Positions 1-64,000 of a DNA stretch of 64,000 bases are shown here, one piece after another. Within the stretch, counting starts at the first letter, position 1, and each line of letters begins with the position of its first letter. The translations under genes were made by a program, and so were the position numbers. Origin of the DNA: a virus. The notes beneath the pieces are model-generated. The model did not search any database. It was given only the letters and a program-made list of their open reading frames with translations, and was not told the origin of the DNA. The DNA lies in IMG/VR virus record IMGVR_UViG_3300019487_000019, positions 119,278-183,277 of that record. One strand, 5' to 3'.

Positions 1-8513: not shown

Positions 8514-8773
8514 TTCGCTTCGCGAACTCACTCGCGTCCCTCCTCACTTCGTTCGTCGGTCTGCTCGCTCGTTGTTTTGTTTCTAATCTAATTCCAATCG
8601 GAAGATCAGGTAGCTTCCCCGCATTATCGTAGCTGACTGGAATAAACCTCACGGCATGAGAAGAATACATGCTTACTGTAGATGGAGTTGTAGCCTGCTC
8701 CCAAGGATTTACTGCTAACTCAGTCGCCAGAAGGGTATTTGCGAGGGCGTTTCTATTTTTATCGTTATTTGTT
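8514..8773. other. 260-base convergent gap between gp51-like ORF and RuvC-like gene
   Basis: No convincing terminator or promoter is seen; only a weak 5-bp hairpin at 8514-8526 without a T run. On the minus strand one frame stays open from the end of the RuvC gene almost to the gp51-like ORF, with an ATG at 8670, a fairly protein-like composition and no recognisable family. It may be a small gene or a decayed one. Confidence 0.4.
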
Positions 8774-9343
8774 TTAACGTGTCAGGTCTACTTTTTCCGA
8801 GGATTCGGTTCTAGGAGGGATAACTACTTTAGTTTCTGTCGGTGCTGGTTTTACTTTAGTTTTTTCTAGTACGTATCTAGCAATCCAATATGCGTCTGTT
8901 ATATCATATAGGCCCTTGGTCTTCTTATACCCCTGAGCCTCGAAATATTTTAGCACAGCTTTCGGTAAGCTGTCAACCATTTTTTTCTTATCGGCATTTC
9001 CTTTACCGCTTCCGAACTTTTTCAATTCATTCGGCGTGACGATTACCAGGTGTTGATCATCCACGAAACGAAGTCGATGAACGATTCCAAATTGAAGGCC
9101 AGCCAAATCGCGAGTAGCGTCTCCAAACTTCGCATAAGCTAATCCCTCAAGTCCAATTGTTTCCGGAGCGTAAATTTTAACAAGATTTTGAATCTCATTG
9201 ATTATTGACCATGAGCGTTGAAACGCGTCGCCATCAGCGGGAGCTGTTGAAATGATGCGCGTTGCGATAATTTCTTTATCATGATTTAGAACAACAACAC
9301 CAGTGCTTGTATAAGACTGGTCTATGCCCATGTAAAAAGTCAT
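8774..9343 (-). CDS. RuvC-like Holliday junction resolvase
   Basis: The 189-residue protein has the RNase H-fold resolvase signature: MGIDQSYTSTG with Asp8 on the first strand, ETIGLEGLAYA with Glu66, and YDITDAYWIARY with Asp147 and Asp150 near the end. These match the four acidic metal ligands of RuvC. It would cut branched DNA before packaging, the job done by endonuclease VII (gp49) in T4. It ends the operon gp55-gp47-NADAR-gp46, so it stays with the recombination genes. A second in-frame ATG at residue 5 is possible, but GGAG lies at a suitable distance from the first. The C-terminal 30 residues are low complexity. Confidence 0.85.
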   Translation of the reverse strand: MTFYMGIDQSYTSTGVVVLNHDKEIIATRIISTAPADGDAFQRSWSIINEIQNLVKIYAPETIGLEGLAYAKFGDATRDLAGLQFGIVHRLRFVDDQHLVIVTPNELKKFGSGKGNADKKKMVDSLPKAVLKYFEAQGYKKTKGLYDITDAYWIARYVLEKTKVKPAPTETKVVIPPRTESSEKVDLTR

Positions 9344-9366
9344 ATGGGTCTCCGTTTGATGGAGAC

Positions 9367-9374
9367 TATTTACG
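9367..9374 (-). promoter_or_regulatory. Possible late promoter box (CGTAAATA)
   Basis: Minus-strand CGTAAATA about 25 bases before the RuvC-like start; a weaker match to the late box. Confidence 0.35.
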
Positions 9375-9375
9375 C

Positions 9376-9699
9376 TTAAACGAGGCCCTGATGCGATTCG
9401 TGATAAGAAGGCATCGCTTTGTGGAGGTGTTCAACAGCTCGTTTTAGGGTGGAAGCATCTGGGTTTGGAAAACATGAACGAACCATATTGACACCAAGCT
9501 GGAAATCGTCTGGATATTCAACTTCTGCTGGATGTTGGTGTGCATAACTAAGCATAGGGGCAACGTAGTTTCGAAACAATTTTCCTGCTTCACTCATTGG
9601 GTTCTTGACGTGATAGTCAATGGCATCGTGGACAAGTGTTGCAAGTTGCAGGTCCCATACAGGGTTGGATCGTTCCGTGAGAAAGCTGTTTAGACGCAT
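9376..9699 (-). CDS. Hypothetical protein
   Basis: A 107-residue, mostly helical soluble protein that I do not recognise. The start at 9699 has a strong GGAGG 9 bases upstream and a late-type box (CATAAATA) 19 bases away, so it is very likely expressed, probably late. Composition is ordinary, with several histidines (for example YHVKNP and EHLHKAMPSYHESH) but no clear metal-binding pattern. It sits between the gp46-linked gene and the RuvC-like gene. Confidence 0.7.
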   Translation of the reverse strand: MRLNSFLTERSNPVWDLQLATLVHDAIDYHVKNPMSEAGKLFRNYVAPMLSYAHQHPAEVEYPDDFQLGVNMVRSCFPNPDASTLKRAVEHLHKAMPSYHESHQGLV

Positions 9700-9717
9700 G
9701 AATACATCCTCCAGACG

Positions 9718-9725
9718 TATTTATG
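9718..9725 (-). promoter_or_regulatory. T4-type late promoter box (CATAAATA)
   Basis: Minus-strand CATAAATA overlapping the end of the upstream gene and about 20 bases before the gene starting at 9699. Confidence 0.55.
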
Positions 9726-10020
9726 GCTTGAAAATCATAACCCCATTGCTTTCAACGATTATGTTAGATGAAGGAACAGGAAGCACTTCTGACCGTGTAA
9801 TTCCGTGATATGTAAACGTCATGTCCCAGTTGATACACTCTCGATATTCGGTTAGGAATGTTAGTGAACTAATATGGAGGGCAAAAAATGGGTCGCTAAT
9901 TCGTTTCGCAGTGTTGATCGACGTAGTCTTTGAACGTATTTCAACCTCCGTGACTTTCGGATTACGAAAGACATTTCGGTGGTCTGTACCTTCTGCAGTG
10001 TTCTTTAGTACTACCTTCAT
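9721..10020 (-). CDS. Hypothetical protein coupled to gp46
   Basis: A 99-residue protein of unknown function, predicted mostly beta strand with alternating polar and hydrophobic residues. Its ATG overlaps the gp46 stop (ATGA) and a GGAGGA sits just upstream, so translation is coupled to the recombination nuclease. Co-translation suggests, but does not prove, a role in recombination or repair. No motif recognised. Confidence 0.7.
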   Translation of the reverse strand: MKVVLKNTAEGTDHRNVFRNPKVTEVEIRSKTTSINTAKRISDPFFALHISSLTFLTEYRECINWDMTFTYHGITRSEVLPVPSSNIIVESNGVMIFKP

Positions 10021-11768
10021 ACTTCCTCCACAATATATGAGAATCCCTTGCTAAACTGGACTGTAAGAGTGTGGTCAAAGGCTCGGTCAATCTCATCTCT
10101 ATGTGATATGATATATAGCGACAATCCTTCGTCTCGTGCCTTTCTTTTTAGCAAACGAGCCGATGCTTGAACGCCAATCGTATCAAGACCATGATCCAAT
10201 ACTTCATCCAACATGCAAACATTGACTTTTTCATGTAGATTTTGAAGGACATCTTTGAAAGCTAATGCCAAACCAAAGTTGACACGTGCTTGTTGCCCGT
10301 TTGAGAGACCTCCAAAGGTCAGATCGCGACCAAATTGTGTGATTTTCGCCGACATTTCATGCGTAAATTCGACCTTATGTGGTAGGCCTAAAGTGGTCAG
10401 GTAGTGCTGTAAACGTGCATTTAGGAACGGTATATTCTTATTCAACAGTGTTTTGCGAACAAAGCTATCCTTTTTGGTCAGCAGTTTTAACAGGAATTGC
10501 TGGTGTTCGAGCAGTTTTGTTGCCTCATTTACATCTGCATAGTCGATCCTTTCGAATACAACAGCCTGTAGTTCTTCCAAAGGCTTGTGATGAGGATTCG
10601 GTGTCTGCTCTAGTTGTTCGATTTTGGTACGAATATTGGCGCTCTCTTGGCGTATTAGAAGCAATTCATCGAGATTATCAACAGTGATTTGCTTCTTTAC
10701 ATCCTTTATAGCATGTGTAAAATTCACTACTTGCTCATCAACTAGCTTCTTTTGATCAGCAAATGCTAGCATTTGATCCTCAAGTCCCGTGGCTTTCTTC
10801 TCATAGGTATCAACTTGATCGAGACCAGCAGCAAAATGTTGCTTACATCGGGGGCAAGTTTCACCCCGCAGGTGGATGATTTCATGCTGTGTGTCTTTGA
10901 GGTTGGTTGTTATTGTCCGAATATGTGCTGTCAATTCCCGTTGAGTATTCAACGTAGCATTTAATTGATCGTTCACGTCCTTTAGGTTCTGTTGTAAAGC
11001 ACGTTGCTCATCAAAGTTTACTGACTCAACACGCTTTAGCTTTGCTTTCAATCCCTTAATTGTGTCTTTATTTTGTGTAGCCCATGTGAGTAGGTGGCGG
11101 TGTAAGCCAGCAACTTGCTGAGCATGTCGCGTTTGTTCCTGTTCTTGAGCAGAAATCTTTGCTCGCTGAACGTCGATTCGCTTCTCGGTATCTTTGATCA
11201 GCTCTTTTAAAGTGAGGGCCTTCTGTGAAAGAGCTGTGAGCCCAAACAATTCTTCGATGATTGCTGTCTGTTCGGTTGTTTTCAAGTTCAAAAACGGTAA
11301 GTGAGACGCGGAGAACACAACAATACGAACGAATAGCTCGTAAGGCATTCCAATAATCTTGGCAATCAATGCATTTGCAGCATTGGCACTATCTGGTGTG
11401 ATGTCTTTTCCATCTTCAAAAACGTAGACCGTATTACCAGCCGCACCAGCTTTTGCTTTTCTTGTGCGTTGTATCCTGTACGTCTTCTTTCGAATCACAA
11501 ATTCAACAACAACTTCCATATTCTTTTTATTGATGTTGTTGACTAGATCGTCTTTGGCAAGGTCGGACACAGGCAAGTCATACACAGCATACGTTAGTGC
11601 GTTGATGATTGCACTCTTGCCGACACCATTTGAGCCTTTGCCTTCGGCTGTGTTGTCTAGATTTTCTCCAACAATGAGCGACGTTCCAGGTCGTTGCAAC
11701 TGAAAGAGCGTTGTATTGTTGCCGTACGACAGGAAGTTTCGAAATGTTAGTGTCTTGAACTCAATCAT
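10017..11768 (-). CDS. gp46: Recombination endonuclease large subunit gp46 (SbcC/Rad50-like ATPase)
   Basis: This 583-residue SMC-like ATPase pairs with gp47 to resect DNA ends in recombination-dependent replication. The Walker A motif GSNGVGKS is at residues 45-52, two coiled-coil arms flank a zinc hook ETCPRCKQHF in the middle, and the C-terminus carries the ABC signature GGLSNGQQAR and the Walker B VCMLDEVLDHGLD. The reading frame is open a further 66 codons upstream, but that overlaps the NADAR gene; the ATG at 11768 begins MIEFKTLTFRNFLSYG as in the family. It overlaps the NADAR gene by 8 bases and the next gene by 4, so it is part of one translationally coupled operon. Confidence 0.95.
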   Translation of the reverse strand: MIEFKTLTFRNFLSYGNNTTLFQLQRPGTSLIVGENLDNTAEGKGSNGVGKSAIINALTYAVYDLPVSDLAKDDLVNNINKKNMEVVVEFVIRKKTYRIQRTRKAKAGAAGNTVYVFEDGKDITPDSANAANALIAKIIGMPYELFVRIVVFSASHLPFLNLKTTEQTAIIEELFGLTALSQKALTLKELIKDTEKRIDVQRAKISAQEQEQTRHAQQVAGLHRHLLTWATQNKDTIKGLKAKLKRVESVNFDEQRALQQNLKDVNDQLNATLNTQRELTAHIRTITTNLKDTQHEIIHLRGETCPRCKQHFAAGLDQVDTYEKKATGLEDQMLAFADQKKLVDEQVVNFTHAIKDVKKQITVDNLDELLLIRQESANIRTKIEQLEQTPNPHHKPLEELQAVVFERIDYADVNEATKLLEHQQFLLKLLTKKDSFVRKTLLNKNIPFLNARLQHYLTTLGLPHKVEFTHEMSAKITQFGRDLTFGGLSNGQQARVNFGLALAFKDVLQNLHEKVNVCMLDEVLDHGLDTIGVQASARLLKRKARDEGLSLYIISHRDEIDRAFDHTLTVQFSKGFSYIVEEV

Positions 11769-12219
11769 GCTCAGCTCGAATCTCGGCTCGCACTTCCATC
11801 CAGAGCGTGCCGAGCCTGTTTTGTCCTTTTTGGTCCTTGCCCCACCCCCAAAAATCATCTCGCCAGCTATCCTCAACAAGAATACGATCGCCCGTTTCGA
11901 GTAATTTTCGACGAACATATTCGTGTTGGTGGGCTTTTGCAAGGAGGATCTCACGCATGATGTCAATTTTCACAACATTCCAATCGTGTCGATAGTATGT
12001 TTTGTGTTTTTCGGCAATCTTGAAAGCTTCATGTGCAGAAATAGCTTTCAAAATTAACTCTTGGATGTGTGGATAGTTTGGAAATTTCTCCCAATGATAT
12101 GCAGCTTCGCTTGTATCAAATCTGTGGCCCTTCCACTGAAGTGTAAAGGCAGAAAAGTTTGATAGAACATAAAACTCTTGTTCATAAAAGAAAACGTGGG
12201 TATCTGTGTCGAGTTTCAT
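11761..12219 (-). CDS. NADAR-domain protein (YbiA-like)
   Basis: The 152-residue protein shows the NADAR/YbiA pattern: FYVLSNFSAF near the start, TSEAAYHWEKFP, and a C-terminal FWGWGKDQKGQNRLG followed by LWMEVR. NADAR proteins are N-glycosidases acting on ADP-ribose-like or riboflavin-pathway compounds; some remove ADP-ribose from guanine in nucleic acid, countering DarT-type toxins. It is inserted between gp47 and gp46 with a 4-base overlap upstream and 8 bases downstream, so it is made together with the DNA-end processing complex. A role protecting phage DNA from host ADP-ribosylation is inference; metabolite clean-up is the alternative. Confidence 0.88.
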   Translation of the reverse strand: MKLDTDTHVFFYEQEFYVLSNFSAFTLQWKGHRFDTSEAAYHWEKFPNYPHIQELILKAISAHEAFKIAEKHKTYYRHDWNVVKIDIMREILLAKAHQHEYVRRKLLETGDRILVEDSWRDDFWGWGKDQKGQNRLGTLWMEVRAEIRAEHD

Positions 12220-13271
12220 GATTGTAGTTTCCTATATTGTTCCACAAGCATATCATTCTCAATGTGTTCGCTTTTGATCTCTTTTAACATTGCGACGACC
12301 AGTTCATCAACTGTATCAAGTTCGGTGTTTTCATTTACAACAACTGACGTTTCTGTATTAACAACCGCCTCGGCAATGTCCGCGGATTCCTCTGTAATGA
12401 ATTCACGCAGGTGATAATCCTCGATGAATTTGGCTCGAAGGTAAGTGCTTTCCTCGAATGAGATGGGTACGTCCATCACGCATCGTACCCTAGCTTCGGG
12501 TGTGATTACAACTGTCTTGTCAAGGACGTCTGTAAGCCGTGTCTTGATATATCGGGGGCATTCTTTCCAGTTCTTATACGTAATTTTTGCTGTCTCGTGG
12601 TCGTAGATCATCATACCGCGTTCCAAATCGCCAGCATCGCCGAAGTCCATTGGGAAGCAATTGCCCATGTAGACAATATTGTCTTGCGTTTGGCGTTTAT
12701 GGAAGTGTCCAGAAATGATATGTTTTGGCCCTTTGAAGTCCAGAGGATTTGGGCCGGTATTCATTTTGACATTGTACCCCGTGACGACAAATCCCTGGAA
12801 TTCAAAATGGCCAGCCCAGAATGGGACCTTCAAATACTCGGTAAGGGACGGGTATTCATCATGGAACATATACGGGCTGAAAAGAGCACCATCGCCAATC
12901 TCCGGCACGATAAGAGGCTGATCGATGATTTTGAAATTGTTGAATTCTTGAAAAGGAATGACCGAGTGAACCTCTCGAGTGTGGCGATGATATAGGTCGT
13001 GATTGCCAACACAAAAGAAAACCGGGAGACCAAGATTGTTAAGTTTCTTGGCTCCCTGATATGAGTAGTTTAGTGTTGCAATATTAAGGGCACTTCGATT
13101 TTCATTCCAGTCGCCCAGGAAAGCAACGTAGTCAATTGTTGTATCGGCCTTGACTTGTTCACAAAACCAATCAATGAACTTTAAACAGTCTTCATTGTGC
13201 AGTTGTGAGTTCGCTTTTTTCCCGAAGTGAATGTCGGTTGCGAAGCTGCCCTTACGCAGCTTTTTTGTCAT
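12216..13271 (-). CDS. gp47: Recombination endonuclease small subunit gp47 (SbcD/Mre11-like)
   Basis: A 351-residue calcineurin-type phosphoesterase, the nuclease partner of gp46. The metal-binding motifs appear in order: SFATDIHFG (D-x-H), AFLGDWNENRS (GD), FCVGNHDLYHRH (GNHD) and HIISGHFHKRQ (GHxH). Gene order gp55-gp47-gp46 is as in T4, with a NADAR gene inserted between gp47 and gp46. The last 70 residues are acidic and family-variable. The start at 13271 is 21 bases after the sigma factor stop. Confidence 0.93.
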   Translation of the reverse strand: MTKKLRKGSFATDIHFGKKANSQLHNEDCLKFIDWFCEQVKADTTIDYVAFLGDWNENRSALNIATLNYSYQGAKKLNNLGLPVFFCVGNHDLYHRHTREVHSVIPFQEFNNFKIIDQPLIVPEIGDGALFSPYMFHDEYPSLTEYLKVPFWAGHFEFQGFVVTGYNVKMNTGPNPLDFKGPKHIISGHFHKRQTQDNIVYMGNCFPMDFGDAGDLERGMMIYDHETAKITYKNWKECPRYIKTRLTDVLDKTVVITPEARVRCVMDVPISFEESTYLRAKFIEDYHLREFITEESADIAEAVVNTETSVVVNENTELDTVDELVVAMLKEIKSEHIENDMLVEQYRKLQS

Positions 13272-13291
13272 TCTTCTTGATCTTCTTTTTC

Positions 13292-15166
13292 TTAGTACTG
13301 CAGTGGTTGATTATCATCTTCCGCAGGAGGGTTGTCAACGGTTGTCGCAGACGCAGGGGCCTTTGGTAATCGCTCGAGGGCATCTGCAATCTGTTTATTG
13401 AGGTGGAAATCATCATCTCCGTCGCGGCCTTCACCTTCACCATAACCATGAGAAGGATTGAGACCTTGATCAATGATGAGCAGATCTCGAATAACACGTT
13501 GTCGTTTCTCTTGGTTTAGATACTGAATGAAAGAGTGTTTGATGCACTGTGTAAAGAAAGCGAAAGCATTGCTACTTTTTGCAGGATCGAAACTGTTCCA
13601 TGTTCGAACAAGCATCATCATTGCATATCCCTGCATATCCTCGTTGTATGTATTCCCTGTGACGTAGATATACTTGCCACGCCGAGCGACAAAAGTACCA
13701 TACTCAGTCCGTGGGCACCATATCTGTCCGGTGTATTGCTCGGTGGGGAGGTTCGGTTTGTTGTTCCTACGACCGCCGGCTGCTTGCTTTCCACCGTGAA
13801 AGTCAATCCACTCCGCACGACATGTAGTTTTTGGTTCACTATAAATGTTCACGCTGAGTACATCACTAACACCACCACAGGGATTTTTTCTGCTAATGGG
13901 TGTTTTGTACGTCATTGGTGTAACAGAAACGGTCTGCCCCGCTAACGTACAGAGCATTAGGAATGCGTCAATATGTTCGGGGGACTTTTGGACGTATGAC
14001 ATCCCTCCTGATGGTCGTATCCACCCATCACCAGCCACCATAGTTTTGATAAGTAATAGTCGTTGTGTTTGAATAAGGTCTAAAAGAAATTCACATGCAG
14101 GTACACGGGACGGAGCAATTGTTTGATGTATTTTTGATATCCAGGTGCCTGTACAGTTAAAGAGAACAATCCCCTGATTGTTCAGATATTCCTTATGGGG
14201 AATAGCGAGTGATTGTAATAGTTGGCGGATTTGGTTAGCTTTGGCTCCCTGTTTTTGGGAAATTTGTATCGAGTGTCGCTTTTTAGAGTTAGTGCTGTAG
14301 TATCCTTCAGTAATGCACCACCCTACAAGCTCCACAACATTGTCGGAATAGATAATCCTACCATCTGCCACCGGTTGTCCCATTAAAACGATGTGTTCAT
14401 TGCAGATGATATCCTCAACGGGAATCAAACCACGTTCCATAGAAACAAACTTATGATTTGGTGTTACGAGAGCGTCAAGTCCTTGTGTTGAGAGTTTGTG
14501 CATTGTGTTTGAATAGTCGCTTCGAAAGACTTCAAGAACTTTTGACCATACGAGCTGTTGTGTTTCCAGACTATACGAAAGAATCTCATCGTCTGTTGTC
14601 ATTTGTTGATGTGTTTTCCAACCACTTTTTGTTAATGCTAGTGTGGCACCATCAACACAGTAATTAACGAAATTGCCCTTCTTTGCATACTTGGCACATA
14701 GCAACTGAAGCATTTGCGCTAGTTTGTTTGTCATCTGTTTATCTTTCTTGCTATGTTTGACTTCAGCAAGAAGGTCTCTATTGTTCAAGTAGATGTTTTT
14801 TGGAACTACTTGCGGTGGTCGTTCAAGAACAAGTTCAGGCGGTGGTGGAAGTGCTTTGACCTTTGGTCGAACCGGACCAGGAACCTTGTAAATGATTTCT
14901 TTGACTTTTTCAGGCTCCGCAGGAGTGTGTCGATTCAAAACTGCTGTCAGTTTTTTCCGTTCTTCGCGTCGCGCTTTACGTACAGCTCGTTTTTGCTCTT
15001 GCTTTTTACGATGGTAGTACGAGAGACCCTCTTGTTTTAGTTTTTGTTTTTTGGTGAGTTTGGGTTTACGTGGAGTAGCTGATTTTACGACACGCTTAAC
15101 GATAGTTTTCTTACTCTTTGCGGCTTTGACTTTCTTGGAACGGACCTTATTCTTCGTTTTTTTCAT
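13292..15166 (-). CDS. gp55: Late-transcription sigma factor gp55, interrupted by an intein
   Basis: The exteins join as KGNFVNY|TYNEDMQGYAMM, followed by AKSSNAFAFFTQCIKHSFIQ, the region 2 core of T4-family gp55, which directs host RNA polymerase to late promoters together with clamp gp45. A 336-residue intein splits it. After splicing about 288 residues remain, against about 185 in T4; the extra is a very Lys/Arg-rich N-terminal extension of roughly 100 residues and a Pro-rich linker. The frame is open back to a GTG at 15229, but I use the ATG at 15166 because AAGGG lies about 9 bases upstream. Downstream genes gp47 and gp46 keep T4 order. Confidence 0.88.
   Translation of the reverse strand: MKKTKNKVRSKKVKAAKSKKTIVKRVVKSATPRKPKLTKKQKLKQEGLSYYHRKKQEQKRAVRKARREERKKLTAVLNRHTPAEPEKVKEIIYKVPGPVRPKVKALPPPPELVLERPPQVVPKNIYLNNRDLLAEVKHSKKDKQMTNKLAQMLQLLCAKYAKKGNFVNYCVDGATLALTKSGWKTHQQMTTDDEILSYSLETQQLVWSKVLEVFRSDYSNTMHKLSTQGLDALVTPNHKFVSMERGLIPVEDIICNEHIVLMGQPVADGRIIYSDNVVELVGWCITEGYYSTNSKKRHSIQISQKQGAKANQIRQLLQSLAIPHKEYLNNQGIVLFNCTGTWISKIHQTIAPSRVPACEFLLDLIQTQRLLLIKTMVAGDGWIRPSGGMSYVQKSPEHIDAFLMLCTLAGQTVSVTPMTYKTPISRKNPCGGVSDVLSVNIYSEPKTTCRAEWIDFHGGKQAAGGRRNNKPNLPTEQYTGQIWCPRTEYGTFVARRGKYIYVTGNTYNEDMQGYAMMMLVRTWNSFDPAKSSNAFAFFTQCIKHSFIQYLNQEKRQRVIRDLLIIDQGLNPSHGYGEGEGRDGDDDFHLNKQIADALERLPKAPASATTVDNPPAEDDNQPLQY
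13652..14659 (-). mobile_element. LAGLIDADG intein in the gp55 sigma factor gene
   Basis: The 336-residue element begins with Cys (CVDGATLAL) and ends YIYVTGN before Thr. Block B is VTPNHKFV. Two LAGLIDADG-like helices are present: VELVGWCITEGYY at intein residues 109-121 and LLIKTMVAGDGWI at 202-214, spaced as in an intact two-motif homing endonuclease. The residue before the terminal Asn is Gly, as in several other functional inteins. The insertion lies inside the core-binding region, so the unspliced sigma factor is unlikely to work. Confidence 0.93.
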
Positions 15167-15241
15167 CGAGAGCGCCCTTTTATTGTTGTTTTTGGTGGGG
15201 TTCCTTTTATTATAGCAGGTTTTTTCCACCAGTCAACGCTG

Positions 15242-15249
15242 AATAAATA
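15242..15249 (+). promoter_or_regulatory. T4-type late promoter box (AATAAATA)
   Basis: Plus-strand AATAAATA about 30 bases before the first gene of the long baseplate operon, in the divergent gap with gp55. Confidence 0.65.
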
Positions 15250-15279
15250 TTCAAGGAACGCTATTTAGGGAAAATAAGA

Positions 15280-16044
15280 ATGGCAAGCAACTTCAAGGTT
15301 CGATTAATCTCAGTACTCAACAACATCGCTTCGAGCGACGGACGCTTTACGCGGCAGGAAGTCGTGTTTGAAAACACGCCCGCTTTCTCTGAAAACGGTT
15401 CGGTTGAGTACACAGCTGTACAGCCTGTTCATATGCCCGGAGCAGTCCAAATCTATAAGAATACAGCTCCTCGAACGTTCTCGATTAACTCGAAGTTGAT
15501 TTCGCGCACTCGTTCCGAAGCAATGACAAACATGGTCAATGTTCAACTGTTGCGATCATGGCGATATCCGTTCTTTGGTCAGCAAAGTCGTACCTTTCAG
15601 GAAGGACAGATTACGCAAAACCAAAAGAAAGCTGTAGATGGCCAACTTCTGACGGCCGAAGACAAAATCAATGCTGCTCAATTAGAGGGGACGGAGATTA
15701 CAGACGTCCAACTCGCAGAAGTCAATACCCTGCGTATCAAAAGCGAATCAGGTGGATTTGAATTGCTTGGTGCACCGCCAGAAGTATTGTATTTGTATGC
15801 TTATTCGAGCCCCGACACCGATCGGGCACAAGTGGGTTGGGTAAACATCAATCGCATTCCGGTTGTTTTGACAAATCTAGATATTACCTTTCCTGAAGAC
15901 GTCGATTATCTTCCGAACGCATTTGGACAACCGTGGCCTGTGCGGATTGATGTGAATATTGCACTCGCGGAAACACACTCACCACGGGAATTTGAACAAT
16001 TCTCATTGATCAAATTCAAGACTGGCCAGCTTGACTTTTTCTAA
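15280..16044 (+). CDS. Baseplate tail-tube cap/initiator, gp48/gp54-like
   Basis: The 254-residue protein ends with a pattern shared by T4 gp48 and gp54, the proteins that cap the hub and start tube assembly: ELLGAPPEVLYLYAY, then INRIPVVLTNLDITFP, DVDYLPN and ALAETHSP. The N-terminal half has ENTPAFSENGSVEYTAVQP. It is the first gene of the plus-strand baseplate operon, right before gp53, in keeping with the hub role. Which of the two T4 proteins it replaces cannot be decided by eye; it is shorter than both (364 and 320 residues). The ATG at 15280 has AGGG about 10 bases upstream. Confidence 0.75.
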   Translation: MASNFKVRLISVLNNIASSDGRFTRQEVVFENTPAFSENGSVEYTAVQPVHMPGAVQIYKNTAPRTFSINSKLISRTRSEAMTNMVNVQLLRSWRYPFFGQQSRTFQEGQITQNQKKAVDGQLLTAEDKINAAQLEGTEITDVQLAEVNTLRIKSESGGFELLGAPPEVLYLYAYSSPDTDRAQVGWVNINRIPVVLTNLDITFPEDVDYLPNAFGQPWPVRIDVNIALAETHSPREFEQFSLIKFKTGQLDFF

Positions 16045-16053
16045 GGATTGAAT

Positions 16054-16386
16054 ATGGCAACCAAAGCAAGAAGTGATGAGATTCGAAACGGACGGTATAT
16101 TCAGGGTGGGACGACAGAACAATTTCGTGAGCGATTGGGTTGGTGGGATCGTCGATTATTCTCGCGATCAGCCACCGATGTTCCGTTTAAGATTACTCCC
16201 CGATATGGTAAACGGCCTGACTTACTTGCGTATGATATGTATGGGCAGGTGAGTTTGGGATGGTTAATCCTCCAATATAACTACATTGTTGACATTAATG
16301 AGGAGTTTATTGAAGGAGTTTCGATTATTCTGCCCACCAGAGAGCGTGTCTTGACCGAATTCTTGACACGTCCGTTGGTTGTATGA
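16054..16386 (+). CDS. gp53: Baseplate wedge subunit gp53-like
   Basis: A 110-residue protein with the gp53 pattern: RYGKRPDLLAYDMYG, LGWLILQYN and GVSIILPTRE, the last being the LysM-like segment typical of gp53 family members. gp53 links wedges to the hub in the T4 baseplate. It is much shorter than T4 gp53 (196), as in many relatives. I choose the ATG at 16054; a TTG two codons earlier is also in frame. It lies 9 bases after the tube cap gene and 11 before the hub gene. Confidence 0.75.
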   Translation: MATKARSDEIRNGRYIQGGTTEQFRERLGWWDRRLFSRSATDVPFKITPRYGKRPDLLAYDMYGQVSLGWLILQYNYIVDINEEFIEGVSIILPTRERVLTEFLTRPLVV

Positions 16387-16397
16387 TGGAGAGATAA

Positions 16398-19211
16398 ATG
16401 GCAGCAGAACCAAGAAAAGAAACATCTCAGCCGATACATGATCCAAAACAAAAGAGCGAAGCAGAGACGCCACCACCGTCAAAAACGGACCAGCCTCGTC
16501 AATTAACGGGTCGACGATCTGTTGACATCAATCGATTGTCTGATGCTCGCTCGTATAGCTATTATTTTGTGCTAGTGATGTGTAAAGATAGCGACACGGC
16601 CGAGGCCCTAGCGAAAGATAATACTGGTAGTATTTGGCGCCATCCTCTTGGTCCGGACGAAGCCGAAAAGTGGGGAGCGATGGGAAAGTATTCACCCCGA
16701 AAACTTACACTAGAGGGTGTTCCGTGTGAGTTTTGTGTATTGATTGATGGCTCGTCTGATGCAGATTTTGCCATTACCGATGTAAGGTGGCTATCTGCGA
16801 CGGCAGCGGAAGCGGTTCCGGGTGATGCAGGAACATCTGTTGCTGTGGAAGGTTCCGTGAAAGTTTCTGAGCCACGTGGTGTAATTTTTGTTGACCAGAT
16901 TGTCACGTGCACACAGGCTCTTAACGTTGACGCGTCAAGTGTCGTTTGGTTGTTAAAGCCGTTCTTTGTTGGATATGACAATAAAGGCTTGGGTCGAAAC
17001 AATCAAGACAGTGCCCTGTTCATCAACGACATTAAGCCTGTCATGTTTATCCCATACGACATCGCAGGTGTGTTTGCGGAAACAGGAGGCGTGTATGACA
17101 TGCAGTGGGTTGGCATGGCGAACGGTGCCACACGTATGCCACAATATTCTCGTGCGGCTGATGGTTTTACAGCAAAGGTGGGCCCAACCCTGAAGGCCGC
17201 GATGGCCAACATACAAACACAGATTACGAAGCGGTATGAGGAGTATTACCAGTGCTTTATTGGAAGATTGAAAGACGCGGGTCTGGATCAAAGCCGTTTT
17301 TTTACCGACCAAAACCAATATAAGAGGGTTGAGTACATTATCCTGCTTGATCCTGTTTACTGTAGCGATTTGTACCGAGTCAACGATACACCCCAGCAGG
17401 TCAAAGATAAAGGCGAATGCGAAGAAGCAGCAACACTCAAGCAGACAATTGGTGGTAGTCTTGAAAGCGCTATTCGCTCTGTTATGCAAATGTCGCCTCA
17501 AGTTAAGCTTGATATGACGGGTGCTGGACCCGACAAAGTTAAGTGGGAGTATAAGATTCATACATCGCTTCGCTCTATGCCGGACAAAAATCAAGTGATC
17601 TATTCCGTAAAACGTTTTGCCTCCCCAAAGGGGGGATTGATCGAATCTTTGGTGGGGGGAGCATCGAGGGGTGGACTCAGTGATGAAATCATTAGCAGGC
17701 ATTTGGTGATTTTTGATTATATCTACACGGGGTTGAACACGGACATTCTTGAATTTGATTTAAAGATGAATTTAGGCCTAGCATATTTGCAAACGGCAAC
17801 AAGCGCTAATTCATTTAAAGAACAACTGCAAAATATTGGTGCTCGTTCAACTCACATTGATCCGAATGGGTGGACGAATCCACAAACTCCCACTAATCCC
17901 GTTAAGTTTCCAGTCTACTTTGGATCACAAGCACAGGGGCGCGGAAATAATACTGATCACCCGGGAACAAATATTGGTGCAAGTTTTACAATGGCAAAGC
18001 ATGCCAGTTTGGAGGTTGCTGAGGCGACTGTAAAAATTCGTGGGAATACAGCATTCCTCGAAACAGCTAGCAATCTTTCAAATCCTGCTGTTTCGCTACG
18101 ATTTGTAGACGCAGTAGTTTTAAAGCCGGACGGTTCAAACGTTTGTGGTGCAACCAATTCGACAACAGAAACGCAATCAACCATTGGACCAATGTTGATG
18201 GGCGACTTTCCGCTCCTGGCAAAGATAAACATTAAGATGCCTCAGAAAAACGACGACTTGCAGGCATTTCGTGATCGAACAAGCTATGCGGCGAACTTTT
18301 GGTTTGAAGGGCATTACTACATCTATGGAATTGAGCATAACTTCACTGCTGGGGAATTTACGCAGACTCTTCAAATGATCGCGCTACCTGAGGCCAATAC
18401 GTATGACTTTTTGAAAAAGAACAAAGAGAAAGCAGTTGCTTTTACAGCAATGGTGAGCAAGTGTTACGATTTTGTTGAACCGTGCACGGAACCTGCAAAG
18501 GGCCAAGAGCCAACCGCTAAAAGCAACGCTGCGGGTGCGAAACCATGTCCGACCCCAGAAGAGAAAAAGAAACAAGCGAATAATAAGGACTGTCAGGATA
18601 AACCAAAGGTTGATCCACCACCAGCGGTGCAAACGCCCCAACCGCAACCAACACCACCGCCGCCTCCTCCTCAAAAACAACCGGCGACGAATGTGCCTTC
18701 GGACTGTCAAGATATTTTTGCACACGAGGGACCATTCCCACCAACGTTCCAATTGTCGCCAAATTATCAACTGAAGGACTTGACAACGAATACGCGTATT
18801 TCTGCTCCGAATTATGCTCTGAGGGCAGTAAATGGCCTTTCGGAAAAGGAAATCGTGTGCAACTTGCGGGCACTGTGTGTTAACATTGTCGAGCCGCTGC
18901 GCAACACTTACGGGGCCTCGTTGGTGATTAATTCTGCCTTCAGGAGTAATAGCAATTCACAACACGGTCTTGGGGAAGCAGTTGATGTCGCATTTACTAA
19001 CATAGAATCCAATTCAAGTGCAATGTTCGAACGCGCGAAAAAGGTTGTTGGAGAAGTACCATACGATCAATTCCTCTTAGAAAAGGACCGAACGTTTTGG
19101 CTCCACATTTCTTTTACGCGTGGTCAGAGTCGCATAAAGCAGATCAATAAAGTTGGAACAATTAATGTATCAAATAAGGGCGCCTTCCTTGTAGGACTTC
19201 ACCAAATATGA
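16398..19211 (+). CDS. Baseplate hub protein (gp27-like) fused to an M15-type murein peptidase
   Basis: This 937-residue protein occupies the hub position just before the gp5-like spike, overlapping it by 4 bases. The first ~680 residues are a beta-rich structural region that I do not match to a specific motif; residues ~700-775 are a Pro/Lys/Gln linker. The C-terminal domain carries the peptidase M15 zinc site: INSAFRSNSNSQHGLGEAVD with His856 and Asp863, catalytic-type Glu895 in FLLEKDR, and His903 in WLHISF. M15 enzymes cleave peptide cross-links in murein. In T4 the lytic domain is a lysozyme inside gp5, so here the digestive function seems moved to the hub. The hub assignment is by position; the peptidase is clear. 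Confidence 0.8.
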   Translation: MAAEPRKETSQPIHDPKQKSEAETPPPSKTDQPRQLTGRRSVDINRLSDARSYSYYFVLVMCKDSDTAEALAKDNTGSIWRHPLGPDEAEKWGAMGKYSPRKLTLEGVPCEFCVLIDGSSDADFAITDVRWLSATAAEAVPGDAGTSVAVEGSVKVSEPRGVIFVDQIVTCTQALNVDASSVVWLLKPFFVGYDNKGLGRNNQDSALFINDIKPVMFIPYDIAGVFAETGGVYDMQWVGMANGATRMPQYSRAADGFTAKVGPTLKAAMANIQTQITKRYEEYYQCFIGRLKDAGLDQSRFFTDQNQYKRVEYIILLDPVYCSDLYRVNDTPQQVKDKGECEEAATLKQTIGGSLESAIRSVMQMSPQVKLDMTGAGPDKVKWEYKIHTSLRSMPDKNQVIYSVKRFASPKGGLIESLVGGASRGGLSDEIISRHLVIFDYIYTGLNTDILEFDLKMNLGLAYLQTATSANSFKEQLQNIGARSTHIDPNGWTNPQTPTNPVKFPVYFGSQAQGRGNNTDHPGTNIGASFTMAKHASLEVAEATVKIRGNTAFLETASNLSNPAVSLRFVDAVVLKPDGSNVCGATNSTTETQSTIGPMLMGDFPLLAKINIKMPQKNDDLQAFRDRTSYAANFWFEGHYYIYGIEHNFTAGEFTQTLQMIALPEANTYDFLKKNKEKAVAFTAMVSKCYDFVEPCTEPAKGQEPTAKSNAAGAKPCPTPEEKKKQANNKDCQDKPKVDPPPAVQTPQPQPTPPPPPPQKQPATNVPSDCQDIFAHEGPFPPTFQLSPNYQLKDLTTNTRISAPNYALRAVNGLSEKEIVCNLRALCVNIVEPLRNTYGASLVINSAFRSNSNSQHGLGEAVDVAFTNIESNSSAMFERAKKVVGEVPYDQFLLEKDRTFWLHISFTRGQSRIKQINKVGTINVSNKGAFLVGLHQI

Positions 19212-20695
19212 GAACCAGACAACTAGAAACATTTTTAGCAGACGCAAACCCTCGCTCAACTTTTGAGGGGATTGTCACGATGGGATTGGTCGTTGATACT
19301 AACGATCCGCAGCAAATGGGCCGTATACGTGTGGTCTGTCCCACACTTGGAGAGACAATTGGTACATCAATCAATGACTTGCCGTGGGCAATTTACGTTT
19401 CCCCCTTTGCAGGACAGACCGAAGTTGGAACTCGCGGTCCGGAAGAAAGTGAGTCTCGGGGAGCAATTGGATATGGATTGTGGTGTGTTCCAAAAGTCGG
19501 AACACAGGTTTTGGTTATGTTTATTGACGGAGATCCTCGTCTCCGTGTATTCCTTGGCGGTATTTGGGATCAATTTCGTCCACACACAATGCCACATGGT
19601 CGTTTTATGTACGACGAGCACCCAGAGTTAGAGAAAGGTAGTACAGATCAGCGTCCTTTTGGTCCATATACCTCTGACGAAAACTTCATTGAACCACTTA
19701 ACAAAAATCTTCGAGAGGCATTTCCAAAGGGAGAACCAAACTTTGAATGGCGAACTCGAGCTGCGGACTATACAGCAAGTGCAGTTGACATCGAACAACT
19801 CCCCTTTGCGACTAGCCTCGTTCAAGACGATAAGGATTTTACGTGGGATGGTTGGGAAAGTCGTCAGGGCTATAATAAGAGCCGGATCGATCCAGATGCA
19901 ACCGGATTGTTTGGTGAAGGCAATCTTGATAGTCAGGCGTTTTCATTAACATCACCCGGTTTCCATGCATTTTCGATGGATGATCGACAACGAAATTGTC
20001 GTGTTCGTACACGAACGACAAGCGGCGCTCAGATTTTGATGGATGACACGAATGAACGTCTATATTTTACCACCGCAAAAGGAAAAATGTGGATGGAATT
20101 CGATGAAAGTGGCAACCTTGATATCTATTGCGATCGTCGAATCACGTTCCACGCTAAGAAAGACATCAATTTCACAAGCGATGAAACGATTCGTATGTAT
20201 GCCAAAAAAGGCATTCATATGTACAGTGAAGATGAAATTCGTGTCGAGGCGCTGAAAGACGTTCACTTCAAATTTCACATGAATTGGCGCGCTCATATCA
20301 ATCAAAGCACATTTATTTTGACGGATTCCGACACCCACATCAAAACAAAAGGCAGTATGTTTCTTGAAGCGGTTGCCAACATTCAAGAAAAAGCTGGCAG
20401 TACATTAAATCTGACGTCTGGTGGAGTGACAAATCACAATGCTGGCGGCAACATCATCGAAACAGCACCAGCAATTCACCATAATGGTCCAACAGCAGCG
20501 ACGGCCGATCCAGCAAATGATCCGAGTGAGCAGCCCGCATTCTGGACTAATAGGGTTCCTGACCATGAACCGTGGGCTCGTGTTATGACGCAAAACGACT
20601 TTACACATGCGCCAGAATTCCCTTACGATAGCAAGCAAGTTGGTAGAGTTGAGCGTGGGGAAACCATTCCACGAGGCACATTCTGGCGACGTTAA
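19208..20695 (+). CDS. gp5: Baseplate central spike protein gp5-like (OB fold plus beta-helix)
   Basis: The 495-residue product has an N-terminal OB-fold of the gp5/VgrG type (GLVVDTNDPQQMGRIRVVCP, then WCVPKVGTQVLVMFIDGD and FLGGIW). From about residue 290 it has a run of short beta repeats (DIYCDRRITFHAKKDINF and similar) expected of the triple-stranded spike. No lysozyme domain lies between them, unlike T4 gp5; the upstream hub carries a peptidase instead. A PAAR protein encoded at 40484-40768 would cap this spike. Its ATG overlaps the hub stop codon (ATGA). Confidence 0.9.
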   Translation: MRTRQLETFLADANPRSTFEGIVTMGLVVDTNDPQQMGRIRVVCPTLGETIGTSINDLPWAIYVSPFAGQTEVGTRGPEESESRGAIGYGLWCVPKVGTQVLVMFIDGDPRLRVFLGGIWDQFRPHTMPHGRFMYDEHPELEKGSTDQRPFGPYTSDENFIEPLNKNLREAFPKGEPNFEWRTRAADYTASAVDIEQLPFATSLVQDDKDFTWDGWESRQGYNKSRIDPDATGLFGEGNLDSQAFSLTSPGFHAFSMDDRQRNCRVRTRTTSGAQILMDDTNERLYFTTAKGKMWMEFDESGNLDIYCDRRITFHAKKDINFTSDETIRMYAKKGIHMYSEDEIRVEALKDVHFKFHMNWRAHINQSTFILTDSDTHIKTKGSMFLEAVANIQEKAGSTLNLTSGGVTNHNAGGNIIETAPAIHHNGPTAATADPANDPSEQPAFWTNRVPDHEPWARVMTQNDFTHAPEFPYDSKQVGRVERGETIPRGTFWRR

Positions 20696-20701
20696 CCTTT
20701 C

Positions 20702-20709
20702 GATAAATA
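20702..20709 (+). promoter_or_regulatory. T4-type late promoter box (GATAAATA)
   Basis: Plus-strand GATAAATA in the 36-base gap between spike and gp25, about 23 bases before the gp25 ATG. Confidence 0.65.
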
Positions 20710-20731
20710 TGCCTAAACAAGGAACGGTTTG

Positions 20732-21115
20732 ATGATCAAGGGACTTTACAAAGGCTACTCGTCGTTCGAATACCAGAAAAACAAGAGTTTTTCATTGGTC
20801 GATGTCGAGCTAGTGAAGGTGGACTTGCTACAACACATCTTTACGCGACGTGGTGAGCGCGTTATGATGCCAACATTTGGAACGCGAATTCCCGATATGG
20901 CCTTCGAACCAATGGACGACATTACGCTTGGCATTATTCGAGAAGATCTCGAGACGGTTTTCCGATTCGATCCACGCGTGAAGATGCTCTCGCTTCAAGT
21001 AGTCCCAGTTCCAGATCAGAACTACGTAGTTGCTACAGCTCGTTTGCTCTATGTTGAGTTGGAGTTTATTGATACGTTGAATTTGAACATTACTTTTGAA
21101 GGCGTAACGCAATGA
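20732..21115 (+). CDS. gp25: Baseplate wedge subunit gp25
   Basis: A 127-residue protein of the gp25/lysozyme-like baseplate family, which nucleates the sheath. Family features are IFTRRGERVMMPTFGTRIPD and the following LGIIREDLETVFRFDPR. Length matches T4 gp25 (132). I start at the ATG at 20732, with AAGGAA about 8 bases upstream, not at the adjacent TTG. The stop overlaps the gp6 start (ATGA), the T4-like gp25-gp6 pairing. Confidence 0.95.
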   Translation: MIKGLYKGYSSFEYQKNKSFSLVDVELVKVDLLQHIFTRRGERVMMPTFGTRIPDMAFEPMDDITLGIIREDLETVFRFDPRVKMLSLQVVPVPDQNYVVATARLLYVELEFIDTLNLNITFEGVTQ

Positions 21116-24100
21116 GTCGTCTTGTTTCACGTGCTGAAAGTTGGGATCGTGTCTATACAGCGTTCCAAAACGTTAACTTTGCTGCCTTTGATTATAACAC
21201 AGTCAAACAGAGCTTGATTCATTACATCAAGCTATATTTTCCTGAAACCTTCAACGATTATATTGAAAGTAGTGAATTCATTGCAATTATTGAAACATTT
21301 GCGTATATTTCTGAACTGATCGCATATCGTCTTGATACAAATGCACAAGAGGTTTTCATCTCTACGGCACAGCGCCGTGAAAGTATTCTGCGTTTAGCAA
21401 AGCTGATTTCGTATAAAGCGGACAGAGCGCTCCCTGCACGAGGCTTGGTCAAAATTACATCAGCAATGACCACGGAAACTGTGATTGATGCTAATGGTGT
21501 CAATCTTGCTAATACGGCTGTTCGTTGGAATGATACAAACAATACGGAGTGGAAGCAACAATTCGTTTTGATTATGAATAGAGTGCTTGCACAACCGTTT
21601 GGTACGGTTCGACCAACCGACCGATTTCAAATTCAAGACGTTGTATTTGAACTATATCGGTGGAATTTGATTCCAGTGCCACAAGGTGTGTTTTCATACG
21701 GCACCTCGGTAGGTGGAACATCCGTGAGTATGGAATTGGTTCCGGTTGAGCACGACGATTCGTTGGGTATTATTGAACGTCGCCCACAAAATAATTCTGA
21801 CTTCTCGTTCCTCTACGGAACGGATGGACTAGGCGATTCTTCTGATACGACGGGATTCTTCTGTTTTACCAAACAGGGAACTCTGCAACGTTTCCGCACA
21901 ACATTTGATGGTATTACGCCAAACCAAACGTATGATGTCAATGCAACAAATGTCAACGAGATTGATGTTTGGCTGAACAATGTTAACCCCGATACGGGGG
22001 TCACCTTGGATGAACCGGCTCTACTACCGTATAAACGTGCAAGTGATATTCCGTCGGGTGAATGGCAGCAGGTTGACTTAGCTCATGCGCAAAACGTCAT
22101 CTTTAACACAAATCCTGCTCGCAACAAATATGAAATCGAAACGTTAACAGATGACCGAATTCGTTTGATCTTTGGTGATGGGGAATTTGCAGACATTCCA
22201 TCTGGTACCTTTGATATTTGGACTCGCGCAAGTCTCGATCAGGATCTTAGTATTCCGCGGTCTGCCGTCGCTAATATTCCAGCAACGTTTACATACACAG
22301 ATGCTTTTGGTCGTGTTCAAACATTCACGTTTACTGTATCATTAATTAATAGTTTGCAGAATGCTTCCGCGCGCGAAACAATCGAACACATTCGCGTCAC
22401 AGCACCAGCAGTTTACTTTACGCAAGATCGTATGGTAAATGCAGAAGACTACAATATCTTCCCGCTCCAAGACAGCACAATTCTAAAACTCCGGTCGATC
22501 AATAGAACCTTTGCGGGTGATAGCAAGTACATAGCATGGCACGACCCACGAGAAAATTACGAAAATGTCAAAATCTTTAGTGATGATGGCTACCTATACT
22601 TTGATGATAACCTAACGGGAACACTTACGCCATCAGTCAACATCAATACGTTGATTGAAACGTACATTCAGCCGTTGTTGTCGTCAACCGACATCTTTAT
22701 GCAGCTCGTGTCAAACGGAGTTGATGTTGCCGACATTCGTCGTATTTTCAATCAAGATGAACTCGACCGTATTGCAGCGGCATTAACTGCTCCACCAAGT
22801 CCTGTTTCAGCCGAATTGTATTATAACAAAGTCCTGAATGAATGGTTTGCTGTAAAGGAAAGCGCGGATCCGGCAAACGCTGGTACCCCACCATTGTACG
22901 TGGATGGGTTGGGTGGTGCAGGTTGGAATGCAAGTCCCGCTCTAAATGACTTCATTCCGTATGCTCTTATTTTTGCTGAACAAATCAATATTGTTGACAA
23001 CATCTACCGAGTTTCACGTCTCGGACGTCGAACAATTGTAGAAAGCGTGACAACACGTTTCTGGAACACAAATAATGCCAACACAGTCGTTGACTATGAC
23101 ACATTGAACTCTGTGAATGATGACGTAATCATCCTTAAGGCTAACTTGAACAACAACCGAAACGGTGTTCTAACACAGAATTGGGAGTTTGATGTTCTTG
23201 GGCAAGAGACGATTGAAAGTGGACCTGATCTCGGCTTGACAGACATTCATCGGTTGAGTGTAATTTCAGCAGATCAAAACGGAGATCATGTTCCTGACAA
23301 CCCAAATCTTTTGGAACTAATCAATCCAGTTTTTACATTGACGGCGGGCTACCAAGAAATAACGTTTACGACACCAATTAGCGGTGCGGATCTTCCGTAT
23401 ACGGTTGCAACAACATACACGGCAACCCTTACGATTGATGGTGTCGCAACTCCTGTTTCGATGCCGGTCGTTACACCACTGACATTTACTTTTAGTAGTT
23501 TAGTCGCCGCTGTTAATGCTGCATTGCCCGTTGCGCCTGCACCAGGCGCAGGACATATTCAGCTCTTCCAGGGAGGTTTGCTCGTCACGAGTGCAACTTA
23601 CGACACGACCTCTACGGTTGCAATAACACAGCCGGGCGGTGGTCCATTTATCTTCGGAAGCATTGTTAATCCTGGACCTGGCACAATTGGCACAGCAGTC
23701 GTTGGCTCTTCGACAGCTCCACATACTGGAACAGTTCTGACAGTTCCGAGTGACTACATTACCGGACAGGGAGATGTGTCTGTGTCTGGCGATCTAACGG
23801 GCATGGTCAATACATCCGATTGGAATGAAGGATCGCTAATAGCGAATGAGATTGTCAACACTGTTGATGTGTTTGACATGAACGGCAATATTGAGGTGTC
23901 CGTTTCTGTGAAAGATTACGTGTATTTCTCTCGTCTAACGATAACAGAGCCGTGGGTGCCGACAGAGACAACTCCTCAGTCAATGTCTCTATTCATTGAA
24001 GATATGTTGGCGGGTTCAGACCTGTGGCGCCGAAATAATGGACGAAACAATTTCAACTTTGCATGGTTCCATCGTTCAACTCGGTACCATTTAGTCGATC

Positions 24101-24660
24101 CAGCAGCAAGCAATATTATCGATACGTATGTGATCACGAAAGGCTATTACACATCTCTAAAGCGCGCTCTTGAGAACAATGAAACTCTTCCATCTGTACC
24201 AACACCACAAGACTTGCGCACGTCTTACAATTATTTGCTTGATAATAAGATGATCAGCGATACCGTAATCCTCCACGGTGGTCTTATTCGTCTGCTTTTC
24301 GGGCCTAATGCGGCACCAGAATTGCAAGCTACACTAAAGGTCATTCGGGCGGAAAATGGGGTGCTGACTGATAATCAAGTCAAGACGACAATTGTCACAA
24401 CCATTCGAAACTTCTTTGATATTACGACGTGGGAGTTTGGTGAAACGTTCTTCTTCACGGAAATGGCAGCAGCAATTCATGCCGCTCTTCCAACAGAGAT
24501 TCGATCTGTTGTTCTTGTTCCAACATTTACAACCAACCAATTCGGCGATATGTTTGAGGTGTTGTGTCGTGAGGACGAGATTTTCTACGCTGACATTAGT
24601 GTAAACAACGTCGAGATTGTTCCTGCATATAATGCGGTAAATCTGCGATTGAACGGCTAA
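21112..24660 (+). CDS. gp6: Baseplate wedge subunit gp6, enlarged
   Basis: The 1182-residue protein begins with a gp6/BaseplateJ-like region (SLIHYIKLYFPETFNDYIES, IETFAYISELIAYRLDTN, RRESILRLAKLISY) and ends with the conserved C-terminal part (FFDITTWEFGETFFFTEMA). gp6 dimers form the inner ring of the wedges. T4 gp6 is 660 residues; here extra segments are inserted, including one near residues 740-910 rich in Thr, Val, Pro and Gly, which looks like a beta-sandwich decoration and contains a TLTIDGVATPVS module similar to others in this operon. No intein splice motifs are seen at the insertions. Confidence 0.92.
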   Translation: MSRLVSRAESWDRVYTAFQNVNFAAFDYNTVKQSLIHYIKLYFPETFNDYIESSEFIAIIETFAYISELIAYRLDTNAQEVFISTAQRRESILRLAKLISYKADRALPARGLVKITSAMTTETVIDANGVNLANTAVRWNDTNNTEWKQQFVLIMNRVLAQPFGTVRPTDRFQIQDVVFELYRWNLIPVPQGVFSYGTSVGGTSVSMELVPVEHDDSLGIIERRPQNNSDFSFLYGTDGLGDSSDTTGFFCFTKQGTLQRFRTTFDGITPNQTYDVNATNVNEIDVWLNNVNPDTGVTLDEPALLPYKRASDIPSGEWQQVDLAHAQNVIFNTNPARNKYEIETLTDDRIRLIFGDGEFADIPSGTFDIWTRASLDQDLSIPRSAVANIPATFTYTDAFGRVQTFTFTVSLINSLQNASARETIEHIRVTAPAVYFTQDRMVNAEDYNIFPLQDSTILKLRSINRTFAGDSKYIAWHDPRENYENVKIFSDDGYLYFDDNLTGTLTPSVNINTLIETYIQPLLSSTDIFMQLVSNGVDVADIRRIFNQDELDRIAAALTAPPSPVSAELYYNKVLNEWFAVKESADPANAGTPPLYVDGLGGAGWNASPALNDFIPYALIFAEQINIVDNIYRVSRLGRRTIVESVTTRFWNTNNANTVVDYDTLNSVNDDVIILKANLNNNRNGVLTQNWEFDVLGQETIESGPDLGLTDIHRLSVISADQNGDHVPDNPNLLELINPVFTLTAGYQEITFTTPISGADLPYTVATTYTATLTIDGVATPVSMPVVTPLTFTFSSLVAAVNAALPVAPAPGAGHIQLFQGGLLVTSATYDTTSTVAITQPGGGPFIFGSIVNPGPGTIGTAVVGSSTAPHTGTVLTVPSDYITGQGDVSVSGDLTGMVNTSDWNEGSLIANEIVNTVDVFDMNGNIEVSVSVKDYVYFSRLTITEPWVPTETTPQSMSLFIEDMLAGSDLWRRNNGRNNFNFAWFHRSTRYHLVDPAASNIIDTYVITKGYYTSLKRALENNETLPSVPTPQDLRTSYNYLLDNKMISDTVILHGGLIRLLFGPNAAPELQATLKVIRAENGVLTDNQVKTTIVTTIRNFFDITTWEFGETFFFTEMAAAIHAALPTEIRSVVLVPTFTTNQFGDMFEVLCREDEIFYADISVNNVEIVPAYNAVNLRLNG

Positions 24661-24690
24661 AATCGCGGTTTATTTCAGTCGTACCCCAAA

Positions 24691-24698
24691 ACTAAATA
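24691..24698 (+). promoter_or_regulatory. Possible late promoter box (ACTAAATA)
   Basis: Plus-strand ACTAAATA in the 59-base gap before the 3684-residue gene, about 22 bases upstream of its GTG. Confidence 0.45.
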
Positions 24699-24719
24699 TC
24701 TAGAAACAGAGGATTTACT

Positions 24720-27700
24720 GTGAGCAACAGCGACGCAGACGACAAACCACGTACAAACATATTCGAAATGTTGCCGAACGTTCTCCGTTCGGACACAAAC
24801 GAAGCTGTCTTTGAGAACGTCTTCAACAAGTTCTTGACAAAAGACGATACCAGCCATATTGCTGGCTATATTGGTCAAAGCAATCCAACTTCACTAACGA
24901 AACGTCAGCTTCCTGAGCCAACACCACAGCTCCAAGCGTTCCAACTTCAACCAACACTATACACAAAGGTCGGAAGCAGTGAATATGTGCTTCCTTTTAA
25001 GTCATTTCAAAAACAATCGGAACTGATGGGCATCGACTTCACTCGCATGCAAGAATGGGGCAATGCTTTGCAGTTCAACTGGGTGCCGCCTGTTAACTTT
25101 GACATGCTGGTCAATTATGCGGACTACTTTTGGTTTTCGGGTGACTTACTCGATCGCCCTCAATATCTAACGATTGAGAGCCGTTGTAATAAGCAACAGG
25201 GCATTTTGGCTGCCTATAACAAACTGGTGGCAGCGTTTGGTGATTTGTTTCCGATTATTGAGATCAATGTAGCAGAGAATAGCGTAACGATTTCTGGTCA
25301 ATACACAACGTTGTTTATTGAGGGCTTCCGAGTATGGATCAAGGGTACGAGTGATATTAACATTCGTAACCAGTTCTTCACAGTTCTCACATCGACATAT
25401 AACCTCTCCACACAAACAACATTAGTGGTGGGCGTGAATGCACCAGCACAGGAATGGACTATTACAGGCAACTTCTTGTCGGTTTTGACGCCCGGAGCGG
25501 TGTTCAATATTACAGGTAATACAGGCGGAGCCGACGGCACATACACGGTGGCGGCAGCAACCTTTGATGGAATGAACACCATTATTATGGTGAATGAAAC
25601 GATTCCTCTATCAGCAACACCTACTGGCACGTGTACAATTCCTTTGAATGTGTGTGCGGGTGAGACACTTCCACCACAGACAACGATTTTCTTTGATCCA
25701 GACGTATCACCAATCGCCATCCGTAGTCCTACCGCACCACCAGCGTCGGTGGTGGGTCGCTATTGGGTCGATACCGACGACAATAGTGTGTATTGTTGGA
25801 GTGGACTTGCTTGGATACCATGTTCGCCAATTGCAAGTGGTACTCTTTCGCTTCAAGAGCTTCATAGCATTCTTCGTCGAGACACAAACTGTGTTTGCTA
25901 TGGTGATTACGGTTGGGATTTGGCTTTGTGGGACGACAGTCCACCGGGTTGGGAAGCGTTCCTAACGCCACTTTCACAACCAACACAGGCAGCTTGGATT
26001 ACGATGAACGGTACACCAGTTCCATTGGACTTGTGGCTCGATACAACCAATGATATTTTGTTTCAGTTGGCACCAGCAGTCTACACGATTACTGATGTTG
26101 TTCCAGGATCTAGTTTGTGGGTAGTCGGTGGAGATCAAACGGCTGCTTTCACAGCTGGCACAAATTTTGCAGTTGTTGGCAACACAGGTATTGGAACGGC
26201 AGGATTCACCGTTGTTTCGTCTGTGTATGTTCCCGTTGACCTCGAAACACAGATCACTGTTAGCGAAGTAATTCCTGGCACGGCCACAAACGATGGCAGT
26301 GCGTATGTTTGGATTCCAATTATTATTGATTGGACGGTTTTTGTTGGTGATATGTTGGTTGGTGATGTGTTGTGGGATCTTGCAACAAGCTGTTTCAACG
26401 CTCTTCAAGAACCAAATCAATGGACACAGCAGAATAAGTGGGTTCACAAATCCCACCTGACTTCATTTGCCGGTGTCCGTCGTGCACAAATTCCAATTAT
26501 TGAATATGATAGTCGTGCAGAATTGAACAGTTGGACAAAAATCAATCACGTGTGGAAATATCGACCAGTAAGTTCTGGTTCATTTGAAACAGTTTCAGCT
26601 CCTCCACAGCGATTTGAATTGGAACCAATCAGGGGTTGGTTGGCAGTTGAAGATCCACCGGCAAGTAGTACGTGGTATCTGTATTTGTTTGATGAAAACA
26701 TGACGCAAGCTCGGGATTATGACTACACACAAGAATTTGTTCCCGACTTTCGTTTCCTTGTTCGCGATAATGCATTCCTTAACCAGCTATTGACAGTCGA
26801 TTATTCGGTCCATCGAGAAGCATTACCGACTGATCCGAGTGCTGTACAGGGTTACATGATCACAGTTGTCAAGCTTCAAGACACAGGACCCGCAATTGAT
26901 GCATTCTTTGCACTGAATCCGAGTGGCGGCACAGCGACAAATAAACGTCTCGAGCCCCAAGCAACAAGTCGGGGGGATACCTGGCGTGGATATCACGTTC
27001 ATTGGGTGTTGAGTCAGGCTGATGAGACGACACAAGCGGCGGCCTCACAAACAGAGAATCCAGTCTTAGCACGAGCTGTCAATGAGGGCGATCCTTGGGC
27101 GTTCGCCACACAAACATCAGTAGGACCAACGATTGTTGGCGATTATTTTCAGGAAATCACACCCACCACAGCAGTATCAACAATTCAATTGGATGCTTCG
27201 TTCCGCTTTGCACCGATTACTGAGTTTGTTGTTGTTGGAGTTATCCCGGGACCGGGCGGTATTTGGACTATCTCTGGCAACTATGCCTCGCTGTTTTCGA
27301 TTAATCAATCATTCGTCATTCCAAACAACACAGGCGGTGGAGATGGCATTTATACCGTAGCGTCGGTTGCAAATGCTGGTCCAAATACTGCAATCACGGT
27401 GAATGAAACTATTCCTCCGCTAGCTGACGCAAGCGGCACAATTGAAACAGGGCGATTGCTATTTGCATTGGCTGGACAGGATCAACTGCGAGTGTTTGTT
27501 GACAATATCCAGCAGTACGGTACCTATACAGAACAAACGGCTACAGGATCACCTGATTACACAGCAATAGGCACAACAACGACAACGCTTGCGAGCTTTA
27601 CATACGTCACAGGTATAGTGTTCGACGCACCGCTAGCTCAGTACGCTGTTGTGCGGATTGAGGTTGGCTCAGCATCCTTGCGGGATATGGGCTTGCAATA

Positions 27701-30700
27701 TGTTCCTGTTCGTACAATTGAAAACGAAGCAACATTCCTTGTTGCTGCCCTCGCAGGTACACAGCCAGTATATCTTGGCATGAATGTTTACGGTGAAACG
27801 AACCAAACGAAACGAGTGCTCAATCAATATCCGTTGTTCAACGTTTATGACACGTGTACAAGCGAGGTCATTAAGGCTTCACCTCTATTTGCCTTCAAAG
27901 AAGATCCTACCCAACCAATTAATGGGGCGGTTCAGCGTCGCATCATTGTAGAAGATGGTGGACGTGAATATACATTTGAACAATTTCTCTTAGAACAGGA
28001 TGATGGAGTAATTTACAGCTACCGACTGTTTGATGGTCGAGTCCAACTGAATGACTATTGGTTCAACACCGCTAATAACACACTGAAGAAATGGAATGGT
28101 CGGACCTGGCAAGAAGTAGTCGTTCTCCAAGATACGAATGACCGACTAACAGTACATCGCCCATTTGTTGGAACAACACCACCAACATATTTGGTATCAG
28201 TTGTCGGTAGTGTATGGTATGACACGAGCGCTAAAGTTGTTCGTGAGTCGAATGGTGTAGCGTGGGCAGATGTAGCGTGGCCGGAATACGACAATCCATT
28301 CAGCAGCACCACACCCGTTGGTCTGTTTATTGAAGGGACGGATCCAACACTGACCACAATTTGGCGAAGTGTGCCACAGTATACACACAATACATCCGGT
28401 CCACCTTCGACATGGACGGGTGGAGTTTACATTCCTGAGTGGGTTGATGGTGACCGAAACGTGTTGCCGGTGGGCGACCCAAATGGAGACTGGGAAATTC
28501 CCGATCAGTGGCGCCTTAACGCAGAACACCACAACAAAGCTGTGGTGAAATATAGTGAAATTGTTACACATTTTCGATCTGTTCTTGCAGCACAGCCAAA
28601 TGTCTTTGGTTTTCTTGGAGGTGGGGCGAATGTTCGAACACAGGCCGAATACGATTATTCGCTTGGCGGAATAATGAAAGAACACAATGACAGTTATGAT
28701 ACATTGCTGTCGGCGGTAAATGAGATTGCTCTCACGCCACTTACTGTAATCGAATTTGCTGAAGACCAATATGCAAATCTGTTGCTCACAATCAAGGAAT
28801 TGTATCAAAAGAATCTGTTGTCATACCTTGCTATCACATCAACAGCATCGATCATTGATCAGGCCAGCTTTATCACAACATCGGTTATTGGCGTTTATGA
28901 AGGAAATGACTTTTATGGTCAGGTTTATGTTGATACCAGTGCGTTTGACGGGGTCAACGGTATTCGACATTGGATCTCAACCATACCAATGTTTGGATTT
29001 GGGTTCAAAACAATTCCATACGTAAACATTGATGCTGATCTTGGAATCTATGAGTTGGTTCATCATGATGGACACCGATCGCACATTGAGTTTACCGTGG
29101 GTGAAGAAGATAGCTACGCACGACTGCTTGTGAATCTTCCCGACCCACGTGTGTTCAATGACACTCTTGGTAAGCTCTCTTCATCTGCACCTCCAGCAAC
29201 CATGACAGCATTCCTAACGGCATTTGGAGTAGAACGAGGTGGTGTTTATTGGTACCGCACATCCGGCCCCCGCGCATTGTATCGCTTCAATATTATTGGG
29301 GCGACTCCTACCGCTCCTTCGCTTATCGGTCTTCCCGACGGAGTCTACTATTGGGATACAGCCCTTACGCAATTGTTTATCACAAGTGGAGGTCTGTGGG
29401 TAGCTGTTGGTCTACCGGGAGTGATTTCACCCGCTTGGCAACAGGTGGATATGCGTGAATTGTTGACAGACGTTCTGTTGGAGGTTGAGAATAGATTGTA
29501 TGCCGTAACACCTGTTTACGACGAACTTGTGTTTGACTTTGATTCGTTGACGCCAACTGTCAGTGAACAAGCATACTTTGATGAGTATACTGAAGAACAG
29601 TTTATGGCTTTTGTTAATGAGCGCCACATTCGAGCACCGTTCGAAAATGTTGGATATACACCAACGAACGCCTTCACGTGGAACTATATTAATAGCACAA
29701 TCACAACGCCACCAACCGGCGCGATTTCGCCCGACCGTGCTGCCTCATGGCAGGAATTGTATACTCGGTGGTATGGAACGCCATATCCACATCTTGAGCC
29801 ATGGAAACTTCAAGGCTATACAGATAAGCCATCGTGGTGGGATGCTGAATACCTAGACCTATCAGGCACACGTCGTTGGATTTACAACCATAGCACCACA
29901 ACCGGTATGTGGGAGAACATTCGTGTTGGTCTGGTCCCACTACCATACGACCTACCTGATGGTACGCCAAGCACAGCAGTGCCAGGTGAAGTGCGTACGT
30001 ACAATTACTTCTCGGTCAACATTGCTGACACAACTATTGCGGGCAATTTCAATCCTGATGATTTGCTACCTCCATATTACAGTACGGTATCAATTGTTGT
30101 TCGTTCGTTGTTTACAAGCCTGGCGGCGGAGATTGTTGCACCTGGTGCAAATTATGTTTACGGCGACGGTGGTCCAGTTGAATGGCTGTGGACTGTTTCT
30201 GGAGAGCATGTTTACGACCCATTGGTAATTGCCTTCCGTATGCAGCCGGTTCGATTCTTGCACTATACGTTCGGTCCACAATTTACTCGCGTGAATAATC
30301 TTCAGGTTGAAACGGCTCTGTGTCAGATCTACAGCCACGAAGACGTGTTATTCCACGGCGACCTCTACACTGGTGATCAGTCGTATTTGGTACGAGGGCT
30401 GAATCAGTGGTATGTCAACTACAATCGCTACGTTGGCTATGATACAAACAAAGAATTCCGTGTACTGTGGGCTCAGTGGGATCCATTGCTCGCCTACCAG
30501 TTTTCGGGCATTATTGACACGAGTACGTTTGAAATTACTAACAAGTATTACGATGTTGTTGCGCAAGATTACAACATCGTTCTGGCAAACATTGGCGTCA
30601 TCAAAGATATGTGGATGGATGCGTTTGAAGTCACGGTGTTGAACATTCCTCCAGCAATCGTACAGTACAACAATGAATCGTCGTGGCGGTTGGAACTAGA

Positions 30701-33700
30701 TAATTTGGCAAGCATTCCGCGAACAATCTCATATTATGACGTCAAGCGTTATCCGTTTGTTGTGGATGTCCAAACAAATACAGCAACGATTTTCCAATAC
30801 AACATTCTAACAGCTCTGCCAATTGCAAAACTGTTTGAAGTTGAGGGTGATCATGTAACACAATTTACGGACGGGACCCAGTTTGATATCATCAACTCAT
30901 CAAGCAATGATGGTACCTATACGGTAAGTGGCTCGGCCGTTTACGATCCATCGACCAACAGGACTCGTATTACTGTCGAAGAGACGATCCCTTCAACAAA
31001 CACAGACGGAATTATCGATTTTCCAAATTCTATTCTACCGTGGGCTACGGGCCAGCTAGTTTTCGTTACCTCTTCACGGATTCTACCCGCCCCACTGGTA
31101 CAAAATCAACCTGTGTATCTAGTTGTTGTGAACGGTCGCCAGTTTCGAGTTTCAGACACACCAGTAGGTGCATCAATATTATCGCCCATTCTTGCTGTAG
31201 CAACAGGGCCGATGGGAGCATTCTCGATCGCAGGGAACCAAACAGCTTATTTCCCGAGCAGCACCGCGTTTGGTGTTGTTGGCTCGACTGGAAATGATGG
31301 AAACTACACCGTTTCAACGACTTTATTCGATGGAACCAATACTGTAATAATGGTGGCACAATCAGTGCCAAACGCAACTGTTGATGGTTCTATTCAGAAT
31401 GCTTCTTTCAAGTGGACAACCACTGGTAGTGGTGATTTGAATGTAGGTGAAGTTGATTCGTCATTCACGGTGTTTGGATCAGCGTCGCTTTCGAATGAGT
31501 TGTGGTATCATTTTGCCCTCGACAACACGAAAGTACGAACCTTTACACCACCTTATACAATCGCTGGTATTCAGCGAATGATTGATATTATCGACGGCTA
31601 TCAAGCTTATGAAAAAGACTTGGGAGTCTTGTATAATCTTGGCCTGGCAGGAGAAGTCGATCCTGAAACAGGTCGAGCAGTAAGTTGGCAACTAGAGATA
31701 GAGCGCTTCATTGATTGGGCATTCCGGTTGCGTCGTTCACGATTGTCGTTGAGTGATCGGTTTGGCTTTGTTGTCAACAGTCTTCCAAACGATGAACTGA
31801 TCTTTACAGGGCAAATTCCACAGTGGACATTGGGAACACAACTACTTGTTTCAACGACAGGAACGCTTCCTGATCCCTTGCAGGCAAATGTGCCTTACTT
31901 TTACGTTCCAACAGCAACACCAGGAATCTTTCAGCTTTCAACCTCGCGTCTGATCTCCCCGACAACGATTGTTGATCTTGTAGGTAATGGTAGTGGAACG
32001 TTGCTCATTGCACCATACAAACGTGCAACGAGTTTCCCGTCCATGGAATTGAATCCAGCACGCAATAATATTTGGATTGATACACCACAAGGTGTTCTAG
32101 CAAACGTCATTCAAGGTCCATATGCTGATATTCGCGTACAGCAGACGATTTTTGACCAGTATAGCCGTCCACTAACGCCAGACAAACTACTTGTCTATCG
32201 TCAAGACAAACAGAATCGTGTTTCGATTCGTGCTGCGATTCCAAACGATGTCGTTCCACCTGCAATTTCCTTGGCGGACCCATACAATTATATCCACATG
32301 GGTGGAGCACACTTCTTCCTTGAGGGATATGAACATATTGTCCTGTTTAACGACTACACGGTCGGTAATCAGATTATCTACGACCAATTCTTTGGTCTGC
32401 AAACACAGCGATTTGGGGTGGATTATTACGAAAAGAATGACTATACGTTGCGTCCGACCTTGGGCGGCTACTACTTGCTGAGCAATAAGTTCTACCGCAA
32501 CATTGAAGGTCAGACCACAGACATGCGGAAGTATTACGATACGTATGACCTAAATGAAAATACAGAAGTTGCGCGCCGTTCACGTAGTCTACTTGGCTAC
32601 CGCGCTGGACAAAGTTCATTCTTGGATCTGTTGAATACGAACTCGAAGACACAATTTGTCTTTTATCGTGGAATGATTCAAGCCAAAGGTTCGATTAATT
32701 CTGTCAAGGCCTATGTTAATTCACGACGCTTCGTGGACGCAAAGATTGATGAGTTTTGGGCGTGGAAACTGGCGGATTTTGGTGACTCGCGACCAAAAAT
32801 TTATCCAGAGATTAAGCTCCTGGCAACAGATGGTTTGCTAGATGATGTCCGGCTAGAATTCTTGACCGATAGTGAAGCAACTGATACCGAGGCTGTTGAG
32901 GCGGACGAAGCAAATGGCTTTCAAGTTGTTACTTTCAGCGACGAAGATCGATGGGTCGATGCTCCTGAACAGCGTGACTTGCTTGAAAATTCAATCTTGT
33001 TCTTGGATAGCGAAGTATCAACACTGACAAAAGTTTATGCATCATCTGTGATGCCACTGACAGCGCAAACAACGGTTGACTATTGGTACAATAAAACAAC
33101 GGAACAGCTTCTTGTGTGGAATGGAACATCGTGGGCGATAGCCGTAAATCCGTCAATCACTATTACCGAGGTGTCTGGTGACTTTTATATCAAAGTCCCA
33201 ACGTTCTGTGATACAGTTCGTGTGACACGACGTGTGCTAACGTCTTCTGGTGATCTGCGGTATTATACACCGGAATTCTTGACGGTTGAAAACATTCCTC
33301 GATCACCAATCAATCCTGATGATGATTTGTTGATGCAGCCATCGCTGCTGACCGAGCCACTTGGTAATGATGAGGTTGAGCGTACAAACTCCGAAATCAT
33401 TCGTATGAGCGGCACCGGTCTTGAAGGTATCTTGTACATCTTTACAATCAATCCGGCAAAGTCGAAGAACAGTCCAGCAAAGATTATCGACTACCAATCG
33501 GAAGTAGTCTTGTCAGATGTTCCGTTCTGGCATCCGGCTCGAGGTCATCATTCACCAATTGCAATTCATAACGTTGATTTGCAACACGCAACCGATCCGG
33601 CCCTGTACACAAATACGTTAAACCCTAATGATCTATCCGAACAGCCTTGGAATCAGGCAGAACAAAATACAGTATGGCTTGAGACAAATTCACTTGGTTA

Positions 33701-35774
33701 TGTGCCGTATTACGACGATATTCTGTTCCCAAACATCAATGACAGGCTTGTTTCTTGGGGCCGTTTGGCAGACTGGAGTGAGGTACGCGTCTACCAATGG
33801 GTTGAGACCGATTTGACCCCTGAAGAATATACAGTAGCGGCCGCCGATCAGGTTGGTGATGACACAATTGCATCCAATACCAAGACAACGGGCACTCCGA
33901 AACTAATGTCTTTCCGTCGTGAGCGTACGCCGCTGAGTGCCACACCGACGGTTGGTACACAGGATCTTGTTGTTGCAAATACATTTGATGTTGGTAATCA
34001 GGTTTTGTTGACGACCAGTGGTTCACTTGTCATTTCTCAAGCAGGTGTTTTTGTAAATACAGAATTGTTTGGTGCACTTCAATCATCGATGACGGCAATT
34101 ATTTCTTTGACTAACGTTGCTGGGACGCTTGATGAGCCAAGTACAGCAACTGCGACAATTTATGACACACCGACTGTTCAGCCAAATACAGCGACGGGCT
34201 TGGTTGCCGGCACGTATGGTTTCAAGGTGAACTTAAACGGCGCAGGTGCAATTGAATACGCCGTCATCATCCCAGGTCCAACAACGACTATTGAAGAGTT
34301 GGCAACCCTGATGAATACAGCTTTGCTGGGTGTGGGTACAGTCGAAGCACAGAACAATGCCATCATCATTACATCTTTGCCACTTGAATTGCCAACAACA
34401 CTAACAACAGTTTTGGCAACGGGAACAAAATATTTCGTCGTGTTTGGCACAACAACTAGCGCTCTTCGCTTGAGTGATACCGCAACTGGAACATCGTTCA
34501 CATACACAACGGCAGGTATTGGTAATCTACAAGTCGTGCCAGTATTTGTTGCTGAAGACTGGGTACGGAAGCCGGTTGTATCACAGAAAATCCTTCCAAC
34601 CATTGAGGGCTATCCCCTATCAAACCCAACCTTTACGCTTGATGGGGCACTGTTTGCGGAGAATGATGTTGTGAATGTATATGTTAATGGTACATTGGCA
34701 GACGAAGGCCTAATTATTGATAGTTCGTTGCAGATCGTAACAGAACTTGGTTTAACGGTCGCTGATATCGTTGTCGTCGCTCGTCCAGTTCCAGTATTAA
34801 CACCAGAGCAACTCGCCTTCGACCCAGACACCGAAGACGATGGAACAATTAACGTCCAATATAAGGAATCGACCGAGTTTACAGTACGTGCTATCACAAT
34901 TGATGGCACAGATCGAACATTGTACTATTTTTGGGTTGAGAATCGATTGAATCGTGAAATCGGTGTGCAGAACAACTTGGCACCAATCCTTGTTGGCCAA
35001 CAACTGACAAGCATTCCAACGCCTTACTTGGTAGTTCAGCGCCCACAAGACGATCCGTACCTTGCAGAGCGCTTTGGTTATGGTATTATCTACGATAGCT
35101 CTTACAGCGTGCCGTGGATCTATGATCAGTTTCCGGCCGTTCCCGTCTTTTATCGTCAGGCTATTTTGCGTCGAGCTGCTGACTATATCACAACCGATGA
35201 TCGTTATGAAGTTCGATTTACACGTGATTTTACGCTTCGAGACACATTGGAGGACCGCGTCAATCTGAAAGATACACACCAGGAATGGTTATTGATTCGT
35301 CGGTCACAGGGATCGAATATTGACCGAACGCTGTGGGATCGTTTGACAGAGGCCCTGATTGGATACAAACTAACTGATCCAAGCATCCTCGTCCCATCAC
35401 TCGAGCGTACTTTGTACGACGAAGTCGCGGGAACGGACACACAATACGGCTTGGATGAGAAGCAAGCAATGACGTCAGGAACACTGTCACTCGACACGGT
35501 TCTCACCTATTTGGAAGACCCGAATAACGATTTCTATCCAATTGACATCAATTCATTCTTTGCAACGTATTCCTTTGATACACCGGCAAATATTGCGACG
35601 GCAATGGATGCGATATATAACACATTTAACTCATTGCACGTCAACAATATCTGGTTTAACTGCCTAGAAGATGGCTTCTCGGTGAAATCTAAATATAAAG
35701 AGTTCTTCAAGACGTCATGGGTAGCACTGCATGGTATTCGTGTGCTTGAAATTGCAGGTATTTTTGATGACTAG
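24720..35774 (+). CDS. Giant baseplate/virion structural protein (3684 residues, gp7 position)
   Basis: This single ORF spans 11 kb and starts with GTG at 24720, preceded by AGAGG. The N-terminus (NIFEMLPNVLRSDTNEAVF) resembles very large structural proteins of cyanophage-type T4 relatives, and the place directly after gp6 is that of wedge protein gp7 (1032 residues in T4). The sequence is a patchwork of beta-rich modules: five copies of a ~75-residue domain (pattern W-x-hydrophobic-x-G near the start, then G-x-Y-T-V and a final V-x-E-x-I-P), short W-x-D-T motifs with N-G-x-x-W, and segments without match. No signal peptide, nuclease or intein motif is seen. It probably forms an extended outer part of the baseplate or a host-contacting arm; receptor binding is inference. 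Confidence 0.8.
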   Translation: MSNSDADDKPRTNIFEMLPNVLRSDTNEAVFENVFNKFLTKDDTSHIAGYIGQSNPTSLTKRQLPEPTPQLQAFQLQPTLYTKVGSSEYVLPFKSFQKQSELMGIDFTRMQEWGNALQFNWVPPVNFDMLVNYADYFWFSGDLLDRPQYLTIESRCNKQQGILAAYNKLVAAFGDLFPIIEINVAENSVTISGQYTTLFIEGFRVWIKGTSDINIRNQFFTVLTSTYNLSTQTTLVVGVNAPAQEWTITGNFLSVLTPGAVFNITGNTGGADGTYTVAAATFDGMNTIIMVNETIPLSATPTGTCTIPLNVCAGETLPPQTTIFFDPDVSPIAIRSPTAPPASVVGRYWVDTDDNSVYCWSGLAWIPCSPIASGTLSLQELHSILRRDTNCVCYGDYGWDLALWDDSPPGWEAFLTPLSQPTQAAWITMNGTPVPLDLWLDTTNDILFQLAPAVYTITDVVPGSSLWVVGGDQTAAFTAGTNFAVVGNTGIGTAGFTVVSSVYVPVDLETQITVSEVIPGTATNDGSAYVWIPIIIDWTVFVGDMLVGDVLWDLATSCFNALQEPNQWTQQNKWVHKSHLTSFAGVRRAQIPIIEYDSRAELNSWTKINHVWKYRPVSSGSFETVSAPPQRFELEPIRGWLAVEDPPASSTWYLYLFDENMTQARDYDYTQEFVPDFRFLVRDNAFLNQLLTVDYSVHREALPTDPSAVQGYMITVVKLQDTGPAIDAFFALNPSGGTATNKRLEPQATSRGDTWRGYHVHWVLSQADETTQAAASQTENPVLARAVNEGDPWAFATQTSVGPTIVGDYFQEITPTTAVSTIQLDASFRFAPITEFVVVGVIPGPGGIWTISGNYASLFSINQSFVIPNNTGGGDGIYTVASVANAGPNTAITVNETIPPLADASGTIETGRLLFALAGQDQLRVFVDNIQQYGTYTEQTATGSPDYTAIGTTTTTLASFTYVTGIVFDAPLAQYAVVRIEVGSASLRDMGLQYVPVRTIENEATFLVAALAGTQPVYLGMNVYGETNQTKRVLNQYPLFNVYDTCTSEVIKASPLFAFKEDPTQPINGAVQRRIIVEDGGREYTFEQFLLEQDDGVIYSYRLFDGRVQLNDYWFNTANNTLKKWNGRTWQEVVVLQDTNDRLTVHRPFVGTTPPTYLVSVVGSVWYDTSAKVVRESNGVAWADVAWPEYDNPFSSTTPVGLFIEGTDPTLTTIWRSVPQYTHNTSGPPSTWTGGVYIPEWVDGDRNVLPVGDPNGDWEIPDQWRLNAEHHNKAVVKYSEIVTHFRSVLAAQPNVFGFLGGGANVRTQAEYDYSLGGIMKEHNDSYDTLLSAVNEIALTPLTVIEFAEDQYANLLLTIKELYQKNLLSYLAITSTASIIDQASFITTSVIGVYEGNDFYGQVYVDTSAFDGVNGIRHWISTIPMFGFGFKTIPYVNIDADLGIYELVHHDGHRSHIEFTVGEEDSYARLLVNLPDPRVFNDTLGKLSSSAPPATMTAFLTAFGVERGGVYWYRTSGPRALYRFNIIGATPTAPSLIGLPDGVYYWDTALTQLFITSGGLWVAVGLPGVISPAWQQVDMRELLTDVLLEVENRLYAVTPVYDELVFDFDSLTPTVSEQAYFDEYTEEQFMAFVNERHIRAPFENVGYTPTNAFTWNYINSTITTPPTGAISPDRAASWQELYTRWYGTPYPHLEPWKLQGYTDKPSWWDAEYLDLSGTRRWIYNHSTTTGMWENIRVGLVPLPYDLPDGTPSTAVPGEVRTYNYFSVNIADTTIAGNFNPDDLLPPYYSTVSIVVRSLFTSLAAEIVAPGANYVYGDGGPVEWLWTVSGEHVYDPLVIAFRMQPVRFLHYTFGPQFTRVNNLQVETALCQIYSHEDVLFHGDLYTGDQSYLVRGLNQWYVNYNRYVGYDTNKEFRVLWAQWDPLLAYQFSGIIDTSTFEITNKYYDVVAQDYNIVLANIGVIKDMWMDAFEVTVLNIPPAIVQYNNESSWRLELDNLASIPRTISYYDVKRYPFVVDVQTNTATIFQYNILTALPIAKLFEVEGDHVTQFTDGTQFDIINSSSNDGTYTVSGSAVYDPSTNRTRITVEETIPSTNTDGIIDFPNSILPWATGQLVFVTSSRILPAPLVQNQPVYLVVVNGRQFRVSDTPVGASILSPILAVATGPMGAFSIAGNQTAYFPSSTAFGVVGSTGNDGNYTVSTTLFDGTNTVIMVAQSVPNATVDGSIQNASFKWTTTGSGDLNVGEVDSSFTVFGSASLSNELWYHFALDNTKVRTFTPPYTIAGIQRMIDIIDGYQAYEKDLGVLYNLGLAGEVDPETGRAVSWQLEIERFIDWAFRLRRSRLSLSDRFGFVVNSLPNDELIFTGQIPQWTLGTQLLVSTTGTLPDPLQANVPYFYVPTATPGIFQLSTSRLISPTTIVDLVGNGSGTLLIAPYKRATSFPSMELNPARNNIWIDTPQGVLANVIQGPYADIRVQQTIFDQYSRPLTPDKLLVYRQDKQNRVSIRAAIPNDVVPPAISLADPYNYIHMGGAHFFLEGYEHIVLFNDYTVGNQIIYDQFFGLQTQRFGVDYYEKNDYTLRPTLGGYYLLSNKFYRNIEGQTTDMRKYYDTYDLNENTEVARRSRSLLGYRAGQSSFLDLLNTNSKTQFVFYRGMIQAKGSINSVKAYVNSRRFVDAKIDEFWAWKLADFGDSRPKIYPEIKLLATDGLLDDVRLEFLTDSEATDTEAVEADEANGFQVVTFSDEDRWVDAPEQRDLLENSILFLDSEVSTLTKVYASSVMPLTAQTTVDYWYNKTTEQLLVWNGTSWAIAVNPSITITEVSGDFYIKVPTFCDTVRVTRRVLTSSGDLRYYTPEFLTVENIPRSPINPDDDLLMQPSLLTEPLGNDEVERTNSEIIRMSGTGLEGILYIFTINPAKSKNSPAKIIDYQSEVVLSDVPFWHPARGHHSPIAIHNVDLQHATDPALYTNTLNPNDLSEQPWNQAEQNTVWLETNSLGYVPYYDDILFPNINDRLVSWGRLADWSEVRVYQWVETDLTPEEYTVAAADQVGDDTIASNTKTTGTPKLMSFRRERTPLSATPTVGTQDLVVANTFDVGNQVLLTTSGSLVISQAGVFVNTELFGALQSSMTAIISLTNVAGTLDEPSTATATIYDTPTVQPNTATGLVAGTYGFKVNLNGAGAIEYAVIIPGPTTTIEELATLMNTALLGVGTVEAQNNAIIITSLPLELPTTLTTVLATGTKYFVVFGTTTSALRLSDTATGTSFTYTTAGIGNLQVVPVFVAEDWVRKPVVSQKILPTIEGYPLSNPTFTLDGALFAENDVVNVYVNGTLADEGLIIDSSLQIVTELGLTVADIVVVARPVPVLTPEQLAFDPDTEDDGTINVQYKESTEFTVRAITIDGTDRTLYYFWVENRLNREIGVQNNLAPILVGQQLTSIPTPYLVVQRPQDDPYLAERFGYGIIYDSSYSVPWIYDQFPAVPVFYRQAILRRAADYITTDDRYEVRFTRDFTLRDTLEDRVNLKDTHQEWLLIRRSQGSNIDRTLWDRLTEALIGYKLTDPSILVPSLERTLYDEVAGTDTQYGLDEKQAMTSGTLSLDTVLTYLEDPNNDFYPIDINSFFATYSFDTPANIATAMDAIYNTFNSLHVNNIWFNCLEDGFSVKSKYKEFFKTSWVALHGIRVLEIAGIFDD
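25428..25643 (+). repeat. Baseplate repeat module, copy 1
   Basis: First copy of the ~75-residue module: EWTITGNF, FNITGNTGGADGTYTV, MVNETIP. Confidence 0.8.
26085..26318 (+). repeat. Baseplate repeat module, copy 2
   Basis: Second copy: LWVVGGDQTAAFTAGTNF, VVGNTG, ITVSEVIPG. Confidence 0.75.
27231..27452 (+). repeat. Baseplate repeat module, copy 3
   Basis: Third copy: IWTISGNYASLF, NNTGGGDGIYTVAS, AITVNETIPP. Confidence 0.8.
30816..31025 (+). repeat. Baseplate repeat module, copy 4
   Basis: Fourth copy: FEVEGDHVTQFTDGTQF, SSNDGTYTVSG, ITVEETIPS. Confidence 0.75.
31200..31409 (+). repeat. Baseplate repeat module, copy 5
   Basis: Fifth copy: AFSIAGNQTAYFPSSTAF, GNDGNYTVST, and a final VPNATVDGSI. 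Confidence 0.75.
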
Positions 35775-35777
35775 AGC

Positions 35778-35802
35778 CATAAATACACACGCAATATAAA
35801 TA
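35778..35802 (+). promoter_or_regulatory. Tandem T4-type late promoter boxes
   Basis: Two boxes lie 9 bases apart in the gap before the homing endonuclease: CATAAATA (35778-35785) and the exact T4 consensus TATAAATA (35795-35802). One may belong to the baseplate gene that originally followed, the other may have come with the inserted gene. Confidence 0.65.
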
Positions 35803-35819
35803 CACAAACAGGGGAACCT

Positions 35820-36740
35820 ATGGGTAAAAAATTAACAACAGAGCAATTTATCGCTCGAGTTAAACAAAAGCACGGCAACCGCTATAACTATTCTTCAACG
35901 GTGTATACAGGAGCTGATGACAAGGTAACTATTGAATGTCCTACTCACGGTAAATTTTTTCAAAGAGCAATAGATCACACAAGCGGTCGTGGGTGTGCCT
36001 TATGTAATGAAAGGCAACCCTTGACAAAGGAGCTGTTTGCTCACCGTGCGAATGAGAGGCACAATAATAAGTATTTGTATGATCGGGTTGTTTATAAAAA
36101 TGTAACAACAAAGGTTAGGATTATTTGTCCAGAGCATGGTGTTTTCAAACAAACACCAACCGATCACCTACATGGTGGGTATGGTTGTCCTGTCTGCGGC
36201 GGAACCAGGAAACGAACGACAAAAGAGTTTATCAAACAGGCCAAGCAAGTTCATGGCACTTATTATGATTATTCATGCACAGCTCTTTGTGGTATGAACA
36301 GTAAAGTTAGGATTATTTGTAAAGAGCACGGAGACTTTTTTCAGCGAGCGGCTGACCATATCAACGGTGTTGGCTGTTCGGTGTGTGGAATTCGTAAACA
36401 AGGTGGTTATACGGAGGAGTATTTTCGAAATCATCCCCAAGAATGTGAATTATCAGCACAATTATACCTTATTCAGGTAAAAGATCAATTTTGTAAACTG
36501 GGAATTACAAAGAAAAAATATGTCAAACAACGGTTTCCGGGTTTGAATTTTCAAGTTGTTACTTCTACACAAATGACGTTGTATGAAGCCTATCAACATG
36601 AACAAACGTTGCTTCAAAAGTATAAGAAGCAGCGTTACAAGACAAAAACTTTGACCGAAATAGGATATACTGGTTGGACAGAGTGCTTTCCATTGTCGCT
36701 CCTTTCTACACTGAAAACAGAAATTGAAAAGGCCAACTGA
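35820..36740 (+). CDS. Free-standing homing endonuclease: three DUF723-like zinc repeats plus GIY-YIG-like domain
   Basis: The 306-residue protein has three similar repeats (about residues 6-62, 70-125, 131-187), each with a pattern of H-x-x-x-Y-x-Y, an I-x-C-x-x-H-G-x-F core and a final G-C-x-x-C, consistent with zinc-binding DNA-recognition modules often linked to phage homing nucleases. The C-terminus (LYLIQV, FCKLGIT, KQRF, YQHEQTLL) resembles a diverged GIY-YIG nuclease with the Arg and Glu in place. It sits between the giant baseplate gene and the next structural gene, ending 1 base before that gene's ATG, has no role in tail structure, and so looks like a mobile insertion. Catalytic activity is inferred. 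Confidence 0.8.
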   Translation: MGKKLTTEQFIARVKQKHGNRYNYSSTVYTGADDKVTIECPTHGKFFQRAIDHTSGRGCALCNERQPLTKELFAHRANERHNNKYLYDRVVYKNVTTKVRIICPEHGVFKQTPTDHLHGGYGCPVCGGTRKRTTKEFIKQAKQVHGTYYDYSCTALCGMNSKVRIICKEHGDFFQRAADHINGVGCSVCGIRKQGGYTEEYFRNHPQECELSAQLYLIQVKDQFCKLGITKKKYVKQRFPGLNFQVVTSTQMTLYEAYQHEQTLLQKYKKQRYKTKTLTEIGYTGWTECFPLSLLSTLKTEIEKAN

Positions 36741-36741
36741 T

Positions 36742-37854
36742 ATGGCAACTCGTTTAACACAAGCTCTATTCCGCGTCGACCCGACCGAAGGCTTCGTTCA
36801 GTACGTGCAAACGATTAAGCCGTACCACACAAAGATTCTTGAAGCGCTGGTTGAGTTTGTGTGGACAGAGGCCGTCAACGTTTCCGTTTGTGAGGCGTGG
36901 AGGTGGGATATGGTCTTCTCCCGCCCAATGCCGGAAGTTGTTTATGACTGCGGCTATGGCATCATTTGGGATGCTCCAACGGGATTTGCGCATACTGCCT
37001 TTACCATTAAGGGAGTCATTACAGGCGCAGGATCGTGGACAGTTGACGGTGATCGAACAGCTGCGTTTCAGCCGAATACATTGTTTGTTGTTGGACGAAA
37101 CGTTGGAGGGGGTAGTGGTTGGTATCGTGTGAGTGGCCTGGGGTCGACATATAATGCTGGCCCAAACACAACAACAATTCCGATTGATACAACCGTTCCT
37201 GTTCCACCGAATTTCTGGTTGACATCAATTATTGCAACGGCAACACCACATGGTATTGCATACGTATTCGATACAGACAAGGAATTGATTCTCGATAGTA
37301 ATTCAGTCAATAATTCATTTCTTGTTCAAGGAAATCAGCTTGAAAAATTCTTTGAGGGCGTCTTTATCAAAGTTGATAACTCGTATCTTAGTAAGAATAA
37401 TGGTTCCTACATCGTTCATGCGTCGTTTGCAGAGGGACTAAACACACGAGTATACGTCAAGCAAATGGTACCAGCGTCAAAGCCGCTCGCAAATCCATTT
37501 GATGGTCGTATGTATCTGCATATTGAAGGTTATGACGAACCAGCTTACTGCCGCTTATTGCAAGCTCCAGATTTGCATGCAGATACATTTATTCACGAAC
37601 ACATTCGTTTTGAGATTGTTACTTCGCCCCGAGATGAAATTACTGGGATGCAGGTTCTTGAAAACGAACCTCGAGGATATGGTGTTTCACCGTATGGAGA
37701 CAGTTATGGAACGGGCCAAAATGGTCATCCATACACAGCACCAACAACAGGCATCACACTACTTCCAACAGGCTTTGATGGTCAGGCTTTTAATATGGGA
37801 GGTTTTGACGAAACTGTTCAAACTGTCCGCCACTTCTACGGCCTTACGGTGTGA
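36742..37854 (+). CDS. Virion/baseplate structural protein
   Basis: A 370-residue protein starting MATRLTQALFRVDPTEG at the ATG at 36742, one base after the homing endonuclease stop. The N-terminal region (FVQYVQTIKPYHTKILE, then VYDCGYGIIWD) is reminiscent of large structural proteins in T4-type relatives, but I cannot assign a T4 number; gp8 would be expected here by order. Residues about 87-164 are a sixth copy of the module found five times in the preceding giant protein, which ties the two proteins together. The stop codon overlaps a late promoter box for the next gene. Confidence 0.7.
   Translation: MATRLTQALFRVDPTEGFVQYVQTIKPYHTKILEALVEFVWTEAVNVSVCEAWRWDMVFSRPMPEVVYDCGYGIIWDAPTGFAHTAFTIKGVITGAGSWTVDGDRTAAFQPNTLFVVGRNVGGGSGWYRVSGLGSTYNAGPNTTTIPIDTTVPVPPNFWLTSIIATATPHGIAYVFDTDKELILDSNSVNNSFLVQGNQLEKFFEGVFIKVDNSYLSKNNGSYIVHASFAEGLNTRVYVKQMVPASKPLANPFDGRMYLHIEGYDEPAYCRLLQAPDLHADTFIHEHIRFEIVTSPRDEITGMQVLENEPRGYGVSPYGDSYGTGQNGHPYTAPTTGITLLPTGFDGQAFNMGGFDETVQTVRHFYGLTV
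37000..37233 (+). repeat. Baseplate repeat module, copy 6 (separate gene)
   Basis: Sixth copy: SWTVDGDRTAAFQPNTLF, VVGRNVGGGSGWYRVSG, GPNTTTIPIDTTVP. Closest by eye to copies 2 and 3. Confidence 0.75.
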
Positions 37855-37860
37855 TAAATA
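37853..37860 (+). promoter_or_regulatory. T4-type late promoter box (GATAAATA)
   Basis: Plus-strand GATAAATA overlapping the preceding stop codon and 18 bases before the next ATG. Confidence 0.65.
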
Positions 37861-37877
37861 CACTGGGAGAACCAAAT

Positions 37878-38102
37878 ATGGACCTATACAAAACAACAGA
37901 TATCGTGCTCGCCGCCTTTTTGAAGATCCGTGGCTGTGAGATGACGGGGATTGAAAAACAGGGGCAAAAGGGTACATTCGTTTTTGCTAATGTTGACCCC
38001 GAGTTAGTTCATGAATATGACCTTGGTAAAGCTAGGGTAGAACCTGTCGCGCTCAACAATGCGATCAAACAGCTTACAACGAGCGTCAAGAGGATGGACT
38101 AA
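37878..38102 (+). CDS. Small conserved-type phage protein (DUF5659-like)
   Basis: A 74-residue protein beginning MDLYKTTDIVLAAFLKIRG and containing GTFVFANVDPELVHEY. The pattern (Y-x-T-x-D-x-x-L-A-A-x-L, then a G-x-x-x-F-x-F strand) resembles the small DUF5659 family found in phages and mobile elements; function is unknown. The ATG at 37878 follows a late box and GGGAGA. Position inside the late baseplate operon suggests a virion or assembly role. Confidence 0.65.
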   Translation: MDLYKTTDIVLAAFLKIRGCEMTGIEKQGQKGTFVFANVDPELVHEYDLGKARVEPVALNNAIKQLTTSVKRMD

Positions 38103-38104
38103 CC

Positions 38105-38112
38105 GATAAATA
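38105..38112 (+). promoter_or_regulatory. T4-type late promoter box (GATAAATA)
   Basis: Plus-strand GATAAATA two bases after the preceding stop, 23 bases before the next ATG. Confidence 0.65.
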
Positions 38113-38134
38113 TGCAAGCCAACAGGAGAATTTG

Positions 38135-39352
38135 ATGCGCGTGTTCCTACCAATTGAAGTCGATGGTCATTTGAAAGCCGTAGATGATCTCGGCAATGTT
38201 CTTGTCGACAAGCACAATGCTGTTCATCCACAAAACCTTGCTCGTGTCTTTGCTCGTTCGCTTGCAAACGAGCACAACTATTTTATCAATCGAGTGGCGT
38301 TTGGTAATGGTGGTACGATCGTTGATGCAGCGTTTACCGTCACGTATAAAACACCTAATGATGGACAACCACCGGATATTTCAACGTGGGATAGTCGAAT
38401 CTACAACGAAACGTATAGTGAAATTGTTGACGAAGGTCAAGTTATTCTAAACCCAGATCTCGGAACTGATCCGGGATCAGCGGATTTAAATACAGGAACA
38501 CGTCCGGGTGGCGGTGCAGTTCCGTCAAGCGATCCACCGTCGATACCACACGTTTCTGGACCCGGCGTTCGAAGTAACGAACTGGGCCTTACATCTGAAG
38601 TCATTATTACGTGCGTTCTGAACGAAGACGAACCACTAGCTCAATTCAGTTCAGACTCAAATCCACCAACGGAGAACACCGAAGAAGAATTTGTTTTTGA
38701 TGAAATTGGTCTTTACACTTCGGGTGGCGCCGCCATTGCAACAAGTGGTTATCAATACATCAATGTTGGCAATCGTGTATCGACGGACGATAGCGGCCTG
38801 GTACCTGGTACAGCATACAGCTTCAATATTGCTGTGGATGGCGGCTTGCCGGTCGTAATTAGTTTTACGACACCAGCCTCGGGTGGATCTGGCACCGGCG
38901 GCGAGATTCTGTATGGGGATTTGTGTGAGGCTATTAACACGGGTGATGTTTTGTGGCTCATGACGGGAGTTTCCCCACTACCAGGTGGAGCTGTAATGAC
39001 AATTACCGACTACACGGGTGGCACGTTTCCATCGATTGCAGGTGTGCAGACGTTTGGTTTCATTCGATTTGAAAGTGCAACAACAGGCACAACGTCATCG
39101 ATCAACTTGGCCGGTGCAAACACAACAGCATTCCTTCCATCGCTAAATCCACCGATTGGCGGTACGTTGGAAACAGCTGTTTCTGGTTCAGCAGCAGGTG
39201 TTCAGAACAATCCAATTGCACCAACATTGGAGCGTGAACGTTTGTTGGCTCACTTGATCTTCTCACCTGTCTTGAAGGCAGCAAATCGAGTTATTACGAT
39301 TACGTATACGCTGACCATCTCTGTCGCACGTACACCACCGATTACATCTTAA
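38135..39352 (+). CDS. Virion structural protein (baseplate or fibre-associated)
   Basis: A 405-residue beta-rich protein. The N-terminal 100 residues (NLARVFARSLANEHNYFINR, VAFGNGGT) look like the attachment domain of a baseplate or fibre protein; the middle is Gly/Ser/Pro-rich; residues ~220-280 hold the module with YSFNIAVDGGLPVVISFT and YGDLCEAINTGD, also seen in gp6 and the giant protein. The C-terminus (ERERLLAHLIFSPVLKAANR, ITITYTLTI) returns to an ordered fold like the N-terminus. The ATG at 38135 follows AGGAG. Last gene of the plus-strand baseplate operon. Confidence 0.7.
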   Translation: MRVFLPIEVDGHLKAVDDLGNVLVDKHNAVHPQNLARVFARSLANEHNYFINRVAFGNGGTIVDAAFTVTYKTPNDGQPPDISTWDSRIYNETYSEIVDEGQVILNPDLGTDPGSADLNTGTRPGGGAVPSSDPPSIPHVSGPGVRSNELGLTSEVIITCVLNEDEPLAQFSSDSNPPTENTEEEFVFDEIGLYTSGGAAIATSGYQYINVGNRVSTDDSGLVPGTAYSFNIAVDGGLPVVISFTTPASGGSGTGGEILYGDLCEAINTGDVLWLMTGVSPLPGGAVMTITDYTGGTFPSIAGVQTFGFIRFESATTGTTSSINLAGANTTAFLPSLNPPIGGTLETAVSGSAAGVQNNPIAPTLERERLLAHLIFSPVLKAANRVITITYTLTISVARTPPITS

Positions 39353-39424
39353 CTAAGGAAATTAAGCCATGACCAAGTCAGCGATGGGACCTGGGCCGCT
39401 GCCGGATCTCTGAGATTGCAGTTG
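39353..39424. other. Gap at the end of the baseplate operon: 14-codon ORF and hairpin
   Basis: A ribosome site (AAGGAA) and ATG at 39369 open a 14-codon reading frame (MTKSAMGPGPLPDL, then TGA), perhaps the remnant of a gene start. A perfect 6-bp hairpin (AGTTGC, loop TAA, GCAACT) at about 39419-39433 covers the stop codon of the convergent gene; it has no T run, so termination is only possible, not shown. Confidence 0.4.
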
Positions 39425-39787
39425 CTAAGCAACTAGCCGGGGGTAAGTATAATCAACTTTACCAACCGTATGCGCATCGACGAGCTCCTTTAGAGGATGT
39501 GTTCTTAGGATAAGATTATCGGTTTCTTCTGCAATGTGTTGATGAGCAAAGTCGTAGGAAAGTCCAGATTCAACATGAAATCGAAAGCATCTTTCCTTCC
39601 AGTCTTCGAGACACTGTTGCGTTTCTTCAGCTGTAAGAAAGACTTCGTCAAGAAAAATTGCACATTCGGTCGACGGAATATATCGACGGATTCCGTTCGG
39701 GAAGTGTGTGTTGTATGTCAGAAAATAGACATTACCAGTGGCTATTAGTCGATCTATCGACCACCAAGCGAGTTCATTCAGTTTCAT
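39425..39787 (-). CDS. Hypothetical protein
   Basis: A 120-residue soluble protein that I do not recognise. It begins MKLNELAWWSIDRL at the ATG at 39787, overlapping the preceding gene by 14 bases, and contains aromatic-rich and acidic helices (AEETQQCLEDWKERCFRFH). It is the last of three overlapping small genes (40408 down to 39425) likely transcribed together from the box at 40441. Confidence 0.6.
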   Translation of the reverse strand: MKLNELAWWSIDRLIATGNVYFLTYNTHFPNGIRRYIPSTECAIFLDEVFLTAEETQQCLEDWKERCFRFHVESGLSYDFAHQHIAEETDNLILRTHPLKELVDAHTVGKVDYTYPRLVA

Positions 39788-39974
39788 TGAGTTTGGTCTC
39801 AACAGCAGAAACCCACTTGGCCTTTTCTGGGTCGTGGCAATCAGGCTGATTCATTTCGATATCAGCCTGATATGCGACTTTGAGGAGGTGTTGGAAGTCA
39901 ACCCAGCGCTGTGGTGTCCAAACGTCTAGCGGTAGACTTCGCCCGAAGTCATAGACAACACTTACTGTACACAT
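39774..39974 (-). CDS. Hypothetical protein
   Basis: A 66-residue protein of unknown function (MCTVSVVYDFGRSLPLD start; one DCHDPEK segment). Its ATG shares a base with the upstream stop (TAATG) and its end overlaps the downstream gene by 14 bases, so it is translationally coupled on both sides, which argues that it is real despite its size. Confidence 0.6.
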   Translation of the reverse strand: MCTVSVVYDFGRSLPLDVWTPQRWVDFQHLLKVAYQADIEMNQPDCHDPEKAKWVSAVETKLNETE

Positions 39975-40408
39975 TACTTCTTAGGTGTTAGAGCAGCTAG
40001 TGCGGCTTGTTGTGCTTGTTGCGTTTCAGCATCCGCTGCAGCTTTTTTGCCTTCGTCAAATGTGATAGTACCTGTTGCTGGCATACCAACCTGACCTGAC
40101 TTAGGATCGAGCAGCTTGCCGCTTGGTGTTAGCACTTTAACATACTGGTGAAAATACGCAAGAGCGTTCATACCATTGCCGAGTGTTTTCTGAGCCATCA
40201 GATCCCAAAGCTCAAAGTTGCGAGCGTTGCGATCCCGTAGCAGCTGTCCAAGACGTGTACGATCGATTGCGTCAAGGTGGTTTGTTGGAAACATCAGTTT
40301 GTTGCCCTGAGCGTCGGTTCGAAGAACGGCACACTCATGGAGAACGCCATCAGAGTTTAGCTCAATCCACTCCATGTGTGGATGTGTCGGTGATTTAACT
40401 ACTTTCAT
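39974..40408 (-). CDS. Conserved-type phage protein of unknown function
   Basis: A 144-residue protein. The segment HECAVLRTDAQGNKLMFP, the ILDxIDR-like DAIDRTRLGQLLRDRNA, and TLGNGMNALAYFHQYVKV look like a family that recurs in large T4-type phages, to my recollection without assigned function. The C-terminal 30 residues are Ala/Gln-rich. A good ribosome site (AGGAG) precedes the ATG at 40408 and a late-type box TGTAAATA lies about 33 bases upstream, so it is probably a late protein. Confidence 0.7.
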   Translation of the reverse strand: MKVVKSPTHPHMEWIELNSDGVLHECAVLRTDAQGNKLMFPTNHLDAIDRTRLGQLLRDRNARNFELWDLMAQKTLGNGMNALAYFHQYVKVLTPSGKLLDPKSGQVGMPATGTITFDEGKKAAADAETQQAQQAALAALTPKK

Positions 40409-40440
40409 GGTAATCTCCTTTGTTAGTTTACCCTTACGGA

Positions 40441-40448
40441 TATTTACA
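40441..40448 (-). promoter_or_regulatory. Late-type promoter box (TGTAAATA)
   Basis: Minus-strand TGTAAATA about 33 bases before the gene starting at 40408; one mismatch variant of the late box that recurs at 40793 and 60871. Confidence 0.45.
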
Positions 40449-40483
40449 GCAGAAATTACAGGTCATCCCAATCGAAAACAGGG

Positions 40484-40768
40484 TTAGTTTATAAAGACGT
40501 CGGGGGAACCGGCCGTGAAAGCACCATCATGACAGCTAGGAGGACAACAGTGAACGCTGTGAAGGTCGCCTACGCGTGCAAGAGGGAGATTATTGGCAAA
40601 GACATTCGGGGAAGCCGTGACAACAACGGCGGGCGGAAAGCACCCATGCCCGGTTGTTAAGTCGGTAAGACGAGCGTGTGGAATACTATTTGCAAAAACG
40701 TTTGGGCTTCCCGTGGCTTGTGTATCGCCGTCGCTATAAGGGTCGCCAATTCGGGTTGCTGCTGGCAC
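40484..40768 (-). CDS. PAAR-repeat spike tip protein
   Basis: A 94-residue PAAR protein that would form the sharp, metal-stabilised tip on the gp5-like spike. PAAR features: start MPAATRIGDPYSDG, repeated P-N-V-F-A-N and L-A-R-V-G-D segments (SPNVFANSIPHARLTDLTTG, SPNVFANNLPLARVGDLHS), and His/Cys metal ligands in the HCCPPSCHDG region. The tail extension typical of toxin-loaded PAAR proteins is absent. T4 gp5.4 has the same role. A late-type box lies about 25 bases upstream. Confidence 0.93.
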   Translation of the reverse strand: MPAATRIGDPYSDGDTQATGSPNVFANSIPHARLTDLTTGHGCFPPAVVVTASPNVFANNLPLARVGDLHSVHCCPPSCHDGAFTAGSPDVFIN

Positions 40769-40792
40769 GATAAATCTCCTGTTTTGAATAAG

Positions 40793-40800
40793 TATTTACA
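40793..40800 (-). promoter_or_regulatory. Late-type promoter box (TGTAAATA)
   Basis: Minus-strand TGTAAATA about 25 bases upstream of the PAAR gene, in the divergent gap with the membrane protein. Confidence 0.5.
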
Positions 40801-40812
40801 GGAGCGTTCGAT

Positions 40813-41289
40813 ATGTTCGAGAGCATTTTACACGGTATTATAGCGTTTTTCGCTGCCATCCCATTTTCCAAAGCGACCTGGCTCGTACTTGGTATTCTTG
40901 GCTTCTTTGTGTGGCTATTTCGCAAGGCTCAAAGAGACCCCGCAAGCCCAATCGATTGGGAAGATCTGATTGTCGACGACATAACAGGGAAGACATCTCC
41001 CTACAAAGTCGGCTATCTTTTAGGACTGATCGTCGGCACCTGGGTAGTAATCACTTACGCTGACAGTGGCAAGCTGGACTTTGATATTTTTGGTGTGTAC
41101 CTTTCGTACCTGCTTGGTGGTGCTGGCTGGACTGCCTTTATGAAAATGAAAGCAGCCAACGGCAACAACGGTAATGGAGGTGGTTATCGTCCTGGTGGTT
41201 ACGGCGGCGGTTATCGACGACCACCACCAAAACTAGACGATGATGACGAAGAATTAGATGACGCATTGCCGCCACACGAGAAAAAATAA
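40813..41289 (+). CDS. Membrane protein, possible holin-like
   Basis: The 158-residue protein has three or four hydrophobic segments: about residues 4-17, 22-38 (TWLVLGILGFFVWLF), 66-83 (VGYLLGLIVGTWVVITYA) and 92-108 (YLSYLLGGAGWTAFM). It is followed by a Gly/Tyr/Arg-rich linker and an acidic tail (DDDDEELDD). Size and topology would suit a holin or other inner-membrane phage protein, but no family is recognised and there is no endolysin beside it. GGAG lies 8 bases before the ATG. Its stop shares a base with the start of a tiny downstream ORF. Confidence 0.7.
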   Translation: MFESILHGIIAFFAAIPFSKATWLVLGILGFFVWLFRKAQRDPASPIDWEDLIVDDITGKTSPYKVGYLLGLIVGTWVVITYADSGKLDFDIFGVYLSYLLGGAGWTAFMKMKAANGNNGNGGGYRPGGYGGGYRRPPPKLDDDDEELDDALPPHEKK

Positions 41290-41420
41290 TGGCGGGGTGT
41301 CTTACTTGCGGGCGTCGGTCCAAAGCAACTCAACGTCGATCATTACCAATGAGACGAGCCTCTACGCCCATTGGTAATCGTTTGTCGCGGCGCGGAACTC
41401 TTCTGAAACGAAAACGTTAG
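41289..41420 (+). CDS. Tiny basic protein with an N-terminal Cys pair
   Basis: A 43-residue ORF starting MAGCLTCGRRSKATQRR directly at the stop of the membrane protein (TAATG), so it can be translated by coupling. It is strongly basic (about one third Arg/Lys) with one C-x-x-C. Short Cys/Arg proteins next to membrane genes occur in other phages, but I cannot name a family. It overlaps the end of the convergent gene at 41362 by 59 bases. Supported only by start placement and composition. Confidence 0.4.
   Translation: MAGCLTCGRRSKATQRRSLPMRRASTPIGNRLSRRGTLLKRKR
41342..41378. repeat. 10-bp inverted repeat at a convergent gene junction
   Basis: ATTACCAATG (41342-41351) and its perfect complement CATTGGTAAT (41369-41378) flank a 17-base loop that contains the stop codon of the minus-strand gene. 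No T run follows on either strand. It may be an RNA hairpin protecting both 3' ends, or a binding site. Confidence 0.6.
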
Positions 41421-41838
41421 GGAGTAAAGCACGCACGTCTCGATCGCGGATGCTGACGAATGTAGCATAATGTACGGGATTACCTGTGCTCTTTTCGATA
41501 AAATGCCCCGCTCTGTACGGATTATAACTGATCGGAATTCCAAAGTCGTGAACCGCGTCCCATGACTTTGCAATATTACTGGCAGTATATCCCGCTAACA
41601 AAGTTTTTTCGTCGACGAGGCGCGTCACGTATCCTCGAACGTCGAGAACCTCACCAACGATTCCGGCATGAACGTTTTTTCGTTTGTGGGCTAGAATACG
41701 TTGGCGACCAGCTTCACTGACGCGAAAGTCAGGAGCGGCGATGAGTATGGATGTGGCGTAGCCAACAACCAATCCTTTGTTCCGGAGCGAATACGTCCAG
41801 CCTTTTCGGTTAAGATTACGGTAGATAAACGGTCTCAT
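41362..41838 (-). CDS. Hypothetical protein
   Basis: A 158-residue basic protein beginning MRPFIYRNLNRKGWTYSLRN at the ATG at 41838, which overlaps the upstream stop (ATGA). The N-terminal block (YSLRNKGLVVGYATSILIAA, GRQRILAHKRKNVHAGIVGE) looks like a recurrent phage family of unknown function; the remainder contains ISYNPYRAGHFIEKSTGNPV. No catalytic pattern is clear. It belongs to a chain of overlapping small genes downstream of RNase H. Confidence 0.65.
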   Translation of the reverse strand: MRPFIYRNLNRKGWTYSLRNKGLVVGYATSILIAAPDFRVSEAGRQRILAHKRKNVHAGIVGEVLDVRGYVTRLVDEKTLLAGYTASNIAKSWDAVHDFGIPISYNPYRAGHFIEKSTGNPVHYATFVSIRDRDVRALLPNVFVSEEFRAATNDYQWA

Positions 41839-42023
41839 TGATTGGGCTCGTGAACAGCATCGACCCATCCACGGCCAGTATACATGAACATCTGTCCGAG
41901 GCCGGTGTGGAAGAACGTTGAGCCAATTGGTATGTCTAGCCACACACGAACACCATTCGATAGGTCGCGAAATTGTTTTGGGACTTCTTCACCCGTAATG
42001 TGATGTGCACTAAAGTTGAACAT
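41835..42023 (-). CDS. Hypothetical small protein
   Basis: A 62-residue protein (start MFNFSAHHITGEEVPKQF, with GSTFFHTGLGQMFMYTGRGW) of unknown function. The ATG at 42023 lies inside the end of the preceding 50-residue gene (14-base overlap) and its stop overlaps the next start by 4 bases, so it is held in a coupled chain. The frame is open further upstream, but that would overlap the 50-residue gene entirely. Confidence 0.55.
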   Translation of the reverse strand: MFNFSAHHITGEEVPKQFRDLSNGVRVWLDIPIGSTFFHTGLGQMFMYTGRGWVDAVHEPNQ

Positions 42024-42162
42024 TGGGAATGTACGGACAATAGAAATAGCCAGTGTCGTGGGCTCCGCCAAGCATGAAGACAAGAACACCGTTTTCCAAC
42101 CACACAAAGTCTCCGGTGCCTTTGTAGCCAACGAGAATATTCTCTTCTTTGTTTGTTGTCAT
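42010..42162 (-). CDS. Hypothetical 50-residue protein
   Basis: A short ORF starting MTTNKEENILVGYKGTGDF. Its ATG overlaps the RNase H stop (ATGA) and it overlaps the next gene by 14 bases. Such chains are the rule in this region, and the composition is protein-like (a small beta-rich domain with GYFYCPYIPN). Function unknown. Confidence 0.5.
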   Translation of the reverse strand: MTTNKEENILVGYKGTGDFVWLENGVLVFMLGGAHDTGYFYCPYIPNVQL

Positions 42163-43070
42163 TTGCTTAGTAGGGGAACAAATTGATCAATTTGCTTTGC
42201 AATATTGTCCAACTTGTATTTACCCAAGAACTTCAACAGATGGAAATGTGAATACTTTCGCTCCAATGCCTCTGCTTCCACAACAGTCTTTTCGATTTTG
42301 ACGCGAATTGGGTCGGGTTGCTGGGCCAAGTCCATAAGGAGAATGTTCTCTTCGTACAGATCTTCAACCATGAATTCAGTCTTGGTTTTGGGGTCAGTCC
42401 ACAATTCCTTCATCATTTGAACCCGTTCAAATGGATCTGTGTAGGCTTTCTCGATTCGTTTTGCACCAACACGTGGAAGTGCAGATTGAATGTTGTCAGT
42501 CTGATGATCGCCACGAACACAATTAAAGAATACGAAGTAATCAGCATCGTTGTTGTATTCTGCCAACGTAAGCGGCTTGTCTGTTGCGGGGGAAATGATT
42601 GTTAGCTGTGGGTGGCGCAAAAGCTGCAAGAAATCCTGGTCGCTACTGATCAGTACGATTTGATCTTGTGGATGCAGTTGTACAAAACCAGCGATCACGT
42701 CGTCTGCTTCGAGTAAATCTGCTGCAAGCGTAATGATTGTTGAGTAGTTTGTAATCAATGTCTCAAAGTCTTTAAGATGTCCACAGAAGCGTTCGTACTT
42801 TGCTTGTTGACCCGGCGACATATCTTTGCGGCGATTGCCTTTGTATGGTCGCTTTGAGATGCAGAGATCGCTAGCTGTATAACTCTTACGCCAGCTTGAC
42901 CGATCAAACGCCATAACGACTCGATCAGGCTTATGCTGTCGAAAGTATTTGTTCAGCGTCATCAGTGCAGAGTGCATTGCGAGGCCTGCGATCGTATCAT
43001 CACTCTCGTCCTTGTGAGCAAAGAACGTGCGGTACAGCATATTGGAGATATCAAAAACTAGATATTTCAT
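42159..43070 (-). CDS. rnh: RNase H / 5'-3' exonuclease (T4 Rnh-like, FEN1 family)
   Basis: A 303-residue flap-type nuclease that removes RNA primers from lagging strands. Metal-binding acidic motifs of the family appear in order: LVFDISNMLYRTFFA (Asp7), VVMAFDRSSWRKSY, LLEADDVIAGFV and LISSDQDFLQLL, followed by the helical region (HPQLTIISPATDKPLT) and the helix-hairpin-helix area (DNIQSALPRVGAKR). Length equals T4 Rnh (305). It overlaps the upstream gene by 4 bases and lies in the same block as the clamp and DNA polymerase. Confidence 0.94.
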   Translation of the reverse strand: MKYLVFDISNMLYRTFFAHKDESDDTIAGLAMHSALMTLNKYFRQHKPDRVVMAFDRSSWRKSYTASDLCISKRPYKGNRRKDMSPGQQAKYERFCGHLKDFETLITNYSTIITLAADLLEADDVIAGFVQLHPQDQIVLISSDQDFLQLLRHPQLTIISPATDKPLTLAEYNNDADYFVFFNCVRGDHQTDNIQSALPRVGAKRIEKAYTDPFERVQMMKELWTDPKTKTEFMVEDLYEENILLMDLAQQPDPIRVKIEKTVVEAEALERKYSHFHLLKFLGKYKLDNIAKQIDQFVPLLSK

Positions 43071-43519
43071 TCGAAATCCGCAATCTTGCCCTTTTGAGAT
43101 GCGTGTTCAACGACATTCTCCTCGAGTTTTTCCAGAAGGTCTTCGTATAGAAATGCGACATACTTCCGAACGATGTCTTCGTCGTTGGCACCTTTCAGTC
43201 CATTGTCCTTCAAGTATTGGATGAAGGCCTCATTCCAGTCTAGGCCGATTGCGATTCCTTTGACTTCATCAAATCCTTCGCTCGTAATCTTAATCCAGGG
43301 ATCGGTTGCATCGTACTTGGCTTGTTCTTCGATTTCTTTCTTTTCAAATCCTTCAACCTTTGTACGGAGTTGTGCGTTGTCGTGTCGAAGGATTGCATTT
43401 GCCTCTTCCATTCTAATTAGACGATTGGCAAGCTCATCAAAACGAGTATTGAGACGCTCTTCAAGAGTAGGTCCTTCCGGTGGTCGTTGTGTTGCTTGTA
43501 AAAAACTAAACATTCCCAT
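43067..43519 (-). CDS. Conserved-type phage protein of unknown function
   Basis: A 150-residue acidic protein with an N-terminal coiled coil (about residues 20-65, ERLNTRFDELANRLIRMEEA) and a compact C-terminal part with DPWIKITSEGFDEVKGIAIG and LDWNEAFIQYLKDNGLKG. This C-terminal pattern seems to recur next to replication genes in T4-type phages; I know no function. It is placed between clamp and RNase H and overlaps RNase H by 4 bases, so a replication accessory role is plausible but not shown. Confidence 0.7.
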   Translation of the reverse strand: MGMFSFLQATQRPPEGPTLEERLNTRFDELANRLIRMEEANAILRHDNAQLRTKVEGFEKKEIEEQAKYDATDPWIKITSEGFDEVKGIAIGLDWNEAFIQYLKDNGLKGANDEDIVRKYVAFLYEDLLEKLEENVVEHASQKGKIADFE

Positions 43520-43521
43520 TG

Positions 43522-44232
43522 TTATGTCCTCGGTGGTATGTACAAATCCAGCTTGTTTACAACGACTTTAATCATGCCTTTTGATGTTAAGAAGAAGTCG
43601 CCGTCAGGGCACTGTTTGAATAGTGTCAACAGGTGTTTGACAGGATATCTATGGGCAAACTTCGACGGCATTCCAGTCGCACCCTCGAGTGTGTAGGAAC
43701 TGGCGAATGTGTGGACGAATGTATCTTTGTTAATGTCTTCCATTTTAAACGACACCCCATCAACTGGGTCACCCACAAACTCGATCTCATCCGCTTTCAT
43801 TGCGGAAGCACCCTTGGACATTAGGAGAACAGCTTCGGGTGTCAGTGTGATACGATATTTCACAGTGTCATTCAGTGTTTTAGGAGCTGCAATCGTAGCA
43901 GGATTTGCACAACGATAATCAATCTTTACACCCTTACCTTTCATCGTTAATGCTCGTGCAAATTCTTTTGCGTCGTCCAGAGTCGCTTCAATTTCAACAT
44001 TGTCGCAACTCTTTGCGATCTGGTAGCGCGACATGAAAATGTCGATTCGATTGAGACCAATCGAGCGAAAGGGAAGAACTGGAACGTCGTGGTCTTGGAA
44101 GATTACAACGAGGCGATCATCGTCAACTGCTCGAATTTTGTCCGGTTCGATGATGACGCTATCGATATGAACGAGAAGGGCCGTCTCAACAACGTTTTGA
44201 ATATATGCGAGGGTAAATGGGTCGAGTTTCAT
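43522..44232 (-). CDS. gp45: Sliding clamp gp45
   Basis: The 236-residue protein resembles the T4 trimeric sliding clamp that tethers the polymerase and also activates late transcription by contacting gp55. Recognisable parts are the N-terminal VVETALLVHIDSVIIEPDKI, the central KIDYRCANPATIAAPKTLND and the C-terminal YPVKHLLTLFKQCPDGDFFL. Length fits T4 gp45 (228). AAGGAT precedes the ATG at 44232. The loader genes gp44 and gp62 are not in the window. Confidence 0.93.
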   Translation of the reverse strand: MKLDPFTLAYIQNVVETALLVHIDSVIIEPDKIRAVDDDRLVVIFQDHDVPVLPFRSIGLNRIDIFMSRYQIAKSCDNVEIEATLDDAKEFARALTMKGKGVKIDYRCANPATIAAPKTLNDTVKYRITLTPEAVLLMSKGASAMKADEIEFVGDPVDGVSFKMEDINKDTFVHTFASSYTLEGATGMPSKFAHRYPVKHLLTLFKQCPDGDFFLTSKGMIKVVVNKLDLYIPPRT

Positions 44233-44246
44233 TTGTTATCCTTGTT

Positions 44247-44687
44247 CTACTCACCATTTTCCTCCTTTTCGCTGTCTGCGTCAAGAAGTGCAACAAGATC
44301 GTCAACAGACGTTGGTGTAGTGCGCGGTGAGCCATCCTTCTCCAGCTCGAAGACTTCTGCTTCGCCTGAAAGATTCAACCATACAGCAACAATGTGTCGA
44401 TGGCAAAACTTTCCTGGACCTTCATAACATAGCAGGATCGAACCCTCGGGAAGAGCATCAACGACAGCGCCCGGGGTTAGATGACGTTGTTTTAATTCTT
44501 TCCCGTAACGGCGAGTGTATTCCTGCGCATTGATTGTGCCACCTTTGATATCACGAAGTAACTCCCACGACGGAGCCAAAGAACGCATTCGTTTTCCCTT
44601 ATAGAAGAACGGTTCTTTTGCACTAATTGATACAGCTTCTGGTCGTTTCCCTGAACGGGAATAGTATGACGTGTATAGGCGCTTCAT
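44247..44687 (-). CDS. DUF488-family protein
   Basis: A 146-residue protein with the DUF488 layout: N-terminal strand MKRLYTSYYSRS, a middle with LAPSWELLRDIKGGTINAQE, EYTRRYGKEL, and the characteristic ILLCYEGPGKFCHRHIVAVW containing C-Y-E and C-H-R. DUF488 proteins are widespread and poorly understood. I start at the ATG at 44687, which overlaps the S11 peptidase stop (ATGA), rather than at a start 22 codons upstream inside that gene. The C-terminus is acidic. Function in the phage unknown. Confidence 0.85.
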   Translation of the reverse strand: MKRLYTSYYSRSGKRPEAVSISAKEPFFYKGKRMRSLAPSWELLRDIKGGTINAQEYTRRYGKELKQRHLTPGAVVDALPEGSILLCYEGPGKFCHRHIVAVWLNLSGEAEVFELEKDGSPRTTPTSVDDLVALLDADSEKEENGE

Positions 44688-45610
44688 TTGCGTTTCTTGA
44701 TCGGTTTCTTCGGCGGTGCCGGTTTCTTTGGCGCTTCTCCCGTCTCCACCCAATGCTTGATGTTTGACGCATCAGCAGCCCGAGCTTCATTACTAATGGC
44801 ATTGAGCAACACGACGATAACCTTTTTCACGCCCATTGAAGTCATCATTACAACACAACGGCCGGCATCCTTGATGTAGCCAGTTTTCTGAACTTCGATA
44901 GTCCAATCAGGCTTTCGAACAAGGCCGTTCGTGGTACCAAAGCCAACCTTTTTGGCTCGCTTTTTACTATACGTTGTCATCTCAAATTGAGTCGATGTAC
45001 TGAAGTCCTTAACGAGAACGTAATCACTTGAATGTCGAACGAGAATGGCAAGGTCTGTGGCGGTTGAGACGTTGTCATTACGCAATCCAATCGAATCGAC
45101 GTACTTTGTACTGTACATTCCAATCATTTGTGCTTTGTGGTTCATCGCACCCACAAAAACATCAACCCCACCTGGATAAGTGCGTGCAAGAGCAGCGGCA
45201 GCGCGATTTTGGGAATTCATTAACGCCAGATGGAGTAGCTCCGCTCGAGTGAGCTTTGCACCAACTGGTAATGAACGGCTCGTTCCACTATCCGCTCGTG
45301 TTGCCTCAACATCCTCTTGTGTAATTACGATTTCTTCCTCGAGATCAAGACGAGCATCGAGAATAACAACAGCTGTCATTAGTTTTGTAATCGAGGCGAT
45401 CGAACGGATGTCTTCTGCGTTTTTCTCGATGATTTTTTCACCTGTCTCAGCATCGATGACAAGTACAGATTGAGCATTTAGAGGGAACGGCGGTTGTTCG
45501 TCGGCCTTTGCCTTACCAGCAACAAGCCAAAGAAGCCCTGCCATTGCCGCAGCCAAGAGAACAAATTTGCCAATGGACCAAGCGCAATAAACAATTCGCG
45601 GATACATCAT
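44684..45610 (-). CDS. Penicillin-binding S11-type D-Ala-D-Ala peptidase with membrane anchor
   Basis: The 308-residue protein has an N-terminal hydrophobic segment (about residues 13-33, signal or anchor), then a serine peptidase with all three S11 motifs: SITK with Ser73 and Lys76, SQN at 133-135 and KTG at 242-244. It resembles PBP7/8-type endopeptidases or DD-carboxypeptidases that trim murein cross-links in the periplasm. The tail is a Pro/Lys linker. Two adjacent ATGs follow AGGAGG; the second may be the true start. Its place between polymerase and DUF488 is odd for a wall enzyme. It may be host-derived; a role in superinfection exclusion or wall remodelling is inference. Confidence 0.9.
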   Translation of the reverse strand: MMYPRIVYCAWSIGKFVLLAAAMAGLLWLVAGKAKADEQPPFPLNAQSVLVIDAETGEKIIEKNAEDIRSIASITKLMTAVVILDARLDLEEEIVITQEDVEATRADSGTSRSLPVGAKLTRAELLHLALMNSQNRAAAALARTYPGGVDVFVGAMNHKAQMIGMYSTKYVDSIGLRNDNVSTATDLAILVRHSSDYVLVKDFSTSTQFEMTTYSKKRAKKVGFGTTNGLVRKPDWTIEVQKTGYIKDAGRCVVMMTSMGVKKVIVVLLNAISNEARAADASNIKHWVETGEAPKKPAPPKKPIKKRK

Positions 45611-45615
45611 TCCTC

Positions 45616-48600
45616 CTAGCCAAAAAGATCATCAAACAACAAATCTTGTTTCGTTGGTGTTCGCTTTCCTATTGCTTTCAAAATGTTTTGGAGTGGATTG
45701 TCAACTAATCGTTCAATGTGAGCATCGTAGTCAATGTCAAAATTTTCTAGGAACCACGGTGGCACAACTTCAATGTCGGTTGGAAGAGCAATACTTTTGA
45801 ATTTCGAACCGCCGAGTTGATGAAGTGCATCGAGGTAAAAGACCTTGATTTTCATGTCATTTGTGATTGGTGGACTGATCTTATCTCCGTACTCCTTCAA
45901 ACATTGATTGTAATGAATTGCTGCTGCCACGTGGCCGGGCAGACGCGTATCTTCACCGAATTGTCGATATTGCCTCTCATAATCTTCAATACCATGAATT
46001 CCCTTGGGAAGTCCAATTTGCATCACATCCTTTACAGCGCGCAGCTCATCTTTGTAATTGACAACCTCTCTAGCCACAGTTTCCCACGAGCTACCCTTCA
46101 GATATCCCGCAACAAACGCATTAAGTCGATCAGCGATAGGACGTGGCAATGTGGTCTTTTTTGTGTCAAGACCCATGACCTTCATACTATCTGACGGTTT
46201 ACCCTCCTTGTCAACAACATGCAATACATAGCGTTTCTTATCAACTAAAATCCCACGGTCCGATATGATCTCTCTACCGACTTTAATCACCTCATCGAAG
46301 CCTTCATTACACAAAAAAGTCTGTTGTAAGAATGCTTTATATGACTCGTTGACCTTTTTCGCAACTGCATCTGCAACTTTGACAGCGTCTTGGACGTTTG
46401 TACAATGTGTTCGGAAATATGTGCTATCAGTGTTGTGAACAAGTATTTCATTCGCATAAAACAGATGAGTATCATTAACTTCAATATCATAGACGTATTG
46501 TTCTCTTGGGGGCAGAGCTTGAACTTTTAAACATTTAGCAAATGAAAGATTGTATCGTGTTTCTGCTTGTTTTTTCCGTCCCTCATTCCACTTCTTTGTT
46601 TTTCGTGGTTGTATAAATCCTACCAAAGAGTAAAAGTCTTTTTGATTTCTAATTGTAAGTCTTGTTGAAAATGTTCCCGTTGGTTGCCCGTTATAGGAAT
46701 TGGGTGTGTTTTCTGTAAACCACGTTGATGATATCCCACACAACAGCAATAATCTATGAATGTCTTTAATGTGTTGCTCGTTGACACTTGCAAGGCCAAC
46801 AACCTTTTGATTATTTGACCAACCATCAGCAGAAAACCAACCACGCAAAAAGGCACAAATATTTTCAGTGGTGTCAGTAAATAACCAACGTGGAATAATC
46901 TTTTGGTTTTCTTCGTAGAGATGTTTTCGCAGCGTTTTGCGAAGCTTTACAGAAGAAATTTGAATATCGTGACCGTTTGGCTTAACATACCACGATGAAA
47001 TCCAACCATCTTCCTTTAGAGGTTGTAAAAGATTCGAACAAACGACATTTAAATCCTGTCTTCCAACTGAAAGTAATGTTCCGCCCGTTTTAGTTTTATC
47101 TACATAACCATCGCCCATAACATAGCCCATTAATGTATAAAGATGTTTTGAATAATCGGTTTGACAAGTTCCTTTAAAGGGAATGTAGGGAAGAGTTAGT
47201 AATGATGAACAAATGTTAGTTGGTTTTGTTTCTTGCAAAAAATCTCCTGACGTTTTTCTCTGTTGGGTGTTTTTGTATGTTATTAAAGAGTGGTCTTCAG
47301 TCAAGTCCACATATTGACGATTTGTAATCCACACGCGATATAATTGTTTGGTTGTTTTATGACGCATCACGTATTTAATTGGTCTAAAACACGTTTGTTT
47401 TGTTTCTTTATCGTAAGTAAGCGCTTGTTGGTCTTGTAAGAAACAATATTCTTTCTTGTCAATTTGTTTATTGGTTGCTGTAAATAAACTTTCAATCGTT
47501 CTTGGACCTTTAACTGTCTCTATCAAAGTATCACCAGCAACACTGTCGCCATATAGAACCGATTCTGCCATAAAGCGACCGTTGAACACTGGTCCACCTA
47601 ATGCAGCCGCATCAGCGACACCAGCTTCACTAGCACTTTTCGGTGTATCATATTGAGGAAACTCAACATTATAATTGCCGTCAAGAATTTCAGCAACTTT
47701 TCGACATTGGTGTCGTAGAATCATGCGGCCAGTCCCAGTTGTACTCTCTCCCATCCGAAGATCGTAGAAGCGGAAATACAAATTGGTGAGCGCCCCGTAC
47801 AGTGAGTTCAATTTGATCTTGAACACATACTGGAGACGATCATAATAGTCAGCCTTATCGTGATCATCTGCAGCTTCAGCTTCCTTCTTCATCGCTTGAT
47901 ATTTCCGTCGCATCGCATACCATTCGGCAAGAATTGTCGGAATGATTCCTTGTTCGTTTTGATCAAATACCGTACCAAATCCACTGACGGCCCACTTTCG
48001 TTTCTTCAACCAGTCTCGAAATTCATCACCGGACATTACTACGACCTCTCCCGTTTCGAGTGTTAAATGAAGCTGAGCAAAAGTCCCCTTGGCAATTGCT
48101 TCGGTTGCTTTTTCCTCTTCACGAAACTGACCACGAAGTGTTTCCGGGGAGATATTGATAGCTCGAATAGCACTTGGATACAGAGAGTTGATATCGATGG
48201 AAGCAATGAATTCATGCAGTCCAACTTGTGGATATAGTACAAGCGCTCCTGCAATTTGTTGATCAACGGCTGGTGGCTTTGCATTTTGTACAACACGTTT
48301 CAACACGTGATGACAATAGTTAATGATAGCAAACTCTGCTAGTTTCAAAGTGCCCGTGACGTGCTCGAATAATCCGGTTGAAATGTGATACATTTGATTT
48401 GCAAGCTCGATGTAGCCAAGCTTTTGTTCGAAACCGTGCAGAATTTCAACATCTCGAATGTTGTATCGTGTGAAGAACCCGTAGTTCTTCCGATACAAAT
48501 CATGTAATGAGCCTTGATATTCCAACTTTGGAAGTCCCAGACCAACCTCTTGTTCGATTGATGCTAGTTTGTATGATGGTTTATCAGCTACTTCGTATTT

Positions 48601-49413
48601 TTTGTATAGTAATTGATAGTCAACACGGATTCGACCTTCAAGATCGATCGTATCACCAAGTTTCTTTCGTTCTCCTGTTTGCACATCAACAATAGCTTTG
48701 GAGAACACTTCGCGCCAGGTTGGCTTGCAACCCCGAAAATCGAGTTTTGAAAGCGGAATCTTGTAGCGCTCCATGCGCTTTGCGATGTATGGCATATCGA
48801 ACAAATCACTGTACCAACCAGAAAGAACGTCAGCATCACTAATCTCATCAATCATCTTGTTGAGAAGTTCGAGTTCATTTTCACAGACGTGTAGTCGAAG
48901 TTTATATGTTGTTGGAATAGGTACGTCCTTGCCGATTTCTTCAAGTAGTCGTTCGGTTGTCCATCCTGCTTCTGGTGGAACGGTGTAGACAACCAATTCA
49001 TTGCTCCATTCGTGAAACATAGCAATTGAACTAATGGGAGCATAGGGATTTTGAACGCCTGCGAAGCCCAGTTCGGGGTTATAATCAACCTCAATGTCTA
49101 GAAACGTGATATGAAGCTTTGGTGCTGGTTTGGCATAGTATGCCATTGAAAGAACGCGTTGTTCTGATGCGATGTCACTTTCGTACAAAGTGTGTCCATT
49201 GCGTTCGTATTCTTGACGTTTGTTGTAAAAATCGCTTTTGCTAATGCATTCAACTCTGGAAACTCGATCTCCATAAATCGTTCGATACTTGCCATTGACG
49301 TTATCAATGTAGAAATAGTGCGGTGCCGGGTAAACGACTTCTGTTCGGCCATTCTCGTCTCGCTCCCAAACGATGACGTCCTCGTTTTTCGTGATTGCAG
49401 AAATATAACTCAT
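45616..49413 (-). CDS. gp43: DNA polymerase gp43 (family B), interrupted by an intein
   Basis: The 1265-codon ORF is the replicative polymerase with proofreading exonuclease. Exonuclease motif FLDIEVD is at residues 104-110; polymerase motif A is DINSLYPSAIR (407-417), motif B KIKLNSLYGALTN (532-544), and motif C is split as YGD|TDS by a 371-residue intein (624-994). Without the intein the protein is 894 residues, almost the same as T4 gp43 (about 898). The C-terminal end DLLFDDLFG fits a clamp-binding tail. The catalytic Asp pair is brought together only after splicing, so unspliced polymerase should be inactive. Confidence 0.96.
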   Translation of the reverse strand: MSYISAITKNEDVIVWERDENGRTEVVYPAPHYFYIDNVNGKYRTIYGDRVSRVECISKSDFYNKRQEYERNGHTLYESDIASEQRVLSMAYYAKPAPKLHITFLDIEVDYNPELGFAGVQNPYAPISSIAMFHEWSNELVVYTVPPEAGWTTERLLEEIGKDVPIPTTYKLRLHVCENELELLNKMIDEISDADVLSGWYSDLFDMPYIAKRMERYKIPLSKLDFRGCKPTWREVFSKAIVDVQTGERKKLGDTIDLEGRIRVDYQLLYKKYEVADKPSYKLASIEQEVGLGLPKLEYQGSLHDLYRKNYGFFTRYNIRDVEILHGFEQKLGYIELANQMYHISTGLFEHVTGTLKLAEFAIINYCHHVLKRVVQNAKPPAVDQQIAGALVLYPQVGLHEFIASIDINSLYPSAIRAINISPETLRGQFREEEKATEAIAKGTFAQLHLTLETGEVVVMSGDEFRDWLKKRKWAVSGFGTVFDQNEQGIIPTILAEWYAMRRKYQAMKKEAEAADDHDKADYYDRLQYVFKIKLNSLYGALTNLYFRFYDLRMGESTTGTGRMILRHQCRKVAEILDGNYNVEFPQYDTPKSASEAGVADAAALGGPVFNGRFMAESVLYGDSVAGDTLIETVKGPRTIESLFTATNKQIDKKEYCFLQDQQALTYDKETKQTCFRPIKYVMRHKTTKQLYRVWITNRQYVDLTEDHSLITYKNTQQRKTSGDFLQETKPTNICSSLLTLPYIPFKGTCQTDYSKHLYTLMGYVMGDGYVDKTKTGGTLLSVGRQDLNVVCSNLLQPLKEDGWISSWYVKPNGHDIQISSVKLRKTLRKHLYEENQKIIPRWLFTDTTENICAFLRGWFSADGWSNNQKVVGLASVNEQHIKDIHRLLLLCGISSTWFTENTPNSYNGQPTGTFSTRLTIRNQKDFYSLVGFIQPRKTKKWNEGRKKQAETRYNLSFAKCLKVQALPPREQYVYDIEVNDTHLFYANEILVHNTDSTYFRTHCTNVQDAVKVADAVAKKVNESYKAFLQQTFLCNEGFDEVIKVGREIISDRGILVDKKRYVLHVVDKEGKPSDSMKVMGLDTKKTTLPRPIADRLNAFVAGYLKGSSWETVAREVVNYKDELRAVKDVMQIGLPKGIHGIEDYERQYRQFGEDTRLPGHVAAAIHYNQCLKEYGDKISPPITNDMKIKVFYLDALHQLGGSKFKSIALPTDIEVVPPWFLENFDIDYDAHIERLVDNPLQNILKAIGKRTPTKQDLLFDDLFG
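46432..47544 (-). mobile_element. LAGLIDADG intein at the YGD/TDS site of DNA polymerase
   Basis: The element starts with Ser (SVAGDTLIETVKG) and ends EILVHN before Thr. Block B is LTEDHSLI, and YVYDIEV with HLFYANEI form blocks F and G. Two LAGLIDADG motifs, LYTLMGYVMGDGY (around intein residue 135-147) and CAFLRGWFSADGW (230-242), are intact. The insertion site and Ser start are those of archaeal family B polymerase inteins at motif C, so it probably shares ancestry with them. Confidence 0.95.
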
Positions 49414-49482
49414 TCATTCTTCTCCTAGATACAAGATTTTACGCCGGCCCACCAGAAACGACAACGTTTACCCAGCATCTTC

Positions 49483-49490
49483 AATAAATA
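49483..49490 (+). promoter_or_regulatory. T4-type late promoter box (AATAAATA)
   Basis: Plus-strand AATAAATA followed by C, 42 bases before the tail fibre ATG, in the divergent gap with DNA polymerase. Confidence 0.65.
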
Positions 49491-49531
49491 CCCTTACGCA
49501 TTTTACTCGGCGGTTTTCAAGGAGAAAAATT

Positions 49532-51940
49532 ATGTCGAACGCTGTTCCTATCAAAGGTGAAACAGACAAAGAACTGGGTGCTCAGTTTGCGCCTCTTTCT
49601 GTTTCCGCACAGCTGATTCCAAATCTCACGGTAAGCATTCGTGCAGGTTCATTCTGGAATGCTGATAATGAAGTTGTGGAATTTCCAGGTGGTAATTCAC
49701 CGGCAATTGCAGCTCCAGGTTCCCTAAATCGTTGGACATTGGTCTCATTGAACGCAGCTGGTTCCGTTGTACTAACGCACGGCACATCATCAGCAGCACC
49801 AGCCATCCCAGCTCCACCAACAGGCAACTTGCCATTGGCGGCTGTATATATGACCTCAGCAACTACCCAAATTACTTCTGTGGTAATCATGGATGTACGT
49901 CCTCAGAACCGCGTTGTTGCTGATCCAACAGCAGCACTTGTTGACTACCCAACGTTTACAGATATGAACAACGCTCTTGCGTTGAAAGCAGACGTTGACG
50001 GTACACCAAACTCACAGTTCTACATGAACAAGGGAGCAGCAGGTCCTGCAAACGCACTGTTCTCAATTGATCGTGGCGCTTCAGTCGATGTTTCGATTCG
50101 TTGGAATGAGGCAACAGACAAGTGGCAGTTTACAAACGACGGCACAACGTTCGTTGATATGGCATCGGTTTCTGGCTCATTCATGCCAATTCAAGGTGCA
50201 GCTGTTTCTGGTAATGTTGGCACATTCAACGGTGTTGGTGAAATCATTGACAGTGGTACAGCTCTAACAGCCCTAGCAACTGATGTAGAAATCGCAACAA
50301 AACTTGATGATTTCGTAGGTGTAAACGGCAACGTGGTCGTAGTTGCGGGTCTTGGTACAGCGCTAGCAGATGGTGGTATTGCACTTTCAGCTCTTGCAAC
50401 AGATGCTGAAGTTGCAGCTCTTGATGCCCTCGTTGTTCACCTCGCTGGCACAGAAACAATCACAGGCACCAAAACGTTCTCAGCAGCACCAACATTTGCA
50501 AATGCAGGTAATTCGTTCATCAACTTCACAAAAGGTGCAGCAAGCGATGCGGGTATCCACGTCGATCGTGGCGTAGACCCATTTGCACTACTCGAGTGGG
50601 ATGAAACAACGGACCAGTGGATTGCAGGCGTCAACGGCTCAGCATTCCCAATTCTTACAGCCGAGAACCTGGCACTTGATGATCTAACAGACGTAGTTCT
50701 TACTGCACCAGCAACAAACAATGTCCTACAATACAATGGTACAGACTGGGTCAACACAGCCAAGATAACACTGGCGGCTGGAACAGCAGCACTTCCTGCA
50801 TACACGTTTGCATCAGATGCAACCAAAGGTACGTACGACAGTGGCGCCGGTCGAGTGAGTATCGCAATTGCGGGTGCCGAAAAAGTTCGTTTTGACGCTG
50901 GTGGTGTAACGACATTTTCCGGCTACGCACAAGGCGGTGTTGGTGGCATGGCTCTGTGGCACACAGCAACTCCAGCAGTCGGCGTCACGCTGGCTGCCGG
51001 CAACGTTGCAATGACTAATGGTGCAAACTCAATTACAGTTAGCCCGGTAGGTGTTGCGTTCACAGGCACAGTAACACTGCCAGGTGGTGGTTCACCCGTA
51101 GCAACAACACGTGCTATTAATACGACTGTCGGTGATCTAACAGGTGGTGGTGATCTTTCAGCCGATCGTACATTATCGCTAGCAACAACAGCAGTCATTC
51201 CAGGTGCATTCGGCTCAGCCACAGCAGTTGGTACGTTTACGGTTGATACGAAGGGTCGTTTGACAGCAGCTGGTGCCACACCAATCGCGATCCTCGGTGG
51301 ACAGCTCACGATTGCTGGAACGAGCGGTAACGTTGTATCGTTGAACGGTTCTAACAATCCAGTTGACAGCGGCATTGAAGCTGTTGACGTATTCTTAAGG
51401 GACGGCTCTGTTCTAGCAGTTGATCCGTTCGATATGAATGGAAACGGCTTTTACAATGTCGTCTTTGTAGACGGCAAGAACGATAGCACTATGGCAATTA
51501 CTGCTGGAACAAACGGGGGTGGCACAACGAGCGGTAACAACGTGTTCGTTCGTGGTGGCCCAGCTGTAAACGGCATGGGTGGTGGCGTATTGCTCTTCGG
51601 TCGCGACGGTGCTGGCGTAGATCAGGATGGTGGTAGTGTGCTGGTGTTCACGGGTGCAAAAACTGGTCTTGGTTCTCCTGGCTACTTTGAAGTCGGTACT
51701 CCTGCAGGTCAGTCGTTGAAAGTCACGGGCGTTGGTAACGTTGTCCTAGGTTTGACAACAGATCCAATCGCAGCAACTGATGGTTTCCCATATATTCCGT
51801 TCACAACAACGGCTGGTACACCATCAGGCACACCAACAGCAGTAGCTGGATTTGCACCAATGATCGCTCAGGACGATGGTGGTGTATTCACACTGTGGAT
51901 CTACATGAGTGGTGCTTGGAGGGCTGCAACTCTTGTGTAA
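49532..51940 (+). CDS. Tail fibre-like protein
   Basis: The 802-residue protein is Gly/Ala/Thr/Val-rich with typical fibre phrases: ALATDVEIATKL and ALATDAEVAALD, GTKTFSAAPTF, and LTGGGDLSADRTLSLATT followed by FTVDTKGRLTAAGA. Two ~50-residue repeats (50009-50161 and 50507-50656) each end in W-x-E-x-T-D-x-W and N-D/N-G-x-x-F. The N-terminus (first ~130 residues) probably attaches to the baseplate and the variable C-terminus binds the host. It stands alone on the plus strand inside a long minus-strand block, with its own late promoter, a good ribosome site and a terminator, so it can be exchanged as a unit. Confidence 0.85.
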   Translation: MSNAVPIKGETDKELGAQFAPLSVSAQLIPNLTVSIRAGSFWNADNEVVEFPGGNSPAIAAPGSLNRWTLVSLNAAGSVVLTHGTSSAAPAIPAPPTGNLPLAAVYMTSATTQITSVVIMDVRPQNRVVADPTAALVDYPTFTDMNNALALKADVDGTPNSQFYMNKGAAGPANALFSIDRGASVDVSIRWNEATDKWQFTNDGTTFVDMASVSGSFMPIQGAAVSGNVGTFNGVGEIIDSGTALTALATDVEIATKLDDFVGVNGNVVVVAGLGTALADGGIALSALATDAEVAALDALVVHLAGTETITGTKTFSAAPTFANAGNSFINFTKGAASDAGIHVDRGVDPFALLEWDETTDQWIAGVNGSAFPILTAENLALDDLTDVVLTAPATNNVLQYNGTDWVNTAKITLAAGTAALPAYTFASDATKGTYDSGAGRVSIAIAGAEKVRFDAGGVTTFSGYAQGGVGGMALWHTATPAVGVTLAAGNVAMTNGANSITVSPVGVAFTGTVTLPGGGSPVATTRAINTTVGDLTGGGDLSADRTLSLATTAVIPGAFGSATAVGTFTVDTKGRLTAAGATPIAILGGQLTIAGTSGNVVSLNGSNNPVDSGIEAVDVFLRDGSVLAVDPFDMNGNGFYNVVFVDGKNDSTMAITAGTNGGGTTSGNNVFVRGGPAVNGMGGGVLLFGRDGAGVDQDGGSVLVFTGAKTGLGSPGYFEVGTPAGQSLKVTGVGNVVLGLTTDPIAATDGFPYIPFTTTAGTPSGTPTAVAGFAPMIAQDDGGVFTLWIYMSGAWRAATLV
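50009..50161 (+). repeat. Fibre repeat, copy 1
   Basis: Copy with FYMNKGAAGPANALFSIDRG and IRWNEATDKWQF. Confidence 0.75.
50507..50656 (+). repeat. Fibre repeat, copy 2
   Basis: Copy with FINFTKGAASDAGIHVDRG and LEWDETTDQWIA. Confidence 0.75.
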
Positions 51941-51962
51941 TTTCCTGTTCGGGACGGGAAAG

Positions 51963-51986
51963 AGGCCGGCGAAAGTCGGCCTTTTT
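51963..51986 (+). terminator. Intrinsic terminator after the tail fibre gene
   Basis: An 8-bp stem (AGGCCGGC / GTCGGCCT, one G-T pair) closed by a GAAA tetraloop and followed by five T residues, 23 bases after the fibre stop. It lies between convergent genes and may also weakly end the minus-strand transcript. Confidence 0.92.
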
Positions 51987-51994
51987 ATTTGGCA

Positions 51995-52408
51995 TTATCC
52001 GTGAACGGTGATCGTGTCGTATAGCACTTTGACTTTGACCATGCGATACTCAGTCGCATCGAGCCCATCAACTTCAAGAGACGGGACATAACAGTTGTGC
52101 ATGGTGTAGTACAGATCAGGAACTATGCAAATGAATTTTGGAGCAAGTCCTTCACGCTGGCCTTCCATCTGGTCCTCCAATAGACGAAACAGCGTTGATG
52201 TTGGTTCATCAATGGAGCAAGGGTCGTCTTGGACCAGACCAAAGGTAATTTCAACTGGCTCGTACGTGTGTCGTCCCGGAAGCGTAATACGACCATTGTA
52301 TTGCTCAATCTCAACCATTTCTATGGAAACGCGCGGTACGCTAACGCCCAAAACGTTAAATCGACGATAGGTCATAAGCTGACCTAAGTGAAGGAAGTCG
52401 ATAATCAT
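51995..52408 (-). CDS. Probable structural protein of unknown role
   Basis: A 137-residue beta-rich protein without a motif I can name. Segments RFNVLGVSVPRVSIEMVEIE, ITLPGRHTYEPVEITFGLVQ and YVPSLEVDGLDATEYRMVKV give alternating strands as in tail-tube-type or baseplate folds, so a virion protein is possible. Its ATG overlaps the dCMP deaminase stop (ATGA). The tail fibre terminator lies immediately past its end. Confidence 0.6.
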   Translation of the reverse strand: MIIDFLHLGQLMTYRRFNVLGVSVPRVSIEMVEIEQYNGRITLPGRHTYEPVEITFGLVQDDPCSIDEPTSTLFRLLEDQMEGQREGLAPKFICIVPDLYYTMHNCYVPSLEVDGLDATEYRMVKVKVLYDTITVHG

Positions 52409-52857
52409 TCGTATGGGAGCTCCACTAATTCCACACCCATTTCTTGTGCATAGGTCCTAACACGAACAAACGCATCGCCCCATCGTGTGAGTTGTTCAGG
52501 GGTTGCTTGTGGAGCTACAAAACGAACAATACCTCGCTGTACCATTTGTACAAAGCAGCGATCACACGACATAAACGGCCATGTATACAGCGTATAACCG
52601 TGTAGAGCTTCCCTTGCAAAGTCAGCCGCATTCACTTCGCAGTGAATGATACGGCTGTATTTCTCGTCTCGATTTGAATATAGTTCAGGTAAATCGGGCA
52701 TTTTTTGGGGGAACCCGTTGAAACCAACGGAACAAACGCTACGGTCGGAACGAACGATTACAGCACCAGTTTTTGTGCTTGGATCCTTGGAACGACTAGC
52801 AATATACTTCGCCATTCCAAGGTAGAATTCGTCCCACGATTCGCGTTTTTCTGTCAT
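52405..52857 (-). CDS. cd: dCMP deaminase
   Basis: The 150-residue protein is a zinc deaminase converting dCMP to dUMP for dTMP synthesis. Zinc and catalytic residues are visible as HCEVNAADFA (His72, Glu74) and PFMSCDRCFVQMV (Cys98, Cys101), with the substrate loop SKDPSTKTGAVIV upstream. It is shorter than T4 Cd (193) but complete. It overlaps the DsbA-like gene by one base (TAATG). Confidence 0.93.
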   Translation of the reverse strand: MTEKRESWDEFYLGMAKYIASRSKDPSTKTGAVIVRSDRSVCSVGFNGFPQKMPDLPELYSNRDEKYSRIIHCEVNAADFAREALHGYTLYTWPFMSCDRCFVQMVQRGIVRFVAPQATPEQLTRWGDAFVRVRTYAQEMGVELVELPYE

Positions 52858-53198
52858 TATTTGTCCTCGCCCTCCGCATCGAGCGGATCGCGCAATTTCC
52901 CTTCAATCAGCGTTTCGTATAGTGTTTCGAAATGCCGGTTTTCTTCTTGGAGCGATGTGTAATTGTGTTTGTACATCGTTTTTGCGAGCTTACTGATAAC
53001 TTTTCGTTCAATACCAGTTTGTGTCGCCGCGTCACCAATCGCTTCCTTGATCAATTCTTTCTTCCGGTCGATCTCCTGAAGATGTTCTGTAATCGTAACC
53101 AAAACTGTCTTGAATTTCTTCCGCTCGTCCTGATTGTTCACCACTTTGTTGACGGATTGTTCCGTCGAGGGTTTCGCTTGTTTCTTGAATTTTGCCAT
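52857..53198 (-). CDS. DsbA-like dsDNA-binding late transcription protein
   Basis: A 113-residue, highly charged helical protein. The segment QEIDRKKELIKEAIGDAATQ, then GIERKVISKLAKTMYKHNY and ENRHFETLYETLIEG, resembles T4 DsbA, a double-stranded DNA-binding protein that helps late promoter use. I start at the ATG at 53198 (MAKFKK), not seven codons earlier. Its first 167 bases overlap the end of the transglycosylase gene in another frame, an unusually long overlap. The DsbA match is by eye and short, so moderate. Confidence 0.55.
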   Translation of the reverse strand: MAKFKKQAKPSTEQSVNKVVNNQDERKKFKTVLVTITEHLQEIDRKKELIKEAIGDAATQTGIERKVISKLAKTMYKHNYTSLQEENRHFETLYETLIEGKLRDPLDAEGEDK

Positions 53199-53895
53199 TA
53201 TTATTTTCCTCCTGGGCAATGATTGTATCTTCTATATCATTTTGTGGTTTGTCAAGCTCTGCGTTGAGTGCAACAACGACAGGTGTCCACTGACGCACAT
53301 CGGAAACGTATTTTGCGCGTGGGGCTTCCTTACGCTTCAAAGCATTTCCAATACCCATATTATAGGCAGCAACAGCTCGAGCCCATTCACTTTGAACCAT
53401 GTCAAGATACTGAACAAATAGCGTGATCCCTAACCGAATGTTCAACTTCGGATTCGTCAGCAAAAGTTTGATGATTTCTTTATCGTGAATTTGTGAAAGC
53501 GATCGATCACCAAAGAATTGTTGCCGAAGCGAATCATTGTCGCGAAACAGAACACGAGCAGTTGGTACAGTCAACTGCATTAGACCATACGATCGGCGTG
53601 AAGGATGTGCAGTTGGAAGTCCAATACTTCCGCCTGTTCCCGCACGGGTTTCGACCATCATAATCGCTTGGAGTGTTTGTAGGTGTTGAGAAACACCCAT
53701 CTCAACAACGACTTCTCGTAGTAGTTTCAGATTGCTGACCGCAACGCTGGTAAAAGTGTAGTCCGTAGTTTTCTTCTTTGTCTGAACTGACACAATAATC
53801 GAACCATCTTCGAGAGTTTGTGCTGAAACTGTTGGACTAGCCAGCACAACAAAGGTGGCAAGTAGCATCACGGTGAGGTAGTTGGACGTGTTCAT
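53032..53895 (-). CDS. Secreted lytic transglycosylase (SLT domain)
   Basis: A 287-residue protein with an N-terminal signal peptide (MNTSNYLTVMLLATFVVLA, cleavage likely after TVSA), then an SLT fold: catalytic Glu82 in MMVETRAG, YGLMQLTVPTARV at 103-115, and AVAAYNMGIG at 174-183. It would cleave murein glycan strands in the periplasm. The last ~55 residues are polar (QSGEQSGRAEE), lie outside the domain and overlap the DsbA-like gene, so they may be a by-product of gene overlap. Together with the M15 hub and the S11 peptidase it gives three different wall activities. Confidence 0.88.
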   Translation of the reverse strand: MNTSNYLTVMLLATFVVLASPTVSAQTLEDGSIIVSVQTKKKTTDYTFTSVAVSNLKLLREVVVEMGVSQHLQTLQAIMMVETRAGTGGSIGLPTAHPSRRSYGLMQLTVPTARVLFRDNDSLRQQFFGDRSLSQIHDKEIIKLLLTNPKLNIRLGITLFVQYLDMVQSEWARAVAAYNMGIGNALKRKEAPRAKYVSDVRQWTPVVVALNAELDKPQNDIEDTIIAQEENNNGKIQETSETLDGTIRQQSGEQSGRAEEIQDSFGYDYRTSSGDRPEERIDQGSDW

Positions 53896-53996
53896 ACGTC
53901 ATCTCCTTTCAGAGTAAACAATTGCCTCACAGTTTTACAACTGAGTGCAATCTTACACTAAAGTCGCCCTAAAGAGCAACTGTTTATTACCCTTTA

Positions 53997-54617
53997 CTAC
54001 TTGATATCCCTGAACCAGGTGGTATAATCGCCTGGAAATTGTTGTGGATTGTAAAGGAGCGGAATTTGTGTGGCCGTGTGAAAACGTACTTGGAAAAGAT
54101 CACCGACCAAAATTTCCGTAGTCATGTTGATGAAGTGTGGTGCAGCGGGGAAGACGATTAATGTTCCTCGTTGGGGATTGAAGCCAAACCTATGTTGCGG
54201 AAATTCTAGTTTGCCTCCATACACTTCATAATCTTTCTCGAACGGAACCTTATCTTGATAATCGCACAAAAAAATCACGCATGTTAAATCTCGTTGTGCA
54301 ACACGCAACCATTTATTACGCAAAAACTTACTATTTCCGCACAGGAATTCACCCTTTGCGGTTTCTGGAAACCACTCAAAGTCCATTGCTTCTGTCCCTT
54401 TGTAAAGGTTTTGGTAATGGGCTTGGATTTCTGGAATTGTGTGAAGAAATCGTTCGTAAATGATCGCTTGTCCGCGTTCACAACGCCTTGTAGTCTTTAC
54501 AGGATTTTCGTCTTTATCGGTATCAGGAACATTGAAGTCGGCCATATCAATAATTTCCTCACACAAATATGGTGAGAGGAATTCTTGAACAACATAGAAT
54601 GGCGATTTGATGATCAT
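53997..54617 (-). CDS. Possible 2OG-Fe(II) oxygenase-like protein
   Basis: The 206-residue protein shows an order of features like prolyl hydroxylase-type dioxygenases: N-terminal YVVQEFLSPYLCEEIIDMAD, a core strand CVIFLCDYQD, then YGGKLEFP and GTLIVFPAAPHFINMTTEI with the distal His, and a basic strand FQVRFHTATQ. The first His-x-Asp of the iron site is not clear, so activity is uncertain. Such oxygenases are frequent in cyanophage-type T4 relatives. It shares 4 bases with the upstream protease gene. Confidence 0.5.
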   Translation of the reverse strand: MIIKSPFYVVQEFLSPYLCEEIIDMADFNVPDTDKDENPVKTTRRCERGQAIIYERFLHTIPEIQAHYQNLYKGTEAMDFEWFPETAKGEFLCGNSKFLRNKWLRVAQRDLTCVIFLCDYQDKVPFEKDYEVYGGKLEFPQHRFGFNPQRGTLIVFPAAPHFINMTTEILVGDLFQVRFHTATQIPLLYNPQQFPGDYTTWFRDIK

Positions 54618-55177
54618 TTTAACCTACGAACAACCTCGGTGCGGAAAAGCTCTAGAAATTCTTGCAGCGTGAGTTGTGCTTCTGCAAGGACTGCAATCGC
54701 CTTCATTACTTCATCCTCACGCATTTCTGGATTCGGTACCATTTGTTTTTCGGGAGCCGATTGTTCTTGTGATTGTTCTTGTGAGCCGCCCTTACTAACA
54801 TCAACGACGAAGTTGCCGGCTTTAAGCACGTTCTGACCAAGCAGAACAGGTGTGTCCATATTCGACCGATCGTTGAGATTGAATGTGATGCCTTGAAGTG
54901 GTGTACCATCAATTTCAAGGTCGAGCTTGACCATCGGACGATCCTGTGCGCCACCATCAGCGGAGTGAACTTCCTGGTTGCCGACAAGGTCCATAGTGAA
55001 TTGCTTATCACCAAGCGGCTTTGAACGGAACGAAACCTGACCATTATGGGCCTGAATTTGGTCGGCATGAAGCGAAGATGTTGTTGCCCCACTATCGACT
55101 TTTGCGTCAACTTCTGTATCGCCAAGCGACGTGAACCTAATTTTGGCGGTATCGCCAAGAGTACGCTGATTGTCCAT
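54614..55177 (-). CDS. Retropepsin-like aspartic protease (RimB / PF05618 type)
   Basis: The 187-residue protein has the single-lobe aspartic protease motif AKVDSGATTSSLHAD near residue 26-40, then RPMVKLDLEIDG and NLNDRSNMDTPVLLGQNVLK, matching the family once called ATP-dependent zinc protease and now linked to RimB peptidases. Dimerisation would form the active site. The last 55 residues are a Gln/Ser linker plus a charged helix. I use the ATG at 55177 (AGGAG 8 bases upstream) over a GTG one codon earlier. A late box precedes it, suggesting a role in virion assembly or host protein processing, not shown. Confidence 0.82.
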   Translation of the reverse strand: MDNQRTLGDTAKIRFTSLGDTEVDAKVDSGATTSSLHADQIQAHNGQVSFRSKPLGDKQFTMDLVGNQEVHSADGGAQDRPMVKLDLEIDGTPLQGITFNLNDRSNMDTPVLLGQNVLKAGNFVVDVSKGGSQEQSQEQSAPEKQMVPNPEMREDEVMKAIAVLAEAQLTLQEFLELFRTEVVRRLK

Positions 55178-55186
55178 CACAAACTC

Positions 55187-55849
55187 CTATTTTTTGGTGT
55201 TGTGGTAGGTATTTATGCGGAGGATTAGGGGTTGAATCCAGTTCTCTACACGCTCCTTGAACACAAGAGGAACCATTCCCTTCTCGACCGACATGATGAT
55301 AACAATGTTGTCGATTTGGATGTCGTACATCTCGTGAAACATCAGTGCATAGGCGGTAGTTTGAAGGTAATAGTCCTCAATCATTGACTTGTACTTGTCG
55401 TTTGTTGACGTTTTGAAGTCGACAACTGCAATCGTCCCTTCCCAATCTGCAATACAGTCAACTCGACCAGCAAGCTTCAGGGAATCACTGTACAGAGCAG
55501 CTTCTTGTACGTAAATGTTGTTGACGCTCTTTAGTTTTAGGCGAACAGAATTGAACTCACCGACGTGATCGGGAAATTGTTCAAACGTTGGATTGGGGTC
55601 GTTGGCGAGATGTTTCTCGATCATTTTGTGAACGGCTTCACCACGATCAGCTGTTCGTTTTTTCTCGAAATCTGCCCGGAATTCACCTAGACTCTGTCGC
55701 CAATCGTTAAGCCATGGCTTTTCTTTTGCATCTAAAACAGTCGTCACAGACGGATAAACATTTCCGGCAGGAGTTGTATAGAAACGGCCCTTGGATGTTG
55801 TTTCAACGTCGAGATTAACGGGTATAATTTTATTATTATGGATGAACAC
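55187..55849 (-). CDS. PD-(D/E)XK exonuclease (RecB/Cas4-like)
   Basis: A 220-residue nuclease with GRFYTTPAGNVYPSVTTVLD at the N-terminus (typical of phage RecB-like nucleases), the helix GEAVHKMIEKHL, and the active site LAGRVDCIADWEGTIAVVDF followed by KTS, where Asp, Asp and Lys form the PD-(D/E)XK signature, then EDYYLQTTAYALMF with the QxxxY element. It starts with GTG at 55849, sharing one base with the preceding stop (TAGTG); no ATG is nearby. Likely acts in DNA processing with the helicase and recombination genes. Confidence 0.88.
   Translation of the reverse strand: MFIHNNKIIPVNLDVETTSKGRFYTTPAGNVYPSVTTVLDAKEKPWLNDWRQSLGEFRADFEKKRTADRGEAVHKMIEKHLANDPNPTFEQFPDHVGEFNSVRLKLKSVNNIYVQEAALYSDSLKLAGRVDCIADWEGTIAVVDFKTSTNDKYKSMIEDYYLQTTAYALMFHEMYDIQIDNIVIIMSVEKGMVPLVFKERVENWIQPLILRINTYHNTKK
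55210..55217 (-). promoter_or_regulatory. T4-type late promoter box (CATAAATA)
   Basis: Minus-strand CATAAATA near the end of the exonuclease gene, 33 bases before the protease start. Confidence 0.5.
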
Positions 55850-56472
55850 TAACCTTGCCCTGGTGTTGCCGCTCCGGAACTACCTGGTGTTGATACTGTA
55901 GAGGCTTTGCCCTTAGCGGCGTCTTCTTTCGCCTTAGCATCCTCCTCTGCCTTGAGTTTAGGCAACAGTTGTTTTTTGGCCCGGCCAATGTTTGTTAGTT
56001 CGGCATCTTCGGGACGATTTTTATTCAACTTTCGTGCATTTACGGCTGCTTCACGGGCTGAAAGTTCAGCCATTTGTACACTTGCGGCATCCATTTCTGC
56101 TAGAAATTGTTTGAATGATAACATAGCTTCCTCACTTACCTTTCGAAGTTTATATGCGTCCGGATGTCCCGGCGTATCTCGAACAACATTACGGTACATT
56201 TCTTTATATTCGTCTTGACTGTAGGCCGAATATGGTTTACTTGTTAGAGGATGTTTCATTCGAGACACTTGTCCAGACATCCAACCATGAAACTCATTGA
56301 AATTGAAACCAGAATGCAATTCTTTGAATCGTTTCGTTAGCTTAGTAAGCTCTTCTTTTGGTGGAAATGTTCGAAAGGCCCGTGCGGCACTCGCCCCCCT
56401 TTGGGCGGCACGTGAACGTTTCTTCGTCCACTTTGGTTGGGAAACGGACGGAACGACATGACCACGACGCAT
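55849..56472 (-). CDS. Hypothetical basic protein
   Basis: A 207-residue protein, Lys/Arg/Ala-rich, with a basic N-terminus (KWTKKRSRAAQRGASAARAF), a middle helical segment (KRFKELHSGFNFNEFHGWMS) and a charged Ala/Lys/Glu coiled-coil C-terminus ending in Gly/Ser/Thr. It does not match a family I know. It follows the GAPE-rich protein without a gap, and both look like virion or DNA-associated proteins. Confidence 0.6.
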   Translation of the reverse strand: MRRGHVVPSVSQPKWTKKRSRAAQRGASAARAFRTFPPKEELTKLTKRFKELHSGFNFNEFHGWMSGQVSRMKHPLTSKPYSAYSQDEYKEMYRNVVRDTPGHPDAYKLRKVSEEAMLSFKQFLAEMDAASVQMAELSAREAAVNARKLNKNRPEDAELTNIGRAKKQLLPKLKAEEDAKAKEDAAKGKASTVSTPGSSGAATPGQG

Positions 56473-57528
56473 TTACTTGACCCTCTTGAGCAGGAACGCG
56501 GCAAGATGTGATGGTGGGACTCGACCTTTCATCTTGAGAAGCTTACGACCGACCTCTTCCTCCTCCTCGGTCTTTTTCATTCCAAAATCAATTTCTTTAT
56601 CTTCAACAGCAGCTGGTTGTTCATCTCCAGTTTCCCGTTTCCACTGCGCAAGCTTTGCAAGTTGTTTTGTTTCTTTTTTCATTTCATTCTTGCGTTTGAA
56701 ATGATCTTCCATATCGAGCATTTCTTCTTCCTGCTTCACCTTCGCCCGAGAAGAACGTTGACGTGCCTCTTCCTGACGAGCTTCAGCTTCTTTTTGCTTT
56801 GCCATTGCTTCAGCACGACGAGCATCAGCATCCGCTTTCATCATGTCAATTACCTGAATGAGGAGCGATTTTTCATCACCGCCTTCATCAGGAGCGCCGC
56901 CTTCTGGAGCTCCAAGGTCAAGTTGGCCTTCACCGCCCTCGCCACCAGGTGCACCCATATCTGGAGCGCCTTCGGCCCCCGGAGCACCACCTTCGGGTGG
57001 AGCGCCTTCGGCGCCAGGTTGGCCTGCAATAGCTTGGCCTTCTTCCTGATCTTCTTCTACTTCAGGCCAAGCAACATCGAGAATGTTGAAACGATCACGC
57101 AAACGAAAGAGAACCTCAGGAATTTCAGGTGCTTGACCTTCTTCTTCTTCTTCCTTTGCTAGGTGGGCCGCAAGAGCGTTCTCAAATTCATCAGCTTGAT
57201 CGGCTTGAACCGTGACGCGAACGAGCTTTCCATCTTCGTCTTCAAGACCGAACGTTGTTGCATTCTGGCGATCGATTTTGTCTTTCTTCTCGAGAGCTTT
57301 TAGCTTACTGACGACTTCTGTTTGGTCGAAATGTGGATGAGCAGTATCGGCATCTTCGGTAATACGTGTAAACACCTCACGCAGACCAAGGCGGAATTTT
57401 TTAACCTTGTTTTTCTTAACTTTTTGCTTCGAGCGGCTAGAAAGTAGAGGCATTGCAAAACCGCCAATCGCGCCCCCGCCAACAGCTCCCCCTGCCGCAT
57501 CTTCCTCGAGTTTTTTCAGCAAATCCAT
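56473..57528 (-). CDS. Probable virion protein with Gly/Ala/Pro/Glu-rich linker and coiled coil
   Basis: A 351-residue protein: basic helical N-terminus, an acidic middle, a low-complexity Gly-Ala-Pro-Glu region at about residues 163-218 (repeats like GAPEGGAPDEGG), then a long charged coiled coil (about 235-320). It is very like the portal tail in composition. A late box lies about 32 bases upstream of the ATG at 57528, so late expression is likely. I do not recognise the family; a head-internal or scaffold-related role is one possibility. Confidence 0.6.
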   Translation of the reverse strand: MDLLKKLEEDAAGGAVGGGAIGGFAMPLLSSRSKQKVKKNKVKKFRLGLREVFTRITEDADTAHPHFDQTEVVSKLKALEKKDKIDRQNATTFGLEDEDGKLVRVTVQADQADEFENALAAHLAKEEEEEGQAPEIPEVLFRLRDRFNILDVAWPEVEEDQEEGQAIAGQPGAEGAPPEGGAPGAEGAPDMGAPGGEGGEGQLDLGAPEGGAPDEGGDEKSLLIQVIDMMKADADARRAEAMAKQKEAEARQEEARQRSSRAKVKQEEEMLDMEDHFKRKNEMKKETKQLAKLAQWKRETGDEQPAAVEDKEIDFGMKKTEEEEEVGRKLLKMKGRVPPSHLAAFLLKRVK

Positions 57529-57559
57529 AGTGATTGTCCTTATGGGGTTTCGTTCCCAT

Positions 57560-57567
57560 TATTTATG
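57560..57567 (-). promoter_or_regulatory. T4-type late promoter box (CATAAATA)
   Basis: Minus-strand CATAAATA in the gap before the gene starting at 57528. Confidence 0.65.
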
Positions 57568-57585
57568 AACAAGCAGGGAAAAGCG

Positions 57586-57894
57586 TCATTCGTCAAGTAG
57601 TTCGAGATTTTCCGGAACGAATGTACGATATTTGAGGTCCATGACAACGCCAGTGGAATGTTCAACCCAGTCTTGGAAGCTAAACATGCGTTTGGTGAAT
57701 GTTTCGCGATATTCTTGATACTGACGATACAAGTTCTGGATCTCACCTTGATCCTCAACATGGAAGTCGCTAATATCGACTGCTTTGACGTTCTTTGTTG
57801 GAATCTCCACCGGCAAGATCGTACGTTCAGTCGTTTCGCCTTCGAGACTAATATAGCGAACGAAATATCGCCCGCCTTCCTCCAGATTACTCAT
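57586..57894 (-). CDS. Hypothetical protein
   Basis: A 102-residue acidic protein (start MSNLEEGGRYFVRYISLEG, with EIPTKNVKAVDISDF) of unknown function. The ATG at 57894 has no close ribosome site of its own and overlaps the upstream gene by 8 bases, so coupling is likely. The frame is open 46 codons further upstream but only inside that gene. Confidence 0.65.
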   Translation of the reverse strand: MSNLEEGGRYFVRYISLEGETTERTILPVEIPTKNVKAVDISDFHVEDQGEIQNLYRQYQEYRETFTKRMFSFQDWVEHSTGVVMDLKYRTFVPENLELLDE

Positions 57895-58195
57895 TTGCTG
57901 CCCCACCTTCAACGATGACGGTTTCAACAGGAGCAGGTGCTGGTGGGCGTACCGGGGCAAATGCTTCCATACGCTGGATTGCTTCTTTGCGCTCATTAAC
58001 AACGGTATTGTAAATGTCGTTCTGAAGACCACGAAGAGCGGCTTGAACCATTAGCAGTCGAGATTGGGCGTCAGCTTCTTCTTGACGCCATTCGTCCATG
58101 ATTCCAACCATTGAACGAATGTTTTGACTCATTTTTTCAACAACAAACGCTTGTTCGTCAATTGTGAGTGTTTCGGTTTTTCTAACTTGTGGCAT
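57887..58195 (-). CDS. Hypothetical coiled-coil protein
   Basis: A 102-residue helical protein (RSMVGIMDEWRQEEADAQSR, LMVQAALRGLQNDIYN) ending in a Pro/Ala tail. AGGAG lies 6 bases before the ATG at 58195. It follows helicase gp41 closely; no function recognised. Confidence 0.65.
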   Translation of the reverse strand: MPQVRKTETLTIDEQAFVVEKMSQNIRSMVGIMDEWRQEEADAQSRLLMVQAALRGLQNDIYNTVVNERKEAIQRMEAFAPVRPPAPAPVETVIVEGGAANE

Positions 58196-58203
58196 GGTAT
58201 CTC

Positions 58204-59529
58204 CTATGATATATCCATTATATCGATCAATGATTTCCTACTACGTTCCGGCAGTCCTTTAATCGTTTTCTTTTCCTGAATTGCTTGCTGAAGATCTCCG
58301 CCAGCGCTGTTTTCTGTAGCTGGATTCAAGATACGCAGGTGTGCATTGTCCCAAACCATGTACACATGTTTTCCAACTGCATCACTACTACGTGATTTTA
58401 AACAGTGATAGATCATTTCGCCTTTAGCTTTCATCGCTGGATTTTGTATGATCGCCCACTGCCAATCGACAGTGTTCACCTTACTAATACCACCAGCAGT
58501 GTGGCCTTGATGAAGTTCTTCCGCTTCAATTGCTGCTCTATTTAGCTGGGAGGCTGTCGCCAAGAATAACCCATAATCAACACCAATGTCTTTCAATTGT
58601 TCAGATGTTTGTTTATCCTTTTCCCACTTATCTCCGGGCGGAACATACTTGTTTGACCCCATAATGTCGATGTAATCGACAATCAACAAGTCAGGAACAA
58701 ACTTGTGTTGGAGCTCATATTCCTTCAAGTAGCCACGAATCGTGTTTGCGTTTGTTTCACTATGCATCCACTTGATCGTTAGGTGTCCAAGATTTTTGGA
58801 GACCTCATTCAGTTTATATGCAATTGTTTTGAATTCACGATGAACAAAGAATGTTGGAATGCCGGTGAACATCATATCAAATCGTTGTGCAACCAAGTCT
58901 TGTGAAAGTTCAAGTGTGAGATACAAAACGTTCTTACCTTGATGAATAAAGTTGAAAGCTAGATTTGCCAACGTAATCGACTTACCACCACCGGAATTTG
59001 CACAGAATAGTATGATCTCTCCCTTCGCTAGTCCCCCACCCATTAGATCATCGAGTGGTTTGAATCCCATTGGTGTACGAAGTGGTGATGAAGCTAACGT
59101 CTCGAGACGGGCCATTGGATCTTCGAAATAATCGAGACCGAGATCTCGCTGTAGTGAGATCGATAGAGCATCCTGAAACAGTTTTTCAATTTGTCCCTCG
59201 TCGCCATTATTGATATAATCCGGGGCGACTATGACTGCTAGCTCGAGCGCGCGTCGTCTGCAGAATTTTTCAACTTCGGTAGTTGTGTACTTGAGCTGAT
59301 CTCGAGTGATTTGGTGTGGGGTTAGGACAAGATTAGTTTCGACTTGGACTTGTTCAACAGACGGAAGACTATTATAAGAATCATAATAGGATGATAGAAA
59401 CCGGACTGTCTTTCGAAACTCTGGATCAAAATATTCCGCCTTCACAATTGACTTGCAAAGAGCATAGGTGTCAGGTGAGGAAAAGAGGTATTCGAGTAAG
59501 AGTTTTTGTTTTTCGGCTGGTTTACTCAT
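58204..59529 (-). CDS. gp41: Replicative DNA helicase gp41 (DnaB-like)
   Basis: A 441-residue RecA-fold helicase. The C-terminal ATPase has Walker A ANSGGGKS (177-184), VLYLTLELSQ, Walker B LLIVDYID (281-288) and the TASQLNRAA segment with the sensor Gln; the N-terminal half is helical as in DnaB-type proteins. Length is near T4 gp41 (475). It would form the hexameric primosome helicase with gp61 primase, which is not in the window. The start ATG at 59529 is preceded by AAGGAG. Confidence 0.95.
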   Translation of the reverse strand: MSKPAEKQKLLLEYLFSSPDTYALCKSIVKAEYFDPEFRKTVRFLSSYYDSYNSLPSVEQVQVETNLVLTPHQITRDQLKYTTTEVEKFCRRRALELAVIVAPDYINNGDEGQIEKLFQDALSISLQRDLGLDYFEDPMARLETLASSPLRTPMGFKPLDDLMGGGLAKGEIILFCANSGGGKSITLANLAFNFIHQGKNVLYLTLELSQDLVAQRFDMMFTGIPTFFVHREFKTIAYKLNEVSKNLGHLTIKWMHSETNANTIRGYLKEYELQHKFVPDLLIVDYIDIMGSNKYVPPGDKWEKDKQTSEQLKDIGVDYGLFLATASQLNRAAIEAEELHQGHTAGGISKVNTVDWQWAIIQNPAMKAKGEMIYHCLKSRSSDAVGKHVYMVWDNAHLRILNPATENSAGGDLQQAIQEKKTIKGLPERSRKSLIDIMDIS

Positions 59530-59571
59530 GTAAACTCCTTATTGTCCACGATTATAGGAACAAAAGGCCGT

Positions 59572-60549
59572 TTAGACAACGACAATGACTGGCGGGTAAA
59601 TTGATCGAGGTGCATTCGGGGAAGCGTACATCGCGCCCTTATTATAATATGTTGTAGGATTGACAGAACTAATTGTAGCGATGTCGATAACCTGATCGGT
59701 AATTCGATCGACGGCAGCGAACGGACTCTTTCCCAGAAGGATAAAATCTTCATTTGCATTTACGCCCAGTCCGTCGAAGAAAATCGGTGAACCGTCGCGG
59801 ACCAAACCACCACTAAAGTATGCAGGAGCAGGTGATGTCGTCAAGATATTGAAGCTTCGAACGGTGTAATTCTTCCCATTAATGTGAACAACGTTTGCAC
59901 CAACCCATGGTGAATTGATCGATGGGACATCATCAATACCAACATACGAAATCGTTGTATCTGTTGCTGCTTTATAGACGATTGAGACAGAAATCAGAGG
60001 ATTCGAATTTGTTGTAGCAATTGTTAGCTCGCCGCCACTCGTTAGTAGCATGTCTGGAATTGGGGCTGCGGTTGTTGCCTCAGGATTGACAAGGTTTGTT
60101 GATGCCGTTCCAATGCACTGCGCAATGCCACTTTCAAATCGAGAGAAAGAAACAATGATCGTATTCAGATCAACAACAACGACTGTATACTCACTAGGTG
60201 CGAGTTCAATTTGGTATAGATTATTCTCACTGTCAACCCGATCAACCAAAACTTGAACCAGTGGGTTTACACCAAGGTTGTGTTGAATCGTCCACGAAGG
60301 AGCTGCAATGCCTTGTGTGTGATTGAAAAGAATGTTACGTGGAAACCAATCATCTAACCCAACCACTTCAGGCGGGAAGACAGGTGTGGCATTGATCTCT
60401 TCTTGATTTGTAATCTTGAACAGTTTTCCGGGACAGTTAAGTGTAATGATGCAACGTTGTACAACTTCAAAGCTGTACAGACTCGTCGGAAGACGAACAC
60501 GTCGTGTGCATGTATCACATTGATAGACAACTGGACCGATCTTTGCCAT
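59572..60549 (-). CDS. Virion structural protein with N-terminal zinc-finger-like segment
   Basis: A 325-residue protein. The first 45 residues have C-x-x-C in YQCDTCTRRV and further cysteines (VQRCIITLNCPG), suggesting a small zinc site. The rest is beta-rich and fibre-like (WTIQHNLGVNPLVQVLVDRV is the phage fibre phrase seen in many attachment proteins). Likely a baseplate, fibre-linked or decoration protein; exact role unknown. Its start shares a base with the stop of the next gene (TAATG). Confidence 0.6.
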   Translation of the reverse strand: MAKIGPVVYQCDTCTRRVRLPTSLYSFEVVQRCIITLNCPGKLFKITNQEEINATPVFPPEVVGLDDWFPRNILFNHTQGIAAPSWTIQHNLGVNPLVQVLVDRVDSENNLYQIELAPSEYTVVVVDLNTIIVSFSRFESGIAQCIGTASTNLVNPEATTAAPIPDMLLTSGGELTIATTNSNPLISVSIVYKAATDTTISYVGIDDVPSINSPWVGANVVHINGKNYTVRSFNILTTSPAPAYFSGGLVRDGSPIFFDGLGVNANEDFILLGKSPFAAVDRITDQVIDIATISSVNPTTYYNKGAMYASPNAPRSIYPPVIVVV

Positions 60550-60860
60550 TAAAGTCCCTTTGCAAGGATGAGTCCGGAGACCGCTTGTTTATATTCTTTG
60601 AGCAAGTCCTCAGGAATGTCAGCCGTATAGGCAGCAACTCCCGAACGAAGAATCGTATATGCAACATTTTCAGTATTCATTAGAGCAACAATATATGGTG
60701 CCAATGTCATTACCCATCCTTGTGGTGAGCGAGGATCCTGCTTTGGCATGAACACTCGACTGTGGCTTACGACCCAGCCCTCGCTATGGCCTTCGACGAC
60801 CTTCGCAATCAATTCTTGGCCATTTACTAACTTGAAAATCATGACTTCTTCTTCGTGCAT
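60549..60860 (-). CDS. Small Sm-like fold protein
   Basis: A 103-residue protein with MIFKLVNGQELIAKVVE and WVVSHSRVFMPKQDP, a pattern like Sm-fold RNA-binding proteins and related small phage proteins common in cyanophage-type genomes. The start may be at residue 7 (MIFKL). A late-type box lies about 10 bases upstream of the ATG at 60860. Function unknown; RNA binding is inference. Confidence 0.55.
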   Translation of the reverse strand: MHEEEVMIFKLVNGQELIAKVVEGHSEGWVVSHSRVFMPKQDPRSPQGWVMTLAPYIVALMNTENVAYTILRSGVAAYTADIPEDLLKEYKQAVSGLILAKGL

Positions 60861-60870
60861 ATTATTCTCC

Positions 60871-60878
60871 TATTTACA
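60871..60878 (-). promoter_or_regulatory. Late-type promoter box (TGTAAATA)
   Basis: Minus-strand TGTAAATA between two small genes, 10 bases before the start at 60860; close spacing makes it less certain. Confidence 0.4.
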
Positions 60879-61448
60879 TTATGGGGTCGCCAGAAGTTTC
60901 CCGTACGGAAAGGCACTCTCACGCACAGCATAATAGAAAGGCACGCCATAAAAGATAATTTCGCTATCTGACATGATGCCTTCGTACAGATTTTCGCGTA
61001 GGTATGTGTACTTCAGAAGGTCTCTGACGATTTCAATCGCTCTAGTATTATCCTCAAATTGTTCAAACAACGTATCAATTACGTGCTGATAATCTGCGCT
61101 TGAGTTCTTCACCTCTTTACTGTAGAGGAACTTGAACCCATTGATAGGGAACACGTAGAAAGGCTCGGTCCCTTCAGAAAGGGAAGGACACTGTCCATAG
61201 GCAAAGATTGCTCTTTGCCTCATGTTGTAGTAGTCGGTAAACGCTTTATTAAACGCTTCTACAACTGCCGTTTGTTTCTTGTGAAAGCGGACCTTGACTT
61301 TGTGGAAGTCATTGTACGTTGTTGGTAGGGGTTTATAAACGGGAAGTTGGCCGGACTGCTGTAAAAATTGTGAGCATTCCGTCCGAATTTTTTGTATTTC
61401 GCGTGTCCCTAACGACGAAGCTTTGCCAAGCAGGTCTTCAATAAGCAT
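60879..61448 (-). CDS. Conserved-type phage protein of unknown function
   Basis: A 189-residue protein. PVYKPLPTTYNDFHKVKVRF, MRQRAIFAYGQCPS and FYVFPINGFKFLYSKEVKNS look like a family that recurs in large T4-type phages, known to me only as hypothetical. Predicted mixed alpha/beta and soluble. It follows a late box at 61469-61476 by about 20 bases. Likely a late product of unknown role. Confidence 0.7.
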   Translation of the reverse strand: MLIEDLLGKASSLGTREIQKIRTECSQFLQQSGQLPVYKPLPTTYNDFHKVKVRFHKKQTAVVEAFNKAFTDYYNMRQRAIFAYGQCPSLSEGTEPFYVFPINGFKFLYSKEVKNSSADYQHVIDTLFEQFEDNTRAIEIVRDLLKYTYLRENLYEGIMSDSEIIFYGVPFYYAVRESAFPYGKLLATP

Positions 61449-61468
61449 GAAATATACCCCTTTGGGTA

Positions 61469-61476
61469 TATTTATG
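61469..61476 (-). promoter_or_regulatory. T4-type late promoter box (CATAAATA)
   Basis: Minus-strand CATAAATA in the 36-base gap between two minus-strand genes, about 20 bases before the start at 61448. Confidence 0.65.
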
Positions 61477-61484
61477 CTGATTTT

Positions 61485-61763
61485 TTAGCTAGTTAAGCGA
61501 AGATATGTATAACCAATGATTCCAAGAAATACAAGGGTATACGCGGTCCAGAAAAGAGGCGACCTCTTGAGCCGCTCATTCAATGAATTCTGTTTAGGGA
61601 CAGGGACATATGCCTTACGAATTTCTGGATTCTTGGTGGCAGCGGCAACGAGATCGGCAACAACGAGAGGGAGCTCGATCTCAATGTGCCATCGCGGGGC
61701 TGTTTTATTCGGGGGCGTCTTTACGAACCGGCCGTTTGAGCCACGAGTGTTATGCTTTGGCAT
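61485..61763 (-). CDS. Small membrane protein with C-terminal anchor
   Basis: A 92-residue protein: basic, polar N-terminus (KHNTRGSNGRFVKTPPNK), a short amphipathic middle, and one hydrophobic segment near the end (residues ~72-88, FWTAYTLVFLGIIGYTYL). It resembles a tail-anchored inner-membrane protein. Its start overlaps the preceding gene by 14 bases. Function unknown. Confidence 0.6.
   Translation of the reverse strand: MPKHNTRGSNGRFVKTPPNKTAPRWHIEIELPLVVADLVAAATKNPEIRKAYVPVPKQNSLNERLKRSPLFWTAYTLVFLGIIGYTYLRLTS

Positions 61764-64000: not shown

Follow-up and report, generated by a model that had tools for sequence, protein, structure and literature searches.

Within the 64-kb window, as we call the whole stretch of viral DNA analysed here, an insert lies in the gene for gp55, the sigma factor for late transcription in T4-type phages, and the locus raises the question of whether this insert is a functional intein and what its presence would mean for late transcription. 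The gp55 precursor gene lies on the minus strand (13292..15166) and encodes 624 aa from an ATG at 15166. The frame is uninterrupted by stops from 13292 to 15229, where an alternative GTG start occurs. This GTG is overlapped by a sigma70-like promoter (TTGACT-16-TATAAT, 15209..15236, minus strand, 11/12 matches, TG before the -10 box) reading into gp55, which makes the ATG the likelier start. Downstream lie a gp47-like (SbcD) gene (12216..13271, minus strand), a conserved neighbour of gp55, and a gp46-like (SbcC) gene (10017..11966, minus strand).

The insert occupies 13652..14659 on the minus strand and encodes 336 residues, starting with C1, ending with GN336 and followed by Thr as the +1 residue; it is a single uninterrupted in-frame segment with exactly the boundaries given by an earlier sequence-only reading. 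Upstream of it the N-extein (14660..15166) comprises a Lys-rich tail and helices H1-H2 of sigma region 2, ending in ...GNFVNY, while the C-extein (13292..13651) opens with TYNEDMQG... and holds helices H3 and H4 and the C-terminal tail. Within the insert, on the same strand and with approximate internal boundaries, an N-terminal splicing (Hint) part with C1 and the block-B motif TPNH (14348..14659) is followed by a two-motif LAGLIDADG endonuclease domain (13790..14347), with motif P1 (ELVGWCITEGY) at 14300..14332 and motif P2 (LIKTMVAGDG) at 14024..14053, and by a C-terminal splicing part with blocks F and G (IWCPRTEYGTFVARRGKYIYVTGN, 13652..13789). A free-standing endonuclease gene was ruled out by the single open frame bounded by splicing blocks. 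The Lys-rich N-terminal extension (about 120 residues, 14801-15166, minus strand) is variable among relatives and absent from T4 gp55.

The extein join was then evaluated with the PHROG_234 profile ('late sigma transcription factor'). As encoded, the protein matched the profile on both intein flanks (8e-19), in two stretches totalling 69 bits. Removal of the insert in silico returned a single match running through the junction, with 98 bits and 1.3e-27 (residues 6-116 against profile positions 12-133), so that the two exteins join into a continuous gp55. More than 45 intein-free gp55 relatives in IMG/VR are contiguous exactly at the insertion point, reading ...NFxNY|[TS]YxxDM... with no gap at the junction; L016 is one example (...KKGNFINY|SYNEDMQGYAMMM), and the joined empty-site DNA reads ...GGCAATTTCGTTAATTAC|ACATACAACGAGGATATG.... 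The placement of the insert is far beyond chance, since all inspected loci found with the intein profile are gp55 genes carrying it at the same site. At the level of sequence, the segment 13652-14659 is thus confirmed as a class-1-type LAGLIDADG intein in gp55. Among the matches listed, the closest gp55 from an isolate is that of the Xanthomonas jumbo phage XacN1 (51.8% identity over 114 aa), a similarity hinting that the window phage may be related to XacN1.

The features needed for splicing were examined next to the predicted structure. Cys1 is invariant in intein alignments A1 and A3, block B has the TxxH form (TPNH) with H69 invariant in the alignments, and the terminal N336 is followed by Thr, while family members other than L083, which ends in Gln, show N|T or N|S at this junction; the splicing residues are conserved in 27 aligned members. 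The C-terminal half of the L083 intein (L083:1415-2668) also holds an additional segment resembling a helix-turn-helix. Pfam Intein_splicing matches the insert at 1e-5, which for the window copy is below the curated cut-off, and LAGLIDADG_3 (PF14528) matches at 8e-6, above the cut-off. In the predicted structure of the precursor (pLDDT 82), a Hint and a LAGLIDADG domain stand between H2 and H3, with the LAGLIDADG motif helices at 153-165 and 244-258. Its best Foldseek matches are inteins of the VMA type such as TliVMA (E 8e-13), PhoVMA and PI-SceI, together with PI-PfuI, and those of the endonuclease-bearing model also include I-DmoI; by this model and these matches, the intein has a Hint fold. 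The penultimate His is missing, being replaced by Gly (TGN) in the window intein and in most of its relatives. TGN is the norm of the gp55 intein family, and other phage inteins in this analysis end in the same way, among them the one in the NrdA-like gene of the window phage. Gly in place of His at this position lowers Asn cyclisation in some inteins. Effects on splicing have been described where the penultimate His is absent (PMC5874633), and its loss could slow the last splicing step. As this His is common and not defining, its absence lowers confidence in the rate of splicing and not in membership, and the window intein is probably capable of splicing.

The insertion site was mapped on the sigma fold by comparison with T4 gp55. 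A profile of the empty homologues matches T4 gp55 in PDB 7d7c (7d7c_F) with an E value of 1e-11, and the AlphaFold model of the empty homologue L016 matches the 7d7c gp55 chain with rmsd 1.7 and a Foldseek E value of 1e-4. Profile, fold and joined PHROG_234 match all identify a domain homologous to sigma region 2 and related to that of T4 gp55. Counting residues on the profile alignment, the site corresponds to T4 gp55 Y63|T64, in the short loop joining H2 and H3, so that the intein does split region 2, as had been proposed from the sequence. In T4 numbering it falls seven residues ahead of the H3 acids that bind the clamp helices of RNA polymerase; E70, D74 and E77 of T4 gp55 hold the beta-prime clamp helices (PMC7892883). 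With 336 residues between H2 and H3, the polymerase-binding face should therefore not form, and the structural models give good motivation for the view, put forward in the sequence-only reading, that late promoters would be unusable until gp55 is spliced.

T4-related phages have an ATAAATA-type late-promoter consensus in common (PMC2988020), and the window phage retains it. The window contains 15 ATAAATA motifs against 7.0 expected, a number reached in 1 of 100 shuffles, and 13 of the 15 have a same-strand gene start no more than 100 nt downstream (3.7% of positions expected, P 2e-17), at distances of 24-48 nt. These 13 positions provide a usable late-promoter map for an uncultivated phage. 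One ATAAATA core (15243..15249, plus strand) adjoins the gp55 promoter in divergent orientation and points away from gp55, with the start of a virion structural protein gene (PHROG_12050, 15280..16044, plus strand) 37 nt downstream. A search for a second gp55 in the 183-kb record, which may be incomplete, returned a single gp55 match. Because the genome keeps gp55-type late promoters, the phage must obtain a functional gp55, and splicing is the most likely route to it.

In order to define the distribution of the intein, related inteins were sought with the insert as query. The window intein itself retrieved seven relatives, and a profile of the eight (A1) was then used on IMG/VR. This returned 40 contigs with related inteins, every inspected one (the near-duplicates L054 and L056 not among them) in gp55 at the same site, besides a homologue in the isolate Synechococcus phage B23; as several of these contigs nearly duplicate one another, the independent phages number fewer than 40. 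The intein-bearing exteins form about five very divergent gp55 lineages, namely the window-like one, a cyanophage-like one (L067, L089), one with the junction NFINY|SYKEDM (L059-L066, L085), one with NWRGY|TYNDEM (L068-L082) and a T4-like one (L083). When the intein profile was run against genomes from 84,980 prokaryote species, no close relative emerged. A cellular origin of the intein was rejected on the same scan, whose one 22% partial match lay in a different protein, in Xenorhabdus, with no gp55 relative. Erwinia phage Hallingskeid (H27) was likewise discarded as a carrier, its annotated sigma factor being an ordinary 864-base gene with no room for an intein.

Evidence of mobility came from the comparison with L002. 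The two inteins are 92% identical in DNA (dS 0.27), whereas the exteins show 69% and 79% identity with dS of 1.3 or saturated, and the neighbouring genes 47-67% protein identity. The raised identity extends roughly 20 codons on each side of the intein, and these flanks look co-converted. Judged from these divergences, recent homing of the intein into the gp55 site is evident. Metagenome 3300019458 holds both L001, a contig with the window's own intein, and L003, which has an L002-type intein. The intein tree rejects a pairing of L002 with L004 (p 1.5e-4), which the extein trees tolerate (AU p 0.25 and 0.31), and conflict at the deeper level, among the lineages, reaches only marginal significance (p 0.044 and 0.042). 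Extein phylogeny was set aside as sole proof of homing; since the extein trees are poorly resolved around the window, the claim rests on the divergence contrast more than on topology. The endonuclease, which had been described as looking intact, bears this out, with P1 reading ITEGYY, P2 reading AGDGW, structural matches to PI-PfuI, PI-SceI, TliVMA and I-DmoI, and a domain dN of 0.033 and dS of 0.30 (dN/dS about 0.11); endonuclease and splicing parts together are under purifying selection, with dN/dS of about 0.1-0.17.

We therefore favour, with a probability of roughly 0.9, a splicing-competent homing intein of class-1 type that colonised the most conserved stretch of gp55. In the proposed sequence of events, the gp55-intein precursor would be made from the sigma70-like promoter, and in it the 336 residues would part H2 from H3 and keep the polymerase-binding face from assembling. 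The Hint domain, through Cys1, TPNH, the terminal Asn and Thr+1, would excise the insert and ligate NFVNY to TYNEDM, and the ligated gp55 would be active and recognise NATAAATA late promoters. When a phage with an empty gp55 allele infects the same cell, the LAGLIDADG domain would cut that allele at the same site, an activity to which the sequence points indirectly, and the intein would then be copied in together with its flanks. Sitting in a motif that is both essential and highly conserved, it should be protected from imprecise loss.

A further possibility is that the intein is more than selfish, and that the rate of splicing or a condition acting on it (redox, temperature, the Gly in place of His) delays late transcription as a timer. 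Conditional gp55 splicing would then be a developmental checkpoint, in which an inactive sigma precursor is made from an early promoter and late genes come on only after excision, a scheme that would explain why gp55 inteins lacking an endonuclease are retained. The insertion site directly ahead of the polymerase-binding helix fits such a role, and so does the persistence in several lineages of shortened inteins (L085-L087, 255 aa; L090, 236 aa; L091, 180 aa; L089, possibly shorter), which are endonuclease-reduced or apparently endonuclease-less, in L089 apparently so, and are candidates for natural mini-inteins. The Glu of P1 is lost in L035, L036 and L082, and two phage contigs, L070 (2360-4819) and L084, carry two gp55 inteins each, the second in the H4 helix region (junctions QIIKN|CLSGST...IHSFN|CFRRVL, where relatives without it read QIIKNCFRR). 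As mini-inteins and P1-mutated copies persist, retention does not depend on active homing. However, most relatives are intein-free and presumably time their late genes normally (8 of about 52 distinct group-A gp55 contigs have the intein), a homing cycle is expected to end with the endonuclease decayed and splicing kept, we found no conserved regulatory feature, and the inteins in the portal, DNA polymerase and NrdA genes of the window genome argue for a general intein load. A timer is thus unlikely, and the checkpoint built on it doubtful to the same degree.

Less probable still is a degenerate intein that no longer splices, in a gp55 gene that is dead or whose role has passed to a different late sigma factor. 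The absent penultimate His would agree with it, but the frame is open, exteins and intein are under purifying selection, the splicing residues are conserved across the aligned members, and the late promoters are kept in a record, possibly incomplete, with one gp55 match. A group I intron with an endonuclease gene, introns being common in T4-like phages, or an assembly artefact is hardly credible, as the insert reads in frame as one stop-free protein, carries splicing blocks at either end and recurs at the same base position in independent assemblies from different samples and in an isolate.

That isolate, Synechococcus phage B23, encodes in gp289 (MN695335.1) a homologous intein of 340 aa at the same gp55 site, and its gp47 and gp46 genes lie downstream of gp55 as in the window. 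The B23 intein is about 46% identical to that of the window and the exteins about 28-35%, and the +1 residue is Ser in B23 and Thr in the window. The record describes gp289 as 'hypothetical protein; phage T4-like gp55', leaving the intein unlabelled. LAGLIDADG inteins of phage TerL, portal, NrdA/NrdE, PolB and thymidylate synthase genes (Gordonia, Mycobacterium, Corynebacterium phages and others) have the same Hint and endonuclease architecture, a similar length and a conserved site in an important gene; however, they are about 24-30% identical to the gp55 intein and reside in enzymes of packaging, replication and metabolism, not in a transcription specificity factor. The VMA-type inteins (PI-SceI, TliVMA, PhoVMA) and PI-PfuI, although the best structural matches to the precursor model, show at most 16% identity in structural alignment and have other hosts and insertion sites, while T4 gp55 (PDB 7d7c, 7d7d), matched in fold and profile by the empty homologue, is intein-free. 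Inteins of eukaryotic RNA polymerase genes are found in core polymerase subunits and not in a sigma factor or a phage late regulator. They likewise belong to the transcription apparatus (PMC1635734).

The open-access literature searched yielded no description of an intein in a sigma factor or in gp55. Phage inteins are reported there in TerL, NrdA/NrdE/NrdD, PhoH and other genes. Relevant passages of the reports on CBB, Erwinia jumbo phages, Lactobacillus phages and Campylobacter phage IBB_35, and of a T4 mobile-element review and an ICP1 nuclease paper, report no gp55 intein. The suggestion that such an intein had gone undescribed therefore holds for the open-access literature, while the element itself belongs to a widespread family with a homologue already deposited, unlabelled, in B23. 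As a mechanism, the LAGLIDADG intein is of a known kind; in the open-access sources covered, neither its presence in this host protein and at this site nor the extent of the family seems to have been described.

Phage inteins described in these sources occupy packaging, replication, nucleotide-metabolism and similar genes, and gp55 is the single switch of T4-type late transcription. A recurrent gp55 intein puts a splicing step before a developmental decision, and the long-standing question of whether inteins can regulate their hosts thus becomes testable in a lytic cycle, with late transcripts as a sharp read-out and B23 as an isolate to work with. The family also yields new natural mini-inteins and covers the whole homing cycle at one orthologous site, with empty, active, endonuclease-dead, mini and double forms.

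Finally, further inteins were observed in the window phage. The DNA polymerase gene (gp43-like, 45616-49413, minus strand) holds, at the classic YGD|TDS site, an intein of LAGLIDADG type that has Ser as its first residue and VHN as its last three. The portal protein gene (gp20-like, 1850-4996, minus strand) has an intein with an HNH endonuclease (PHROG_7545) and the junctions VYNPH|CLALDT and VLN|SMNEDFFF. The gene for the ribonucleotide reductase large subunit (NrdA-like by motif, 62252-64000, plus strand) contains one full intein (TLMN|CISGDT...LTGN|CYVGP) and, truncated where the contig ends, the first part of another (GVLD|CLGGNT). Together with gp55, these genes bring the window phage to about five inteins.
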